Part shown: piece by piece, positions 1 to 64,000 of the stretch
Position numbering within the stretch: the stretch's first letter is position 1
How the letters are laid out: each line of letters starts with the position of its first letter
NCBI GenBank assembly: GCA_029880325.1
Contig: JAOUOP010000004.1
Location: forward strand, 62,001 to 126,000
Source: Myxococcales bacterium
GTDB taxonomy: Bacteria > Myxococcota_A > Polyangia > Polyangiales > JAFGIB01
Direction of reading: 5' to 3'
DNA: 64,000 nucleotides
Notes under the pieces: generated by a model
Seen by the model: the letters and a program-made list of their open reading frames with translations, nothing else
What the model was told of the DNA's origin: nothing
Databases searched by the model: none
Program-made: the position numbers and the translations under genes

Positions 1-495
1 GCCGGGTCTGTGCTCGATGATACGGCCGGGATAATTTTGGTCAGCCATGCCGATCTGGAAGTCCGAGAAGAGCAGCGCGCCGCGCGAGGGCACCCATACC
101 GGGCCCTCGGTGAAGGTGAAGCCTGCGCACACTTCGGATGCGGTGACGCTGGCGCCCTCGAAGGGCCGAGTGGCAAGCGGGCCTTCGGGGCATGTGGCGG
201 CCTCGGGCTTCGAGGCCGTGCCCGCGTCCAAGTCCGAGCCCGAGTCTGCGCCCGAGTCCGAAGGCCCACTGGCGTCAGGCATCGGGTCCTCGGCCACCGA
301 TGAGTCCAAAGGCGTGGCTGTCGTTGGGGCCGAGGCCGAGGCCGAGTTCAGGATCGCGGCCGGAGCCGCGTCCAGGGCTGCCGCTTCAGCCGAGGCACCG
401 GAATCCGAGGCCTCTGCGCCTGGCCCGGGGTCGCTTCCGCAGCCGAGCAGCAGCGCCACGGCCATCAAGGTTACGCGCGCTGTCTTGAGCCTCAT
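1..495 (-). CDS. SMP-30/gluconolactonase-like lipoprotein (3' end beyond window)
   Basis: The gene enters from the left edge, so only the first 165 residues are visible. They begin with a lipoprotein signal (MRLKTARVTLMAVALLLGC, lipidated Cys19), followed by an Ala/Ser/Asp-rich linker to about residue 100. Then comes the segment FTFTEGPVWVPSRGALLFSD (126-145), which matches the first strand pair of SMP-30/gluconolactonase beta-propellers, where the Glu of the EGPxW motif (here E130) is a metal ligand. The likely role is a surface-anchored, metal-dependent lactonase or sugar-acid hydrolase; the substrate cannot be told. No RBS stands out. The frame stays open to base 1. The family call is seen in sequence; the activity is inferred. 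Confidence 0.7.
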   Translation of the reverse strand, partial: MRLKTARVTLMAVALLLGCGSDPGPGAEASDSGASAEAAALDAAPAAILNSASASAPTTATPLDSSVAEDPMPDASGPSDSGADSGSDLDAGTASKPEAATCPEGPLATRPFEGASVTASEVCAGFTFTEGPVWVPSRGALLFSDFQIGMADQNYPGRIIEHRPG

Positions 496-589
496 GATGC
501 CGGTCTACCACGAAGCGTGCTGCGCGCGGTGATGCAGAAGCCAGTCGTGCAGCGGCTTGGCTGGGAGTTGTGGGCCACAGGGAGGCCCG

Positions 590-2209
590 TCAACGCGCCG
601 CGCGCTCCGCGATGCGCTCGGCCACGCGCAGGCCGTCGAGGGCAGCGCTCATGATGCCTCCGGCGTAGCCCGCGCCCTCGGCGGTCGGATAGAGGCCGGC
701 GCAGCCCGGGGATTCGAGCGTGTCCCGGTCGCGCGGGATGCGCAGCGGGGCGCTGGTGCGGCTTTCGACGCCGAGGGCCACCGCGTCGTGACCCGCGAAG
801 CCCGGCATGCGGCGTTCGATGGAGCTGAGCGCCTGCCTGAGCGGGTCGGCGAGCTCGCCCAGCACGGGCCCCAGCGCTGCGCTTTGCAGCCCGCGCGGGT
901 AGCTGCACTGTGGCAGCGAAGTGGAGATGCGCCCGCCCAGCAGGTCGCTCAGGCGCTGAGCGGGCGCCACAAAGGCGCCGCCGCCGGCTGCATAGGCTCG
1001 CTCTTCGAGCGCGCGCTGGTACGCGAGGCCCGCAAAGGGGTCGCTCGGATCCAGACCGGCCTGGGCGAGGACTTCGGCGCTGACTTCGACGACCAACCCA
1101 CTGTTGGAGAAGCGGCCGCGGCGTTGGCTCGGGCTCCAGCCGTTGACGACCTGGCGGCCCGCGGCGGTGGCCGCCGGTACCACGTGGCCGCCGGGGCAGT
1201 TGCAGAAGGAAAAGACGCCGTGGGGGCCGGCGCGCTCGACCAGGCGGTAGCTGGCGGCGCCCAGGGCGGGATGGCCGGCGAGGTCGCCGTATTGCAGGCG
1301 ATCGATGAAGGCCTGGGGGTGCTCGACGCGCACTCCCATGGCGAAAGGTTTGGGCACGAGCGCTGCGCCGGCGTCAGCTGCGATGCGGTAGACGTCATGG
1401 GCGGAGTGACCGGTGGCCAGCACCACCGCCTCGGCTTCGATGCGCTGGCCGTCGGCGAGCTCGACGCCGGTGACGCGGCCGTCGCGCGTGAGTAGCGCCA
1501 CCATGCGCGCGCCGAAGTGCAGCAGCTGGCCGGCGCTCTCGAGGTGGGCGCGCAGGGCCGAGACCACGCCGGGCAGGCGGTTAGTACCGATGTGGGGGCG
1601 GGCGTCGACCAGGATCTCGGCCGGGGCGCCGTAGCCGACGAGGGCTTCGAGTACGTCGCGCACGGGACCGCGCTTGTCGGCGCGGGTGTAGAGCTTGCCG
1701 TCGCTGAAGGTGCCGGCGCCGCCTTCGCCGAAGCAGTAGTTGCTCTCGGGGTCGAGCTGTCCGCGCTGGGACAGGCGTGCCACGTCGCGCCGTCGACCCG
1801 ACAGCTCCCGCCCGCGCTCGAGCAGGATCGCGCGCACGCCGCGGCGCGCCAGGCCCAGGGCGCAGAAGAGACCGGCCGGGCCCGCACCGACGATGACCAC
1901 GCGCCCATCGCCGCCGAGGGAGGGCAGGGCTTCGGGTTTGCGCGGCTCGCTTGGCGGGGCAGGGGAAGTGCGCAGCTCGAGCGCCACGTGCACGCGCACG
2001 CGGCCGCGACGGGCGTCGATGGAGCGCCGCAGAATGTCGACGGAGTAGGGCTTGCGCGGGTCGAGATGGGCGGCCCGGCAGGCGCGATCTCGCAGGGCCG
2101 CGGGATCGAGCAGCAGGTCGGGATGCAGCTCGAGCTCGATGCGCTGCGGCGCGTCGGCGTCGCGCGAGCGCGCGGCAGAGGGGCGCTTTCTGTGCCTGCG
2201 GCGCGTCAT
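590..2209 (-). CDS. FAD-dependent dehydrogenase, COG2509 type
   Basis: A 539-residue flavoprotein. After a basic N-terminus and a roughly 100-residue N-terminal domain (PYSVDILRRSIDARRGRVRV) comes the Rossmann FAD motif VVIVGAGPAGLFCALGLARR, then the family block YCFGEGGAGTFSDGKLYTR, the lead-in RPHIGTNRLPGVV, and a second nucleotide-binding stretch ending VVLATGHSAHD. The C-terminus ends with a FAD-closing GLYPTAEGAGYAGGIMSAA block. This order and length match the widespread uncharacterized FAD-dependent dehydrogenases of COG2509, which are cytoplasmic and have no agreed substrate. The start used is the ATG after which the Arg-rich leader begins. It stands alone, separated from its upstream neighbour by a 711-base gap. 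Confidence 0.85.
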   Translation of the reverse strand: MTRRRHRKRPSAARSRDADAPQRIELELHPDLLLDPAALRDRACRAAHLDPRKPYSVDILRRSIDARRGRVRVHVALELRTSPAPPSEPRKPEALPSLGGDGRVVIVGAGPAGLFCALGLARRGVRAILLERGRELSGRRRDVARLSQRGQLDPESNYCFGEGGAGTFSDGKLYTRADKRGPVRDVLEALVGYGAPAEILVDARPHIGTNRLPGVVSALRAHLESAGQLLHFGARMVALLTRDGRVTGVELADGQRIEAEAVVLATGHSAHDVYRIAADAGAALVPKPFAMGVRVEHPQAFIDRLQYGDLAGHPALGAASYRLVERAGPHGVFSFCNCPGGHVVPAATAAGRQVVNGWSPSQRRGRFSNSGLVVEVSAEVLAQAGLDPSDPFAGLAYQRALEERAYAAGGGAFVAPAQRLSDLLGGRISTSLPQCSYPRGLQSAALGPVLGELADPLRQALSSIERRMPGFAGHDAVALGVESRTSAPLRIPRDRDTLESPGCAGLYPTAEGAGYAGGIMSAALDGLRVAERIAERAAR

Positions 2210-2920
2210 GTGCGGGCGGGCGTCAGGCCCACTTGGCCGGTCGAGGGCGATGGTCCGGGGTGACGAAGGGGGCCGGCCTGCCCCGAGGGCTCACTGTTCT
2301 GCCGATTCACGGTGACGCGGAAGCTAGCTCGGACCGCTTGTGAATTCACGCGCGCGCCTTCAGCGCTGGCACGGCTGATGGCATGCCCCAATTGGTGACG
2401 TGCTTGGCGGCGGCCGCTGCCCGCCGCGCGGTGTCGGAGGCTCGCTCGGAACGGTCTGGCGCAGCGCCTCTCGAGGCGTCCCGACACTGGGTATGACAGG
2501 GCGCTTCGACGGCGTAGGATGGCGGGGCCCAGAAGCCGGCTTTTGGCGGACCCGAGGCGCCCGGCTCGCCCGGTGCGGCCTCTCTCCCCTGGGCTACCGA
2601 CTTTCGGGAGAATGTACGCAGGACGTCCACGGGGGTACGTCCAATGTACTGACATGCTCACGGGAAACTGTCGCCATGCCGTCATTATGCCCGTAAAGTA
2701 TTGAAATCACTGGGCTGATGTCATGGCCGCCGGCTGATCTGCACGCTCGCTCCGTTCGACGGCAGCAGGTGGTCCGAGTGCTGAAAGCAGGGCCGAATCC
2801 GTGCCTTGGGCAGGCGCGTTGTCCGACAGGTCTCCGTGACTTACGCCATTGCCCAGGCCGGCGGCAAGAATTTGTGAGTGCATTGTGAGATGCGCTGCTA
2901 CGCGCCCATGGGCATCGGGA
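2210..2920. other. 711-base stretch without a recognisable gene
   Basis: Between the flavoprotein and the Hint lipoprotein I find no frame that reads like a protein. The open frames on both strands give Arg/Ala/Gly-rich low-complexity translations with no motif and no matching RBS. There is no tRNA-like cloverleaf, no T-tract hairpin and no tandem repeat. The segment around 2620-2705 is less GC-rich than the rest and could hold the promoter of the leftward flavoprotein gene, but no convincing -35/-10 pair is visible. Confidence 0.5.
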
Positions 2921-3934
2921 TCAGAGGCCCGCGTCGAGGTCGTCTGCGCCGGCGTCGTCTGTGTCGGCGTTGCGGCTCGGACAGAAGGTTCCCTCGGGTG
3001 GTAGCCCGTCGGCGATCCAGCAGCTCGTCTCGAAGCAGCGGTCGCCAAAGGCACCGAGCAGGCGGTCGAACCAGCACAGACCGCCGACGCAGGCGGCGAG
3101 TTCCGGCGAAGGAAAGCCCATGCCCTGGGCCACCTGCGCGCACTCGGCGTCGAGGGTGCAGCCGTAGTCGATGCACGCGGCCTCGGCGCACTCGCAGACG
3201 CCGGTGGGGCACTCGGACTGGGCGAGGCAGGGGCGGGGCGCGGACCAGGGGGGCTGCTCTTGAGCCATCTGCCCGGCCGCGCACAGCTCCCTGACATCCG
3301 GCGGAAGCGTGAGATCGCTACAGGGATCGTAGCCGGGGCAGCCCTCTGCGGCCGGGTTGCGGTCGCAGGGGCCCCATTGGGTCTTGTTGTGCACGAGCAC
3401 CCCGGCTGCGAAGTAGTTGTGCGTGCCGCTGACGGACAGATCGTAGACGGTGGCCAGGCGGTCATCGGCCGCGGGCACGAATGCGCTGTCGGCCAGGGAC
3501 ACCAGTGCGTTGGCGGCATCGAGGGCGAAGAGGTGCTCGTCGCCCTCCAGCTCGGAGATGGGTCGGTAGCCCCCGCCGACGTAGAACGGATGCTCCGGCG
3601 TCACCGCCAGCTGGCGGCCGTCGGACATACGCAGCGTGCCCAGGCCGGGGCGCTGCCGTGTCCGCACCTGGGTGACCCGCTGCACCACCACCCGCTGGGC
3701 CGACTCGTCATAGGCAAGCACGGCATCACCGGCCTCGAGCGATTCGATCGGCTGCGGCCCCTGTGGGGTCAGGATTGGTGTAGCGGCGCCGAAGCAGCCG
3801 ATGCAGCTGGGGTCTTGGGCGCAGTCAGGGAACGCGTTCGACGCGCTCCCGTCGTCCTCTTTTGAGTCGCCCTGACACGCCGCGGCGAGCAACAGCAACA
3901 AAACCCGGCACAGACTGGCACAGCCTCCACGCAT
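2921..3934 (-). CDS. Lipoprotein with an embedded Hint (hedgehog/intein) domain and Cys-rich tail
   Basis: 337 residues. A lipoprotein signal ends at LAAAC (Cys20). A Hint domain spans about residues 47-183. It starts with Cys47 (CFGAATPILTPQGPQPIESL), followed by the GDAVLAYD strand, the block-B motif TPEH (112-115) in VTPEHPFYVGGG, and a C-terminal block VYDLSVSGTHNYFAAGVLVH ending in His182-Asn183. The next residue is Lys184, not Cys/Ser/Thr. In Hint domains of polymorphic toxins and bacterial intein-like elements this layout favours C-terminal cleavage rather than splicing. Residues 184-337 form a Cys-rich, Asp-ended domain with CPTGVCEC-type motifs. The start is the ATG giving a compact signal peptide; an upstream ATG would add six residues. 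Family call is seen; self-cleavage is inferred. Confidence 0.8.
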   Translation of the reverse strand: MRGGCASLCRVLLLLLAAACQGDSKEDDGSASNAFPDCAQDPSCIGCFGAATPILTPQGPQPIESLEAGDAVLAYDESAQRVVVQRVTQVRTRQRPGLGTLRMSDGRQLAVTPEHPFYVGGGYRPISELEGDEHLFALDAANALVSLADSAFVPAADDRLATVYDLSVSGTHNYFAAGVLVHNKTQWGPCDRNPAAEGCPGYDPCSDLTLPPDVRELCAAGQMAQEQPPWSAPRPCLAQSECPTGVCECAEAACIDYGCTLDAECAQVAQGMGFPSPELAACVGGLCWFDRLLGAFGDRCFETSCWIADGLPPEGTFCPSRNADTDDAGADDLDAGL

Positions 3935-4120
3935 GATCGCATGGCCATGCAAGAGCTGAGCCTACCTTGAATGGGAGGTTTGTTGCCCATCGCGGTGCTG
4001 CAACGCATCCGGGCCACACTCGATGGGGGTCGAGGCGATGTGTTCCTCGCCGAGCGCGAGCGCACGCGGCAAAGCCTCGGGCAGTGCGTGTTCATCCGGG
4101 CGCGCCGGGCGTCGGGCAGG

Positions 4121-5572
4121 CTACGTCGGCGGCGCCCAGATCTCGCTGAGCTCGCCCTCTGCGATGCGGGCGGAACCCTCGGCGCCAAAGTCCAGCAGTT
4201 CTTCACCCGCGGCGAAACCCAGGGTGTTGAAGAGGTTCGAGAGCTGGCGGTTGTTGTCGTGGCCGTGTCCGGGATAGACCACCGTGCGGTCGCCGTGCTG
4301 GAAGCCCAGGGCAGCGCCGCCCACGATGAGTGCAGGCCACTCTTCGGCATTGGAGTGGTGCTGCTCGCCGTTGTCCGAGATGTAGAGGATGGCGGTGTGG
4401 TCGAGCATGGTGCCGTCGGCTCCGACCTCCGGCGTGGCGGCCAGGGTGCGGGCCATCTTCGTGATCATTTGCACGTGCTGGCGGCTGACTTCGTGGATGA
4501 CCGAAAGGTACTCGGGGTTATTGCTGGACTCGTGATGCAGGTCGTGGCGGCCCACGGTGTCGATGAGGCTCGAATACTGCACGTCGAAGCCGCTTCCCGT
4601 GCCCGAGGCGAGTACGACGATGTTGGTGAGCCCGCCCAAGAGGGATGCGGTCGCGATGTCGAATTGGGCGCGCAGGGCGTCGAGGGGGTGAGTCGAGGCG
4701 TAGAGGGGATTGGTGCTCGGGTCTTCGGGAGCGACCGCGGTCAGGATGTCGCCCATGCCCTGCAGCTGCTGCTGGCGCTGGGTGATCTCTTCGATCGAGG
4801 CCAGGTATTGTTCGAGCTTCGCGCGCTCGTCGGAGCTGCCCGAAAATGCCTGCAGGGCGGCCTGGACGTCGGCGTGGGCAAAGTCGAGCAGTTCGCTGCG
4901 CTCGCGAAAGGTGGCTTGCCCCGCGCCCTGGGCCACCGAACCGAAGACCGCGTTGAAGGCGATGCTGGGGTCGCAGATGATCGGAGCGGGTTGGCCCGTT
5001 CCGAAGGCACAGGTTTCGTAGACCAGCGCCGAGGAACGTGCCGTGATGCCCAGGCGCAGCACGTCAAAGGGGGTCGTGCCCCGCAGCTGGGGCTGCTGGC
5101 TCAACCACTGGTCAATGGTGGGGCCGCCGGGCGAGTTCTGGGTGGAGCGGGTGCAGCTGAGGGCGCCGTGGTGGGTGGTATGGCCTCCGCCGGCGACCTT
5201 GGAGGAGAGGCCATAGACCACCGTGGAGTGGGGCTGCAGGTCGAGTTCACCGCCCGCGCCGACCAGGCCATCGAGGGCGCTGGCGGTGCCCAAGCCCGCG
5301 CCTTCGATGAGGATGGGCGAATCGTGGCTGTAGCTGCGCGAATACCAGCGCTTGCCGGTTAGGTCGCCGGTGGATTCGGCTTCGACGCGGGCGCGGGCGG
5401 CGTCGGAGAGAAAGACGATGGGCTCGCTGCAGTTGCCCTCCACCACGATCACAAAGCGCCTTGGCATGCTGGACTGACTGCGACCGATGGAGCGCAGGAA
5501 GGGCGAAAGCAGGGCCGCTCCGGCACCGAGTCCTGCGGCCTGCAGCAGGCTGCGTCGCGAGATGCGAATCAT
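4121..5572 (-). CDS. DUF1552 protein with Tat-like signal
   Basis: 483 residues. The N-terminus MIRISRRSLLQAAGLGAGAA is a twin-arginine export signal. The body follows the DUF1552 pattern: RRFVIVVEGNCSEP near the start, then GGGHTTHHGALSCTRSTQNS, the substrate-like tract GTGSGFDVQYSSLIDTVGRH, a DHTAILYISDNGEQHHS block and a HGHDNNRQLSNLFNTLGFA end. DUF1552 proteins are exported and of unknown function. They occur next to DUF1592/DUF1588 proteins in Planctomycetes and Myxococcota, as here. The gene overlaps its upstream partner by 4 bases (ATGA), so the two are co-translated and probably act together in the envelope. The fold resembles sulfatase/alkaline-phosphatase relatives, but I cannot assign a reaction. 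Confidence 0.85.
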   Translation of the reverse strand: MIRISRRSLLQAAGLGAGAALLSPFLRSIGRSQSSMPRRFVIVVEGNCSEPIVFLSDAARARVEAESTGDLTGKRWYSRSYSHDSPILIEGAGLGTASALDGLVGAGGELDLQPHSTVVYGLSSKVAGGGHTTHHGALSCTRSTQNSPGGPTIDQWLSQQPQLRGTTPFDVLRLGITARSSALVYETCAFGTGQPAPIICDPSIAFNAVFGSVAQGAGQATFRERSELLDFAHADVQAALQAFSGSSDERAKLEQYLASIEEITQRQQQLQGMGDILTAVAPEDPSTNPLYASTHPLDALRAQFDIATASLLGGLTNIVVLASGTGSGFDVQYSSLIDTVGRHDLHHESSNNPEYLSVIHEVSRQHVQMITKMARTLAATPEVGADGTMLDHTAILYISDNGEQHHSNAEEWPALIVGGAALGFQHGDRTVVYPGHGHDNNRQLSNLFNTLGFAAGEELLDFGAEGSARIAEGELSEIWAPPT

Positions 5573-7710
5573 GGCGCCTCCTGGGGGCTGTCTTGTCGGT
5601 AGAGGAAGGCGTCGCTCGTGGCGAGCGCCTCCAGCATGGCGAGAAACGACCCGCCGCTATCCTGGTAGGCCTGCTCCATGGCGCTGAGGGCACAGGCGTC
5701 GGCCTGGGCCTCGTTGCGGCCCATGAAGTGTCGGAAGGTGTGGCGAATGAAGCAGCGCTCGACGTGCTCGGAGCCGGCCAGGCGTTCGGCGAGCTCGACG
5801 GCGTCGCTCACCGGTCCATCGAGGGCGGGGTCGGGCATGTTTTCGAGCACGCTGCTTCCGTCCGGTGCCGAACCGTGGTCGTCGGCCCGCGGGAAGCCCG
5901 CGTGGTTGTAGACTTCGAAGGGGTAGCCCAGGGGATTCATCAGCTGGTGGCAGCCGAGGCACTCGGACTTGCTCTCGATGCTTTCCGCGATGCGATCGCG
6001 GGCGCTCTTTTCGGGGGCGCTGGGCACCAACTTGGCTTCCACCATCACCAGCTCGAGTCCCGGCACGCTCTGGCACAAGAGCTGCTCGCGAATCAGCCTT
6101 CCGCGATGGACCACGCTGGCATCGTCCTCGAAGTTGCCGCCGTGGGCCGCCAGGAAGGCCGGGTGGGTCAAGACACCCGCACGCTGGCCTTGGGGCATGT
6201 CCACCCAGCGAGCGTCGCGGTCGGCTTCGATCGGCCCGTCGAGGCCGTAGGGCCTGTGGGTCTCGCCCGTGCTCTTTATGGTGGAGCCACCGGCGGTGTT
6301 GGCGGCCACGTAGAAGCGGCGCGTGGTCAGCAGGGTGGAAAGCACGTCGCTGTCCTCGACCACGACGCGGGCGATGACGTCGTCGAGCTGCTGGCTGAGC
6401 AGGGGCTCGTAGCCGTTGTAGCCGGTCATCAAGTTCGTATAGGAGGCCGTGATGGACCCGCGCAGGGCGTCGTCGTAGGCGTCGCTGTCGTATTTGCTGG
6501 TGGCGTAGGGCGTGTCCTTGAAGACCAGGGCCACGTCTCCGTAGTCGAGCCACTCTCGAAAGAAACGCACGAGCTTGTGGGAGAGCCAGTACTCGCCCCG
6601 GGCCAGACGGTTTTCGGGTCGGTAGTCGGCGTTGAGGTCGAAGCGCTCGGGATCGGTTCCGGCCGCGTAGCTTCGAATTAACTCACGGATGACCTCCGGG
6701 TCCTGGATGCTGCCGTCGCGGGCTGCGCTTTCGATGGCGCTCAGGTATCCGGCCATGGGATCGGCCGGTGTCCAGGAGCCGCCGTCGGGGCCTTCGCCGA
6801 AGCGGTAGGTGCCCATGGCGCCCGGAGGGTGGTCGGAAATCAGGTGGCTGAGGGCCTGGGCTAACTCCCAGTCCGACAGGCGCCGGCGGCCGTCCGCATC
6901 GGCCGCGCCTTCGCCCATCTCGCTACGAAAGAGGGCGCCCGACTGCAGCCACGCGGCCGAAGCGACTTTGCGCAGGGTGTCGGGCCGTGTTGTCGCGCCA
7001 TCGCTTTCCTCGGCCAACATGCGATCGGTGAACGTCCTGAGGCGAGTGCGCTCGCCGTCGGTCGGGGGCCGGTAGAGCACCCCGTCCTGCAGCAGCGAGT
7101 CCAAGTAGTAATCGATGCAGGCGTCGTCGGGCGCGGCGTCGTCGAACATGCAGCGCAGGCCGGCGTCGTCGTAGGTGCGCGGCGTGCGGCGCAGGTCCTG
7201 GGCCATCCAGGGCAGCACGGTGTCGCCGAGCACGCCGAAGTAGAGATCCAGCGTGGTGGCGTCGATGCCGACGCCCTGGGACCAGGTGCTGTAGGCCGCT
7301 GCCGGCGGGGCGTCGAAGGGGTTGGTGCGGGCTACTTGGCTGGCTTTGTAGCCGGTCTCCGAGGAGCCGGTCGCGCGCACCCACTCGAGGCGTTCGATGC
7401 GCCTGAGGCGTGCCGGAGAGCTCGCCGGTGCGCCGTCGCAGGTGAAGAGATCCGCCTGGGACATGGCATTTGGATCGGGAACCGGCTGCGGCCCGTCGCC
7501 GCCTCCGGGGCCCCCGGCATCGGTACTCGCCCCAGCACCCGCGTCCCGGGCGCCGGAGCTGGAAGCGCCGCTGTCCCGGTCGCCGCTTTGATCCGGATCC
7601 GTAGAGGAACCGTCCTGATTGCCACAGGCGAAGAGCAGGAGCCCCCAAAGCCAGGGGGCTCGCGTAGCCCATCGCCATTTCACCACGCGCCCGATTTGAT
7701 CACGTCCCAC
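5569..7710 (-). CDS. DUF1592/DUF1588 lipoprotein
   Basis: 713 residues with a lipoprotein-like signal (LWGLLLFACGNQ) and an Asp/Ser/Gly-rich linker to about residue 75. The body shows the order typical of the DUF1587/1595/1592/1588/1585 family. RRIERLEWVRA lies near residue 105, RCMFDDAAPDDACIDYYLD near 190, and the segment LAQALSHLISDHPP is in the middle. A CLGCHQLMNPLGYPFEVYNH motif (DUF1588) carries a CxxCH that could bind heme or metal, and a HTFRHFMGRNEAQADACALS end marks DUF1585. It is the first gene of a two-gene operon with the DUF1552 gene (ATGA overlap). These pairs are envelope proteins of unknown reaction. The start chosen is the first ATG. Confidence 0.83.
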   Translation of the reverse strand: MGRDQIGRVVKWRWATRAPWLWGLLLFACGNQDGSSTDPDQSGDRDSGASSSGARDAGAGASTDAGGPGGGDGPQPVPDPNAMSQADLFTCDGAPASSPARLRRIERLEWVRATGSSETGYKASQVARTNPFDAPPAAAYSTWSQGVGIDATTLDLYFGVLGDTVLPWMAQDLRRTPRTYDDAGLRCMFDDAAPDDACIDYYLDSLLQDGVLYRPPTDGERTRLRTFTDRMLAEESDGATTRPDTLRKVASAAWLQSGALFRSEMGEGAADADGRRRLSDWELAQALSHLISDHPPGAMGTYRFGEGPDGGSWTPADPMAGYLSAIESAARDGSIQDPEVIRELIRSYAAGTDPERFDLNADYRPENRLARGEYWLSHKLVRFFREWLDYGDVALVFKDTPYATSKYDSDAYDDALRGSITASYTNLMTGYNGYEPLLSQQLDDVIARVVVEDSDVLSTLLTTRRFYVAANTAGGSTIKSTGETHRPYGLDGPIEADRDARWVDMPQGQRAGVLTHPAFLAAHGGNFEDDASVVHRGRLIREQLLCQSVPGLELVMVEAKLVPSAPEKSARDRIAESIESKSECLGCHQLMNPLGYPFEVYNHAGFPRADDHGSAPDGSSVLENMPDPALDGPVSDAVELAERLAGSEHVERCFIRHTFRHFMGRNEAQADACALSAMEQAYQDSGGSFLAMLEALATSDAFLYRQDSPQEAP

Positions 7711-7764
7711 GCCTGGGAACGTAGACGAGCAGCAATGCGCTCACAAGCGTGCGCGGGGCTGCCT

Positions 7765-8310
7765 TCAGAATCCCATCATTTGCTCATAGTTGAGGCGGTA
7801 GAACTTGTCTTTCGCCACCTCGTCGATGCCTTCCATGCTGCGCTCGAAGCGTCCGAAGGGATCCTTGGTGCCTTCGGGATGTGGGTAATCGCTCGAAAAG
7901 AGGAAGAGGTCGGCACCGGCATCGCCGATCATGTGGCCCACGTCTTCGCCGGGGAAAGGTGTGAACTTCACGGCGCGGCGGATGTACTCCGAGGGCGTCA
8001 TGTCGAGCTGCTTCAGGTAGGGATCGGTGCGGCCGAAGCTCTTGTTGGCCAGGTCCAGCTGGCGCAGGAAGTCCGGTACCCAGCCGGCCCCCGACTCGAT
8101 CACGCCGCCGCGCAACCTGGGAAAGCGCATGAAGACACCGTCGTAGACCATGGCAGTCAAGAAGGTTTGGGGCGCGTACCAGAGCATCATGTAGTCGCAG
8201 AAACGCAGGTTCTCACCGCCGCCGTGCAGATCCGGTGCGCGCTCGCGGCCGTTGTTGCGGAAAGCCTTGGGTTGGGTTTTGGTGCCCGGGCCGATGTGCA
8301 GCATGAAGGG
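7765..8310 (-). pseudogene. Amidohydrolase (COG2159) remnant, 5' half missing
   Basis: From about 8310 leftwards the frame reads as the C-terminal half of a COG2159 amidohydrolase: PFMLHIGPGTKTQPKAF, GENLRFCDYMMLWYAPQTFL, RGGVIESGAGWVPDFLRQLD, RAVKFTPFPGEDVGHMIGD, FLFSSDYPHPEGTKDPFGRF, ending NYEQMMGF. The metal-binding HxH of the N-terminal part of the TIM barrel is absent. Upstream in the same frame the translation turns into low-complexity sequence with no family resemblance and no proper start. About half of the expected enzyme is therefore missing. The breakpoint abuts a similarly 5'-truncated rightward gene. It is a decayed gene or an assembly deletion; the remaining part is well preserved, suggesting a recent event. 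Confidence 0.75.
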
Positions 8311-8478
8311 GACGTGGCGCTGGCCGTGCTGAACATGATCCTGATGCGCATCTCCGACCCGCGTCTGAGCGACGAGCTGGGCACCACGCGACGTGAGGCC
8401 ATCGACACCGCCATTCGCATCTGGGCGCGAGGCGCGCTGCGCAATCGCGGGGAGCTGAAGGTGCTGCCGAAGCGTTGA
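8311..8478 (+). pseudogene. 3' remnant of a rightward gene, possibly a TetR-type regulator
   Basis: From about 8320 the plus frame reads DVALAVLNMILMRISDPRLS, then an amphipathic stretch with REAIDTAIRIWARGALRNRG, ending at a TGA after VLPKR. Nearly every codon ends in G or C and the composition is that of a normal helical protein, unlike the antisense sequence to its left. The tail resembles the ligand-domain end of TetR-family regulators, but that is a weak impression. No start or HTH exists upstream, because the sequence switches at the junction into the antisense of the amidohydrolase remnant. Confidence 0.42.
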
Positions 8479-8696
8479 GCACGGCCGCGGCAAGAGTTGC
8501 CAGGCGTCCCATTCGCGCATCAGCGTGACGCCAGGGCACACCGCAGCGTGACGTTGCTTCACAGTGGGCGCTTTGCCCTGCGTGGCTTCGACTCGCATTG
8601 CCGATTCGTCGCGGTCTGCGTGCTGGCACGGCCGGTGCATGGCTCCCGGTCCACCAGACCGACGGCCCGTGCCGTCCACAACGCGAAGGACCTGCG

Positions 8697-9758
8697 ATGG
8701 ATGTTTCCAGCGTCGGCCGCTTCGTCGCGGCTCGCCTTCATGCCGCGGCGGCGCCTCTTATCCTGGAGTACGAGCTCACCCACCTGTGCAATCTGGCCTG
8801 CCACTACTGCGACCGGCACACGCGCCAAGCCGACGAACTGTCGCGCGAGGAGATCTTTCGCATCCTGGACGAGTTCTTCGTCCTCGGCATGCGCGCCATC
8901 GGCCTCGACGGTGGCGAACCCCTGACCCATCCCCAGTTTTCTGAGATCGTCGACTGGCTCGTGGAGCGGGACGTGATCGTGCACCTGAACACAAACGGCC
9001 TGTTGGTCCCTCGCAAGCTCGAGCATGTGCGCAAGGTCAAACAACTGAAAGTTAGCCTTGACGGGCCGCCGCGACGCAACGACGCGATGCGCGGAAGGGG
9101 TGCCTTCGAGCGGGCCCTCAAGGGAGCCCTCGCCGCGCGCGAAGCCAGCGTAGCGGTGGAGTTGCGGTGCGTGGTCGGGGTGCACAACTGGGACGGGATC
9201 GACGAGCTACTCGACTTGGTCGAGACGCTCGATGCGGGCTTGAAGGTGATGTTCCAGCCCGCCCGCGAGAGCCTCTTCGCGGGAAACGCGCGCGACAGCA
9301 GCCGCTGGGCACCAGGCCAGGCGCGCATGGCTGCGGCCTTTGATCGCGTCGAAGCCCGCAAGCGAGCGGGCAGCCCGGTGGCCAACCGTTGGGGCAGCTT
9401 GGCCCACTTTCGGCATTTCCCGGGCGACCTGGAGCTGCCCTGCGCCGCCGGTTGGATCAAAGCCACCATGGATCCAGGCGGCCGGCTCTACCACTGCGGC
9501 ATGTTGAAACGCGACCCCGAGGCACCCAGTGCACGAACCCTCGGTGCCAAGGCGGCCTTCGCCGCGCTGCCCCGCCACGGCTGCGGGCAGTGCTGGTGCG
9601 GTCGCGCGGTGGAGGGAAACCTGGCCTGGGGAGGTCGACTGATACAGCTCGGCCGGCCACTTCGCGCGCGCGGTCGTGGCGTCGGACCCGCGAACGGCGC
9701 CGTAAACCGAGCACGAACCCATCGTAGCAGCGCTCTACCGCCCACCCGAAGTCGATGA
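8697..9758 (+). CDS. Radical SAM protein with SPASM-like cysteine tail
   Basis: 354 residues. The radical SAM cluster motif CNLACHYC lies at about residues 31-38 (C31, C35, C38), followed by the GGEP motif (LDGGEPLTHP) and an NTNGLL strand. The C-terminal region has CAAGWIKATMDPGGRLYHCG and later CGQCWC, as in SPASM/twitch domains that hold auxiliary FeS clusters. Such enzymes often modify peptides or act in cofactor synthesis. The start is the ATG at 8697, with an AAGGA RBS 7 bases upstream. The stop overlaps the start of a 41-codon ORF by 4 bases (ATGA). The last 30 residues are Arg-rich and without motif. The substrate is unknown; the coupled small ORF is a candidate. Confidence 0.8.
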   Translation: MDVSSVGRFVAARLHAAAAPLILEYELTHLCNLACHYCDRHTRQADELSREEIFRILDEFFVLGMRAIGLDGGEPLTHPQFSEIVDWLVERDVIVHLNTNGLLVPRKLEHVRKVKQLKVSLDGPPRRNDAMRGRGAFERALKGALAAREASVAVELRCVVGVHNWDGIDELLDLVETLDAGLKVMFQPARESLFAGNARDSSRWAPGQARMAAAFDRVEARKRAGSPVANRWGSLAHFRHFPGDLELPCAAGWIKATMDPGGRLYHCGMLKRDPEAPSARTLGAKAAFAALPRHGCGQCWCGRAVEGNLAWGGRLIQLGRPLRARGRGVGPANGAVNRARTHRSSALPPTRSR

Positions 9759-9880
9759 CGCAAGCGGCGCCGGTGCTGGCTCGCAGTCGGGGCCCGGACG
9801 GCTACCGCTTCACCCTCTGGGTTGCGGACGACGGCGGGGCGGTGGACGCCGACAGCGTCGAGACCCTTGTGAGCGACTGA
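9755..9880 (+). CDS. Small 41-residue ORF coupled to the radical SAM gene
   Basis: This ORF begins at an ATG that overlaps the radical SAM stop codon (ATGA). It encodes a 41-residue acidic peptide, beginning MTQAAPVLARSRGPDGYRFT and ending in DSVETLVSD. Almost all codons end in G or C, like the surrounding real genes, and the overlap is the same type used by cotranslated genes elsewhere in the window. It could be a peptide substrate of the radical SAM enzyme, a small partner, or the surviving start of a longer deleted gene. It has no Cys, no GG leader end and no known RiPP core pattern that I recognise. The function is unknown. Confidence 0.42.
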   Translation: MTQAAPVLARSRGPDGYRFTLWVADDGGAVDADSVETLVSD

Positions 9881-9935
9881 GCGACAGCCCCCACGCTGGC
9901 CAAGCTCGGCGAATGGCTGACCCATTTTGCCCTCT

Positions 9936-9952
9936 CCCGTACACTGTACGGG
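9936..9952. promoter_or_regulatory. Perfect 17-base palindrome upstream of the vWA lipoprotein
   Basis: CCCGTACA-C-TGTACGGG is a perfect inverted repeat with 8-base arms and a single central base. It lies 30 bases before the chosen start of the vWA lipoprotein gene, in the only non-coding stretch between it and the small ORF. The geometry suits a dimeric regulator operator. It could also form a short hairpin in RNA, though the one-base centre would force an open loop. No regulator can be named. Confidence 0.4.
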
Positions 9953-9982
9953 ACGGTGTTGGATTGCAGCCAGGGCAAGGTG

Positions 9983-11404
9983 ATGATCGCGGATCTCGAA
10001 AGTGCGCAAGGTGGTTCACATGCGCGATGGGTAGCGCAGGCGCTGGGATGCCTGTTTTCGGCGGTGCTATGGCTAGCGGCCTGTGCCGACGGATCCGGGG
10101 GTGAGCAGGAGCGCCCGGGTTCGGCGTCGGTCGACCCCGGGCAAGTGGCGGCGGGAGCGGAAGCGGGGGGCGAGGCGTCCGAGCTGAGCGCTTACGTCTG
10201 CGAGAGCACGCCCACCCAGGCCTGTTTGTGTCCGAACGGAGCCATGGAGGGCACCCAGAGCTGCGTGCCGGACGCGGCCGGCGGCGCTGCGGTCGGTCCC
10301 TGCGCCGGCTGCCCCACGGCCGTGCAGGACTCGGCAGCGCAGTCCGGGGCGCTCTGCGCGGCGCTGCAGCAGCAGGTGGGCTGCGAGGCCACCACCTTTC
10401 GCTCCGAGGAGCTACCGGCGAGTGTGCTCTTCCTGGTCGATCGCAGCGGCAGCATGCTCTGCAACGCGCCGCCGCTGCAGGCGTCGGCCGACTGCGGCAT
10501 CGAGCCGTCGGATGCTTCGATGCCGAGCAAGTGGGACATCACGGTGCAGTCCCTGGGGCAGACTTTCGGCAACCTGGTCGGTCGCAACGTGAACGCGGCG
10601 CTGTCGTTTTTCAGCCTCGACGGCGAGTGCGCCACCGACAGCGCGCCTTCGGTGGCGCTGTCGGCGCTCAGTGATGAGCAGGCCATCCGGCTCGACGATG
10701 CGCTGGCTTCGGAGCAAGCCGAGGGCCGCACGCCCATCGTCAGTGCGCTGATCAATGCCTATCAGTACATGCACTGGGAGGCGCGTGCCGACTGCCCGCT
10801 CGAGCCCTGCGGTGCGCCGGGCAATCGCTTCGTGGTGCTGCTCACCGACGGCTCGGAGTCCTGCGCCAGCCCCGAAGAGCAACGGCGCCTGCTCGAAGAG
10901 ACCGTGCCCGACGCGCTGGACGTCAATATCCGCACCTTCGTGATCGGCGCGCCCGGCTCCGAGCCCGGGCGCGGCTTTCTTTCCGAGCTGGCGTATCGCG
11001 GTGGCACCGCGCGCAGCGGCGACTGCGACCACGGCGCCATCGAGGAGGGCGAAAGCGGCGACTGTCACTTCGATATGACCACGACCACCGATTTCGCCGC
11101 CGACCTGCAGGCGGTGCTCGGTGACATCGGCGGCTCGGTCGGATGCTCTTTCGCGGTCAGCGGCTCGGGCAGCATCAACGTGCAATATGCGCTCGGAGGA
11201 GCAGAGCCGACTTGCCTCGAGCAGAGTCAGGCGCTGCCCTGCGAAGGAGGCGCCGAAGGCTGGCAGTTTGCAAAGCGCGCCGACGGAAGCGACGACCCCA
11301 GCCAGGTCGTCATCTGCGGGTCGGCCTGCGACGCCATCCAAAACGACAACGCAGCCCAGGTGGATATCGTCCTCGGCTGCACCACGCTGCAGGGGCCGGA
11401 GTGA
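9983..11404 (+). CDS. von Willebrand factor A domain lipoprotein
   Basis: About 473 residues. A signal sequence ending LWLAAC gives a lipoprotein. A short Cys-rich segment with CLCPNGAMEGTQSC follows, then a vWA domain starting VLFLVDRSGSML (MIDAS DxSxS) and continuing through RFVVLLTDGSESCASPEE and VNIRTFVIGAPGSEPGRGFL. The C-terminal third contains pairs of Cys and the segment TDFAADLQAVLGDIGGSVGC. The layout is common in myxobacterial surface lipoproteins, which are presumed to bind metal-dependently to proteins. The start is uncertain; the ATG at 9983 gives a 23-residue lead before the hydrophobic core. The gene overlaps the next lipoprotein by 4 bases (ATGA), forming an operon that may include the TetR gene. 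Confidence 0.8.
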   Translation: MIADLESAQGGSHARWVAQALGCLFSAVLWLAACADGSGGEQERPGSASVDPGQVAAGAEAGGEASELSAYVCESTPTQACLCPNGAMEGTQSCVPDAAGGAAVGPCAGCPTAVQDSAAQSGALCAALQQQVGCEATTFRSEELPASVLFLVDRSGSMLCNAPPLQASADCGIEPSDASMPSKWDITVQSLGQTFGNLVGRNVNAALSFFSLDGECATDSAPSVALSALSDEQAIRLDDALASEQAEGRTPIVSALINAYQYMHWEARADCPLEPCGAPGNRFVVLLTDGSESCASPEEQRRLLEETVPDALDVNIRTFVIGAPGSEPGRGFLSELAYRGGTARSGDCDHGAIEEGESGDCHFDMTTTTDFAADLQAVLGDIGGSVGCSFAVSGSGSINVQYALGGAEPTCLEQSQALPCEGGAEGWQFAKRADGSDDPSQVVICGSACDAIQNDNAAQVDIVLGCTTLQGPE

Positions 11405-12270
11405 TGATGCGCATTGGTCGAACCTGGCTACTCGTCGCCGTCACCATCGCGTGCATGGATATGGGCTGCGGTGCCGCTCCCGAGACCGGCATGCGGCGTG
11501 AGGCCGCGTCCGCAGCCGCAGGCAGCGGGGCGCCGGCAGCGAGCGACTCGCAAGACTCACAGCCGGTGAGGCTCTGCCCCGCCGACAACCTGACCCAGGC
11601 CTGCAGCTGCGACGACGGCGCACCAGGGCGGCAGATCTGCATCGAGGCCCAGGGGTGGGGCCCCTGCGACTGCGGTCAACTGGCGACGGGGGCTTCCAGC
11701 GGTTCGGACCTGCGCTCGGGGGCCGGCGATCCGGCCGCCAACATGAATGTGGGCGTGAACTTCGTCGACTATGTCATGCCCAAGTCGGTGCAAGACTGTC
11801 AGCCCGGGCGCTACGCGGGCACCTTCCAGTGCAGCTACGTGGCGGCCGCCGGTGCGCCGCCCTTTGAGGCCGCCGGCATCGTGAGCTTCGCGCTCGAGCG
11901 TTCCACCAACGCCGAGGTACTCGAGATCCGCGACGGCCTGCTCGACGGCTGGGGCGGTGCATTCTTCTTCGGCTACCTCAACGGCGACCTGAGCTGCCTG
12001 ACGGGTGAGTTTTCGGGCACCGTCAGCGATGGTTTTTACAACCCGCTGCTCAAGGGTTGCTCCGGCATGGCCAACGACATGCCCGGCGCCAACTGCGTGA
12101 TCACCGATCCGAACGATCCGGGCTACATGCCCTGGACGATCAACCTCGAGGGCGAATACGCGGGTGTCCTCGACACCTCGGTCGATACCATCGACGGCAC
12201 CTGGGCGCTGATGCCCCTGGACATCGGCGGCACTTGCGATGGAACCTTCACGGTGACCCTGCAGCCCTGA
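11404..12270 (+). CDS. Secreted lipoprotein of unknown function
   Basis: 288 residues, translated from an ATG overlapping the vWA stop. The signal sequence MMRIGRTWLLVAVTIACMDM ends near a Cys at MGCGA. The next segment CPADNLTQACSCDDGAPGRQ repeats a Cys pattern also found in the N-terminal part of the vWA partner (CESTPTQACLCPNGAMEGTQ), so both carry the same small Cys module. The rest (CQPGRYAGTFQCSY, then beta-rich sequence ending GTWALMPLDIGGTCDGTFTV) looks like a beta-sandwich around a repeated GxY/F pattern. I do not recognise a family. It is probably an envelope partner of the vWA protein. Confidence 0.7.
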   Translation: MMRIGRTWLLVAVTIACMDMGCGAAPETGMRREAASAAAGSGAPAASDSQDSQPVRLCPADNLTQACSCDDGAPGRQICIEAQGWGPCDCGQLATGASSGSDLRSGAGDPAANMNVGVNFVDYVMPKSVQDCQPGRYAGTFQCSYVAAAGAPPFEAAGIVSFALERSTNAEVLEIRDGLLDGWGGAFFFGYLNGDLSCLTGEFSGTVSDGFYNPLLKGCSGMANDMPGANCVITDPNDPGYMPWTINLEGEYAGVLDTSVDTIDGTWALMPLDIGGTCDGTFTVTLQP

Positions 12271-12272
12271 AC

Positions 12273-12986
12273 ATGCCCGCCAAGGAAGACAAAAGCACGC
12301 GTGCGCTGGATGAAGCCACCATCGTACGCGCTGCACTGCGCGTGATGCGTCGGCACGGCGCCGACAAGCTCAGCATGCGCAGCCTGGCGCGCGAGCTGAA
12401 CGTCTCGCCCATGGCGCTCTACCATCACGTGCCGAGCAAGAGCGTGCTGCTCGATCGTATGCGCGACACCGTGCTCGCGCGCATCGAGCTGCCCGAGCCA
12501 TCGGCCCAGCACTGGCAGGCGCAGCTGCGCGACATCGCCATCGCTTCCATCGACGAGCTGTCCAAGTATCCGGGGCTGTTGGCGCCCACCGGGGGCGGAG
12601 CGCTGACACCGGGGGTGCGCGCCATGATGGCCCACCTGATGGCGGTGCTTACAACTGCGGGTTTTGAGCCGCGCGAAGCCGCACTGGCGCTGACGACCTA
12701 CCAGACCCAGCTCGGCGGCCTGGTGCTGCAGCGCTCGATGCAGCGGGCGAAAGCCGGCCGTTCGCGCAAGGTGAAGTCGAAGGGGGCGGCGGCCGAAGTG
12801 GGGGAGGAGCTGCGCGGGTTGAGCTTCCAGGAGGCGCTGGAGTTCGGTGTGGACGTGGTACTCGAAGGGCTTCGGGTGCGGCTCGAGCGCCAGCAGGGGG
12901 CGCAGGACAGCGCCGAGCGAGCAGCGGAAGGGGCCGGTCGTTCGCCGGGCGGGCGCGGCAAGTCCGGTGTGGACAAGCGCAACTGA
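12273..12986 (+). CDS. TetR/AcrR-family transcriptional regulator
   Basis: 237 residues. The N-terminal HTH reads ATIVRAALRVMRRHGADKLS followed by MRSLARELNVSPMALYHHVP, the classic TetR recognition helix with the GALYRHF-like ending. A TetR_C-type ligand domain follows (LTTAGFEPREAALALTTYQT). The C-terminal 40 residues are basic and low complexity. It starts 2 bases after the lipoprotein stop, so it may be read from the same message as the vWA operon. The ligand and targets are unknown. Its C-terminus stops 7 bases before the end of the opposing propeller remnant. Confidence 0.85.
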   Translation: MPAKEDKSTRALDEATIVRAALRVMRRHGADKLSMRSLARELNVSPMALYHHVPSKSVLLDRMRDTVLARIELPEPSAQHWQAQLRDIAIASIDELSKYPGLLAPTGGGALTPGVRAMMAHLMAVLTTAGFEPREAALALTTYQTQLGGLVLQRSMQRAKAGRSRKVKSKGAAAEVGEELRGLSFQEALEFGVDVVLEGLRVRLERQQGAQDSAERAAEGAGRSPGGRGKSGVDKRN

Positions 12987-12993
12987 ATGCGCG

Positions 12994-13985
12994 CTACGGC
13001 AGGTGATAGGCCTCGACCGAGCTTTCGCCCACGAAAAGGTTGCCCTCGGCGTCGGCGCTCCACTGCTGGCCGCTCGCGTCGGGGACCTTGAAGGCGCCCA
13101 GCCAGTGCCCTTCGGCGTCCAGGCGGTGAATGGCTTGCAGCACGGGTTCGTAGACGTAGGAGCGTCGAGTTGCCGGCACGCGCGTGCGTTCGGCGTCGAG
13201 TTCGGCGACCAGCACGTGATCGCCCGCCGCGACAGCGCGGTCGAAGAGTCCGGACCAGCCCCAGGCCACCTCGCCGTTGTCGTCGAGCCGCTGAATGCCG
13301 GGGCAGCCGTGGTAGCCCTTCACCTCGCTCAGGGCGATGGTGTCGGTGGTCGCGGCGTCGTTTGCTTCGCCTTGCTCGACTCCGGCGTCGGCGGGCGCCT
13401 GGTCCTGGTGCATGTTGGACGCGGCATCGAAGAGCATGGTGAGCCCCTTCCCATCGGCGATTGGGCTGCCGAAGCCCTCGAGTTCGCGCGTGTACTGCAA
13501 CTTGCCATCAGGGTCGAAAGCCATCACCACCGTGCGTGGCGGTTTGGTGTAGGACTGACTCAGGTAGGACCAGCCACGCCCGTCGACCGCGACGCGGCCC
13601 CCGGCCGGATCGTCGAAGTCCAGCACTTCGCCCGGCGGCCCACTCGCGGTCCACAGCAGCTCGCCTGTGGCGCTGAAGCGCGCGACCCAGAGGTCGGGCT
13701 GGGCATAGCGTTCGGGCGGCTGGCTCGGACTGGCATCGACCAGATCGAGGATGTCGTGGACCAGGGGGTTGTAGCATTCGGTGAGATCCGCCGGTTCGCT
13801 GCACTCGGTGGACGCCACGAAATAGCTCACCCACAGACCATCGTCACCGTTGGCGATCGGCTCGAGTTGCTCTCCTTCGGGAAGCCGGAGCTCTTGGGAT
13901 AGTTGGAACGATGCGTCCAGTACTTTTAGCGAAAGTTGGTCGTCCCCTCGCACGACAAGCCTCGCGTCGGGGGTCACCAACGAAA
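12994..13985 (-). pseudogene. Beta-propeller-like protein, 5' end missing
   Basis: The leftward frame covers about 328 residues of propeller-like repeats: PDLWVARFSATGELLWTASG, VVMAFDPDGKLQYTREL, GIQRLDDNGEVAWGWSGLFD, AIHRLDAEGHWLGAFKV, ending GNLFVGESSVEAYHLP. The repeats match NHL/PQQ-like blades typical of exported myxobacterial proteins. No signal peptide, start codon with RBS or first blade exists: the frame simply continues to about 13985, where the sequence becomes a rightward sigma-factor gene that is itself missing its start. The gene is therefore truncated at its 5' end, with the remaining part intact. Confidence 0.65.
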
Positions 13986-14024
13986 GGCCTGGAAAGGTGT
14001 CGTACTGCGCGCTTCCGAGTCGCT

Positions 14025-14441
14025 CGAGCGTGCCAGGATGTCTTCCTGGCGGTCTACCAGCAGCTGGACGACTTCCAGGGCCGCTCCAGCCTGCGCACCT
14101 GGATCTACGCCATCGCGCTGCGCAGGGCGTCTTCCTACCGTCGGCGTGCGCACCGCCGTTACGAAAGAGTGACCGACGCGCCGCCGGAGCAGCACGCCAG
14201 CGAAGACCCTGATCGCGAAATGCAGAAGCGTCGCGCGCGCGAGCAACTCGACCGCCTGCTCGACACGCTAGACGACCGCCGACGGGCGGTCTTTGTGCTC
14301 TACGAGATCGAGCAGCTCAGGATGCGCGAGGTGGCCGAGGTCCTGGGAGAGCCGCTGCAGACCTGCTACAGCCGGCTGCACCAGGCGCGCCGCGACCTGA
14401 AGCAAGCCGCACGGCACATGGAGGCGGGCCATGGTCGCTGA
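14025..14441 (+). pseudogene. ECF sigma factor, N-terminus missing
   Basis: The frame reads as an ECF sigma factor from part-way through region 2: CQDVFLAVYQQLDDFQGRSS, then LRTWIYAIALRRASSYRRRA (regions 2.2-2.4). After a linker comes region 4, LDTLDDRRRAVFVLYEIEQL and VAEVLGEPLQTCYSRLHQAR. The first 30-60 residues (region 1.2/2.1) are absent. Upstream sequence in frame is Arg-rich with no family resemblance and becomes antisense to the propeller remnant. Without region 2.1 the protein is unlikely to bind RNA polymerase normally. It overlaps the next gene by 11 bases, the usual arrangement of sigma factor and partner membrane protein. Confidence 0.7.
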
Positions 14442-15282
14442 GCGCGATCCAGCCCGTTGGCTCGACGCCGGCTCGAACGAGCTGGCGGACCACGACGAGC
14501 TGCAGCAGTTGCTGCGCGCCGCGGCGGAGGAGCTTCCAAGTGCGGCGCGCATGGACGCGATTGCGGCGCAGCTCGCCCTGTCCGTGGGCGGGGCGGCGGC
14601 TGGTTCGACGGGCTCGACGGCATCGACCGGTGGGGCTTCTGGTGCTGCGCCTGCCGTGGGGGGCCTCACGTGGGGCAAACTGGCGGCGCTGGGGGTGCTG
14701 CTTGCAGGCGGATCCTGGCTTGGCGTGGAGCTGCTGCCGCGGCGGTCGGCGCCGCCTTCTGCCCCGGCAGCGGTGGCGAGCCCGGTGCAGTCGGCCGTGT
14801 CGACACCGGACGAGAACGTGACCCCGCTTATCGTCGACAGCGCGGCGCCGATTGGCCCGGCGGGAGGCTCTGTGACTGTGACGGACGGCGGGGCAGGGGA
14901 GGCCGCTGCGGCCCCTCGGGTAGCGCCCACGACGGGCGCTGCGGGTCCGATGGGGGGGCGGGTACCCGCGGCCGATCCGCTAGCCGAGCTGCGGCTGCTC
15001 GAGCGCGCCCAGCTCGGACTCGCCAAAAGCCCCCAGCGCGCCCTAGCGCTTGCGCGCAGCCATCAGCGCCGCTTCCCGCGCGGCCAGTTTGTCCAGGAGC
15101 GCGAGCTGATCCTGATCGAGGCGTACTTCAAGCTCGATCAGGGCGAGCGAGCCCGTCGGCTGGCGGAGCGTTTCATCTCGCGCCACGGCGACTCGGGACA
15201 CGCGCGCAAGGTGCGGAAGCTGCTGGAGCTGCATGGTCCGGCGTCGTCCGCGGGAGGTCCGACGGAAGCGCTCGATAGGTGA
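14431..15282 (+). CDS. Sigma-factor-linked single-pass membrane protein (putative anti-sigma)
   Basis: 283 residues, starting inside the end of the sigma-factor frame. Residues 1-45 are acidic and helical and could be the cytoplasmic sigma-binding part (HDELQQLLRAAAEELPSAAR). A Gly/Ser/Thr-rich stretch leads to one membrane segment, WGKLAALGVLLAGGSWLGVE (about 81-100). It is followed by a low-complexity Ala/Pro/Thr region and a C-terminal helical TPR-like domain (LERAQLGLAKSPQRALALAR; FVQERELILIEAYFKLDQGE). No zinc-binding HxxxCxxC is present. This layout is common next to myxobacterial ECF sigma genes. The role as anti-sigma is inferred from position and topology. Confidence 0.6.
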   Translation: MVAERDPARWLDAGSNELADHDELQQLLRAAAEELPSAARMDAIAAQLALSVGGAAAGSTGSTASTGGASGAAPAVGGLTWGKLAALGVLLAGGSWLGVELLPRRSAPPSAPAAVASPVQSAVSTPDENVTPLIVDSAAPIGPAGGSVTVTDGGAGEAAAAPRVAPTTGAAGPMGGRVPAADPLAELRLLERAQLGLAKSPQRALALARSHQRRFPRGQFVQERELILIEAYFKLDQGERARRLAERFISRHGDSGHARKVRKLLELHGPASSAGGPTEALDR

Positions 15283-15310
15283 TGGATGAAGCTGCAATGC
15301 ACCAAAGCCG

Positions 15311-16906
15311 TCACGCGCAGGTTCTGCGACGCGCGTCCGAGTCATCGGTCGTGTCAGCCTCGGTCGCCTCGGCGCAGCGGGTCACGGTCGAGAAGCCATC
15401 GCCCAGAACTTGGGTCATGACGCGTTCGGCGTGGGGCGGTACTTCGGCGACTTCGACCTTCATGCCCGACAGGCGAATGGCATGCACGATGTCGCCTAGG
15501 GTCATGGCGCCGGAGAGATCGATGCGGCCGAGGCCGTCGAGTTCGATGCGCAGGCGCTGAAGGGTGGGAGCCTCGGCCACGCGGTCGGAGACGATGCGGG
15601 CCAGCTGAGGGGCCGAGCCGAACCAGAGTACGCCCATGGGGCGTACCGTCAGCACGTCTCCGTCGATGCCGGTGAGCACGTGGAGCTTGCCTTCGCGCCA
15701 CAGGTGCACGCCGATGGCGGTTCCGATGCCCGCCAGGACGCCGTATTCCACGTGGGGGGCCGATAGCAGGGTGATCGAGAAGGTGACCAGACCGATGCAG
15801 AATTGCAGTGGCGACAGCCGCCACAGGATGAGCAGCGGCCCGGGCTTCAAGAGGCTCGAGACGGCGCCGACGACGGCCGCGGCCAGCACGGCGCGCGGCA
15901 GGGCGCCCAGTAGATCGGCCACGGGCAGTACCGCCATCATGCACAGGCCCACGACGAGCCCCGACAGCCGGCTGCGGCCGCCGGCCTGTCGTGTCATGGC
16001 GCTGCGCGAAAAAGAGGCCCCCACCGGAAAGCCGCCGAAGATGCCCGCCGCGACGTTGGCCGCGCCCTGGCTGATAAACTCACGGTCAGCATCCCAGTAT
16101 TCGCGATCCTTGGCCGCCAGCGTGCGCGCCACCGCGGCGCACTCGGCGAAGCCCACCAGGGCGATGACCAGAGCCGGCAGAAAAAGCGTTGGCAGGTGAT
16201 GCCACGGCAGGTCGAGTTCCAGCACGGGCAGCCCGGCCGGGACGTGCTCGAGGGTGGGGCCCACGGGCAGGCCGATGCGGGAAAGTCCGAGGCCGAACGC
16301 CGCCGCCAGTAGCACGCCCGGGAAGATGTCGCTGATGCGCTTGCCGCCAAAGATCACGACCAGCGATCCGGCCGAGAGCAGCAACGCGCCCCCGGACCAT
16401 TGGTCGGGTTCGGCCAGGGCCCCCAGCGCTGCGCTCAGCACGCCGCCTTCGGAGGCCGAGACACCGAAAAGCGCCGGCACCTGGGAGGCGGCGATCAGGA
16501 TCGCGGCCGCGAGCGTGAAGCCGCGAAGTACGGCCGGCGAAATCAAATAGGAGACCGCGCCCAGGCGCAGCATGCCGATGAGGCTGCGGATGACCCCGAC
16601 GCTCAAGGCCAGCAGTCCGCCGAGGGCCACGTATTGTGTGCTGTAGGGGGTGGCCAGGGGCATCAGCGCGCCCAGGGCCATCAGGCTGGCCAGCGCCGTG
16701 GGGCCTGTTTGCAAATAACGGGACGAAGCCAGTGGCGCCGCGAAGAGCGGTGCCACCGCGGCGGCGTAGAGTCCGTGCCACGGCGGCATGCCCGCCAGGT
16801 CGGCGTAGGCCAGTGCCTGCGGGATCAGGACCAGTGCGATGCTCAACCCGGCGATGACATCACCGAGATATTGACGTCGTAGCTCTTCGCGGTTGGCCAG
16901 CTTCAT
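15311..16906 (-). CDS. SulP-family anion transporter with STAS domain, probable sulfate exporter
   Basis: 531 residues. The N-terminal membrane domain begins YLGDVIAGLSIALVLIPQAL and has the SulP signature AYADLAGMPPWHGLYAAAV, with about 10-12 hydrophobic segments and the conserved EFISQGAANVAAGIFGGFPV and GASFSRSAM blocks. A cytoplasmic STAS domain covers about residues 420-505 (LQRLRIELDGLGRIDLSGAM). It is the last gene of the leftward sulfite-oxidation operon, with an ATGA overlap with the chaperone gene. SulP proteins carry sulfate and related anions. Linked to a cytoplasmic sulfite dehydrogenase, export of the sulfate product is the natural reading, though uptake or another anion cannot be excluded. 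Confidence 0.85.
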   Translation of the reverse strand: MKLANREELRRQYLGDVIAGLSIALVLIPQALAYADLAGMPPWHGLYAAAVAPLFAAPLASSRYLQTGPTALASLMALGALMPLATPYSTQYVALGGLLALSVGVIRSLIGMLRLGAVSYLISPAVLRGFTLAAAILIAASQVPALFGVSASEGGVLSAALGALAEPDQWSGGALLLSAGSLVVIFGGKRISDIFPGVLLAAAFGLGLSRIGLPVGPTLEHVPAGLPVLELDLPWHHLPTLFLPALVIALVGFAECAAVARTLAAKDREYWDADREFISQGAANVAAGIFGGFPVGASFSRSAMTRQAGGRSRLSGLVVGLCMMAVLPVADLLGALPRAVLAAAVVGAVSSLLKPGPLLILWRLSPLQFCIGLVTFSITLLSAPHVEYGVLAGIGTAIGVHLWREGKLHVLTGIDGDVLTVRPMGVLWFGSAPQLARIVSDRVAEAPTLQRLRIELDGLGRIDLSGAMTLGDIVHAIRLSGMKVEVAEVPPHAERVMTQVLGDGFSTVTRCAEATEADTTDDSDARRRTCA

Positions 16907-17906
16907 GATCCGCAGGCGCCGTGCTCCTCGCGCGCGTTCGCCAGGTGCGCGAGGAAGGCTTCGAGGTCTGCGAGGCGCGCGAGCCAGGGGGCTGCATGGG
17001 GGCCGCCGGCGCCGATGTCTTGCAGGGCCTTTCGAGAGTGGTCAACCAGCTCGAGAAGTGCCCCTTGCAGGGCATCAAAGCTGCCGGCTCGCTCCGCTGC
17101 GTCGAATAGGCGCCCGAGGGTGAGCGCGCGCGAGCCGAAGCCGTGCGCGACGCCGGCGCGACGGGCCAGCCACGTGATGTCGGATGGTGGTAGATACAGG
17201 CCCACGCGCTGCGCGTAGGCCATGTCGTCCTGGGAGATCGACGCGCCGTCCTTTGCTTGTCGGTTCGGGTCCAAAAATCGTGCTGCTGGCTGTGGCAGTG
17301 TGTTCAGCCGTGGGCAGTAGTGTACGTGATGTTCGAGCAGACCCAGGGTTTCATCGAGTAGGGCGCGGTAGAAGGGCGTCGCCACGCGCCGCAGGGCCGC
17401 CGCAAAGGGCGCGATCCAGGGCAGCAGGAGTGTCTGTAGGCAGGCGTGGGAGAGCCGCTCGGCCGCGCGGATCGCGCCTGGGCTGCCGACCCTGTGTGCG
17501 CGGGCCTCCCGCTGGCTGAGTTCGGCCAGCTGCTCGAGGATCACCGTCAGATGATCGGGGCTCAGATCATATCGCAGCGGAAGCTCACAGAGCGCGGCGA
17601 AACGCGCGACGGCGTCGGCGGCGTGCCCGCCCACGAGCCCGTCGTGGTTCAGGAAAACGCCGGCGTAGGGCGGCACGCCGCGCTCGAGGGCTTGATGATA
17701 TTGGGCTGCCAGGGCTTCTCTGTTCGCGGTGGGCGCCGGTTCGCCCGCTTCGTTCGTCAGGGAGCCCAGCGCGTCTTCCATCGCCTCGCTGCTACTTCGC
17801 GCGCGCTCCAGTAGCTCGCCCCGGGGCGGCTCGGCGAAGAGCGTGGCCAGTAGCTCGTAGCCTCGAGCGCGCGCCTCGCAGCGCGCTGCTGCAGCAAGCT
17901 TCGCGT

Positions 17907-17910
<4 letters not shown>
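16903..17910 (-). CDS. TorD/DmsD-type molybdoenzyme assembly chaperone
   Basis: 335 residues from a GTG that overlaps the stop of the molybdoenzyme gene (GTGA). The body has the all-helical TorD pattern: RGYELLATLFAEPPRGELL near the start, YAGVFLNHDGLVGGHAADAV in the middle, and the family motif region LRYDLSPDHLTVILEQLAEL. The C-terminal third (YCPRLNTLPQP, DDMAYAQRVGLYLPPSDITW) is longer than in classic TorD (about 200 residues) and is the part I cannot match. TorD proteins bind the apo-catalytic subunit and assist Mo-bis-MGD insertion. Position directly after the catalytic gene and before the transporter supports a dedicated chaperone. There are few Cys and no signal peptide, so it is cytoplasmic. 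Confidence 0.78.
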
Positions 17911-20902
<2,992 letters not shown>

Positions 20903-20906
<4 letters not shown>

Positions 20907-22531
20907 GCGTTGGGGATCTCCTGTGGTGCCATGACAAAGGCGTACTCGTAGGCGTACAGACCGGCGGTCACGAAGATCGCGGCGCCGATCTGTGCCGCGG
21001 GGGTGGCGACGGTCAAAAGCAGTAGTGGGAGCGCGTGGCCGACGACGATGGCCCCACCCCAGAAGATGTGGCGGAAGCGACCACCGGAGATTTCATGGGC
21101 GGCGCGCGCTGCGACTTCGCTCGCGTGGGACATGCCAAACTCGCCCAGCAGGATGACGAAGAGGTCGGCGAGCAGACAGCTGCCGAGCGTCCAGCGCACG
21201 ACGCTGGAGAGCTCGGAGTTGAGAACGCCAAAGCTTTCAGCCATCCACAGGGCGGCGGCGCCCATCATCGTGGCCTGTAACACCAGGTGAATGGGAAGTA
21301 GAGGGTTCTGCCACAGGTCGCGACCCTCGGCCTGGCCGAAGAGAAAGGCCGTGTAGATGGCCACGCCCGTCCCGAAAAGACCGAGCACCAGCAGCCAGGC
21401 CGGCCTGTAGGTCGTGAGATCGACGGACATGACTCCGAGATGACCGAGGGTCTCGAGTCCCCAGTAGAGCCCGAGTAGCGTGCTGTAGCCGATCAGCAGC
21501 ACCGAGCCCCGGGCCAACCAGGAGCGCCACTGGGGCCGCAAAAGAATGTAGAGAAAGCGATCCGGGCGCTCGAGATCCAGCACCAGAAATGCCGTGGTCA
21601 GTGTCATCATCAGCAGCGCCACGGCGCCGCCGTAGATGGCGGTGCTGGTTTCGTAGCTCGCCAGATCCAGCAGCCAGGCCAGCGCCAGCAGCATCCAGAC
21701 GCCGGCGCCGATCGCCTTGGTGACCAGGTAGGCAGGGACCTGCCAGTGCCAGGGCACGCGATGCTGGGCGTTGTAGCCGACTTGGGCCATATGCTGGGCC
21801 TGACGGCCGCCCAGGCGCAGTGGTCCGTGCTCTGGCAGGCCCTGGAGCTGCGGCAGTCGGCGCGCGTCTCCATTGGCTCGCGGTTGATCGTGCTCTCGGG
21901 GAGGGGCGCCGCCGGGCGCGGGTAGGGCGTCGGCCGCTGCGAAGGTTAGCGGCCGCCGTTCGGTGACCGTGGGATGCAGATTGACGTCGCTTCCGGCGAT
22001 GTAGAAGAGCTTGGGCGCCGTGCCTTGTTCCGGTTTGCGCACGGTGACCTTGGCGCGCGAAAGGGTGCGGGCGATTTCGCTGTCGGGGTCGGCAATGTCG
22101 CCGGCGATGATGGCGTGGGCCGGGCAGACGACCACGCAGGCGGGCTCCATGCCGACGCTGACGCGATGCGAGCAGTAGTGGCACTTGGCGGCGGTGTTCG
22201 TCTCCGGGTCGATGTAGATGGAGTCGTAGGGGCAGGCCTGCATGCAGGCCTTGCAGCCGATGCAGGCGTTTCCGTCGAACTCGACGATGCCGTTGTCCAT
22301 CTGCCGCATGGCCCCGGTCGGGCAGATGCGAACGCAGGGGGGGTTGTCGCAGTGGTTGCAACGGGTGACTTGAAAGTGCCGCTGCGTATCAGGATAGATA
22401 CCCGTTTCCGTGCTCTTGACCCAGGTACGATGGACCCCCAGGGGGACCGAATTCTCGCTTTTGCAGGCGGTCGAGCAGGCGTGGCAGCCGATGCAACGCT
22501 CGTTATTGATGATGAAACCGTAGCTCTGCAT
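20903..22531 (-). CDS. Fused FeS and NrfD/DmsC-like membrane subunit of the sulfite dehydrogenase (SoeB-SoeC fusion)
   Basis: 542 residues. Residues 1-185 are a four-cluster ferredoxin subunit with the motifs CIGCHACSTAC, CNHCDNPPCVRIC, CIGCKACMQAC and CHYCSHR...PACVVVC. After a Pro/Arg-rich linker (about 200-255), residues 260-535 are a DmsC/NrfD-type anchor with about eight membrane helices (VTKAIGAGVWMLLALAWLLD; LLIGYSTLLGLYWGLETLG). In the known complex these are two proteins, SoeB and SoeC. Here one ORF encodes both without a stop. The anchor passes electrons to or from the quinone pool. It is the promoter-proximal gene of the leftward operon, with a GGAGG about 14 bases before the ATG, and overlaps soeA by 4 bases. 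Confidence 0.82.
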
Positions 22532-22587
22532 GTCGTGGTCGGGTTCCTCCTACAGATCTGATACGCGCCGGATAGCGCCCCCAAAAT

Positions 22588-22608
22588 GGGACATTTTAAT
22601 TTTGTCCC
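22588..22608. promoter_or_regulatory. GGGACA-N9-TGTCCC palindrome in the divergent control region
   Basis: A 21-base interrupted palindrome with perfect 6-base arms and an AT-only centre (TTTTAATTT) lies between the soe and shdr operons. The AT-rich centre within GC-rich surroundings marks it as a promoter-associated site, either an operator or part of a core promoter for one direction. A second, longer-range inverted pair, CTGATAC (22558-22564) and GTATCAG (22628-22634), flanks it. Which regulator binds is unknown. Confidence 0.45.
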
Positions 22609-22637
22609 TTCATCCTTTGGTTGCTTCGTATCAGAAC

Positions 22638-22677
22638 ATCATGATATGAAACCCTCATGAGCTTGCAACATCATGAT
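22638..22677. promoter_or_regulatory. Three TCATGA palindromes in exact 16-base phase, probable ArsR-type operator array
   Basis: The sites are ATCATGAT (22638-22645), CTCATGAG (22654-22661) and ATCATGAT (22670-22677). Each is a self-complementary octamer containing TCATGA, and the centres are exactly 16 bases apart. The array lies directly upstream of the ArsR-family gene if that gene starts at 22717, as its RBS indicates. ArsR/SmtB regulators bind short palindromes at or near their own promoter, so autoregulation and control of the divergent sulfur-oxidation operons is the simplest reading. Confidence 0.55.
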
Positions 22678-22716
22678 GATGTGATATTTCGCCCACATCA
22701 GGGGCGAGGGCAGGGC

Positions 22717-23076
22717 ATGGTGCTTTCGATGGAACTACCGATGGAGACGCTGGAACGGGTGGCGGGGGCGCTGAAGGTCCTTGCTCATCCCTTACGGCTG
22801 AAGCTCGCGGAAATTCTCACCCAGGAAGAGCTTTCGGTATCCGTCCTCGCCGAGCGCACCGACGCGGCACAAAACCTCATCAGTCAGCACCTCAACATGA
22901 TGAAGGTCCACGGCCTTGTGACCGCGCGCCGCGACGCGCGACGCGTCTACTACCGGGCCGCTGCGCCCGAGGTCTTCACCATCATCGCCTGCATTCACAA
23001 ACACCACGGGCCCACGATTCCGCCCGAGGCAGCGGCCGACTCCACGCCCACCGATGGAGGCCCCATCAAGGCGTGA
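22717..23076 (+). CDS. ArsR/SmtB-family regulator, sHdrR-like
   Basis: 119 residues. The winged-helix HTH reads LKVLAHPLRLKLAEILTQEE, then VSVLAERTDAAQNLISQHLN, then MMKVHGLVTARRDARRVYYR, a standard ArsR domain. One Cys occurs in the whole protein, near the C-terminus (IIACIHKHHG, with His clusters next to it). sHdr-linked ArsR repressors are known to sense reactive sulfur through cysteines; a two-Cys sensor is not evident here. The start at 22717 is chosen because GAGGG lies 6 bases upstream. The farther ATG at 22657 lies inside the TCATGA array and has no RBS. It is the first gene of the rightward sulfur operon, divergent from soe. Confidence 0.82.
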   Translation: MVLSMELPMETLERVAGALKVLAHPLRLKLAEILTQEELSVSVLAERTDAAQNLISQHLNMMKVHGLVTARRDARRVYYRAAAPEVFTIIACIHKHHGPTIPPEAAADSTPTDGGPIKA

Positions 23077-23177
23077 TTTTGGTTTTTCAGGGCTACGAGC
23101 TTGCAACGGGCGTGGCCCCGGCAGGGGACGACGCCAAGCGAAAGCTCCAAACGACAACTCCAGAAGAAAGGACGTCC

Positions 23178-23558
23178 GTGTCAGAAGCCGATGAAGAAAG
23201 CGTTTTGATATTCATGACCTCCGGTCCGCAGACTCCCCAGCGCTGCGCGACTCCCTTCTACATGGCCACGATGGCGGCCGTGATGGATGCGGAAGTCGAC
23301 CTGGTTCTTCAGATCGACGGAGTGCTTCTCGTCAAAAAAGGTGTTGCCGAAGGGATGATGGCCAAGGAGGGCGGCAAGCCGATCATCGACTTTATTCGCG
23401 AGGCCACCGAAGCCGGTGTCCGCATCCATGTTTGCTCCGCAGCGCTGGGTCTGCACGACATGACCGTGGATGACTTGATCGAAGAATGCCACGGCGTGGT
23501 GGGCGCCGCCTTCATGGTGGAGCGCGGCATGGAAGCAGCCATGGTTCTCAACTACTGA
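23178..23558 (+). CDS. dsrE3: DsrE3-type sulfur-transfer protein
   Basis: 126 residues, a single DsrE/DsrF-like domain. It begins SVLIFMTSGPQTPQRCATPF, followed by AEVDLVLQIDGVLLVKKGVA and the conserved IHVCSAALGLHDMTVDDLIE with Cys86, the likely persulfide-carrying residue of the DsrE3 group. Cys23 and Cys104 are additional. The GTG start at 23178 has AGAAAGGA upstream; an earlier GTG at 23073 lacks one. DsrE3 proteins occur beside shdr clusters, where they exchange sulfane sulfur with TusA. It is cytoplasmic. It sits between the regulator and lbpA in the operon. Confidence 0.82.
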   Translation: MSEADEESVLIFMTSGPQTPQRCATPFYMATMAAVMDAEVDLVLQIDGVLLVKKGVAEGMMAKEGGKPIIDFIREATEAGVRIHVCSAALGLHDMTVDDLIEECHGVVGAAFMVERGMEAAMVLNY

Positions 23559-23573
23559 AACTCAGGAGCCGAG

Positions 23574-24038
23574 ATGCCTTCAATCGCGAACTGCTCGATC
23601 CCCGATGATTTGTTCTATCACGTCGAAAACAATACGTGGTTGCGCGACTGCGGCAACGACGTCTTCGAACTCGGCATGACCGATATCGCCCAGTCCCTGG
23701 CTGGCGCCGTGATCCATTGCCGCATCAAGAAAGCCGGCAAGGGCGTCAAAGAGGGCAAAAGCCTGGCGACAGTCGAGAGCGGCAAGTGGGTCGGTCCGGT
23801 CAAGGCGCCGTTTGCGTGCGAAATCGTCGAACGCAACGAGGCTGTCGAACAGGACGCGTCCCTGCTCAACAAGAGTCCCTACGAGCGCGGCTGGATCGCG
23901 CGCATCAAACCGGCCGACCCCGCGGCGGCGCGCGCCTCGCTGCTGGACGCAGCAAGCGCTGTGCCCGGCTTCGAGGAATACATGAAGCAGCACGGCATCA
24001 CCGAGTGTACGCACTGCGAGGGCTGTGACCTTCCATGA
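23574..24038 (+). CDS. lbpA: Lipoate-binding protein LbpA (GcvH-like) of the sHdr pathway
   Basis: 154 residues with the GcvH beta-barrel fold: HVENNTWLRDCGNDVFELGM, TDIAQSLAGAVIHCRIKKAG, and the lipoylation turn LATVESGKWVGPVKAPF with Lys71. The ESGKWVGPV version of this turn is the hallmark of sHdr-linked LbpA rather than glycine-cleavage GcvH, which has a different sequence around its Lys. In the pathway the dihydrolipoyl arm carries the sulfur being oxidized to sulfite by the sHdr proteins. The C-terminus carries an extra CTHCEGC motif (C145, C148, C151). AGGAG precedes the ATG. The stop overlaps shdrC1 by 4 bases. Confidence 0.9.
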   Translation: MPSIANCSIPDDLFYHVENNTWLRDCGNDVFELGMTDIAQSLAGAVIHCRIKKAGKGVKEGKSLATVESGKWVGPVKAPFACEIVERNEAVEQDASLLNKSPYERGWIARIKPADPAAARASLLDAASAVPGFEEYMKQHGITECTHCEGCDLP

Positions 24039-24769
24039 GCACCGATCCTCGCAAGCTTCCGATCCACGCCGACGCGCGCCACGCGGACGTCCCGCTCGAG
24101 GAAAAGCAGCGGCTCTTCGACGAAGTCGTTGCCGACACCCGCTATCACGATACGCTCTACGGCTGCTATGAGTGCGGCATCTGTGTCGCAGCTTGCCCAT
24201 CGGCTCGTTTCTACGACTTCAGCCCGCGCGTCTTCGCTCAGACGCTGGCGCGAAAAGACGTCCACGGCTTTTATGAGCTGCTCGTGGACTCGGTTTGGGA
24301 CTGCTCCCAGTGCTTTTCGTGCACCCGCTGTCCCCGACAGAACAGCCCGGGAGGGCTGATCACGATCATGCGCGAAGTGGCCGTGAACAACGGGTTGCAG
24401 AGCGCAAAGGATGCGCTGGCTGCCTACAGCCGCGTTATCTACAAGGTGATGTCCACCGGTACACAAGTCTCACCGGACATGCTCCAGCCGGATTTTTTTC
24501 CGGACTGGGGGCCTGACGTTCAGGCGGTCTCCGACAACCTGGAGACCTGGAGGCGGGCGATCCCAACCGAGACCCTGCATACGCTCGAGTTGGCCTGGGA
24601 TGTGAGTGAAAAAACTCGCGTCGAACTGTTTCTTATCTGGAAGTTAACCGGCAATTTCGATATGATCGAAAAGATCGACGAGTCGAGCTACTTGATCCTC
24701 GAAGAGATTATGGAAGAGCTCCTCGAAGAGCACGGTTACGACTTCGACGACATCGAATCCATCATTTGA
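24035..24769 (+). CDS. shdrC1: sHdrC1, two-cluster ferredoxin subunit
   Basis: 244 residues. Two [4Fe-4S] motifs are visible: CYECGICVAAC (Cys44, 47, 50, 54) with a following Pro, and CSQCFSCTRCP (Cys90, 93, 96, 99). The second motif departs from CxxCxxCxxxC by having only two residues before its last Cys. Between and after them the protein is helical, ending in an acidic tail (EEHGYDFDDIESII). HdrC proteins pass electrons between the flavin-bearing HdrA and the cysteine-rich HdrB. The order LbpA-C1-B1-A-H is the shdr core order. It starts in an ATGA overlap with lbpA and its stop overlaps a TTG in front of shdrB1. Confidence 0.88.
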   Translation: MSTDPRKLPIHADARHADVPLEEKQRLFDEVVADTRYHDTLYGCYECGICVAACPSARFYDFSPRVFAQTLARKDVHGFYELLVDSVWDCSQCFSCTRCPRQNSPGGLITIMREVAVNNGLQSAKDALAAYSRVIYKVMSTGTQVSPDMLQPDFFPDWGPDVQAVSDNLETWRRAIPTETLHTLELAWDVSEKTRVELFLIWKLTGNFDMIEKIDESSYLILEEIMEELLEEHGYDFDDIESII

Positions 24770-24798
24770 ACCCGGCGGGCCCGACGCAGTACTCCAGT

Positions 24799-25995
24799 AT
24801 GAACGACTCAGAATCTACCCCTCAGCAAAAAGCTCGAACCAAGCTTCAGGTGATCACGCGCAAGCCGCGCAAGATACCCGAGCGCTACTACAAGGATGAA
24901 TTGCTCGAGCTCGAGGCCAAGGGTGAGATCGTCGTTCAACGCATTCCCGACACCTTCGTCGAGGTCGAGGCGCGCGGTGGTCGCAAGAAGAAAATCCCGA
25001 CCAACAAGCTGTGGCATCACAAGAGCTGCGGTCAATGTGGCCACATTCCCGGCTATCCGACCTCCATTCTCTGGATGATGAACCAGATGGGAGTCGACCA
25101 CCTCGACCCGCGCGATCAGACCAGCTGCACCGGCTGGAACTACTACGCTTCAGCCACTTCCAATCCCGTGGCGCAGGCCGCGGTGGCGGTTCGCAACTTC
25201 GTGCAGGCAGAGCGTGATGGATATTTCCCGCTGATTCACTGCGGGACCAGCTATGGGCACTACAAAGAGGTCCGCGAAGAGCTGATCCACCACCCGGACA
25301 TTCGCGAAAAACTGCGGCGCGTGATGGACAAACTGCAGATGCCCGTGGTCTTCCCGGAGGAGCTGGTGCACTACTCCGAGTGGCTGCATGTGGTGCGGCA
25401 CGAAGTCGCCGCACGCCAGGTTCTCGACGTGAGCGACGTCACCATCGCAGTGCATCCGGCCTGTCACTACCACAAGCTGATTCCAGACGATGCCATCTAC
25501 GACCGCGATGTGCTCAGCGGCGAGCGTACGGCTGTCGTCACGGCCATCGCCCAGGCGCTTGGGGCCAAGGTGGGAGACTACTCCACCTGGCACGACTGCT
25601 GCGGCTTTGGCTTTCGCCATATCCTGGTGAGCCGCGATTTCACGCGCTCGTTTGCGACCCTGCGGAAGATCGAGCGCATCAAGGAAGAGGTGCAGGCGGA
25701 CCTCGTACTGGCGCACGACACCGGCTGCGTGACGACGCTTGATAAGAGCCAGTTCGCAGCCCGGGGTCACAACCGCAACGTGGGCATCGCCGTCATGGCT
25801 GACTGCCAGTTTGCTGCGCTTGCCATGGGAGCGCACCCCTACAAGGTGGTGCAGCTGCACTGGCACGGCGTCGACAGTCGACCGACGCTGCGCAAGATGG
25901 GCATCGATCCGGAAGCGGCCTGGAAGGAGTTCGAAGAGCTTACCGCCAAGATCAACGCCGGAGAGGTCGAGTTTCTCACCTGGGGAGATTGCTGA
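24799..25995 (+). CDS. shdrB1: sHdrB1, cysteine-rich (CCG) subunit
   Basis: 398 residues from the ATG. A TTG at 24766, overlapping the previous stop, is an alternative start adding 11 residues. Two HdrB-type cysteine regions are present: SCGQCGHIPGYPTSILW (C77, C80) with QTSCTGWNYYAS (C110), and HPACHYHKLIP (C222) with DCCGFGFRHI (C267, C268) and HDTGCVTT (C310). In classical HdrB these bind noncubane [4Fe-4S] clusters that act on a disulfide. In sHdr they are thought to act on the lipoyl-bound sulfur. The last CxxC of the second region is reduced to a single Cys. The stop overlaps the shdrA start. Confidence 0.88.
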   Translation: MNDSESTPQQKARTKLQVITRKPRKIPERYYKDELLELEAKGEIVVQRIPDTFVEVEARGGRKKKIPTNKLWHHKSCGQCGHIPGYPTSILWMMNQMGVDHLDPRDQTSCTGWNYYASATSNPVAQAAVAVRNFVQAERDGYFPLIHCGTSYGHYKEVREELIHHPDIREKLRRVMDKLQMPVVFPEELVHYSEWLHVVRHEVAARQVLDVSDVTIAVHPACHYHKLIPDDAIYDRDVLSGERTAVVTAIAQALGAKVGDYSTWHDCCGFGFRHILVSRDFTRSFATLRKIERIKEEVQADLVLAHDTGCVTTLDKSQFAARGHNRNVGIAVMADCQFAALAMGAHPYKVVQLHWHGVDSRPTLRKMGIDPEAAWKEFEELTAKINAGEVEFLTWGDC

Positions 25996-27050
25996 TGGGC
26001 AAGAAGGTTCTGATCGTTGGAGCGGGCCCGGCCGGCCTGGAAGCGGCTCGAGGTCTCTTGGACCTGGGGCAGTCGGTCCTACTCGTGGAGAAGCAGGCCA
26101 CCCTGGGCGGCAAGCCGATCCACTCCGACTATGCGGCGCTGACGCCCGACATGCGTCCGGCTTCGGTCGCGATGCAGGAGATGATCGACGGGGTCACCGC
26201 CCATGGCGACGCCGTCGACATTCGCACCGAGACCCAGGTCGTCGCGTGTCAGGGTGACGCGCCGGATCTGACGGTGACGCTGCGGGGCCCGGCCGGCGAA
26301 GCCACCGAAGAAGTGGCGGCAGCCATCCTCTGCACCGGTTTTGATCACTTTGACCCGGGATCCGAGACGCAGATGTACGGCTACTACGAGTACGCCGACG
26401 TCATCACGCTTGCCGATGCCGAGCGCATGCTCAAGGCGGGGCAAGTCGTGCGCCCTTCCAACGGCGAGCCTCCGCGGCAGCTGTGTTTTATCCAATGCGT
26501 GGGCAGTCGCGATCGCCAGATCGGAAACCAATGGTGCTCGAAGGTTTGCTGCGGCATCGCCTGCAAGCAGTCCATCGAGTTTCGCCAGGCCCTCGGCGAT
26601 GCGCGTGTTTTCATCTTCTACATCGACCTGCGTGCCTATGGCTTCTGGGAAGACGAACTCTACTGGCGGGCCCAGGAGCAGCATAACGTGAACTTCGTAC
26701 GCGGGATCGTGACGGAGGTCACCAAGCGCGGCGATCAGCTGTTGGTGAAAGGTGAAGACACCACCATGGGCCGGCCCATGGAAGTGCTCATGGACATGGT
26801 GATCCTTTCGGTGGGGATGGAGCCGAGCGCTGGCACCATCGAGATGTCGAAGGTCTTCGAGTTGCCGCGCGAGAGTCACGGCTTCATCGAGACCATCGGG
26901 GGGCCGCTCAATACGGTGGTCACGAGCCGCAAGGGCATCTTCGTCGCCGGAGCCGCCACGGGCCCGGCGGATCTAGAAGACACTGTCTCGTCGGCTTCCG
27001 CGGCGGCACTGAAAGCGGCGACCTTCATTCGCATGGCCGGTGGTCGGTGA
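25995..27050 (+). CDS. shdrA: sHdrA, FAD/FeS core subunit
   Basis: 351 residues. The N-terminal FAD motif is MGKKVLIVGAGPAGLEAARG (GxGxxG at 9-14), then LLVEKQATLGGKP. A second flavin-binding strand ends in AAILCTGFDHFDPG, and the HdrA cluster-binding region follows: CVGSRD (C168) with CSKVCCGIAC (C181, C185, C186, C190). The C-terminus closes with GIFVAGAATGPADLEDTVSS. sHdrA proteins are shorter than methanogen HdrA because they lack extra ferredoxin domains, and this one fits. It starts at an ATG overlapping the shdrB1 stop and overlaps shdrH by 4 bases. Confidence 0.9.
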   Translation: MGKKVLIVGAGPAGLEAARGLLDLGQSVLLVEKQATLGGKPIHSDYAALTPDMRPASVAMQEMIDGVTAHGDAVDIRTETQVVACQGDAPDLTVTLRGPAGEATEEVAAAILCTGFDHFDPGSETQMYGYYEYADVITLADAERMLKAGQVVRPSNGEPPRQLCFIQCVGSRDRQIGNQWCSKVCCGIACKQSIEFRQALGDARVFIFYIDLRAYGFWEDELYWRAQEQHNVNFVRGIVTEVTKRGDQLLVKGEDTTMGRPMEVLMDMVILSVGMEPSAGTIEMSKVFELPRESHGFIETIGGPLNTVVTSRKGIFVAGAATGPADLEDTVSSASAAALKAATFIRMAGGR

Positions 27051-27817
27051 TCGAGGCTTCCACCGAGCCCCAGATGGCAACGGTCGACTCCCTGTCGGCC
27101 CACGAGCTGCTCAAGCAGGCGACGCGGTTGGCGTCGACCAGCGACTTGAGCGAGATCGGTCGCCTGCTGCAGGACAAGCACGTGCGTTTCGCCGAGAGCC
27201 TCAGTCCCGGGTCGCTCGAGCGCCTCGACGCCGAGGCCCTGCAAGGGCTTCTCGGACTGGTGTTTTCGGTGCGCAGTCGGCGCAGGGCGTTGCTGCGCGA
27301 GCAGGGGGCCTCGGCACTCAGGGATTCCATCGCGCGCCTGCTCTGGGGTGATGATGCCTACGGCGTCCGCTTCAGCCGCTTCGTCAGTGAGCAGCAGACG
27401 CTGGACCGCAGGAGGGCGCGGGCACTTGCCAGCGAGTTATTGCACTTCACCGATCCGAGTCGCTACTGGCTATGGACCCACTGGATCTGGGATCCCGAGG
27501 CGGAGTCGGGCGTTCTGCGGCTGCTGACCGATGAAGAGGGCGCCCCGTCGCGCAGCGGCGCCGACGAGGGGCTTCTCTATCAGCTGGTCTGCACGCGGTC
27601 TTTGAGCGTGTACCTCGACGGAAGGAAGTCGGGCTACATCCAGTTGGCAGAAGGGTCGTTGGGGGCGGACGCATTTTTCGCCGTCGTCTACTCGGTCTAC
27701 ATGCTCACGCTCTATCGCCTCAAGCTTTCGGAGAATTTCGACCGCTTTCTGCCGCGTCTTCCGGAGCTGGCCCGGCGACTGCTTGGTGTTCAACATTTGC
27801 CGAACGAGAGGGCCTGA
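27047..27817 (+). CDS. shdrH: sHdrH, small accessory protein of the sHdr cluster
   Basis: 256 residues from a GTG overlapping the shdrA stop (GTGA). It is largely helical, with few motifs: LSAHELLKQATRLASTSDLS near the start, HFTDPSRYWLWTHWIWDPEA in the middle and FFAVVYSVYMLTLYRLKLSE near the end. It has one Cys (LVCTRS). I recognise it by position: the hypothetical gene after shdrA is a fixed member of shdr clusters and has no counterpart in methanogen hdr operons. The aromatic segment suggests protein or membrane contacts, but no cofactor motif is present. Its function is unknown. Confidence 0.72.
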   Translation: MIEASTEPQMATVDSLSAHELLKQATRLASTSDLSEIGRLLQDKHVRFAESLSPGSLERLDAEALQGLLGLVFSVRSRRRALLREQGASALRDSIARLLWGDDAYGVRFSRFVSEQQTLDRRRARALASELLHFTDPSRYWLWTHWIWDPEAESGVLRLLTDEEGAPSRSGADEGLLYQLVCTRSLSVYLDGRKSGYIQLAEGSLGADAFFAVVYSVYMLTLYRLKLSENFDRFLPRLPELARRLLGVQHLPNERA

Positions 27818-27819
27818 AG

Positions 27820-29097
27820 GTGGCGAAGTACGAGCGTGATGAATCCTATGTCGAGCTCGACCATGTGGAGGTCGATGGAGTCGATATTTCGGGGCACTGG
27901 AACCGGATGTATCAGCCGCGGGAAATCACGGCTTTCACTCCGGAGAAGATCGAAGAGCTCGCGGCGCTTTCGGGAGCGGAATCCATTGCCTACTGCTACC
28001 AGTGCGCCAAGTGCGTCGGTGTCTGTCCCGTGGATGCCGCCGGTGGCGACTACGGGCCGCGCAAGATCTACCGGAGACTGCAGACCGGCCTGAACATCTT
28101 CGATTCGCCTGACCTTTGGAAGTGCACGACCTGCCAGAACTGCGTGCGGGTGTGCCCGAAGGGGGTCGACATGGTGCAGATCATGCCGGCCGCACGCGAG
28201 CGCTCGGTGCTCGACGGGAAGGTGCCGCCCGAGTTGCAGGAGATGTTCGAGCACGTCGCCGAGTATGGCAATCCGATGGGCGAGTCGCCCCGTAAGCGCG
28301 AACGCTGGATCAAGCAGGCCGGAGTCGAGGTCCCCATCCTGGCCAAGACCAAGGCGCCGGTCGATATCCTCTGGTTTGTCGGTGACTTCTACGCCTACCA
28401 CAAGCGAGGACAGGACGCCGCAGGCGCCATGGCGCGGGTCTTTAGCCGCCTGGGAATCGACTTCGGCATTCTCGGCAAGGACGAGCGCAGCGACGGTGAT
28501 TCGCAGCGCCTGGCCGGCGAGCCGGGGCTTTTCGAAAGCGTTGCGGAACACAATATTCAAGAGTTCCAGAAGTACGAGTTCAACCGGATCGTGGTCTCGG
28601 GTCCCCACGCGCTCAACGCCATCAAGACCCAATACCCAAAGCTCGGCGGTCAGTTCGAGGTCGAGCACTACACGCAGCTGCTGGCCCCAAAGCTCGATGC
28701 GCTCGGTCCGTTGCTGACGAAATCCTTCGACCGCAAGGTCACCTTTCACGACCCGTGTTACCTGGGACGCCACCACGGGGAATACGACGCGCCGCGCAAG
28801 CTGCTTACCGCGGTGCCGGGTTTGCAGCTGACGGAGATGTTCCGCTGCAAGGAGCAGGGCTATTGCTGCGGCGGCGGAGGCGGCGGCATGTGGCTCGACG
28901 GTTTCATGGCCGACCAGGTCAGCGAGAGGCTGTCGGAAAAGCGCGTTCGCGAGGCCGTGGAAGTCGGTGCCGAGGTGCTGGCGGTGTGCTGTCCCTACGA
29001 GGTTTCGCGCTTCGAGGACGCGGTCAAGTCCACGGGAAATGATGGTGCCCTGGAGGTCCTGGACATCATCGAAATCCTCGATGGGTGCATGGAGTAG
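27820..29097 (+). CDS. shdrB3: sHdrB3-like FeS/CCG protein
   Basis: 425 residues from a GTG preceded by GAGGG. The N-terminal part has two [4Fe-4S] motifs, CYQCAKCVGVCP (C59, 62, 65, 69) and CTTCQNCVRVCPKG (C102, 105, 108, 112). The C-terminal half has two CCG-type blocks: HDPCYLGRHHGEYDAP with YCCGGGGGGMW, and AVCCPYEVSRFED. This HdrD-like combination (HdrC and HdrB in one chain) followed by etfBA and an Emo-like gene is the type II shdr arrangement, in which it replaces the separate HdrC2/HdrB2 pair. It resembles the soluble half of the Emo-like protein downstream, so the two are paralogues. It would move electrons from sHdrA toward EtfAB. Confidence 0.82.
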   Translation: MAKYERDESYVELDHVEVDGVDISGHWNRMYQPREITAFTPEKIEELAALSGAESIAYCYQCAKCVGVCPVDAAGGDYGPRKIYRRLQTGLNIFDSPDLWKCTTCQNCVRVCPKGVDMVQIMPAARERSVLDGKVPPELQEMFEHVAEYGNPMGESPRKRERWIKQAGVEVPILAKTKAPVDILWFVGDFYAYHKRGQDAAGAMARVFSRLGIDFGILGKDERSDGDSQRLAGEPGLFESVAEHNIQEFQKYEFNRIVVSGPHALNAIKTQYPKLGGQFEVEHYTQLLAPKLDALGPLLTKSFDRKVTFHDPCYLGRHHGEYDAPRKLLTAVPGLQLTEMFRCKEQGYCCGGGGGGMWLDGFMADQVSERLSEKRVREAVEVGAEVLAVCCPYEVSRFEDAVKSTGNDGALEVLDIIEILDGCME

Positions 29098-29102
29098 TTG
29101 AG

Positions 29103-29147
29103 TTCACGTGAGTTGGCCCGGGACGGTCCCGGGGCGTGAAGTGTTTT
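29103..29147 (+). terminator. Hairpin with T5 run between shdrB3 and etfB (possible attenuator)
   Basis: Outer arms TTCACG (29103-29108) and CGTGAA (29135-29140) enclose a perfect inner palindrome CCCGGGAC-G-GTCCCGGG (29117-29133), followed by GTGTTTTT. It sits in the only sizeable gap inside the otherwise overlapping operon, 23 bases before etfB's RBS region. It has the shape of an intrinsic terminator. Because etfBA and emo are needed with shdr, partial termination or RNA stabilization is more likely than a full stop. Confidence 0.5.
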
Positions 29148-29163
29148 TCGATGAGGTAACGCA

Positions 29164-29913
29164 ATGCATGTCGTGGTGATAGCCAAGCGGGTCCCCGATC
29201 TGGTCGAGGATCTGGTCATCGACTCGGAGGGCAGGGCGCTCGACCCTGACGAGACGGAGTACAAGCTCAACGAGTTCGACGATCAGGCCCTGGAGCAGGC
29301 GCTTCTGATCAAGGACGCACATGGGTGCAAGGTCAGCGTCCTCATGCATGACGCCGATGGGGTAGACAAGATTCTCTACACGGCGCTTGCGAAGGGCGCC
29401 GACAGCGCGATCAAGGTCTGCACCGACGCGGAGGAGCTGGACGGAAACTTCGCGCTGGCGCAGGCGATGGCGGCGGCGCTCGGCACCCTGGACTACGACC
29501 TGGTGTTGACGGGCGTGCAGGGGGCCGATGATCGGGATGGGCAGCTCGGGCCGCTTTTGGCGTCACTGCTCGACGTCCCGTGTGTGAACGTGGCCAGCGG
29601 TGTCTCGGCGGCGGACGGCGCGGTCACGGTTCACAAGGAATATTCGGGCGGCAAGATGGCGCGCTTTTCCATGGCCCTGCCCGGGCTCCTCGGAATCCAG
29701 GCCGCGGCCCAGAGCCCGCGCTACGTGCCGGTTTCGAAGGTGCGGGCGGTGCAGAAGGAAGCGAGTCTGCAGGAACTGGAAGTCGAGGGTGATTTCGAGC
29801 CGCTGTCGCGGGTGGCGGCCATGAGCGCACCCGAGCAGAGCGCGGGCGCGAAGATGCTGGGCGGAGCCCCAGAGCTGCTCGCGTTGCTCAAGGAACAAGG
29901 AGTGGTGTCATGA
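29164..29913 (+). CDS. etfB: Electron transfer flavoprotein beta subunit
   Basis: 249 residues with the ETF-beta order: MHVVVIAKRVPDLVEDLVID, then YKLNEFDDQALEQALLIKDA, the ADSAIKV strand, and DLVLTGVQGADDRDGQLGPL, which contains the adenine/AMP-contacting signature. The C-terminus ends near the etfA start (ATGA overlap). The GAGGT RBS precedes the ATG. ETF takes electrons from a dehydrogenase and passes them to a membrane oxidoreductase. In this operon the donor is expected to be the sHdr complex and the acceptor the Emo-like protein. The pair could also be bifurcating, but no dedicated evidence is visible. Confidence 0.92.
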   Translation: MHVVVIAKRVPDLVEDLVIDSEGRALDPDETEYKLNEFDDQALEQALLIKDAHGCKVSVLMHDADGVDKILYTALAKGADSAIKVCTDAEELDGNFALAQAMAAALGTLDYDLVLTGVQGADDRDGQLGPLLASLLDVPCVNVASGVSAADGAVTVHKEYSGGKMARFSMALPGLLGIQAAAQSPRYVPVSKVRAVQKEASLQELEVEGDFEPLSRVAAMSAPEQSAGAKMLGGAPELLALLKEQGVVS

Positions 29914-30836
29914 AGGCCCTGGTTGTCGCAGAACATCTGGGCGGAAAGCTCGCCGAGATCACCTTCGAGATGATCGCCCTGGCGCAGCAGAGCTTTGGCG
30001 GCTGTGACCTCGCGCTGATCGGTGGCGACGACTCGATGCTAGCGGAGCTGGGCGCGGTCGGCACGGTCTACCGGGCTGAGGGCGCCGGCCTCGAGCACTA
30101 CGAACCCGAGCGCTACACCGATTGCCTGGCTGCGATCATCGAGGCGGCGGCGCCCGCCCGCGTTTGCTTCGGGCATACCTCCATGGGCATGGACCTGGCC
30201 AGTAGCCTCAGCGCGCGTCTCAAGGCGCCCCTGGCCAACGCCTGCATTGCTGCCGACACCAGCGGGGCCACCTCCAGGATTCTCGGAGGCAAGATGAACG
30301 CACAGGTCGCCCTCGACGGGGAGCTGGCGCTGCTCACCATCGCCTCCGGGGCGGCCTCGGCTGCGGACGGTCGCCTCGCGGGCAGTCCCGCGACGAACTC
30401 CGTGGCGGCGCCCCCCGAGCGCGGTCGCATTCGCTTCGAGGCCATGGTCGAACCCGAGGCCGCAGATGTCGACATCACAACCCAAGAAGTGTTGGTCGCC
30501 ATCGGGCGCGGAATCGGAAACCAGGAGGGCGTGGAGACTGCCCAGGAGTTGGCCAACGCGCTCGGCGCAGCGGTTGCGGCGTCGCGTCCCATCATCGACG
30601 CCGGCTGGCTGCCCAAGTCTCGCCAGGTCGGCAAGTCGGGGCTCTCGGTGACTCCCAAGCTCTACCTGGCCCTTGGCATCTCGGGCGCACCGGAACACCT
30701 GGAGGGCATGCGCGGGTCGGCGACCATCGTCGCGGTCAACACTGACGCCAATGCCCCCATCTTCCAGGTGGCGGACTACGGACTGGTCGGAGACCTGTAC
30801 GAGGTCTGTGAAGAACTCATGGAGGAAATCGAATAA
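29910..30836 (+). CDS. etfA: Electron transfer flavoprotein alpha subunit
   Basis: 308 residues. The C-terminal FAD domain is clear: [20 protein letters not shown], then [19 protein letters not shown], and the signature [20 protein letters not shown] followed by [20 protein letters not shown]. The N-terminal domain ([20 protein letters not shown]) is complete. It begins in an ATGA overlap with etfB and ends 4 bases before the Emo-like gene, so the three are one translation unit. With etfB it forms the soluble one-protein link from sHdr to the membrane. Confidence 0.92.
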
Positions 30837-30840
30837 GCCC

Positions 30841-32985
30841 GTGAGTAGTCCGGCTGCAATTTCCTTTTTGGTCACCGGCGGCGCGCAGGTCGAGCGCGAA
30901 GTCTTCCGCGGCTTCAGCGCCGCCGAGCGCGCCGGTTTCTACGCCCTGACCGTCGTGACCGTCGCCCTCTTCTTCGCGGGCGTCTACCGGCTCTACCGGA
31001 AGTACCGGGGCAGCGGTAGCAGCACGGCCGACTTCATCGCGCGCATTCGCCTCGGGCCCGCACTGGCGACGGTCGCCAGTCACGCCACGATACGGCGCCG
31101 CGATGGTTTCGTCGGCATGGCGCACTCGCTGGTCTTCTGGGGCTTCGTCGTGCTCTTCCTCGGCACCGCGACCATCGCCATCGACGAAGACTTCGTGCAG
31201 CTGCTCTTCGGCAAGGGTGCCAAACTGCTGGTTGGTAACGTCTACCTCGGTTTCTCCTTTCTGATGGACCTCGCAGGGCTGGCTTTCATCGTCGGTCTGC
31301 TGATGCTGATGCTGCGGCGCTCGCTCTTTCGGCCCGAGAAGCTCGACTATGGGCGTAACGACCGGGAGGATGGGGCAAGCGAGCGAGAGTCCTATCGCAA
31401 GGGTGACGCGGTCTTTCTCTGGTTGCTGCTCGTCATCGCCGTGAGCGGCTTTCTGCTGGAGGCTGCGCGCATTGCCGCGACGCTCGAAGCGGCGCCGTTC
31501 GAGGTCTGGTCGTTCGTGGGCTATGGCCTGGCCACGGCCCTTGGTGGCGCTCTGGCCTCGGATGGGGCGTTTGCGGGTCTGTGGTGGTTTCACGTGGTCG
31601 CGGTCTTCGGCTTCTTGGCTTATTTGCCGAGGTCGAAGGCCGTGCATATTTTGACCGACGTCGCCGCGCTGGCCACGCGCGACCCGGCGGCCGCCATCGT
31701 GCTGCCCGTGCTGCAAGAAGACCGCGGCATCATCCGCAGGGCTGAGGACTTTACCTTCCGGCAGCGGTTGGCCTTCGACGCCTGTACCAAGTGCGGTCGT
31801 TGCCACGAGGCTTGCCCGGCGCGGGTCACGGGCGCCCCGCTGTCGCCCCGGGACCTGATCCTCGACTTGCGCGAAAAGGTCAACCACGGCGCAGGGCAGC
31901 TCGAGTTCTTCGGTCGCACGCGCCCCGATGTGGGCAGCGAGCAGCCGCTCAGTGGAGGCTACATCGCCAGCGAGACGCTATGGTCCTGCACGACCTGTCG
32001 GGCCTGCGTCGAAGCCTGCCCCGTGGGCATCGAACACGTGGTCGACATCGTTGAGATGCGCCGCGCGCTCGTCGAAGAGGGCTCGCTTCCCGACAGCCTT
32101 CAGGACGCCCTGCGTTCGCTGGACGAAAAGGGCAACTCTTTCGGTGAGTCTGCGCGCAAGCGCGGTAAGTGGACCAAGGCGCTGGACTTCGAGGTCCCGG
32201 ATGCCACCAAGGAAGAGGTGGAATACCTCTGGTTCGTGGGTGACTTCGCTTCCTACAACGCGACGGCGGTGACAGGAACCCAGCAGCTCGCGCGGATCTT
32301 GCACGCGGCGGGCGTGAGCTTCGGTCTGCTGTACAAAGCCGAAAAATCGGCCGGCAACGATGTCCGGCGCGTGGGTGAAGAGGGGCTCTTCGAGGCGCTG
32401 GCCACCGACAACGCCGAGGCGCTCGAAAAGGCGCGCTTCAAGAAGATCCTGACGACCGACCCCCACAGCTTCAACACCCTGCGCAACGAATACCCGCGGC
32501 TGGGCCACAACTACGAGGTGGTGCACTACACGGAGCTGCTGCTGGAGCTGATCGTGCGGGGTGCGCTCACCCTCGAAGCGGCGGGCTCGAGGCGCGTCAC
32601 CTACCACGACCCCTGTTACCTCGGACGCTACAACGGCATCTACGATGTGCCGAGACAGGTGATCGCGGCCAGCGGCGCCGAGTTGGTGGAGATGCCGCGC
32701 AACCGGGACAATTCCTTTTGCTGTGGTGCCGGCGGTGGACGCATTTGGATGCCGGACCCGGAGGGGATCAAGGAGCGCCCCTCGGAAAACCGCATTCGAG
32801 AGGCCGTTGAACTCGGAGTGGACCTCTTCGTGGTGGCCTGCCCCAAGGATATGAGCATGTTCAGCGACGCCGTGAAGACGACCGGGAACGAGTCGAAAAT
32901 CCGGGTCGTCGATCTTTCAGAGCTCGTGCTCGACGCCATGTCGAGTGCGGAGCAGCCACAACTCAAGGAGGCGATGCATGGCTGA
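30841..32985 (+). CDS. emo: Emo-like ETF:quinone oxidoreductase (membrane HdrD-type)
   Basis: 714 residues from a GTG. The first 260 residues hold about six membrane helices of NarI/HdrE type (FYALTVVTVALFFAGVYRLY; AHSLVFWGFVVLFLGTATIA; AVFLWLLLVIAVSGFLLEAA; FHVVAVFGFLAYLPRSKAVH), with His residues in several, suited to heme b. The soluble part has two [4Fe-4S] motifs, CTKCGRCHEACP and CTTCRACVEACPVG, and two CCG blocks, HDPCYLGRYNGIYD with FCCGAGGGRIW, and VACPKDMSMFSD. This domain order is that of EtfD/Emo proteins that oxidize reduced ETF and reduce menaquinone. Placement directly after etfBA supports it. Its end overlaps tusA by 8 bases. Confidence 0.86.
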   Translation: MSSPAAISFLVTGGAQVEREVFRGFSAAERAGFYALTVVTVALFFAGVYRLYRKYRGSGSSTADFIARIRLGPALATVASHATIRRRDGFVGMAHSLVFWGFVVLFLGTATIAIDEDFVQLLFGKGAKLLVGNVYLGFSFLMDLAGLAFIVGLLMLMLRRSLFRPEKLDYGRNDREDGASERESYRKGDAVFLWLLLVIAVSGFLLEAARIAATLEAAPFEVWSFVGYGLATALGGALASDGAFAGLWWFHVVAVFGFLAYLPRSKAVHILTDVAALATRDPAAAIVLPVLQEDRGIIRRAEDFTFRQRLAFDACTKCGRCHEACPARVTGAPLSPRDLILDLREKVNHGAGQLEFFGRTRPDVGSEQPLSGGYIASETLWSCTTCRACVEACPVGIEHVVDIVEMRRALVEEGSLPDSLQDALRSLDEKGNSFGESARKRGKWTKALDFEVPDATKEEVEYLWFVGDFASYNATAVTGTQQLARILHAAGVSFGLLYKAEKSAGNDVRRVGEEGLFEALATDNAEALEKARFKKILTTDPHSFNTLRNEYPRLGHNYEVVHYTELLLELIVRGALTLEAAGSRRVTYHDPCYLGRYNGIYDVPRQVIAASGAELVEMPRNRDNSFCCGAGGGRIWMPDPEGIKERPSENRIREAVELGVDLFVVACPKDMSMFSDAVKTTGNESKIRVVDLSELVLDAMSSAEQPQLKEAMHG

Positions 32986-33202
32986 CGTTACGCTTGATTG
33001 TCGAGGGCTGAACTGCCCGATCCCGATCGTGAAAATTAGCAAGTCGATCAAGGCCATGGAGAAGGGGCAGCAGCTCGAGGTCGTGGCCACCGATCCGGCC
33101 TTTGAGGCCGACTTGCAGGCGTGGGCCAAGCGGCTGAAGCACAAGGTTGTGGCGCTGAATGTGGAGTCCGATTCGATCACAGCCGTGATCGAGAAATCCT
33201 AG
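32978..33202 (+). CDS. tusA: TusA sulfur carrier
   Basis: 74 residues with the TusA signature DCRGLNCPIPIVKISKSIK. Cys13 in the CPxP motif is the persulfide-bearing residue; Cys8 is the other Cys. The end NVESDSITAVIEKS completes the two-layer sandwich. The ATG at 32978 has AAGGAGG upstream and lies inside the end of the emo gene. TusA receives sulfane sulfur from rhodanese or DsrE proteins and delivers it in sulfur-oxidation pathways. DsrE2 follows directly, a pair known from sulfur oxidizers. Confidence 0.93.
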   Translation: MADVTLDCRGLNCPIPIVKISKSIKAMEKGQQLEVVATDPAFEADLQAWAKRLKHKVVALNVESDSITAVIEKS

Positions 33203-33214
33203 GTGAGGTTGAGT

Positions 33215-33853
33215 ATGGCCGATGGTGCACAAGAGAGTGAGGCGAGGGCGCGTCGTCTGGAGGAACTTCGGGCAGCGGCGGATCCCAAGACGCTGGCCTA
33301 CATCGACGCGTACGTGGAAGATGCGCTCGGAGAGCGCCTGAAGGCGCTCGACCAGCGGATTGAGGAGCTCGCCGAGGGTCAGCTCTCGGACCGCGCCACG
33401 ATCGTTGTTTTCAGCGGAGACTTCGACCGGCTGATGGCGGCCTTCATCATCGCCACGGGCGCGGTTGCCATGGGCTTTGAGGTCTCCATGTACTTCACCT
33501 TCTGGGGCCTGACGGCGCTGAAGAAGGAGACGCGCTACAAGGGCAAGGGAATCCTCGAGAAGATGGTTTCCGTCAATCTGCCGGGTGGTCCCGATTCCGT
33601 GGGCACCTCAAAGATGAACATGATGGGAATGGGTCCGCTGTTCTTCAAGGCGCTGATGAAGAAGAACCACGTCGAGACGCTCCCGGACATGATCGACCTC
33701 GCGCGGGAGATGGAGGTGCGCATGGTGGCCTGCCAGATGTCCATGGGCGTGATGGGCATCGAGAAGGAAGAGTTGATCGACGGTATCGACTATGGCGGCG
33801 TGGCGACCTATCTCGGCGACGGGACCGACTCGAAGATCACGCTGTTTATATGA
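33215..33853 (+). CDS. dsrE2: DsrE2-type protein
   Basis: 212 residues. After a charged coiled-coil-like N-terminus (EALGERLKALDQRIEEL-type) comes the DsrE2 domain: TIVVFSGDFDRLMAAFIIAT, then GAVAMGFEVSMYFTFWGLTA, a NMMGMGPLFFKALMKKN stretch, and the conserved VACQMSMGVMGIEKEELIDG with the only Cys (C173). The hydrophobic segments suggest membrane contact, as described for DsrE2. It is the usual partner of TusA. The ATG at 33215 has GAGG upstream. The stop overlaps the next radical SAM gene by 4 bases. Confidence 0.88.
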   Translation: MADGAQESEARARRLEELRAAADPKTLAYIDAYVEDALGERLKALDQRIEELAEGQLSDRATIVVFSGDFDRLMAAFIIATGAVAMGFEVSMYFTFWGLTALKKETRYKGKGILEKMVSVNLPGGPDSVGTSKMNMMGMGPLFFKALMKKNHVETLPDMIDLAREMEVRMVACQMSMGVMGIEKEELIDGIDYGGVATYLGDGTDSKITLFI

Positions 33854-34974
33854 GCCGAACTCTCGGAAAGAGGGGCGCGGCGCCGCGGCGCCTGCCGGTT
33901 TTGGAGGCGGCACCCGAAACCAAGAGGCTCATCGGCCAGCACCACCCCGAGGTCCACGACGGTGCCGAGGACCTCGGGGCGCTCGACAGCTGGGACGAAG
34001 AAGAGGACTTCGAGCCGAGCGTGCCCCCGGAGTACGCAGCGGGGTTCGAGATTCGAAAGCAAAACTTCGACAACGCCATTGGCTTTTACGCGCCGGCACT
34101 CAAGACCTACGAGACCGACGACTTCAGCAACTGTGGCATGTGTTCGTTCGTCGGCGTGTCGGTCACCGGTCCGGCCTGCGCCCTGCAGTGCGACCACTGC
34201 CAGGCCAATGTGCTCAAGCCGATGATCGCGACGACGTCGCCCGAGCGGCTGTGGGAGGTGGCGCAGGCCGAAGCGGCCCGCGGGTCGGGGGGGCTGCTGA
34301 TCAGCGGGGGCTCCGACCGCAAGAACGTGGTGCGCTTGCATCGCTTCGTCGACACCATGGCGCGCATCAAGCAGGAACTGGGCATGCGCCTTCTGGTGCA
34401 TGTCGGCTACGCCGACGAGGAACTGGCGCAGGGGCTTGCCCGGGCCTCGGTCGATTCGGTGATGCTGGACATCATCGGATCCGACGACACGATTCGTGAG
34501 GTCTACCATTTGCCGTGGGCCACGACCGACTGCTACCGCCGCACCCTGGAGGTGCTCAGCGCCCACGGACTGCCGCTGTCGCCGCATGTGGTCATCGGGC
34601 TGCACTGGGGCGAGATTCGCGGCGAGTATCGGGCGCTGGAGATGATCGCCGAGTTTCCGCGGCAGTCGCTGGTGCTGGTGGGGCTGCAGCCCACGGCCGG
34701 GACGCCGATGGCCCATGCGAAGGGGCCGACACCGGACGCGATGGGTGGGGTGTTCCGCGAAGCGCGCCAGCGCTTTCCGAGCACGTCGATTCTGCTGGGG
34801 TGCGAGCGCCCCTACGGTGAAGCCAAGCGGCGCACCGATGAGCTGGCTGTGAAGGCAGGGCTGAACGGGATCGCCTATCCAGCGGAAGGCATCGTTCGGC
34901 TTGCCGTGCGGCTCGGGCTTCAGATCCGTCGCTCGGCGATGTGTTGTTCTCTCAACTTTCAGGAATTTACATGA
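33850..34974 (+). CDS. Radical SAM protein, LipS1/LipS2-type lipoyl synthase component (first)
   Basis: 374 residues. After an acidic N-terminus, a CxxC pair (C95, C98 in SNCGMCSFVGV) precedes the radical SAM motif CALQCDHC (C110, C114, C117). The body has GGLLISGGSDRKNVVRLHRF, SVDSVMLDIIGSDDTIREVY and VVIGLHWGEIRGEY, and the C-terminus has CCS (residues 366-368), which may bind an auxiliary cluster, as expected for an enzyme that inserts sulfur. sHdr clusters carry a dedicated lipoate assembly route with two radical SAM proteins, LipS1 and LipS2. Position with lbpA, a ligase remnant and a second radical SAM gene makes this the natural assignment; which of the two it is I cannot decide. ATGA overlaps on both sides. 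Confidence 0.7.
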   Translation: MSRTLGKRGAAPRRLPVLEAAPETKRLIGQHHPEVHDGAEDLGALDSWDEEEDFEPSVPPEYAAGFEIRKQNFDNAIGFYAPALKTYETDDFSNCGMCSFVGVSVTGPACALQCDHCQANVLKPMIATTSPERLWEVAQAEAARGSGGLLISGGSDRKNVVRLHRFVDTMARIKQELGMRLLVHVGYADEELAQGLARASVDSVMLDIIGSDDTIREVYHLPWATTDCYRRTLEVLSAHGLPLSPHVVIGLHWGEIRGEYRALEMIAEFPRQSLVLVGLQPTAGTPMAHAKGPTPDAMGGVFREARQRFPSTSILLGCERPYGEAKRRTDELAVKAGLNGIAYPAEGIVRLAVRLGLQIRRSAMCCSLNFQEFT

Positions 34975-35372
34975 GCGGTGGAGACGGCAAGGGGAGTGCG
35001 GATGAGCCCAGGGGAGCGCATGGGCGGGTGGTGGGGCACCACCAGGCCGTCGAGCAGGAGGCCCGGCTCGACCACTGCGCGGCCCAGGGCATCGGGATTG
35101 ACCGCAAGTGGACGGGTGGTGGCGCGATCTACATCGATCCGGCTCAGATCGGCTGGGAGCTGGTTGCCCGCGTTTCGGACTTGCCCGAGAGCGTTGGTCG
35201 CATGGGCGGTGAAGGGCTGACTGAGTTGAAATGCAACGCGGCGGCGCGAGGGCTCGAGCTGGTTCGGTCGCTCGCACAGGACAGCGGACGTTTCGAGCAA
35301 AACTTGCGGCCCAGTTGGGTCGCATTCGAGGAGTACCACGATGACCGCACAACGGTTGCCACGTTACAGTGA
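34971..35372 (+). pseudogene. Shrunken lipoate-protein ligase (sLpl-like) remnant
   Basis: 133 residues, open throughout. Residues 20-65 read as the middle of a lipoate-protein ligase: VVGHHQAVEQEARLDHCAAQ, then GIGIDRKWTGGGAIYIDPAQ and IGWELV. This includes the RR/RK-x-TGGGAxYxD lipoyl-AMP-binding motif. The usual 40-60 residues before it are missing. After a short stretch (LTELKCNAAARGLELV) that could match the next helix, the catalytic-lysine region and the C-terminal domain are absent. Normal ligases of this family are about 250 residues or longer. Both ends overlap neighbours (ATGA with the first radical SAM gene; 32 bases with the second), so it is still positioned for translation. It is most simply an internally deleted, inactive ligase. 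Confidence 0.55.
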
Positions 35373-36519
35373 GGCCGAGGCCACCGCGACGGCGGCATTG
35401 AGCAGCCCCGAGCATGTCCAGATGAGTCTGGCAGCGGCGATGGTGCTCGGGCTGCGGCCGGGCCTGTTTTTGCACGGGGCGCACACGCGTTGCTTGAACC
35501 TGCTGCTGACCTATCCCCGCGGCTGCGCGGCCAACTGCGCCTACTGCGGCCTGGCCCGCGACCGGGCCGGAAGCTACTCGGACAAGAGCTTCATTCGTGT
35601 GCCCTGGCCCACCGTTGCCCTCGACGAGGTCATCGAGCGCAGCAAGGAGCGCACGCATCTACTGGAGAGAATGTGCGTGTCGATGATCACGCAGCAGGGA
35701 TCGAACCGCGACACCCTCGAGATCGTGCGGCGCTGGACCGCGGAGCCGGCGCTGGCGTCGGTGCCCGTGTCGATCCTGTCGAATCCGACCACCATGCAGC
35801 GCCAGGACCTGATCGACCTGCGCGACGCCGGCGCCGAGCGCTTCACGGTGGCCCTCGACGCGGTGACAGCGGAACTCTTCGAGGCCACGCGCGGCTCCGG
35901 CGTTCGCGGCCCCCACCGCTTCGAGGACTACTGGCGCGTCTACGACCTGGCCCACGAAGTCTTCGGTGCGGATGCCATCGGAGTGCACTTGATTTGCGGC
36001 ATGGGTGAGACCGAACGCGAGCTGGTGGAGGCGATGGCGCGGGCACGGCAGAAGGGCGCCTACGGCTGCCTGCAGCTCTTCGCATTCAACCCCGAGGCCG
36101 GCTCGCGCATGCAGGGCCGCGGTCGCGTGCCGCTGGGCCAGTTCCGGCGCGCGCAGCTGTCGCGCTACCTACTCGACAAGGGTCTTGTGACCGCCGACGC
36201 GCTCCGCTTCAACGACCGCGGTCAGATCGCGAATTTCGGTCTGCCAGCTGTCGAACTCGAGGGCATCATCGACAGCGGCACCGCCTTCCGGACCAGCGGC
36301 TGTCCCGGGCGCGAATGCGATGTCTCGGCCTGCAACCGGCCCTTCGGCGACGGACCACCATCGGACTTCTCGAGCTTTCCCTACGCACCCCAGCGCCGCG
36401 ACATCGAGCGCATCAAGCTTCAGCTCGAGGACTACGAAGGTCGCATCGAGCGGGAGGAGGTTGCGCAGCAGTACATGGACGAGCTGGAGGACGTCCTGAT
36501 GCACCCTTGCCGGGGCTGA
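35341..36519 (+). CDS. Radical SAM protein, LipS1/LipS2-type lipoyl synthase component (second)
   Basis: 392 residues. The radical SAM motif is CAANCAYC (C62, C66, C69) in LLLTYPRGCAANCAYCGLAR, followed by SFIRVPWPTVALDEVIERSK and the strand VSMITQQGSNRDTLEIVRRW. DRGQIANFGLPAVELEGIID and a Cys group in CPGRECDVSACNRPFGDG lie near the C-terminus and could bind an auxiliary cluster. It resembles the BioB-like radical SAM group that includes the second LipS protein of the sHdr lipoate route. Together with the first radical SAM protein it would insert the two sulfur atoms into the octanoyl chain on LbpA. It is the last gene of the operon and is followed by a strong hairpin. Confidence 0.7.
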   Translation: MTAQRLPRYSEAEATATAALSSPEHVQMSLAAAMVLGLRPGLFLHGAHTRCLNLLLTYPRGCAANCAYCGLARDRAGSYSDKSFIRVPWPTVALDEVIERSKERTHLLERMCVSMITQQGSNRDTLEIVRRWTAEPALASVPVSILSNPTTMQRQDLIDLRDAGAERFTVALDAVTAELFEATRGSGVRGPHRFEDYWRVYDLAHEVFGADAIGVHLICGMGETERELVEAMARARQKGAYGCLQLFAFNPEAGSRMQGRGRVPLGQFRRAQLSRYLLDKGLVTADALRFNDRGQIANFGLPAVELEGIIDSGTAFRTSGCPGRECDVSACNRPFGDGPPSDFSSFPYAPQRRDIERIKLQLEDYEGRIEREEVAQQYMDELEDVLMHPCRG

Positions 36520-36536
36520 AGCGGTCCCCGGCCCCG

Positions 36537-36572
36537 GCCCCGGCCGGCATTGATACATGCTGCGGCCGGGGC
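36537..36572. terminator. Strong GC hairpin at the end of the sulfur operon
   Basis: Arms GCCCCGGCCG (36537-36546) and CGGCCGGGGC (36563-36572) are perfect complements. The loop contains a further GCAT/ATGC pairing. It lies 17 bases after the last operon stop and 9 bases before the end of the opposing lipoprotein gene, so it can serve both directions. There is no T-run, so it may act with Rho or as an RNA-end stabilizer. Confidence 0.6.
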
Positions 36573-36580
36573 TCACGGCT

Positions 36581-37054
36581 TCAGGGTTGAGCCGACATCT
36601 CCTGCACGTCGCAGAACATGGGGCCGTCCTCGACGGCCTGCACGCACTTGTACTGGCCGCAGTCGGCGTCGCTGGTGCAGGGGGCCGGTGCGCCGAGGCT
36701 GGCTCCGCCACCCGCCGAGGCCTCTCCTGCGGGCGCTCCCTCTCCACCGGGATCCTCCACCTGCATCTCATCGACGTCGCAGTACCCAACCTCGCCGCCA
36801 TCCGGGATGATGCAGGCAACGCCCGACGGGCACTCGCCGTCACTGGTGCACATGGCCGGCAGACCGAGGCTCACCGGGCCTCCCGCGCTGCCAGCCGCGC
36901 CAGCGCCGGGGTCATCCGGACCGTCTCCGGTCGGTGTCGCGGTCCCGGTGGGGTCGCCTCCGGACTCCGGCTTGCCCCTGTCCTCGTCGGCGCAGCCGAT
37001 CGCGAGGGCCATCGCGAAGCACAGCGCCATCGTTTTCAAGTTCGTATTTGTCAT
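36581..37054 (-). CDS. Small lipoprotein with two Cys modules
   Basis: 157 residues. The signal MTNTNLKTMALCFAMALAIG ends at Cys21 (LAIGCADE). A Gly/Asp/Pro-rich linker is followed by two similar modules, CTSDGECPSGVACIIPDGG...YCDV and CTSDADCGQYKCVQAVEDGP...FCDV, so the gene arose by internal duplication. Such CxSDxxC modules are common in myxobacterial surface lipoproteins and probably form disulfide-knotted mini-domains. The role is unknown. It is convergent with the sulfur operon and has no clear partner apart from the related lipoprotein gene downstream of it. Confidence 0.72.
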   Translation of the reverse strand: MTNTNLKTMALCFAMALAIGCADEDRGKPESGGDPTGTATPTGDGPDDPGAGAAGSAGGPVSLGLPAMCTSDGECPSGVACIIPDGGEVGYCDVDEMQVEDPGGEGAPAGEASAGGGASLGAPAPCTSDADCGQYKCVQAVEDGPMFCDVQEMSAQP

Positions 37055-37314
37055 GTGAATGCACCTCCTGATGGTGTGTCCCGGGACAGTGCAAGGGTCG
37101 TGCCGTGCAGGAAAAAATATTCCTGTTGCTGTGAGGTCCTGCGATTCATGCCCCAAAGCCCGGATAAGATCCCCGGCCAAGGCCAGACTTATGCGGGAAA
37201 ATCACCAAAATACGCCGTCGTCGTGGCACGCATTGGCACAATCAGGAAAAAAATTTCCGAGTGTGTGCCCATGGGCGGTGCGGGGCCCGGGTTTGCCGGT
37301 GGCCGCCCGTGGGC

Positions 37315-37749
37315 TCAGGCGCCAGCGTCGAGACCGTCGACGTCCGTGCACGCGCCCTTGACCTGCGCCGACCCATCCGCGCCGTCGCACACCAGGTCGG
37401 CCGGGCAGTCCTCGCGGCTGGAGCAGGGCAGCCCCCGCGGGTCGGCCCCGGGGGCGGCGCAGTTGCCCAGCGGCATCGGTCCATCGACCAGGACGTTGCA
37501 GAAGCTCTCCGGACATTCGCTGTGCGACTCGCATTTCACGCCGAGAACGTTGGTTTCCGTGGCACCGCTCGGGCCGCTGACCAGGTCTTCGGGCTCGTCA
37601 GGGGAATCGATGGCGTCCTGTGGTGCGACCCCAGCCGAGCCGCCTGTGCCCATGTCGCCGGGGCTGCCGTCCTCGCAGCCCACGGTCTGGCCGGCGGTCA
37701 AAAGCAGCATCAGGGCGAGGGCCGCTCGCAAGTGACATGGCGTGGTCAT
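37315..37749 (-). CDS. Small Cys-module lipoprotein, related to its neighbour
   Basis: 144 residues. The signal sequence ends GQTVGCEDG (Cys25). After a Gly/Asp/Pro-rich linker come two Cys modules, CESHSECPESFCNVLVDGPM and CSSREDCPADLVCDGADGSA, the same CxSxxxCPxxxxC pattern as in the lipoprotein at 36581-37054. The two genes are therefore related and in the same orientation, with about 260 bases between them. It is exported and membrane anchored; its function is unknown. Confidence 0.7.
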   Translation of the reverse strand: MTTPCHLRAALALMLLLTAGQTVGCEDGSPGDMGTGGSAGVAPQDAIDSPDEPEDLVSGPSGATETNVLGVKCESHSECPESFCNVLVDGPMPLGNCAAPGADPRGLPCSSREDCPADLVCDGADGSAQVKGACTDVDGLDAGA

Positions 37750-37909
37750 GGGTGCTTCCTCCGGGGCGGGGCGCCGCCCGACAGCTGGGCCTCAGCATGG
37801 CATGAACGGGGCCCAAAAGCCGGCCCTGAGGCCATCGCACGGCAAGAATCGAGAGCATTCAGGAACTCGATTTCCGGGTGTACCCGGATGGCATGCTAGG
37901 CTGAAGCCC

Positions 37910-38626
37910 GTGGCCGAGCTCTCCGAAGCGCAGCTCCGGCTGGTCTATTCGCTGCTCAAACCGGCGGTGCGGGCGGCGGCCCGCTTTCACGTGCCGATGC
38001 GCACGCTCTCGGAGCTGCTGCGCCTGTGCTACTTCGAGGTGCTGAGCCACGACGGCTTGAGCCAGCGCGAGATCGGCGAACGCTTTGGGCAGACGCCGCG
38101 CCACATGCGCAGCCTGGCGTCCCGGCTGCGCGGGGACTTCTTCGCGGCCGAGCAGCAGGTGGGCGTGGTGCGCGAGGCGGAGAACCTGATCGCCACCCAT
38201 CGACCCACCGCGCAGGAGCTGGTCGAGCTGATGCCCGGCAATGACGCCGACGAGGTGCTGCGTGCGGTCGAGACGCTGGAAAGGGAGCAGCGGGTCCAGC
38301 GCGACGAGGCCGGCCGCCTGCAGCTACCGGCCCGCTACACCGTGCTGGCGTCGGACTCCTTTCACCACCGCATCGACGCCCTCAACCACTTCCTGGACGG
38401 CGTCTTCCGCGCCCTCATGCAGCGCATGGTCTTCGACGAGCGCCAAGGCACGATGATCAAGACCATCAGCTTCAGCGCCTTGCCCGCCTCGTTGCAGGCC
38501 TTCGTGGAACGCTTCGAGGGCGAGCTGAGGCGCCAGATCGCCGACCTGGAGGAAGAGGCCGAGTTCGCCGGCGAGACCGAAAGTCGCTACACGCTCGGCG
38601 TGACCCTGGCCCGTCGCGACGACTGA
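37910..38626 (+). CDS. Helix-turn-helix protein of unknown role
   Basis: 238 residues from a GTG at 37910. Near the N-terminus is a sigma-like HTH: LCYFEVLSHDGLSQREIGER followed by FGQTPRHMRSLASRLRGDFF. A second, winged-helix-like segment follows (PTAQELVELMPGNDADEVLR, then VETLEREQRVQRDEAGRLQL). The C-terminal part is helical, ending in an acidic coiled-coil-like stretch (LRRQIADLEEEAEFAGETES). It looks like a DNA-binding regulator with a long alpha-helical effector region. No family name comes to mind. It ends 12 bases before the GNAT frame. Confidence 0.65.
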   Translation: MAELSEAQLRLVYSLLKPAVRAAARFHVPMRTLSELLRLCYFEVLSHDGLSQREIGERFGQTPRHMRSLASRLRGDFFAAEQQVGVVREAENLIATHRPTAQELVELMPGNDADEVLRAVETLEREQRVQRDEAGRLQLPARYTVLASDSFHHRIDALNHFLDGVFRALMQRMVFDERQGTMIKTISFSALPASLQAFVERFEGELRRQIADLEEEAEFAGETESRYTLGVTLARRDD

Positions 38627-38638
38627 ACCCGTTCTCCG

Positions 38639-39145
38639 ATGGGTCCGGTACTGCTCGCGTTGGGCTATGCGCCCGTCGATCCGGTTCCGGTGATGGTGCT
38701 CGGTCCCCTCCTCGGGGTGGACTTTTGCGTGGACGGCTTGGAGCTAGAGCGCGTCGAGGACGTGACGGCGCTCGCCGAGTTCGGCGAGACCGCCTTCGAG
38801 ACCTTCGGTTTTCCGGTCGAGGTCGCGCCAGTGGCAATGACGGAGGACCTGCTCGTGTGTCCGGAGATCGAGCTTTATCTCGGGCGCTTGGACGGCGTGC
38901 CCGTGTGTTGCTCGATGCTCCTGGTCACCGGGGATGTGGCCGGCATCTACTGGGTCGGCGTCCGCGAAGGGCAGCGGCGGAAGGGGCTCGGTGCGGCGGT
39001 CACCGCCCACGCCGTCAATGCCGGGCGCGCCCGAGGCTGTGCCGTGGCGACCTTGCAAGCATCGGCCATGGGCGCCCCGGTTTACACCCGCATGGGCTTT
39101 GAGACCGTTCGGCGCTATCTGGGCTTCGATTTGGCTACTAGTTAA
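38639..39145 (+). CDS. GNAT acetyltransferase, probably N-terminally truncated
   Basis: 168 residues. The C-terminal GNAT core is complete: IELYLGRLDGVPVCCSMLLV, then the acetyl-CoA loop VREGQRRKGLGAAVTAHAVN (RxxGxG/A) and APVYTRMGFETVRRYLGF. The N-terminus MGPVLLALGYAPVDPVPVMV resembles a point already about 70 residues into the usual two-part GNATs of this kind (the ...L...GF..D.PGM segment). The first domain is thus missing or never present. It begins only 12 bases after the previous stop without a good RBS. The reaction would be acetyl transfer to an amine; the substrate is unknown. Confidence 0.62.
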   Translation: MGPVLLALGYAPVDPVPVMVLGPLLGVDFCVDGLELERVEDVTALAEFGETAFETFGFPVEVAPVAMTEDLLVCPEIELYLGRLDGVPVCCSMLLVTGDVAGIYWVGVREGQRRKGLGAAVTAHAVNAGRARGCAVATLQASAMGAPVYTRMGFETVRRYLGFDLATS

Positions 39146-39393
39146 TGCTGCTGGGTCATTTGCCGGCGGCGGTCGACCCCCGGTGTGGTGCCTTCGGTGC
39201 TGAGGATGGCGCCGCCGCTGCCCAGCCTGCCGCCCATGTCGACGATGTTTGCCTGGTACTTCTCGCGCCAGGCGTTGAACTTGGCGTACATCTCCTGCAT
39301 CTGCGCCGGCGAGGGCTTTTCGCCGCCGCCGCCACCCTGACCCGCGCTTGCGGGCTGGCTACGGCGAATGCAGAGGTATTTCTTGTCGGGCAT
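39142..39393 (-). pseudogene. YCII-related protein, C-terminus replaced
   Basis: 83 residues. Residues 1-67 follow the YCII/DGPF-type pattern: MPDKKYLCIRRSQP, a Gly-rich insert, then QEMYAKFNAWREKYQANIVD and MGGRLGSGGAILSTEGTT. The family normally continues with the DGPFxExKE segment and a final strand; here the frame switches to unrelated PGVDRRRQMTQQH and stops. The 3' third is thus lost at about 39190, close to the end of the opposing GNAT gene (the two overlap by 4 bases). A short RBS-like GAGGA precedes the ATG. Confidence 0.55.
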
Positions 39394-39471
39394 GGGGATC
39401 CTCCTCGAGGTGAATGGGAGTTACCCCACGACGTGCAACCGGGCCGGGATTGGACACCATCGGCGTTTTTT

Positions 39472-40014
39472 TCACGTATCGGGGCTGCTTACCTTGGCGC
39501 CGCAGCTCGGGCAGTGTGGCCAGCCCTCGGCGCGGGCCCGCTCGGCCAGGGGGCTGCCGCAGCAGGGGCCTGAGGCTGGGCCCGCTGGGGAAGAGGGCCG
39601 GTTCTTGCCAAACATGGCCTCCAACTTGGCCTGGGCCTCGGGCGAAATGCGGGCGGCGACGGTGACCTCGCGGGCCGAACCGGTCAGCAGCTTGATGTCG
39701 ATGTCTTCGCTGGCGGCCAGCTGATCGTCGACCTCACGGAACTCGAAGATCGAGGCGCCGATGGCGAGCTGGTCGCCCGGCGATAGCAATGCTTCCTTGA
39801 TCGGCTCGTCGCTCAGATAGGTGCCGTTTTGGCTGGCCAGGTCGCGCACCAGGACGCTGCCATCGTCCAGCTCGAGCACCGCGGCGTGCTTGCGCGAAGC
39901 CTCACGGTCGATCACCTGGATGTCGCACTCGGGTGAGCGGCCGATGAGGGTACGCGGGCCGATGCCGTAGGCGTTGCCCTCCAGGGGACCACTTTTGACG
40001 TAGAGCACCTTCAT
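39472..40014 (-). CDS. FHA-domain protein with C-terminal zinc-ribbon
   Basis: 180 residues. The FHA domain covers about residues 1-95, with the phosphothreonine-binding landmarks GRSPECDIQV, ASRKHAAVLELDDGS and RDLASQNGTYLSDEPI. A helical linker follows, and the C-terminus has two Cys pairs, PCCGSPLAERARAEGWPHCP and SCGAKV, a probable zinc ribbon. FHA proteins read phosphothreonine signals from Ser/Thr kinases, which are abundant in Myxococcota. There is no signal peptide, so it is cytoplasmic. A 295-base non-coding stretch lies upstream. Confidence 0.88.
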   Translation of the reverse strand: MKVLYVKSGPLEGNAYGIGPRTLIGRSPECDIQVIDREASRKHAAVLELDDGSVLVRDLASQNGTYLSDEPIKEALLSPGDQLAIGASIFEFREVDDQLAASEDIDIKLLTGSAREVTVAARISPEAQAKLEAMFGKNRPSSPAGPASGPCCGSPLAERARAEGWPHCPSCGAKVSSPDT

Positions 40015-40231
40015 TCAACGCCATGGTAACAATCCGCGGCGCTGTACGGAAATGATCGACGCGTGGTGTGAGCTGCAGCTCTTTTATCCTACGTTTGGCT
40101 ACGTGACGATCTAACTTACAGTGAGTCCATCGGAGGCGCGGGGCCGGGCTTCAAAGTCGAATGGCTTACTGCGCTAGTGGGCTAATTTTTATGCGTTTTT
40201 GCATGTGTTCATCACCGCTCGCGCAGCGATC

Positions 40232-40268
40232 GGGGCCGCGACCGGGGTGAACATCCGGCCGCGGCCCC
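40232..40268 (-). terminator. GC hairpin after the Tat amidohydrolase gene
   Basis: Arms GGGGCCGCG (40232-40240) and CGCGGCCCC (40260-40268) pair perfectly. The loop adds a CCGG/CCGG pairing. It lies 42 bases beyond the stop of the leftward amidohydrolase gene. There is no T-run, so it is only a candidate. The rest of 40015-40309 holds no gene I can support. Confidence 0.4.
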
Positions 40269-40309
40269 GCCCCCCCCACCACCGGGGCTGGGACTGTCGG
40301 GGGTGGGTC

Positions 40310-42157
40310 TCAGCCGGGCGCGTTGCCCGACCACAAGGCCTTTTCGTGGTTTTCTTGGTCCTGTAGCGCCAGAAACTCTCGGCGCGATCGGGGGCCCCAG
40401 ACCTGGCGGATCATGTCGCGGCGGGGCCCGAACTCCTCGTCCAGCTCCTTGCGCAGGTGCAGCTGGGCGGCGCTCACGTGGTCGGCGTGGCAGCCCTCGA
40501 TGTGGATGCCCTCGCGGATGTTCTGCAGGCGGGCGGCGTTTTGGCCGAGGATCTTCTCCTTGACCGTCGGTGTGAGCGCCGGATAGCCGTACTTCTCCTG
40601 GAACTCTTCGGAGATCTGGAAGCAGCGGAAAGCTTCGATCAGCGGTTGCGGCGAGCCGAACCACAGGCAGTCGGTGCCCCAGACGATGTGGTCCTCGCCC
40701 ACGTGCTTGAGCAGCTTGCCCCAATAGTGCATGGCCTCTTCGTGGCGGTTGGTCATCAAGTTGGGCCAGACGCCGCCGCACTCGGCGTAGACGTGGGTGC
40801 GCACGGGACCGCAGGGGTCGTCCAGGTCGCGGCCATTGGGCCCGATGTTGTTGTCGCGCAGGGACTTGATCAGGCTGTTGACGCCGCGGTCGAGCGGGTA
40901 CAGGGCCTGCACGTCGGGGTCGTCTTCGTCGTAGGGGCCTTCTGGCCAGTTTCCGAAGGGCAGCTGCAGCGGGTCGCAGACCATGGCGTTGGGCGTGCCC
41001 ATGGGTTCCGACGACTGGCCCGTGGCAAGGCCGTGCTCGAAGCCGGAGTGGTAGATCACGAAATAGGCTCCGGGAAACATGCGGGCGGCGGGTCCCACGT
41101 CCATGGGATCGGTGTAGGTGGGGCTGAAGTTGTTGAGCGGGAAGCCCTTGTGCACGCAGAAGATGGGAGCGCCCAGGTCGATGCCCTTTTGAATCATCAT
41201 TGGCCCCACGTCCTGGTGCAGCCAATAGCCTTCGGGCAAGGAGCCGCTGCCCGAGCCCCAGGGCGGGTAGGTCTTCCAGTTGGTGTAGGTTCCGGCCGTG
41301 CGCTCCATCATCGCCAGCTGCACCTCGATGCGGTCGTTGGGCATCACCATGGCGTGCGTGAGGATGCGCCCCGGATACAGCGACTCCAGGTAATCGGCGC
41401 CGCCCTTGAGGTCCTCGTTGCTCAGGGCCGCAAAGCCGTTGGTTCGCGTGCCATCGCTGCCGAGTTGGTAGGAGATGCCCGAGAGCACACCGATGGTGGT
41501 GTCGCTGCCCATCAGGATCTGGTTGATGTACTCGTTGCGGTCGAAGCGCGAAGCGCCCATCACGCCCGGGGTTCGCTGTAGCCAGGGGAAGCGAGCTTCG
41601 GTGATCTGGCCCACGAAGGCATCCAGGCCCAGGGCGCCGATGCGGTTGGTCTCGGGCGTGGCGAAGTGCGACTGCATGTCGATGATCAACTCGCCGCCGC
41701 CACCGAGGCATTGCGCGGCGGCTTCGGGGTCCCGCATGGCCTCGTCGCAGATGGCGTAGCCGCCTGCGTCGCCGCTGGTCGTGCGCGAGGGACTGCCGCC
41801 GGCGCCGCCCGCGCCGCCCGCGCCGCCTGAGCCGCCTGCACCGCCCATGGATGCGGAATCGGGCGCCGCCATGCCGGCCGGGCGCTTGCCGCCAGCGCAG
41901 CCGTTGACCGCGTTGATCACGGCCAGGGTCGTCGCCATGCCACAGGCGCTGGCCAGAAATTCCCGTCGATCGACGCCTTCACGGCGGGAGATCTCCTCGG
42001 CCTTTTCGAAGACCAGCTTGCGGATCAGCTTCTTGCGCTTCGTGTCGGGCCACCAGCCTTCACCGTTGGTCATCGAGCCGCAGGCGATGGGCAGCCTGGC
42101 GGGGGGGTCGGGATCGGTCTTCTTCAAGTTGCGGAGCCACGGCAGGCGTTTGATCAC
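40310..42157 (-). CDS. Exported amidohydrolase (COG2159 family), Tat signal
   Basis: 615 residues. A long N-terminal region leads to a Tat-type signal DRREFLASACGMATTLAVIN ending near NGCAGG, so it may be a Tat lipoprotein. A Gly/Ala/Ser repeat linker (GGAGGSGGAGGAGG) follows. The amidohydrolase domain starts with ELIIDMQSHFATPETN (MQSHF in place of the HxH site), continues with HAMVMPNDRIEVQLAMMERT, FCVHKGFPLNNFSPTYTDPM and YFVIYHSGFEHGLATGQ, and has the late acidic site HIVWGTDCLWFGSPQPLIEA. The family hydrolyses or decarboxylates small carboxylic or amide substrates. The first metal HxH is altered, so metal binding may differ. The substrate is unknown. Confidence 0.78.
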   Translation of the reverse strand: MIKRLPWLRNLKKTDPDPPARLPIACGSMTNGEGWWPDTKRKKLIRKLVFEKAEEISRREGVDRREFLASACGMATTLAVINAVNGCAGGKRPAGMAAPDSASMGGAGGSGGAGGAGGAGGSPSRTTSGDAGGYAICDEAMRDPEAAAQCLGGGGELIIDMQSHFATPETNRIGALGLDAFVGQITEARFPWLQRTPGVMGASRFDRNEYINQILMGSDTTIGVLSGISYQLGSDGTRTNGFAALSNEDLKGGADYLESLYPGRILTHAMVMPNDRIEVQLAMMERTAGTYTNWKTYPPWGSGSGSLPEGYWLHQDVGPMMIQKGIDLGAPIFCVHKGFPLNNFSPTYTDPMDVGPAARMFPGAYFVIYHSGFEHGLATGQSSEPMGTPNAMVCDPLQLPFGNWPEGPYDEDDPDVQALYPLDRGVNSLIKSLRDNNIGPNGRDLDDPCGPVRTHVYAECGGVWPNLMTNRHEEAMHYWGKLLKHVGEDHIVWGTDCLWFGSPQPLIEAFRCFQISEEFQEKYGYPALTPTVKEKILGQNAARLQNIREGIHIEGCHADHVSAAQLHLRKELDEEFGPRRDMIRQVWGPRSRREFLALQDQENHEKALWSGNAPG

Positions 42158-42395
42158 ACATCACCTCCTGGTTGAAAGGAAGACCTCCCCCCCTGCGGGC
42201 AGGGAACTCCCCGCCCGAGACCGGCACGCCTTCGCAGGATCAAACATGGCGCCGTAACTGGTTGGTTGAAAGGTCATCGGGGGGTCGTTGCGGGGCGTTT
42301 CAGGGGGCGTCTCTCGAAGTCGAGACGCCAGGGCTGAGTTCTGCGAGACTACCGGTGGCGACGGGACATCCCGGCACGATCAGGAGAAAACACCA

Positions 42396-43541
42396 ATGCA
42401 ACCGACCGAAGCCCAGCGCGGTATTCGCGACCAGTTTCGCCGCTTCATGACCGAAGAACTCGAAAGGGCCACGCCGGCCTTCGAGCAGGGAAGTGAGCTG
42501 CCCTATGCGCTGATGAGGCGCATGGTCGAAACCCTGGGGCTGGGCGGCAGCGGTGGTGGTGGCGGCGGCGGGTCGGACACGCAAGACAAAGCGGCCGATG
42601 ACCCCGAACTCGCGGCTCTCATGTCCTACGCTCGCACTCAGCTCACAGTGGAGATGTGTCGCGTCAATCCGGGCTTCGCGCTCTCCTTCGGCGCCAGCAC
42701 GGGCCTCTTCGGCAGCAATGTGCGCGGCAAGGGCACCGCCGAGCAGGTGGCTAAATACGCGGGACCGGTGATGCGTTTCGAGAAGATCGGCTGCTGGTGT
42801 CTGACCGAGCCGGGAGCGGGCTCCGACGCCCTGCGCTCGATGAAGACCCGGGCGCGCCGCGACGGTGATGAGTACGTCATCAGTGGTGAAAAGACGTTCG
42901 TCACCAACGCCCCCCACGCCGACTATTTCCTGATCTACGCCAAGAGCGACGACGGTTCGGTCCAGGCCTTCATCGCCGAGCGCGGCGCCCCGGGGCTGAC
43001 CACTTCGGAGCCCTTCAAGAAGATGGGCATGCGCAGCTCACCCACGGGCGCCGTCTACATGGACGAGCTGCGCGTGCCGGCCGACAACCTGCTCGGCGGT
43101 GGGGTCAAGGACCGCGACCACGTGCGCAGCTCCCTGGCCAGCGAGCGCATCGGCCTGGCACTGATGGGCTATGGTATTGCCGAGCGCTGCTTCGAAATCG
43201 CCCTGGACTACGCCAAGACCCACCACCGCAGCGGTCAGCCCATCGGAAACTTCCAGTTGGTGCAGCAGAGGTTGGCCCGCATGTACGTGGCCCTGAGCAA
43301 CGCCCGGCGCATCGTCTATTCGAGTGAGCCGACGAGCGTGCTCGACGCCTGCGCAGGCAAGCTCTACGTGGGCGAGGTGGGCACCCAGGTGGCCATGGAT
43401 GCCATCCACATCCTGGGTGGCAACGGCTACATGGAGGAATACGTGGTCGAGCGCCTGGCGCGCGACGCCAAGTTGGTCGAGATCGGCGGCGGCACCACCG
43501 AGATGCAGATCCTGACCATCGCGCGTCACTTGCTGGCTTGA
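42396..43541 (+). CDS. Acyl-CoA dehydrogenase
   Basis: 381 residues with the full ACAD pattern. The FAD segment is CWCLTEPGAGSDALRSMKTR; YVISGEKTFVTNAPHADYFL and FKKMGMRSSPTGAVYMDELR follow. The C-terminal helical domain has ERIGLALMGYGIAERCFEIA, IGNFQLVQQRLARMYVALSN, and AMDAIHILGGNGYMEEYVVE. The expected catalytic Glu position falls in the last block (EEY). A GGGGGGG tract sits at residues 54-60 in a surface loop. The ATG has AGGAGA upstream. It oxidizes acyl-CoA to the enoyl-CoA and would pass electrons to an ETF; whether it uses the EtfAB of the sulfur operon is unknown. Its end overlaps the opposing regulator gene by 16 bases. Confidence 0.9.
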   Translation: MQPTEAQRGIRDQFRRFMTEELERATPAFEQGSELPYALMRRMVETLGLGGSGGGGGGGSDTQDKAADDPELAALMSYARTQLTVEMCRVNPGFALSFGASTGLFGSNVRGKGTAEQVAKYAGPVMRFEKIGCWCLTEPGAGSDALRSMKTRARRDGDEYVISGEKTFVTNAPHADYFLIYAKSDDGSVQAFIAERGAPGLTTSEPFKKMGMRSSPTGAVYMDELRVPADNLLGGGVKDRDHVRSSLASERIGLALMGYGIAERCFEIALDYAKTHHRSGQPIGNFQLVQQRLARMYVALSNARRIVYSSEPTSVLDACAGKLYVGEVGTQVAMDAIHILGGNGYMEEYVVERLARDAKLVEIGGGTTEMQILTIARHLLA

Positions 43542-44551
43542 CTCTCGTCCAGGCGCATCAGCTGCAGGTTGACCAGCGCCACGCGCTCGGCCGGTCGCGA
43601 CTCGGCGATCACCCGGCGCAGCTCCTGGTAATAGGCAATGTGCAGCTCGCGCAGCCGTTGCCAGCCCTCTTCGGAGACCGTGAAGAGGTTGTAGGAAAAG
43701 AGGTCCTGGCCGCCGGGCTCGAGTTCGGGGAGGCGCTCGAGGCCGACGCCGGCCCAGTGGCGCTTGAGCTTCTGGCTTGCGTCGGGGTTACGGCGGGTGT
43801 CGACGGTTAGTACCTGGGTGACGGCCCAGCGATGATTGCGGCGGGCGATGAGCTTGGAGGCGGAAAGGGCCTCGAGGCACGCCCGTTCGTCTTCGAGCGC
43901 GATGCCCAGGCGCTCGGCGATGAAGCCGTCTTGGTGCCGGCGCAACCTCTTGTAGGCGTCGAGCTCGAGTACGCGCATCACCGCATGGCTCCAGGGCAGC
44001 TCGTAGGCCACGCGGCGCTGGGCTTCGAGCACGGCCCAGGGCTCGCGGGCCTCGGGCAGGCGCGAGGGCTCCACGAAGATGTCGAGGAAGTCGAGCAGCC
44101 TGAGCGAGGTGGCTTCGACCAGGCGCAGCAGGTCCGGCAGCCGCGGCTGGGCCTCGTTCTTGAGCCAGCGCCCCACGCTGACCCGGTTTTTGCTCAGGCG
44201 CCGGCCCAGCTCCACCACCGTCGTGCCCTCCTGCAGGTGCTGGAGCAAGAGCGCCGTGGTGGCCGGGTCGCGGAAGCTCTTGCCGCGCAATTCCTCGGGC
44301 ATGGCGCCGAGGAAGTTGCCGATGCCCGCCTCCAGGTCGATGCCCGCGAGCTCTGCGAGCGTGAAGAAGAGGGCGGCCGTCGGGAAGCGCCGACCCGACT
44401 CCCAGGTGTAGAGCACGTTGCTGGAGCAGTGCAGGCGCCGGCTCAGGGCGGTCTGGGAGCGGCGCCCGCGCATTTCTCGAATTAGCTGTGAGGCCAGGCG
44501 TTCAGGGCGCATCTCGTCAGAATCGTACACCGAGGTACCGATTTGCGCCAT
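43526..44551 (-). CDS. HTH regulator of the TIGR02147/DUF4423 type
   Basis: 341 residues. An XRE-like HTH lies at the N-terminus (LIREMRGRRSQTALSRRLHC; SNVLYTWESGRRFPTAALFF), and a second HTH follows (LQHLQEGTTVVELGRRLSKN; RVSVGRWLKNEAQPRLPDLL). The C-terminal half has FSYNLFTVSEEGWQRLRELH and IAYYQELRRVIAESRPAERV, the region shared by TIGR02147-type proteins of Myxococcota and Fibrobacteres. These are predicted transcriptional regulators of unknown ligand. It is convergent with the acyl-CoA dehydrogenase gene, and its start lies close to the divergent lipoprotein gene, which it may control. Confidence 0.78.
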   Translation of the reverse strand: MAQIGTSVYDSDEMRPERLASQLIREMRGRRSQTALSRRLHCSSNVLYTWESGRRFPTAALFFTLAELAGIDLEAGIGNFLGAMPEELRGKSFRDPATTALLLQHLQEGTTVVELGRRLSKNRVSVGRWLKNEAQPRLPDLLRLVEATSLRLLDFLDIFVEPSRLPEAREPWAVLEAQRRVAYELPWSHAVMRVLELDAYKRLRRHQDGFIAERLGIALEDERACLEALSASKLIARRNHRWAVTQVLTVDTRRNPDASQKLKRHWAGVGLERLPELEPGGQDLFSYNLFTVSEEGWQRLRELHIAYYQELRRVIAESRPAERVALVNLQLMRLDESQASK

Positions 44552-44606
44552 GACATGTCCGTCCGCGTGCTAGCGGGAGACGCCGGCCTTGTCCATAGTG
44601 GTAGCC

Positions 44607-45521
44607 ATGGTGATGACCCGGGCAGCGAGAACTTGGCGGAAGGCGCAGGGCGCGGGGCTGTGGCGTTTTGCAATGGCCTGCCTGCTGTTGTCGCTCGTCT
44701 TGGGGCTTTCGGGGTGCTCGGCCGGCGTTCCCAGCGATGCTCGGAAGGGGCCTGATCCGTCGGTGCTGGGGGGACAGACCGGCGCGCTGATGCCCGATTG
44801 TGGCCTGAGCCCGGCGGGCGGGGAGGCCGATATACTGCCCGGCGGTGGCGCGGGAATCGTGGTTTACACCGATGTGTGCGGCGTGGCTGCGGCCACCGAG
44901 GCCCTGGAGTTGCGCGACGGCTCGGGGATCGCGGTGGACTTCGACCTGGAGCGGCTCGACGACGGCGTGGTGCTCTTGCGGCCGGCGATGGAGCTGCCTC
45001 CGGGCGATTACGAGCTGACGGGTCCCGACGGCATGATCCGGCAGCTGGCCATCGCCGACTCCAAGCCCTTACCCGAGCGCATCGGCCAGCTCGATCAGGT
45101 GGGGGTGGGGTGCGACATCGAGTTTGAGCTGCAGCTCGATCCGAGTCTGCGCGAGTACGTGCCGCTGCTGAAGCTCGACGTGCGCGTCAACGGTGGCGAG
45201 GTCCGTACCTGGATCGACTACGGCACGTTGCCGAGCGAGCCCGGCGGGGACTCCGTGCTGACGCTGCCCAATTGCTTTCCCCGCTGCCTGCGTGATGGCG
45301 TGCATGAGGTGACGGTCGAGGCCAGCCTGGCCGGCGAAGAGGTGGTGCTGCCGCCCGTGAGCGCCGAGGCGCTCGTGGACTGCGCGGAAGCCTCGCGACC
45401 GCTGGCCTGCAGTGCCCGGTCGCCTAGGGAGCGCGCGACGGGCCCGTGGCTGGCGGCGCTCGCGACCGTCGCGCTGGCACTCGGCCGGCGCAGATGCAGG
45501 CGAAGTCGGCCCCCGGGATAA
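44607..45521 (+). CDS. Lipoprotein with MYXO-CTERM-like C-terminal anchor
   Basis: 304 residues. A basic N-terminus and hydrophobic core end at the lipobox LGLSGC (SGCSAG). The middle is beta-rich with PCxxCxx features: GGGAGIVVYTDVCGVAAATE, LPPGDYELTGPDG and CDIEFELQLDPSLREYVPLL. The C-terminus has Cys followed by one membrane helix and an Arg-rich end (PWLAALATVALALGRRRCRR), the layout of MYXO-CTERM sorting signals, although the exact motif is degenerate. A protein with both a lipobox and such a tail is unusual. The start is the ATG at 44607; another lies 6 bases on. It is divergent from the TIGR02147-type gene. Confidence 0.68.
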   Translation: MVMTRAARTWRKAQGAGLWRFAMACLLLSLVLGLSGCSAGVPSDARKGPDPSVLGGQTGALMPDCGLSPAGGEADILPGGGAGIVVYTDVCGVAAATEALELRDGSGIAVDFDLERLDDGVVLLRPAMELPPGDYELTGPDGMIRQLAIADSKPLPERIGQLDQVGVGCDIEFELQLDPSLREYVPLLKLDVRVNGGEVRTWIDYGTLPSEPGGDSVLTLPNCFPRCLRDGVHEVTVEASLAGEEVVLPPVSAEALVDCAEASRPLACSARSPRERATGPWLAALATVALALGRRRCRRSRPPG

Positions 45522-45626
45522 CTCCCAGCCCAGCAGCCGAAGCTCGATCTTGTGCTCGTCCCGCGCCGTTTGCGGACGAGTAAATGGCGCCGTGCGCGCC
45601 GGGGACTTGGAAGAAGGAGAACGACG

Positions 45627-47297
45627 ATGGATGCAACGACAAACGATGGATGGAGGATGACCGGCAGGGGCCCCGCGAGGGCCGCCCTGGCAGCGCTACT
45701 GCTTTCGCTGGTGGCCAGCTGTGCCGCGATGGATCGCACGAGCGACAGCCGTTCGGCCGGCAGTGCCTTTGGCGGCCAGAGCTTCGACAACAATGCCACT
45801 CCCACCGGCTCCGGCCTCACGCCGCCCCAGGTCAGCACCAACGTCAGCTTCGGCGGCGCCCAGGACGTGGGCTTCATGCGCGGCCAGCTCGAACAGGGGC
45901 TGGTGCCGAGCGTGGACGCGCTGGATGCGCCCGGCTTCTTCGCCGAGCACCACATCGAGCTACCGTCGGCGGCCTGTGGGCAGCGCATTTGCCTGCAGCC
46001 CATGCTCGCGGTCATGGGCAATCTCATCAACGGCAACAACTGCACCATGTTGCACCTGGGGCTCAACAGCCCCATCGCAGCCGATCCGGGCAGCCGCCCA
46101 CCGCTTTCACTGGCGGTTGTGGTTGACGTCTCGGGCTCGATGGTGGGTCGGAAGCTCGACTTCGTGCGCGACGGCCTGAGCCAGCTGATCGACGGCCTAC
46201 GCGACGTCGATGAGCTGGCGATCATCACCTACAGCGACGCCGCGCGCGTGCTGTTGCCGATGACCGGCGTGGAGCTGGAGCGGGCGTCCATGCGCCAGGC
46301 GGTGGAGACCCTTCAGGCCGGCGGTGCCACCAACCTCTCGGCCGGGCTCGTGGCCGGCTACCGCGAGGTGCTCGCAAACTTCGACAGCGGGCGCCAAAAC
46401 CGCGTGATCCTGCTCAGCGACGGCAATCCCACGGCGGGCGAGACCGGCACGGCGCAGATCCTCGATACCAGCTGGGGCTATAACTCCGACGGCATCGGCC
46501 TGACCACCATCGGCCTCGGCGCCGACTTCAACATCGACCTGATGCGCAGCCTGGCCCAGCAGGCCGACGGCAACTTCTACTTTCTCGAGGACGTGGGCGC
46601 CGTCGACGAGGTCTTCCAGGAGGAGCTGAGCTTCTTCGTGGTGCCGGTGGCGCTGGATCTGGAGCTGTCGTTGACCGCCGGTGAGTCCTACGAGTTTGGC
46701 CGCGCGCTGGGGGCGCCGATGTGGACCGATGCGCCCCAGGGCGGCTTCCTGGAGCTGCCGGGGGTCTTCATCGCCCACCGCGAATCCGCCGACGACGTCA
46801 CCGCAGACGACGGTCGCCGTGGCGGTGGCTCTTCGTTGCTGGTGGAGCTGATGCCGCGGGTGGGCGCCGGCGCAGGAGCCACCGAGGGCGGCGCGTCGGT
46901 GGCCACCGTCGAGCTCAGCTTCCGCGACCCAACCAACGGTGAAATGGTTCAGGACGTGGTCGACGTGCGCTACCCCTTCGCCCCGGGCGAACTGGTCAGC
47001 AGCGGCTTCTTCGAGGCCGAGCGCATCGAGTCGGTGCAGAAGAGCTTCGTGATGCTCAACATCTACGTGGGCATGGAAACGGCGATTCGCGCTTTTCACA
47101 GCGGCGAAGCCGACACCCAGACCATGGACGGCCTCGAGAACTTGATCGCCGCCGTCGAGGACTACAACGACGAGGTCGGCGACAAGGACGTGGAACTCGA
47201 CCTTGAGCTGCTCCAGATGCTGCGCGACAACCTGGGGGACCAGGGCCTGCGATCGAGCAGCGAGGTGGTCGCACGCGATCCCTGGCCCGCCGATTGA
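45627..47297 (+). CDS. von Willebrand factor A lipoprotein (YfbK-like)
   Basis: 556 residues from an ATG with AAGGAG upstream. The lipoprotein signal ends SLVASCAAMD. The vWA domain starts LSLAVVVDVSGSMVGRKLDF (MIDAS DVSGS), with AIITYSDAARVLLPMTG, GATNLSAGLVAGYREVL and RVILLSDGNPTAGETG. The part after the vWA domain is beta-rich, and the C-terminal YVGMETAIRAFHSGEADTQ and LENLIAAVEDYNDEVGDKDV match the DUF3520-like end found in YfbK-type proteins. It is a surface-anchored, metal-dependent binding protein. A canonical terminator follows the stop, so it is a single-gene unit or the end of a unit with the preceding lipoprotein. Confidence 0.85.
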   Translation: MDATTNDGWRMTGRGPARAALAALLLSLVASCAAMDRTSDSRSAGSAFGGQSFDNNATPTGSGLTPPQVSTNVSFGGAQDVGFMRGQLEQGLVPSVDALDAPGFFAEHHIELPSAACGQRICLQPMLAVMGNLINGNNCTMLHLGLNSPIAADPGSRPPLSLAVVVDVSGSMVGRKLDFVRDGLSQLIDGLRDVDELAIITYSDAARVLLPMTGVELERASMRQAVETLQAGGATNLSAGLVAGYREVLANFDSGRQNRVILLSDGNPTAGETGTAQILDTSWGYNSDGIGLTTIGLGADFNIDLMRSLAQQADGNFYFLEDVGAVDEVFQEELSFFVVPVALDLELSLTAGESYEFGRALGAPMWTDAPQGGFLELPGVFIAHRESADDVTADDGRRGGGSSLLVELMPRVGAGAGATEGGASVATVELSFRDPTNGEMVQDVVDVRYPFAPGELVSSGFFEAERIESVQKSFVMLNIYVGMETAIRAFHSGEADTQTMDGLENLIAAVEDYNDEVGDKDVELDLELLQMLRDNLGDQGLRSSSEVVARDPWPAD

Positions 47298-47318
47298 CGC
47301 GGCGGTTTGGGGGGGGGA

Positions 47319-47362
47319 CGCCCCGGTCGCCTGGGGTAGGGCAGGCGATCGGGGCGTTTTTT
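47319..47362 (+). terminator. Intrinsic terminator of the vWA lipoprotein gene
   Basis: A 14-base stem (CGCCCCGGTCGCCT with AGGCGATCGGGGCG; one G-T pair) with a 10-base loop is followed directly by TTTTTT. It lies 22 bases after the stop codon, the clearest Rho-independent terminator in the window. Confidence 0.88.
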
Positions 47363-47394
47363 CCGGGGGCGGTGTTCAGCGAGGGAGATGGTGT

Positions 47395-50133
47395 TCAGGC
47401 GCGCGGCTGCTGGGCGGCGGCCAGCTGCGTCAGGGCGCGGGCGAGCAGGCCGAGGGCATCGACCACCGGCTCGCCATCGCCCGCCGAGGTCGGTTCCGGC
47501 AGCGCGATGTTCAGGCGCAGGCGGCCGGCCTCGTCGCGCTCGGTGCAGTCGAAGAGGCTCTGGCGGATGCGGCTTTCGAGTTCTTGCGTCGCCGGGGTGT
47601 CGGGGGCTTCGGGCAGCGCCTGCTGCAGCAGCTGGAAGGCGCCGGTGAGCATCTGGCCGGCGGCCTCGCCCACGCGCTGTGCACGCTGCTTTTTGGCCAG
47701 ACGCTCGGCCTCGCTCTCCACGCGCTGCTTTTCGCTCGCGTCCAGCGGCGCCTCGGGCGCGTTGCCGAGCAGCACCTCCAGGCGACTGCGCAGCTCTTCC
47801 ATGCTGCTGACCAGCTGCACCACGTCGACCTCGCTGTCGACGTCGAGCGCGGCCATGGCCAGGTCCTGTTTGGCCGCCAGTGTGCTCAAGAGCCGCTCCT
47901 CGAGGGTGTTTTCGGTGACCAGCAAGTGAATCTGCACCGGGCGCTTCTGACCCATGCGGTGGATGCGCGCGATGCGCTGTTCGAGCACCGCGGGGTTCCA
48001 GGGCAGATCCACGTTGATCAGCGTGTCGGCCACCTGCAGGTTCAGGCCGGTGGCGCCGGCGTTGGTGGCCAGGAAGAAGCCGCAGGCCGGATCCTGGCGA
48101 AACTCGCGCACCAGATCGGCGCGCTTTTTCTGGGGCACCGAGCCGTCGAGGCGCACGTGACGCAGGCCGCGTTCGGCGAGCATGGGCTCGATCAGGTCGA
48201 GCATGGTGGTCCACTCGGAGAAGAGCACCACCTTGCGCTCGCCCTCGGCCGCCAGTCGATCGAGCAGCAGGCCGAGTTCCTCGAGCTTGGTGGAGTAGCC
48301 CGGGGCCTCCTTGGTCACCAGGTAGGTGCCGTTGGCCGCCAGCCGGCACATGAGCAGCGCCTTGCGCAGGCGCAGGAGATCCATCTCGCTGATGTAGGAC
48401 TTGTTGACGATGGAGCGAACGATCGTGAGCTGTCCGTCGTGCAGCTCCCGTTGCTGTGCGGTGGGCTCGATGCGGATCATCCTGGTGGTGCGCGGCGGCA
48501 GCTGCTCCAGCACTTGACCGCGGGTTCGGCGCAGCAAAATCGGAGCCAGGCGCTCGCGCAGGGCCGAAAGCTCCTTGTAGCCGAGCACACGTCCTTTTTC
48601 GTCCACCACGCGATGCTGATTCAAAAAGCGAAAGGCCGGGCCCAGGCGCCGGTCATCGACGAATTCAACCACCGAGTAGAGCTCGTCGAGCCGGTTTTCC
48701 AACGGCGTGCCCGACAGCACCAGGGCGAAGCGCGAGCGCAGGCCCTTGACCGAGCGGGCGGTCTTGGTCTCCCAGTTCTTGATGCGCTGCCCCTCGTCGA
48801 GCACGATCAAATCCCAGGCCGTCTGTTCGATGGCCGTCAAGTCGCGCATCACCTGCTCGTAATTGCAGATGGTGAAGAAGGTCTCACCGCCGTATTGCTC
48901 GGCGCGCTCGGCGGCCGTGCCCAGCACCAACTGGGAGTCACGGTTGCTGAAACGATCGATCTCACTGTGCCACTGGGACTTCAGCGAGGTCGGGCAGATC
49001 ACCAGCACGCGCTTGATGCCGGCTTCCCGCGCCAGCAGCTCGGCCACCCCGATGCCCTGGATGGTTTTGCCCAGCCCCATGTCGTCGGCCAGGATGGCGC
49101 GGCCGGCGCCGACGGCAAACGCGATGCCGTCGAGCTGGTAGGGCAGCAGCGGCGCCTTCAAGAGCTTTTCGCGCAGGGGGTGCTCAGCTGGGCGCTTGCG
49201 AATCTCGGCGCTGACGCGCTGCAGGCGCGCCGAAAGCAACTGCCCCTGGATGTATTGCTCGGCGTCGGGGTAGATGCGCACCTCATGGCCGGCCCGTTCC
49301 AGCCGCCCGATGCGCTTGAGCAGGGCGCTCAGGTCGGTGATCGGCCGTCCGAGCAGCGGGCCGGCGAGCTTTTCGGCTTCGGGGTCGGGGCGCGTGGGCG
49401 CCGACAGGCGCAGCTCCAGCGAATCGCCGAAGTGCAGGTGAACGCTGAAGTCCCGGCGCTGGTAGGGGCGGGCCAGGACGCGAGCCGAGAAGGTTCTTTC
49501 GGCGCGCTTTTCGATCTTGAGGATGTGCTTGCAGGTGCCCAGGGTGTTCTTGCGGAAGTCGGGGCAGGAGCAATAGCTCTGACCACGCCCGCGGCCGCGC
49601 AGGGCCACGCGGTAGGTCTTGCCCGAGGCGGCGCTGGTGACGGTGTAGTCGGTGTAGGGGCGCTTGGGGTCGGCCGAGCGCACGTACATGCGTTCCTTGG
49701 CGGCGCGCTCGGCGCGTTGGGCCAGGGCCAGCTCGACCAGCTCGGCCTCAGAGAGGCTCTCCACCGGCACCCGCTCGGGCGGCGGCGCGGCCAGCCCCAG
49801 CAGAACCTTTTCCTCGAGCACCAGCGACAGCACGGCGCCGGCGTGTGCGCAGGGGGCGCTGCAGACGCTGCAGGCGATCTCCAGGCGGCCCCGATGCTGG
49901 CTGCTGCGTCGGACGCGCACCTCGGCGGCGCCGTCCGGCAGCCTGGCGTGCAGCTCCGCGGGCGTGAGCTGCACGTCGTCGCCCGGGTCCAGCGGAAAGG
50001 CGCCGCCCTCGCGGATCAGCGCGGCCCCGTCCGGGCCCAGCAGCTTGCAGGCCTGGCTGTGGCTGAGGTGGGAGAGCAGGTCGTGCAGCGTGAGCTGGCT
50101 GCTTTTCTTGGTGGTCTTGGGCGTGCGAGGCAT
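47395..50133 (-). CDS. SWI2/SNF2-family helicase with SWIM zinc finger
   Basis: 912 residues. A SWIM finger (YCSCPDFRKNTLGTCKHILK, CxCx(n)CxH) lies at about residues 190-210. The SNF2 ATPase follows: motif I ILADDMGLGKTIQGIGVAEL, motif Ia VLVICPTSLKSQWHSEI, motif II LDEGQRIKNWETKTA (DEGQ in place of DEAH), and motif III LSGTPLENRLDELYS. The C-terminal helicase domain has VVLFSEWTTMLDLIEPMLAE and INVDLPWNPAVLEQRIARIH with RMGQKRPV. Such bacterial SNF2 proteins remodel protein-DNA complexes such as stalled RNA polymerase. The start is the ATG at 50133, with GGAGG upstream; longer starts lack one. It is monocistronic. Confidence 0.9.
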   Translation of the reverse strand: MPRTPKTTKKSSQLTLHDLLSHLSHSQACKLLGPDGAALIREGGAFPLDPGDDVQLTPAELHARLPDGAAEVRVRRSSQHRGRLEIACSVCSAPCAHAGAVLSLVLEEKVLLGLAAPPPERVPVESLSEAELVELALAQRAERAAKERMYVRSADPKRPYTDYTVTSAASGKTYRVALRGRGRGQSYCSCPDFRKNTLGTCKHILKIEKRAERTFSARVLARPYQRRDFSVHLHFGDSLELRLSAPTRPDPEAEKLAGPLLGRPITDLSALLKRIGRLERAGHEVRIYPDAEQYIQGQLLSARLQRVSAEIRKRPAEHPLREKLLKAPLLPYQLDGIAFAVGAGRAILADDMGLGKTIQGIGVAELLAREAGIKRVLVICPTSLKSQWHSEIDRFSNRDSQLVLGTAAERAEQYGGETFFTICNYEQVMRDLTAIEQTAWDLIVLDEGQRIKNWETKTARSVKGLRSRFALVLSGTPLENRLDELYSVVEFVDDRRLGPAFRFLNQHRVVDEKGRVLGYKELSALRERLAPILLRRTRGQVLEQLPPRTTRMIRIEPTAQQRELHDGQLTIVRSIVNKSYISEMDLLRLRKALLMCRLAANGTYLVTKEAPGYSTKLEELGLLLDRLAAEGERKVVLFSEWTTMLDLIEPMLAERGLRHVRLDGSVPQKKRADLVREFRQDPACGFFLATNAGATGLNLQVADTLINVDLPWNPAVLEQRIARIHRMGQKRPVQIHLLVTENTLEERLLSTLAAKQDLAMAALDVDSEVDVVQLVSSMEELRSRLEVLLGNAPEAPLDASEKQRVESEAERLAKKQRAQRVGEAAGQMLTGAFQLLQQALPEAPDTPATQELESRIRQSLFDCTERDEAGRLRLNIALPEPTSAGDGEPVVDALGLLARALTQLAAAQQPRA

Positions 50134-50256
50134 CTCGCCTCCGAGCCCTACCACGAAGGGCCGAACGTGGAACGCGGTCACGGCGGAAAAAGCGTTTTTC
50201 TCGTGCCGCTGGCCGCCTTCCACGGCGCGCGTATCTGACCGTTGTAGGGCCCCGAC

Positions 50257-51180
50257 GTGAACACCGATCACCTACCCGCCGCGGGTGACGGCTCCCGTCG
50301 CCCGGCCGCTGCCGTCCCGAGCCCGGCCCGCGCCGCCAGTGCCGTCGAAAAGCGCAGCGCCGCGGCCTTGGTACTGCTGAGCCCCTGGGGCTTTGCGCTG
50401 CAGGTGCTGCGCGGCTTTCGCAGTCACCAGGGTCTGCTCCTGGCCGGCGCGGTGGCCTATTACACGCTGCTGTCGATCGTGCCGCTCTTCGGCCTATTGA
50501 TGCTCGTGCTCTCGAGCTTCTACGAGGAGCGTGAGCTTCTGGCCATGAGCACCGGCGTGCTCGAGATGCTGGTGCCCGGCCAGTCGCCGGCGGTGGTCTC
50601 CCAGATCGAGATCTTCCTGCACAACCGCTATCTCATCGGCTGGTTGGGCTTCCTCGTGATGCTCTTCTTCAGCTCCCTGGCGTTCACCGTGCTCGAGAAC
50701 GCCATGAGCGTGATCTTCTTTCACCGCGTCGCCATCAAGCGCCGACGCTTCGTGATCTCGGCGACACTGCCCTTCATCTTCATCGGCCTGCTGGGCCTGG
50801 GCCTGGCGCTTGTCACGGTGATCAGCACGGCCATCCAAACGGCCGCCTGGATGCCCATCGAGGCGCCGGGACCCCTGCTCTACCTGGTTGGCTTCGCGGG
50901 CCTGGTCATGGTGCTGACGGCCATCTACCTGGTGATGCCGGTGGGCAAGCTCTCGCTGCGCCACGCGCTGGTCGGGGGCGTGACCGCCGCCGTGCTGTGG
51001 GAGATCGCCCGCCACGTGCTCATCTGGTACTTCCGCACGCTCTCCATGGTGGACCTGATCTACGGCACCTTCGCCACCGCCGTGCTGGCGCTGCTGTCGC
51101 TGGAGGTCGCGGCGATCATCGTGCTGCTCGGGGGGCAGGTGATCGCCGAGTACGAGCGCCTGGCGGAGCAGGGCCAATGA
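50257..51180 (+). CDS. YihY/BrkB-family membrane protein
   Basis: 307 residues with a 50-residue soluble N-terminus and about six membrane helices. Landmarks are GLLLAGAVAYYTLLSIVPLF (family start of the barrel-like domain), IGWLGFLVMLFFSSLAFTVL, TLPFIFIGLLGLGLALVTVI and LRHALVGGVTAAVLWEIARH, ending VAAIIVLLGGQVIAEYERLA. These inner-membrane proteins are widespread and their function is unsettled. The GTG start gives the best fit to the conserved N-terminus. It is divergent from the SNF2 helicase and convergent with the PEBP gene. Confidence 0.87.
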   Translation: MNTDHLPAAGDGSRRPAAAVPSPARAASAVEKRSAAALVLLSPWGFALQVLRGFRSHQGLLLAGAVAYYTLLSIVPLFGLLMLVLSSFYEERELLAMSTGVLEMLVPGQSPAVVSQIEIFLHNRYLIGWLGFLVMLFFSSLAFTVLENAMSVIFFHRVAIKRRRFVISATLPFIFIGLLGLGLALVTVISTAIQTAAWMPIEAPGPLLYLVGFAGLVMVLTAIYLVMPVGKLSLRHALVGGVTAAVLWEIARHVLIWYFRTLSMVDLIYGTFATAVLALLSLEVAAIIVLLGGQVIAEYERLAEQGQ

Positions 51181-51193
51181 CAGCGACTGAGAG

Positions 51194-51781
51194 TTACTTG
51201 CCGCGTTTTTCGTAGCTGCCCATCAGCACGGCCTCGGCGATTACGTGCTCGGCCATCGCGTCTACGAGCTCGGCCTTGGTGGGCTTGTGCAGCTCGAGGG
51301 TGGCGTCGAGGGCGTAGAGCTTGTGGAAGTAGCGGTGCCTGCCGATGGGGGGGCAGGGGCCACCATAGCCCGTGCGCTTCCAGTCGTTGAGGCCCTCGCC
51401 GGTACCGGGGGGCAGCGGCTTGCCTCCCTCGGGCAGGGAGGCGCTCAGCTTCGGCAGGTTGAACAGCACCCAGTGCACCCAGGTCATCTTCGGCGCCGCC
51501 GGATCGGGAGCATCCGGGTCGTCCACGATCAGCGCAAAGCTCTCGGTCTCGGCCGGCGCCCCCTCCCACAGCAGGGCCGGCGCCAGGTCCTCGCCCTCGC
51601 AGGTATATTTGCGCGGGATCTCGGCCTGGTGTTCGAAGGCGGGCGAACGCAGCTTCATGGTGCTCGGCTCCTGCTTACGGCTCTTCTTCTGGGCATCGGC
51701 CGCACCGCAGCCCCCGGCGGCCACCGTCAAGGCGCCCACGAGACATCCGGCGATGCCGAGCCGAGCCATCGGGGAGAGCAT
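51194..51781 (-). CDS. PEBP/YbhB-family lipoprotein
   Basis: 195 residues. The signal sequence MLSPMARLGIAGCLVGALTV ends near AAGGCGAAD, giving a lipoprotein. The PEBP domain shows IPRKYTCEGEDLAPALLWEG, then FALIVDDPDAPDPAAPKMTW and VHWVLFNLPKLSASLPEG, with the ligand-pocket DPDAP and GPCPPIGRHRYFHKLYAL motifs intact. The bacterial members (YbhB/YbcL) bind small anionic ligands; the role is unknown. The start is uncertain between 51781 and the ATG at 51769. It is divergent from the VOC gene. Confidence 0.88.
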   Translation of the reverse strand: MLSPMARLGIAGCLVGALTVAAGGCGAADAQKKSRKQEPSTMKLRSPAFEHQAEIPRKYTCEGEDLAPALLWEGAPAETESFALIVDDPDAPDPAAPKMTWVHWVLFNLPKLSASLPEGGKPLPPGTGEGLNDWKRTGYGGPCPPIGRHRYFHKLYALDATLELHKPTKAELVDAMAEHVIAEAVLMGSYEKRGK

Positions 51782-51842
51782 AAACGCGGGCCGGTGCTTT
51801 GCCAGTCGAGGACAGGCCCTGGAACGGGCTACACTCGTCCCC

Positions 51843-52478
51843 ATGTTTTTCGGCCTCAGTCATGTCGATGTGCTCGTCAGTGATCTCGCTCGCGCCCTGC
51901 CCATCTACCGCGATGGCCTGGGATTTGCGGTCAAGGCCGAGGGCGAGGGTTGGGTGGATCTGGACGCCGCCACCGCCGTCATCCGCCTGGTCGAGACCAG
52001 CGACAAAAGCCAGGTGGCCAAGCTGCGCATCGAGGCCCCCGACGTACCCGCTGGCGTGGCCCGGCTCCTGGAGGCCGGCGCGAGGCTGGTCTACGAACCC
52101 AACCGTACCGAGCAACTCACCATCGAGGGTGCCGTACTGGACGCCGACGGCAACCGCCTGACCATCTGGCGCAACCTCAGCGAAGACGAATACGGCTTCG
52201 ATCCCGAGCTGCCCAAGGAATTGGTGTGGGAGCCCGAGGCCGAGCAACTGCTGAAGTCCCTGCTGCGCGCGGTGCCGGCCCTCTTCCGCGCCCTGGCCCG
52301 CCGCAAGGTGGTCAAAGAGGCCGAAGCCCGCGTCGGGCCCAGCGGACGCATCGATCGGGACCTGGCCATCCGCTCCTACATCTCGGCCCAGGCCCCGCCC
52401 AATCGCGTCCGTCTCTATGAACCGCTGCGCGAGCATGGCATCGATCCGGAGGACTACCGGGACGAGTTCGAGTCCTGA
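51843..52478 (+). CDS. VOC/glyoxalase domain fused to a PCP_red-like domain
   Basis: 211 residues. Residues 1-115 are a single VOC module: FFGLSHVDVLVSDLARALPI, then GLGFAVKAEGEGWVDLDAAT and YEPNRTEQLTIEGAVLDADG with NRLTIWRN. Residues 125-195 (LVWEPEAEQLLKSLLRAVPA, then KVVKEAEARVGPSGRIDRDL) resemble the small PCP_red domain found at the C-terminus of protochlorophyllide reductase subunits and in stand-alone proteins. VOC domains bind metals for isomerase or dioxygenase chemistry; a substrate is not predictable. The combination is unusual to my knowledge. The C-terminus is acidic. Confidence 0.68.
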   Translation: MFFGLSHVDVLVSDLARALPIYRDGLGFAVKAEGEGWVDLDAATAVIRLVETSDKSQVAKLRIEAPDVPAGVARLLEAGARLVYEPNRTEQLTIEGAVLDADGNRLTIWRNLSEDEYGFDPELPKELVWEPEAEQLLKSLLRAVPALFRALARRKVVKEAEARVGPSGRIDRDLAIRSYISAQAPPNRVRLYEPLREHGIDPEDYRDEFES

Positions 52479-52517
52479 GGCGGGGGTCGGTGCCGCCTGC
52501 GTGGGGCCTGCCCGGGA

Positions 52518-53909
52518 TCACCGCCACAGCTCGATGGTGAGCCCCCCCTGCTCGAGTCGCAGCTCATGGCGGCGCGGCTCGCGGGTGTAGATCACGCGCA
52601 CCTGCAGGCCGCCGTCTTCGCTATCCCGCAGCCACACGCGGCGCACCGGGCCGTGGTGGACCCCGTAGTTTTCGATCGGGATCGTGGCCTTGGCGTGGGG
52701 CAGCTCGATCACGATGCCCGGCGAGCTCAGCGGGTAGCTGCGCATGTCGCGGGTCTCGCCGCGCAGGGGGATGCGTACCCGCATGCCACCTTCGAAGGTT
52801 TCGACCACGGGGCGGTGCAGGTTGCCCAGCAGTTCCGGTGCCGTGGCGGTGGACGCCGTTGCGCCGCCATCCCCCCGCGCCTGGGCCGCAGCCTCGGCCA
52901 GGGCGTCGTCGCCGGCTTGCGCGGGCGCGGCCGCTGGGGGCGCCTCGGGCACAGCCGGCTCGAGCGCCGGATCCGTCTCCAGCACATCGCCGGCCTGGTC
53001 CGGGCTCTGCCCCTGGCCTCCAGCGACCGCCAGGGTCGCCAGCGCTCCGATCACCACGCCCAACACGAGCGCCAGGAAGAGGGCGCCGGTGCCGAAACGA
53101 CCGGCGGGACTGCTGACTGTGTCGGGTTGCGGAAGCCGCGGTTGCGCCGCCAGGGCATCCTCGCCCTGCGTTGCGCCGGCAGCTGCGTCGGCCGCCGGCT
53201 CGGCGCTGGGGCCCGCTTCGCCGGCCTCGCCGGTCCCGGCGTCGCCATCGGCGCCTTCGCCTGCTTCTGCGACTTCGTTGTCGTCTTCGGGCCCAAAGCC
53301 GATCGTCACCGCCAGCTCGGGCGTGCCGTTTGCTGTGCTCAGCTCCACCCGCCGCAGCGTCGCGGCCGTGGGCTCGGCCTCGCGCGCGAAGCGCACGCCC
53401 ACGCCTTCGCCGATGCGCAGGAAGGGCAGGGCGGTGTGCAGGCGCAGGCCGCCCTCGGCCATCTCCGCGCGCGCCCGGATGGTGTCGTTGAGGGCCGGCA
53501 GCGATAGCTCCACGGGCGTTTTCAGCGGGGCAGCCTCTTCGAGCAGGACCCGAAGCCGCGTCGTCGATTCATCTTCGGCTGCCATGAAGGCCACGCCCAT
53601 GCAGGCCTCGGGAGGCGTCTGCGGCTTCTTCTTGTCTTCGGCCCCGAGCTGGACCTGGGTCTTGGTCTCGTCACGCGGGCCCACCGCCCAGATCACCTTG
53701 CCCGGCACCCGAAACAGCCCGGCCTCGTCCTTGAGCTCGCACTCGACCGCCGCGCCCACCGCCCAGGTGCCCGAGCACAAGAGCCCCACGCCCCCGGAGC
53801 TGAGATCGAGGGCCTTGGCGCGGATCATGCCCTCGCCGCCCGCCCGGTAGAGATGAACCTCAGCCTGGTAGCTGACCCGGGGATGTTCGCGACGCCGGCC
53901 GGGGTTCAT
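52518..53909 (-). CDS. PilZ domain - membrane helix - AMIN-like protein
   Basis: 463 residues. The N-terminus has a PilZ domain: RRREHPRVSYQAEVHLYRAG (the RxxxR c-di-GMP-binding arginines) and LDLSSGGVGLLCSG (D/NxSxxG). A second PilZ-like half follows (LSLPALNDTIRARAEMAEGG; LRLHTALPFLRIGEGVGVRF). After an acidic Ala/Glu-rich linker comes one membrane helix, TGALFLALVLGVVIGALATL (about residue 275). The exported C-terminus has NLHRPVVETFEGGMRVRIPL and IENYGVHHGPVRRVWLRDSE, like AMIN domains that bind cell-wall or secretin components. It could link cytoplasmic c-di-GMP to an envelope function such as a secretin or pilus. Confidence 0.72.
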   Translation of the reverse strand: MNPGRRREHPRVSYQAEVHLYRAGGEGMIRAKALDLSSGGVGLLCSGTWAVGAAVECELKDEAGLFRVPGKVIWAVGPRDETKTQVQLGAEDKKKPQTPPEACMGVAFMAAEDESTTRLRVLLEEAAPLKTPVELSLPALNDTIRARAEMAEGGLRLHTALPFLRIGEGVGVRFAREAEPTAATLRRVELSTANGTPELAVTIGFGPEDDNEVAEAGEGADGDAGTGEAGEAGPSAEPAADAAAGATQGEDALAAQPRLPQPDTVSSPAGRFGTGALFLALVLGVVIGALATLAVAGGQGQSPDQAGDVLETDPALEPAVPEAPPAAAPAQAGDDALAEAAAQARGDGGATASTATAPELLGNLHRPVVETFEGGMRVRIPLRGETRDMRSYPLSSPGIVIELPHAKATIPIENYGVHHGPVRRVWLRDSEDGGLQVRVIYTREPRRHELRLEQGGLTIELWR

Positions 53910-54037
53910 GATGCGAAGAAAATTGCCATTCGGGCGCGGTCGGGATCAAGCGATCGATTGCGAAGCGGTTCTCCGCGCGCGAGAATTGCGGCCGGGGACG
54001 TGGTGGCGTTTGACTCGAAGCCAGGAGCGCGACGGCG

Positions 54038-56086
54038 GTGAGCGAGGAGGAATCCGAGCGCGCCGAGCCGACCCGTGTCGCGCCCGACGATCGCCCACCC
54101 CAGCGCTTCTTCGCCCCTGGGCTGCTGCTCATCTTGGTGGCGGCGACCCTGACCTATCTGCCCAGCCTCGATCACGCTTTTCAATTCGATGACGCCTGGA
54201 AGATCGTCGAAAACCGCAGCATTCGCGACCCGGCGATCTACCTCTCGGGCTTCGCCTCCGGCCAGTATAGCGATGGTATCAGCCGGCTGTTGCCGAACCT
54301 CAGCCTGGCCCTGAATTACGCGCTCTTCGGGCTCGACCCCCGCGGCTACCACGCGACCAATCTCATCTTTCATCTGCTCAACGTGGTGCTGCTGGCGGGC
54401 TTCGGTCGCGCCGCCATGGGCCAGCTGGGCATCGCCGGGGCCACTCCCGTCGCGTTGCTGTCGGCGGCGATCTTCGCCCTGCATCCGCTCAACTCCGAGG
54501 CCGTGCTTTACTGCAACGCCCGCCCCAACGTGATGGCGACGGGCTTTTACCTGGCGGGCCTGTGGGCGGTGCTCGGCGCCGAGGCGCGGCGGGCCGCCGG
54601 GCGCAGCGCGCGCGCGGCCTGGGCCGGCTTCGGCGCCAGCCTGCTGCTGGCCCTCTTCTGCAAGGAACTGGCGGTGACCCTGGTGCTGATGGCGCCCCTG
54701 ATGGTGCTGTGGTTTCGGCGCGAGACGGCCGCCCGGTGGCTCGCGCAGCCGGCCATCCGCTGGCTGCTGGGCCTGGGCGGGCTGGCGGCACTGGCGGCGG
54801 GGCTCGCCAGTGGGGCGCTTTTCGAGGTTCAGCGGGCGCTGCTCGACGTGGGCGAGCACGTGGCCGGCAGCCCCCTGGTCTACCTGGGGCTGACCCTCTT
54901 CGAGCAGAGCGAGATCTTCGTGCGTTACTTGGCGCTCGCGCTTCTGCCCTGGCCCGGCCTGCTCAACGTCGATCGCACGCCCCTGGGGCGGCTGCACGAG
55001 CGCGTCTACGAGGCTGGGCGCGTGGTCGACGGGGCCTGGGTCGAGCTGCTGTTGCCGCTCTTCTGCGGCGCGGTGCTGCTGTTGTCGCTGCGCGCCATCG
55101 TCACCCGTCGTCACAGGGCGCCCTTTCTCTGCTTCATGGCGCTGTGGCCCGTCATCACCCACGCGCCCACGTCGCTGGTGCCACGCGGCCAGGTGATGGT
55201 CGAGTACCGCACCTACCTGCCCATGGTGGGCCTGTGCCTGCTGCTCGGCTTTGGCCTCTACCGGCTCGGGGCGGGCCTGCTCGCGTCCGTCGCCGGCCCG
55301 CGGCGAGTGGCGCTGCCCGCGATCGTTGCGCTGCTGGGATTGCTGTCGGCGGCCACCGTGGTGCGCGCCCGGGACTGGCAAACGCCGACGTCGCTGTGGC
55401 AGGCCTCCCTGCGCCACCTGCCGCGCAACCCGCGCGCCCTCAACAGCCTGGGCATGGAAGCCCGCGAAGCCGGCGACATGCCGGCGGCGATCGCCTATTT
55501 CCGGCGTGCGGTCGAGGCCGATCCAGACTACGGCCCGGGCCAGAACAACCTGGGCTCGCTCCTGGCCATGACCGGCGACTGGCAGGGCGCGGCGCGGCAT
55601 CTCGCGATCACGGCGCGCCTCGAGCCCGACCGACCGGGCACCCACAACAACCTCGGCAACGTGCTCGCCCGCCTGGGCCGCTTCGAGGAGGCCTTCGAGC
55701 AATACCGCCGTGCCATCGCCGCCGACCCGCTCTTCGCCGACGCCGAGGCCAACTATGGGCTGGCGCTATCCCAGAGCGGCGACGGGGCCGCTGCGGTTGC
55801 CCACTACCGGCGCGCCCTGGAGCTGCAGCCCGGGCGCGTGCCCGTGCGCGTCTGGCTGGCGCGGGCGCTGGTGGCCGGGGGCCAGGTGCGGCAAGGCATC
55901 GGCGAGCTCGAGCGCGCCCTGGCTGGCGATCCGACTCACGCCCCCGCTCACTTCGAGTTGGGTAAGGCGCTGGCGGCCCACGGCGACTACGGCGGCGCCC
56001 GCGGGCACCTGGCGCGTGCCGCCGAATTGGCGCCCGGCACCCGGATCGGCAACGAAGCCCACGCCTATCTGCAGGCCCTGCAGTGA
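54038..56086 (+). CDS. Polytopic glycosyltransferase-like protein with C-terminal TPRs
   Basis: 682 residues from a GTG. The first 420 residues are a membrane domain of about ten helices starting LLLILVAATLTYLPSLDHAF, with QFDDAWKIVENRSIRD (the DD motif of TMTC/PMT-like GT-C enzymes), NLSLALNYALFGLDPRGYHA and IFALHPLNSEAVLYCNARPN. Residues 440-675 are tandem TPRs: LNSLGMEAREAGDMPAAIAY, YGPGQNNLGSLLAMTGDWQG, THNNLGNVLARLGRFEEAFE and LALSQSGDGAAAVAHYRRAL. The TMTC-like layout (GT-C membrane part plus TPR) suggests protein O-glycosylation with the TPRs binding targets. It is divergent from the PilZ gene. Confidence 0.78.
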   Translation: MSEEESERAEPTRVAPDDRPPQRFFAPGLLLILVAATLTYLPSLDHAFQFDDAWKIVENRSIRDPAIYLSGFASGQYSDGISRLLPNLSLALNYALFGLDPRGYHATNLIFHLLNVVLLAGFGRAAMGQLGIAGATPVALLSAAIFALHPLNSEAVLYCNARPNVMATGFYLAGLWAVLGAEARRAAGRSARAAWAGFGASLLLALFCKELAVTLVLMAPLMVLWFRRETAARWLAQPAIRWLLGLGGLAALAAGLASGALFEVQRALLDVGEHVAGSPLVYLGLTLFEQSEIFVRYLALALLPWPGLLNVDRTPLGRLHERVYEAGRVVDGAWVELLLPLFCGAVLLLSLRAIVTRRHRAPFLCFMALWPVITHAPTSLVPRGQVMVEYRTYLPMVGLCLLLGFGLYRLGAGLLASVAGPRRVALPAIVALLGLLSAATVVRARDWQTPTSLWQASLRHLPRNPRALNSLGMEAREAGDMPAAIAYFRRAVEADPDYGPGQNNLGSLLAMTGDWQGAARHLAITARLEPDRPGTHNNLGNVLARLGRFEEAFEQYRRAIAADPLFADAEANYGLALSQSGDGAAAVAHYRRALELQPGRVPVRVWLARALVAGGQVRQGIGELERALAGDPTHAPAHFELGKALAAHGDYGGARGHLARAAELAPGTRIGNEAHAYLQALQ

Positions 56087-56096
56087 CGACATGCCC

Positions 56097-56113
56097 TTCC
56101 AGCCTTGCTGGAA
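56097..56113. terminator. Short hairpin after the TPR glycosyltransferase gene
   Basis: TTCCAGC-CTT-GCTGGAA forms a perfect 7-base stem 10 bases after the stop, followed by an A-rich stretch and a T7 run at 56132-56138. The T-run is too far from the stem for a classic terminator, so this is a possible, not certain, transcript end. The next 200 bases are AT-richer than average and probably contain the promoter of the IF-1-like gene (TAAAAT near 56213). Confidence 0.4.
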
Positions 56114-56343
56114 AAATCGAAAATTCCTCGGTTTTTTTGCTCGCTGCGCGGGTGGGCCGTGGATCTTTGGCGCGATAAAGCGATTTCTTTCGTGAGTCTT
56201 GTGCGATTCCACGCTAAAATGCCGCGCGCGTCGGGATGGTCCGGTCGTGGCGGCGTCGAATGCGCCTGTCGCCCTGGGGCTCGACACATGCAAGTGGCCC
56301 TGCCGGGCATCTTCCGGCGAGCGCGCTGAAGGAATCGGAACGA

Positions 56344-56607
56344 GTGGCAAGAGGACGAAGAAGCCGAAGAGACTACGAGGGCGGACGCGAGGACCGCAGC
56401 GACCACGTACAGGTCGAAGGCGTGGTCAGTCAGGTCTACGCGGGCGGACAGTTCGAGGTCGACCTCGATCACGGCGGCGCGGTACGCGCGCAGCTCTGTG
56501 GCCGCATGCGCAAGTTCCGAATCCGCGTATTGCTGGGCGACCGGGTCACCGTGGCCCTGTCGCCCTACGATTTGACGCACGGGATGATCGTCTTCCGCGC
56601 GAAGTAG
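56344..56607 (+). CDS. IF-1-like OB-fold protein (infA paralogue)
   Basis: 87 residues from a GTG with AAGGA upstream. The OB-fold core reads VEGVVSQVYAGGQFEVDLDH, then GGAVRAQLCGRMRKFRIRVL and LGDRVTVALSPYDLTHGMIV, which matches translation initiation factor IF-1 (usual consensus G..V..L.NA.FrV.L.nG..vlaHisGKmRk..IrIl.GDrV.vElSPYDLtkGrI.yR). It differs from housekeeping IF-1 in having a charged 20-residue leader (RGRRSRRDYEGGREDRSDHV). It stands alone rather than in a ribosomal-protein operon. It may be a second IF-1 used under special conditions. Confidence 0.85.
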   Translation: MARGRRSRRDYEGGREDRSDHVQVEGVVSQVYAGGQFEVDLDHGGAVRAQLCGRMRKFRIRVLLGDRVTVALSPYDLTHGMIVFRAK

Positions 56608-56611
56608 GGTT

Positions 56612-57907
56612 TTATTGCTGGTAGGGTGCGGGCACCCGTAGCAGCAGCGCGCCACCGGCCAAAAAGAGCAGGGCGATCGCCAGGATCGACAGCCGTGGGC
56701 TGCCGGTGGCGACGCTCACCCAGCCCATCAGGGCCGGTCCCAGGATGGCGGCGAATTTTCCGAGCATGTTGTAGAAGCCGAAGAACTCGGCGGCTTCTTC
56801 GGCTGGGATCAGGCGGCTGTAAAAGGCGCGGCTCAGGGCCTGTACACCGCCCTGGACCAGCCCGATCACCACCGCCAGCCCGTAGAACTCGGCTTCGGTT
56901 TCGAGCGCGTAGCCGTAGACAGTGACGCCGAGGTAGACCGCCAGGCCCAGCAGGATGCCGCGGCGACTGCCCACGCGCTGCCCGAGCCAGCCGAAGGCGA
57001 TGGCGGCCGGAAAACCCACGAATTGGGTCAAAAGCAGGGCCGTGATCAGGCTGCCGGAGTCGAATCCCAGGGCCAGGCCGTAGTCCACGGCCATGCGGAT
57101 GATGGTGTCGACACCGTCGATGTACAGCCAGTAGGCCAAGAGAAAGGTCCAGACCTGGGGCAGCTCGCGCACCCGGCGCAGGGTGGTCGAAAGCTGCCTG
57201 GCAGCATCACGGAACGTGCCTCCGATGCTGGCGCTGGCGCTGGCCGCCGGCTCGCGCACCCACAGAAGCAGCGGCAGCGTGAACAGGGCCCACCACAGCG
57301 CCACCGTCATGAACGCCACGCGCACGGCCTCGGCCGCGTCCGAAAGGCCGAAGCGCGCGGGCCACAGCGTCATCGCCACGTTCACCGCCAGCAGCAGGCC
57401 TCCGCCGAGGTAGCCGAGCCCGTAGCCGAGGGCCGAGACCCGGTCGCGCTCGGCCGCTGGCGCCACCGCCACAAGCAGGCTGTCGTAGAAGACGATCGAG
57501 CCCGAAAAACCCACAGCGGCCGCCACATAGCAGGCCGCGGCCAGCTGCCACTGGCCGCGGCCGACCAGGTAGAGGGCGGCGGTCATCACCGCGCCCAGGG
57601 CCGCGAAGCCCCCGACAAAGCGCTTTTTCGCCGAGCTGCGGTCGGCGATCGCCCCCAGCAGCGGCGCCGCCGCGGCCACCAATACCGAGGCCACCGAGTT
57701 GGCCAGGCCCAGCCGCAGCGTGCTGTCGGCCGCATCGCTCCCGGCGCTGAAATACTGCTTGAAGAAGACCGGAAAAAAGCCGGCCATGACGGTGGTGGCG
57801 AAGGCCGAGTTGCCCCAGTCGTAGAAAGCCCAGGCCAGCACCTGGCGCCGCCCGTCCACGGCCGGCTCCGGTTCCGGCAGCGATTGACGTTCCGCCGCCC
57901 GACTCAC
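56612..57907 (-). CDS. MFS permease, UMF1 type
   Basis: 431 residues from a GTG. Twelve hydrophobic helices. The start VLAWAFYDWGNSAFATTVMA is the UMF1/Atg22-type signature (YDWgNSaf), followed by GAIADRSSAKKRFVGGFAAL and SIVFYDSLLVAVAPAAERDR. The late part has DGVDTIIRMAVDYGLALGFD and LSRAFYSRLIPAEEAAEFFG (typical SRAfyarLiP motif). These permeases carry an unknown, probably amino-acid-like, solute across the inner membrane. It starts 7 bases after the dCMP deaminase stop and is probably cotranscribed with it; its end is 4 bases from the end of the IF-1-like gene. Confidence 0.86.
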   Translation of the reverse strand: MSRAAERQSLPEPEPAVDGRRQVLAWAFYDWGNSAFATTVMAGFFPVFFKQYFSAGSDAADSTLRLGLANSVASVLVAAAAPLLGAIADRSSAKKRFVGGFAALGAVMTAALYLVGRGQWQLAAACYVAAAVGFSGSIVFYDSLLVAVAPAAERDRVSALGYGLGYLGGGLLLAVNVAMTLWPARFGLSDAAEAVRVAFMTVALWWALFTLPLLLWVREPAASASASIGGTFRDAARQLSTTLRRVRELPQVWTFLLAYWLYIDGVDTIIRMAVDYGLALGFDSGSLITALLLTQFVGFPAAIAFGWLGQRVGSRRGILLGLAVYLGVTVYGYALETEAEFYGLAVVIGLVQGGVQALSRAFYSRLIPAEEAAEFFGFYNMLGKFAAILGPALMGWVSVATGSPRLSILAIALLFLAGGALLLRVPAPYQQ

Positions 57908-57914
57908 CGGCTGG

Positions 57915-58370
57915 TTACTCCGCGTCGGCTGTTGCGAGCACGCTGCGCACCAAGACGCCCGCCTCGTCGAGCATCTCGCTGCTGATCTGGAAGTCCTCCA
58001 GCCAGCGCTCGGGGATCTCCAGATCCGCCGGGTAGACAATCTCCTGGACCCCCGCCTGGATCAGCGAGCGGGCGCAGCGGGTGCATGGCGGCCAGGTCAC
58101 GTAGGCGATGCAGCCCTTGAGCGAGACGCCCACCCGCGCGGCGTGCATGATCGCGTTTTCCTCGGCGTGGCAGACCAGGGGGTACTTGCGGTTGCGATCG
58201 TGGAGGCGCTCGGCGCTGTCCTCGATGCCGCGCGGGAAGCCGTTGAAGCCCGTGCTGCGCAGCTCCCGATCGGGACCCACCACCACACAGCCGACGCGGG
58301 TGGAGGGATCCTTGCTCCAGCCCGCGATGTGGTCGGCCAGTTGCAGAAAGCGCACGTCCCAATTCGCCAT
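57915..58370 (-). CDS. Deoxycytidylate (dCMP) deaminase family protein
   Basis: 151 residues. The zinc-dependent deaminase motifs are HAEENAIMHAARVG (HAE) and TWPPCTRCARSLIQAG (PCxxC). The start is MANWDVRFLQLADHIAGWSK with KDPSTRVGCVVVGPDRELRS. It deaminates dCMP (or a related nucleotide) to dUMP in the cytoplasm, feeding dTMP synthesis. The length is the normal size of the family. It is upstream of, and close to, the UMF1 permease and divergent from the SDR gene. Confidence 0.92.
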   Translation of the reverse strand: MANWDVRFLQLADHIAGWSKDPSTRVGCVVVGPDRELRSTGFNGFPRGIEDSAERLHDRNRKYPLVCHAEENAIMHAARVGVSLKGCIAYVTWPPCTRCARSLIQAGVQEIVYPADLEIPERWLEDFQISSEMLDEAGVLVRSVLATADAE

Positions 58371-58520
58371 GGCCCCTGCATAGCTCCATGTGGCCGATCC
58401 GCAAAGAGGCCAGGCTCGTTCTACCCCCACCCGCCACATGGGGTAGAGTCCGCCGTCCCGCGTCGCGCGACCGGCCGCTTCGGCTGTTGCGCGGAGGTCG
58501 CGCGGGAGAGGAGTAAGCAG

Positions 58521-59378
58521 GTGAAGGAATTCAAGGGAACGGTCGCGGTGGTCACCGGCGGCGCCAGTGGCATCGGTCTGGCGATGGCGCAGCGCTTTGC
58601 CCTCGAGGGTGTGCGACTGGTGCTGGCCGACATCGAACAAGAGGCGCTGGACGCGGCGGTCAAGGGGCTGCAGGCCGAGGGCCACGAGGCCATCGGAGTG
58701 GTGACCGATGTCTCGGACTTGGCAAGCGTGCAGGCGCTGAAAGAGCGCACGCTCGAGGCCTACGGCAAGGTCAACATCCTGTGCAACAACGCTGGCGTTC
58801 AAGTCGCGGGGCCGAGTTGGCAGATCAGCATCGGTCAGTGGCAGTGGATCCTGGGCGTCAACCTGTGGGGTGCGATCCACGGCATTCACGTTTTCGTGCC
58901 GCAGATGCTCGAACAGGGCGATGCGTGTCACATCGTCAACACCTCGTCCATGAGCGGGCTGGTGTCGGTGCCGATGATGTCGGCCTATCAGGTCACCAAG
59001 CACGGCGTCGTGACGCTCAGTGAAAGTCTTTCGCAGGAGTTGGCGCAGCAGAAGGCCAGCATCGGCGTGTCGGTACTCTGCCCCTACTTCGTGCAGAGCA
59101 AGCTCCACGAAGCCGAGCGCAACCGGCCCCAGCACTTGCAGGATGCGAGCAACATGGGCGGCCAGCTCGAGCAGGCGATCAAGCACTCGGTCAAGCAGCT
59201 GGTCACCGGTGGTATTCCCGCCGCGGATGTGGGTGAGCAGGTGCTCGAAGCGATTCGCGACGATCAGCTCTACATCCTGACCCATCCGGAGATCGTTCCG
59301 GTTTTCGGCAAGCGCGCCGAGCGCATCGTCGAAGCGGCCCAGGCGACCGAAGCAAAACGCGCTGCCAAGGGCGCGTGA
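58521..59378 (+). CDS. Short-chain dehydrogenase/reductase
   Basis: 285 residues from a GTG with GGAG upstream. Classical SDR: GTVAVVTGGASGIGLAMAQR (TGxxxGxG), ILCNNAGVQVAGPSWQ (NNAG), the active site with Ser in IVNTSSMSGLVSVPMMSAYQ, and Tyr/Lys in SAYQVTKHG (YxxxK). Asp at VLADIEQEALD after beta-2 favours NAD(H). The C-terminus is longer than the minimal family (HLQDASNMGGQLEQAIKHSV; YILTHPEIVPVFGKRAERIV). It oxidizes or reduces an alcohol/ketone; the substrate is unknown. It is a single gene with 130 non-coding bases before the next lipoprotein. Confidence 0.9.
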   Translation: MKEFKGTVAVVTGGASGIGLAMAQRFALEGVRLVLADIEQEALDAAVKGLQAEGHEAIGVVTDVSDLASVQALKERTLEAYGKVNILCNNAGVQVAGPSWQISIGQWQWILGVNLWGAIHGIHVFVPQMLEQGDACHIVNTSSMSGLVSVPMMSAYQVTKHGVVTLSESLSQELAQQKASIGVSVLCPYFVQSKLHEAERNRPQHLQDASNMGGQLEQAIKHSVKQLVTGGIPAADVGEQVLEAIRDDQLYILTHPEIVPVFGKRAERIVEAAQATEAKRAAKGA

Positions 59379-59508
59379 GCGCACCGACAACCGGCTACCT
59401 GCACTGCGCGCACAATTGCGCACTTGGACGTTAAGTTGCGTCTCGGTGGTCGATTCCTAGCCTGGAGCATGTGCAGCGAGGGCCTATTTGGCGTATGGTG
59501 AGCTTTGG

Positions 59509-61104
59509 GTGCAACGTAGGGTAGCTGAGCATTGGTATGCGGCGTGTGCCGTTTTTGTCGCCTCCGTAGTGTTGCCGGCGGCGTGCACGCTGGAGCGTTC
59601 GCCTTTGCCGGGCCGAAACGACTCGTCTGCGGGGAGGGTCTCCGATTTTGGGCCCGTCGCGGGCAGTACGAACCCCCCGGGCAGCACCGGCGGCAACGGT
59701 GGCAATGGCTCGTTCACCACGGGCGATTCCCAAACCGGCACCACCAATCCAAACAACCTGGTCGGCGGGCTGCAGTGCGGCGGCGTCTTCTGCCCCTATG
59801 CATCGGCTCCGTTGGAGCCCTGTTGCACGACGAGCGCTGACGTGGACTCCGGCGCCGCCCGTACGGGCGACCGTTGTGGTGTCGACTACTCGGCCACGGC
59901 CAGCGACCTGGCTGGCTACTGCTGGGAGCGTGATCAACCCGGTGTTGTCGACGACCGCTGCGAGTCGTTGCTCTCGAGTGGCGGCATCACCGAGGTCGGC
60001 TGCTGCAACGAGCGCGGCCTCTGCGGCACATGGAATGCCACCGAGGGCCTGGGCTGCCACCAGCGGCCTGGGGCCGAAGCCGTGCCCTGCGGCGGTGACG
60101 ACATCGACGACGCCGTCACCTGCGAGATCTCGGGGACCTACGCGATCCGCGCCGACGTGGATGTGACCTGGGGCGGCCGCACCACGGGGCTGGCCGCGCT
60201 CACCGACGACGGGCGTGGTCCGATCCGGATCGAGATGATGGCGCGAATCGAGGCAAGCGGAAGCTCGGGTGCGCTCCAGGGTGTCGTGCTGCCCTGCAAC
60301 GTGCAGTTGCCGCCGTTCTACAGCACGACCTTGTGCGAGAGCTATGCGCCGGTCTTTCCCGAGGCGATGTGGGATAGCTCGCAAATGCCCGTGGTGCCCC
60401 TCACCGGATTCGCCCAGTGCGACCACCCCGGCTGCATTCTCACCATCGATGCCCAGACCGTGCTGCTCGGCATCAACCTCGAAAATCCCGAGGCGCCCTG
60501 GCCCACACCGCAGCAGACGGGCTCGCTCACCTGTTCCGCTGGAGCCGGCGAGCAATGCTTCCCCGATCACGACGACAACCAGATGCCGGGGCTGTCGATC
60601 ACGCTGCTGGGGGGCGGCACGGCACCCGGGCCGATCTGCCCGACCAACAACGTGCCCTACATGTTCACCGGCGCACCGCTCAGCCCCAACCCCTTCGCAA
60701 TCATTGGCGGAGCTCGGCGCACCGACCACATCATGCTGGGCGTTCGCACCAAGCTCGGCGGAGCCAGCAAATTGAACCCCGATTGCCAGACCTCCATCGG
60801 CGCCGGCATCGCGGAATTCGTCCAGTCGCGGGCCTGGGGCTGCATGGTGCAGGCAGGCACCTTCGACTTGGGTGGCCCACCTGCGGGGCCAAACGAGCCG
60901 TGCACGGCCGCCCAGGCCGCCTTCGTCGACGAGAACCTGCCCATCTACCACATCCTTGCCGCTGGCGAGATTCCGAACCCGGCCCTGATGGGGATCGACA
61001 CCTCGCCGAGCATCGGGCCCGAGACGCGCATGGTGCGTCTGGGCGATCTCGACTTCCCGGCGAGCTGCGCAGAAGTGCGCAGCGCCGCCTTTCCCGCGTT
61101 TTGA
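59509..61104 (+). CDS. Large lipoprotein with a paralogous C-terminal beta domain (copy 1)
   Basis: 531 residues from a GTG. The signal AACAVFVASVVLPAAC-like core ends at a lipobox Cys (LPAACTLE), followed by a Gly/Asn/Thr linker (GSTNPPGSTGGNGGNGSFTT). A Cys-rich part (CCTTSADVDSGAARTGDRCG; CCNERGLCGTWNATEGLGCH) precedes a C-terminal domain of about 330 residues starting CEISGTYAIRADVDVTWGGR. That domain shares its order of features (a GT(Y/F)A strand, V/W-rich strand, substituted CNVPF/CNVQL-like Cys, [17 protein letters not shown]) with the C-terminal domain of the next gene. It ends CAEVRSAAFPAF. It is exported and anchored; its function is unknown. A better start than the GTG is not evident. 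Confidence 0.65.
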   Translation: MQRRVAEHWYAACAVFVASVVLPAACTLERSPLPGRNDSSAGRVSDFGPVAGSTNPPGSTGGNGGNGSFTTGDSQTGTTNPNNLVGGLQCGGVFCPYASAPLEPCCTTSADVDSGAARTGDRCGVDYSATASDLAGYCWERDQPGVVDDRCESLLSSGGITEVGCCNERGLCGTWNATEGLGCHQRPGAEAVPCGGDDIDDAVTCEISGTYAIRADVDVTWGGRTTGLAALTDDGRGPIRIEMMARIEASGSSGALQGVVLPCNVQLPPFYSTTLCESYAPVFPEAMWDSSQMPVVPLTGFAQCDHPGCILTIDAQTVLLGINLENPEAPWPTPQQTGSLTCSAGAGEQCFPDHDDNQMPGLSITLLGGGTAPGPICPTNNVPYMFTGAPLSPNPFAIIGGARRTDHIMLGVRTKLGGASKLNPDCQTSIGAGIAEFVQSRAWGCMVQAGTFDLGGPPAGPNEPCTAAQAAFVDENLPIYHILAAGEIPNPALMGIDTSPSIGPETRMVRLGDLDFPASCAEVRSAAFPAF

Positions 61105-61230
61105 GACTGCGTGGGTCATCGGGTGGCGGTGGGCGGGCGCGGGCCCGCTGTGCACCGCGCTGCAGACTTTGCGCCCGCCCTGCATCGGCCTACACTGTGC
61201 CCCGTGGGACGCGCGTAGGGTATCGAGTTG

Positions 61231-63792
61231 ATGAACATGAAGCGAACAAGCCTGGCGATCGCGTACGGATGCGCGATTTTCTTTCTAGCCTGCGGTGACG
61301 ACGGGGCTTCCCCGGCCGACGCGGGGGGCGACAACAGCGGCCAAGAGGACGGCGGTGGCGAGTCGCCCACCGATGGCGGCAGCGGCAAGACCGACAGCAT
61401 GGACGCCGATACGGCGGCTGCCACCTGTGCGGATCTCAGCTGCAGCGCGCCTGCCACCTGCGACGACAGTGGCAGCGAAGCCAAATGTGTCTGCCCTGAT
61501 GGCTATGAAGACGTCAACGGCGACGGATCCGACTGCCAGGACGTGGACGAATGCGCCGACGCTTCGTTGAACGACTGCGACGAAAACGCCATCTGCGCAA
61601 ACGAGGACGGCGGCTACAGCTGCACCTGCATGGCGCCTTCTTACACGGGGGACGGCAAGAGCTGCGCCTGCGCCGAGGGCTACGAGCTCGTGGGCGGCGG
61701 CTGCATGGTGCCCAACGGTGGCAGCTGCGAGCAGGCAGGCGACTGCGGCAGCGGTTTCTGTGTCGGCACCATCTGCTGCGCCGAGGCCTGCGATGCGCCG
61801 CCGTCCTGCCGCAAGCTCGAGGGCACATTCTGCGTCGACAACGGCACCACCTGCCAGTATGCGAAGCTGCCCGACGATACGGAGTGCGACGACGGCAGCG
61901 TGTGCACCGTCACCCAGGCCTGTGTGGACGGCGAGTGCACCGGAATCGAATTTCTGGCCTGCAACGACAGCGATGCCTGCACCGACGACAGCTGCGACGA
62001 CGTCGACGGCTGCCAGTACAGCACCGTGACCTGCGACGACAACAACAGCTGCACCGACGACAGCTGCGACACCACCGTGGGTTGCAGGTACATCGACAAC
62101 GACGCAAACACTTGCGACGATGGCGACGCTTGCACCGAGGGGGACGCCTGTTCGGCGGGCTTGTGCGTCGGCACGGCCATGAACTGCTCGGGTCTCAATG
62201 GTGATTGCGAGGAGGGCGTCTGCGACAACGGCAGCTGCGTGGCGATGGCCGCCAACGAGGGCGGCGGCTGCGATGAAGGCCTCGCCGTCTGCGACGCGAC
62301 CGGCGAGTGCCAGGGTGGCAGCTGCGTCGGCATGGGCAACGCCTGCGGCGCCAACTCGCCCTCGTGCAGCGTCTGCTCCGGGTCTTCTTGCCCGGAGGAG
62401 ATCAGTGAGCGTGACTGCAGCTGTGACGGCGTCGACTATGTGCAGGTTGACGGTGTATGCAAGCCCGCTACCGATGAGTGCAATACGGGCGCCTGCGATC
62501 CGCTGGCCGCTTGCAGTGATCCCTCCAGTGCAGCAGGCGACGTCCAGTGCACCTGCCCCGCCGGATACACGGGCAATGGCAAGAGCACCGGCAGCGGCGG
62601 CACCGGCTGCACCGACATCAACGAGTGTGAGGGCGCCAATCCCTGCGGCGTTGGGCGCGGCGCCTGCGGCAATACGCCAGGCGGCTACACCTGTACCTGC
62701 AACGACGGCTTTACCGAAGTCGCCGGCAGCTGCGTCTGCGACCTCTCGGGCACCTTTGCCTACCAGATCAAGAGCGTGATCGACTGGAGCGGCATCGACA
62801 ATGTGGAGGACTCGCCGAGCGAGGGCGTCACCACCTATTCCTGGGCCCTGCGTCGTCATACTTACACGGCGGACGGCACCCTGGAGGCGACCACGATATC
62901 CTGCGGCGGTACGGCGCCGGACATCTGCAACGTTCCCTTCACGCAGGGACACGCCCAGTTCGTCCCCAGCGAGATCTATGGTGGAGCCAAGATGCCCGAG
63001 AGCACGGTCTCTTTCCCTCTCAGCGGCGCCCTGCCCGGGGCGGCCTACCTGGAGCCGAAGACGGCGGTTCTCTTGGGGCTCTCCCTCAAGGATCCCCAGG
63101 GCGCTTGGCCGCCTTGTCGCGGCTGCATCGGAGTTGGCATGGGCGCGACCTGCGATTGCTCCGACGGCAGCTCGCATTCGGTGACCAATCCGGCGACATG
63201 GTTCGATTCCGACTCCGACTACCTGACGGGCGTGACCACCTATGCGGTGCCGCCAGGGGGCGCTCCGGTCACAGGAATCGACGTTCCCGGAATCGATGCT
63301 GCCGGCGGCGACATCGTTCGGCGCGTTTCTCCGCCCGTGGATTATGGGGGTGACTCGGTGTGCCCACGTTCCGATACGAGCGGCGATCGCTGGCCCTACG
63401 CCTACTGGCCTGGCATCGGTGGCGGCATTTGGGAACTCAAGCAGTTCTACAGCGCCACGCGAGTGATCAGCCAGCTCGATGGAAGCATCGACAGCTGTGA
63501 CCTGATCACGGGCAGCGTCACCGATGGCGCCGGCAGTGTGATGCAGACCGACGCTCGCGTCGGTGGCTGCTTCGGAGACGTGTTCTTCAGCACCGACATC
63601 AGCTGCTCGGCGAGTGTGACCGACTGGCTGGACGAGCAACCCCAGACCCAAGAGCTGCGCACCGTGGACTTCACGATTGAGCGTATCGACGGAACCATCG
63701 ACCTGACTGGTACCGAAGACGCGGCCACGCTCAACGCGGCCTGTCAGGAACTCCGCGCGATGAAGTGCCCGGCCGGCGAGACCTGCCAGTAG
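61231..63792 (+). CDS. Large EGF-like, Cys-rich lipoprotein (copy 2 of the C-terminal domain)
   Basis: 853 residues. The signal [20 protein letters not shown] ends at LACGDD. A Gly/Asp/Ser linker follows, then EGF-like modules: [20 protein letters not shown] and [20 protein letters not shown], later [20 protein letters not shown] and [20 protein letters not shown]. Between them are disulfide-dense repeats ([40 protein letters not shown]), probably calcium-binding from their Asp content. From about residue 505 it has the domain shared with the previous gene ([35 protein letters not shown]). It is surface exposed and probably adhesive or matrix-binding. A strong hairpin follows the stop. Confidence 0.75.
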
Positions 63793-63811
63793 GGCGCCGC
63801 TAGGGTTGGGC

Positions 63812-63849
63812 GAACTCCAGGCGCGCGAGCTTCGCGTCGCCTGGAGTTC
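63812..63849 (+). terminator. Long hairpin after the EGF-like lipoprotein gene
   Basis: GAACTCCAGGCG (63812-63823) and CGCCTGGAGTTC (63838-63849) are perfect 12-base complements, with an inner CGCGA/TCGCG extension, about 17 paired bases in all. It lies 20 bases after the stop. No T-run follows, so it may be Rho-assisted or an RNA stabilizer. The remaining 151 bases to the edge hold no gene I can support. Confidence 0.6.
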
Positions 63850-64000
63850 CAAACTCGCGTCTGGAGCGATGCGCTCAGGGTCCGCGAAAGAATCACTTCC
63901 CCCTTCGGCACGCACCGGCGGGCGCGTTCAGGCCGCGCGCCCTCGAAGAATTCCCCGATGTACCTCTGGTACGACTGCGGATTCTTCTCCGGGCGCCGGC

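Follow-up and report, generated by a model that had tools for sequence, protein, structure and literature searches.

A probable double ArsR-type operator between divergent soe and shdr operons in a Myxococcales genome

According to the literature found, control of sHdr, the system of cytoplasmic sulfur oxidation, has been worked out for two-cysteine repressors in Hyphomicrobium. The reports on Hyphomicrobium denitrificans give Cys50 and Cys116 as the cysteines of sHdrR/SoxR (PMC12423496, PMC10451225), and one of them states that many shdr-linked ArsR proteins are without the sHdrR cysteines and may act differently (PMC12423496). The recognition site of SqrR is ATTC-N8-GAAT (PMC9774250). We describe here an ArsR-type gene at the head of an shdr operon, together with the DNA that separates it from a divergent soe operon. 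The window (the whole 64-kb stretch that was analyzed) carries the following genes around this 185-bp intergenic region:

20903 to 22531, minus strand: head gene of the divergent operon, an apparent SoeB-SoeC-like fusion with an Fe-S domain and NrfD, from family matches.
22717 to 23076, plus strand: ArsR-type regulator of 119 aa with one Cys, in alpha5; Pfam HTH_5/HTH_20 and NCBIfam HTH_metalloreg above cut-off.
23073 to 29097, plus strand: start of the shdr operon, with DsrE-like, LbpA/GcvH-like, HdrC-like, HdrB-like, HdrA-like, hypothetical, and HdrC/HdrB-like genes.

The first four genes of the shdr operon were named from family matches and the later ones only from a reading of the sequence; further Hdr- and Etf-like genes follow downstream on the plus strand. 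The minus strand on the left side also encodes a molybdoenzyme resembling SoeA, identified by family matches and by the neighborhoods of relatives. The SoeB- and SoeC-like parts appear as a single 542-aa reading frame (20903-22531), in which the linker is unusual; it may be a fusion or a frameshift.

At the thresholds used, sHdrB1 was found in this genome only when 184 genomes of the order and 379 of a phylum sample were searched, and close footprinting was therefore impossible. The viral contigs searched yielded no sHdrB1, and the regulator itself, used as the query against genome contigs, gave no match. The nearest sHdrB1 in named genomes, 69% identical, belongs to an Acidobacteriota genome. 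Contamination was ruled out, as the composition of the contig matches that of the other contigs. The native composition of the shdr cluster (22717-34974) and the absence of sHdrB1 elsewhere in the order suggest either acquisition followed by amelioration or loss in the other genomes.

The product of the 22717 gene contains the winged-helix domain of the ArsR/SmtB family (PF01022, 27.6 bits with a cut-off of 22; NF033788, 76.9 bits with a cut-off of 55), and it scored 59.7 bits against the BigR equivalog NF040642, below the curated cut-off of 155. The first conserved Cys of BigR/SqrR/sHdrR (ILC motif) is Glu in this protein, and the second, near the C-terminus, is missing, the only Cys aligning four or more residues earlier. 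The initial annotation had called the gene sHdrR-like, which is correct loosely, for an ArsR-type gene, but does not extend to the switch cysteines of sHdrR/SoxR/BigR, both of which are missing. Where HlyU has Cys, the regulator has HHG, the HlyU residue lying just past the end of the alignment.

Homologues of the regulator were taken from a set of 80 related loci collected in a scan with sHdrB1, which contained 33 of them. The sole Cys of the window protein falls in an alpha5 column that is Cys in 28 of these 33 shdr-linked homologues; C-x3-C is present in 20 of them, C-x3-H in the window regulator, and the first BigR/SqrR Cys in none of the 33 (L009-L088). By their aligned residues, the homologues agree with PMC12423496 on the missing cysteines, and the alpha5 Cys motif suggests itself as a candidate sensing motif. 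The choice of 22717 over an upstream ATG as the start codon, also made in the initial annotation, is supported: GAGGGCAGGGC precedes 22717, and the N-terminus then has about the length seen in homologues L060, L075, and L057. A start at 22657, which would make the third palindrome coding, has no purine-rich stretch upstream as a ribosome site and is disfavored by this and by the N-termini of the homologues.

The intergenic region contains the following elements, of which the dyads are candidate operators and the promoter is weak:

22628 to 22647, no strand: candidate dyad 1, GTATCAGAACATCATGATAT; exact RTAT-N12-ATAY, arms complementary at 5 of 6 positions, inner register ATCA-N8-TGAT.
22638 to 22645, no strand: palindrome 1, ATCATGAT, at the inner end of dyad 1.
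22641 to 22668, minus strand: weak sigma-70-like promoter towards soe (TTGCAA, 16-bp spacer, TATCAT).
22654 to 22661, no strand: palindrome 2, CTCATGAG, centered at 22657.5, midway between the dyads; does not form a dyad of the shared type.
22668 to 22687, no strand: candidate dyad 2, ACATCATGATGATGTGATAT, the weaker of the two (one mismatch) and the mirror image of dyad 1.
22670 to 22677, no strand: palindrome 3, ATCATGAT, at the inner end of dyad 2.

TCATGA occurs three times, at 22639-22644, 22655-22660, and 22671-22676, exactly 16 bp from center to center; both this phase and the position between the divergent sulfur operons, soe and shdr, are as the initial annotation had given them. The pair TCATGA-N10-TCATGA is found at a single place in the 8.16-Mb genome, namely here, and the backwards control pattern at none; 100 shuffled versions of the window did not contain the spaced triple, even when three mismatches were permitted. 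A looser search of the whole window, for three copies of any 6-bp palindrome with the same step of 8-40 between them, returned 0.125 cases per shuffled window, or one in about eight, which makes a triple of this kind only slightly unusual over 64 kb. When the 185-bp intergenic region was shuffled instead, no such triple appeared in 20,000 trials. The TCATGA array is real, and the strength of the finding rests on its location. A fortuitous set of ATGAT repeats in an AT-rich promoter region, with no regulatory role, would agree with the frequency of triples in shuffled windows and with a local motif score that reaches only p about 0.03 (below), but the intergenic shuffles and a layout that fits the operators of relatives at the expected place render this explanation very improbable.

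The exact pattern RTAT-N12-ATAY is present in the window in dyad 1 alone. With one mismatch, RTATMR-N8-YKATAY has two matches in the window, the second and last of which is dyad 2. ATCA-N8-TGAT occurs three times in 64 kb compared to 0.29 expected, and two of the three (22630-22645 and 22670-22685) lie within the dyads. The dyads are in opposite orientation with centers 40 bp apart, about four helical turns. Their inner ends are the outer ATCATGAT palindromes, which result from the ATCA at the end of the spacer running into the TGAT arm; the middle palindrome CTCATGAG matches no dyad and is without the flanks of the outer two. In the 8.16-Mb genome, the exact pattern has 15 matches compared to 8 for the backwards control, so that a match alone is not proof and its place counts.

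The putative promoter towards soe matches 9 of 12 consensus positions, with 0.5 expected by chance, which is weak evidence; its −10 falls inside dyad 1. Several other repeats were observed in the region. The inverted repeat TGATGTG-N10-CACATCA at 22677-22700 overlaps dyad 2 and may be a further pair of half-sites before the start codon. A perfect 9-base inverted repeat (TCTGATACG/CGTATCAGA) lies at 22557-22565 and 22627-22635, 61 bp apart, and its left arm repeats the RTATCA half-site closer to soe.

At the promoters of relatives, the element common to the ArsR and shdr genes is the same 20-bp dyad, RTAT-N12-ATAY, whose half-sites are spaced by 16 bp. It was present in 10 of 30 deduplicated ArsR promoters, the other 20 being without the exact dyad, and in 7 of 52 TusA promoters; the pattern was framed after the window had been seen, and its enrichment was measured on the relatives only. 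A scan of spacers from N=4 to 25 in these promoters peaked at N=12, and among intergenic gaps of equal G+C, the dyad was found in 6 of 37 near ArsR/TusA compared to 0 of 190 elsewhere. ATAT boxes 16 bp apart were present in 9 of 29 ArsR promoters (not deduplicated) compared to a shuffled mean of 0.57; three such boxes in exact 16-bp phase had four matches in 1.0 Mb, every one at an ArsR promoter and representing three independent cases, since loci L017 and L022 are near-identical. Judged from these sequences, the 16-bp phase is a recurring property of such operators and follows from how far apart their half-sites lie. The regulator homologues are 26-48% identical, and the result is therefore a recurrence of the motif rather than an alignment of orthologous intergenic DNA. 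With the shdr-linked ArsR operator defined as RTAT-N12-ATAY upstream of the ArsR or the first shdr gene, the window has one at 22628-22647.

A 20-bp motif built from the relatives only scored highest in the window at 22627-22646, and its seventh-ranked match, inverted relative to the first, is at 22669-22688; compared to shuffles of the intergenic region, the score has p about 0.03, which is modest by itself. With a core-12 motif, the site ranked fourth in the window, not first, and with a width-16 motif, the best intergenic match ranked sixth. The stricter relatives-only consensus RTATMG-N8-CKATAY, at two mismatches, matched the window no better than chance and was not relied on. Soe-shdr intergenic promoters of Chloroflexota read TTGACA...TATATAGGCACATCGCGATAC, and their palindromic core ATCGCGAT corresponds to ATCATGAT in the window. 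Five Chloroflexota loci (L047, L056, L061, L064, and L086) have near-identical divergent soe/tusA promoters with TTGACA-TATATA, in which the dyad overlaps the −10 box, as at 5470-5515 of L086.

Three equivalent TCATGA palindromes, each occupied by an ArsR dimer and cooperating in 16-bp phase, would account for the exact spacing, the uniqueness in the genome, and the empty intergenic shuffles. Among the 80 related loci, however, none has TCATGA in 16-bp phase; what recurs at the ArsR promoters is a 16-bp phase of ATAT boxes. Neighboring sites 16 bp apart, about 1.5 turns, would face opposite sides of the helix, the middle site is unlike the other two in its flanks, and a site of 6-8 bp is short for an ArsR dimer. 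Three dimers on three equivalent palindromes are accordingly less likely than a double operator, and we consider them an unlikely arrangement; the earlier proposal that the palindromes suit ArsR dimers is retained for the type of operator, most likely an ArsR one, and replaced by two dyads for the number of sites.

A second alternative is that the palindromes serve, instead of the adjacent ArsR protein, some regulator encoded elsewhere or a protein that activates the soe or the shdr promoter. Between the array and soe, at 22588-22608, lies an unrelated 21-bp palindrome, GGGACATTTTAATTTTGTCCC, in its sole exact copy in the genome; it is possibly the site of another regulator, and more than one regulator may thus act here. 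RTAT-N12-ATAY nevertheless recurs beside ArsR genes in relatives, and ArsR proteins usually come with an autoregulated neighboring gene, which makes another protein at the palindromes rather improbable.

The explanation we favor, and hold to be fairly likely, is that the array is a double operator of the ArsR-family repressor encoded at 22717. One ArsR dimer would bind each 20-bp dyad (22628-22647 and 22668-22687) through the half-site RTATCA and its complement 16 bp apart; at about four turns, the two dimers would share a face of the helix and could cooperate, and the middle TCATGA would mark the axis between them. Bound dimers would block both promoters, that of shdr and the divergent one of soe, and an effector of the regulator would lower its affinity and relieve the block. 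The double operator would serve the autoregulation of the 22717 gene with its shdr operon and would probably cover the divergent soe promoter too. The sequences themselves show this layout and the enrichment of the dyad at the ArsR/shdr promoters of relatives; we infer that the protein binds there, that it represses both operons, that the dimers cooperate, and that the signal is derived from sulfur. Such a layout could coordinate sulfite oxidation (soe) with sHdr.

A broader reading, somewhat less than evenly probable in our estimate, is that the regulator belongs to a widespread class of shdr-linked ArsR proteins in several phyla, which would be without the BigR/SqrR Cys pair, sense by the alpha5 C-x3-C (C-x3-H here), and use an operator of their own, RTAT-N12-ATAY, sometimes in copies phased at 16 bp. 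Such a class would be an example of the “different modes of action” noted for shdr regulators (PMC12423496). For the shdr-linked ArsR regulators of several phyla without the sHdrR cysteines, the comparison offers an operator defined concretely enough to be tested and a candidate motif for sensing.

By sequence, the best-scoring solved relative of the regulator is NolR (PDB 4omy/4omz; E 1.3e-14, residues 10-99). The biological role of NolR is different. BigR (NCBIfam NF040642) and HlyU share the fold family, and their winged-helix domain aligns with that of the window regulator, but their first Cys is replaced by Glu in the window protein, and its BigR score is under the cut-off. The sHdrR/SoxR system resembles this locus in layout, by an ArsR-type repressor gene beside the shdr cluster and by an intergenic region with repeats, bound there by the regulator (PMC12423496, PMC10451225); the window protein has neither Cys50 nor Cys116. 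SqrR/YgaV are likewise ArsR-family regulators, with autoregulation of the neighboring gene in the case of YgaV (PMC9774250), and both of their sensing cysteines are missing in the window protein. Their operator has a 4-8-4 register identical to that of the two ATCA-N8-TGAT elements, whereas the half-sites differ by two changed bases, ATTC-N8-GAAT itself has no match in the window, and the window carries two mirrored copies.
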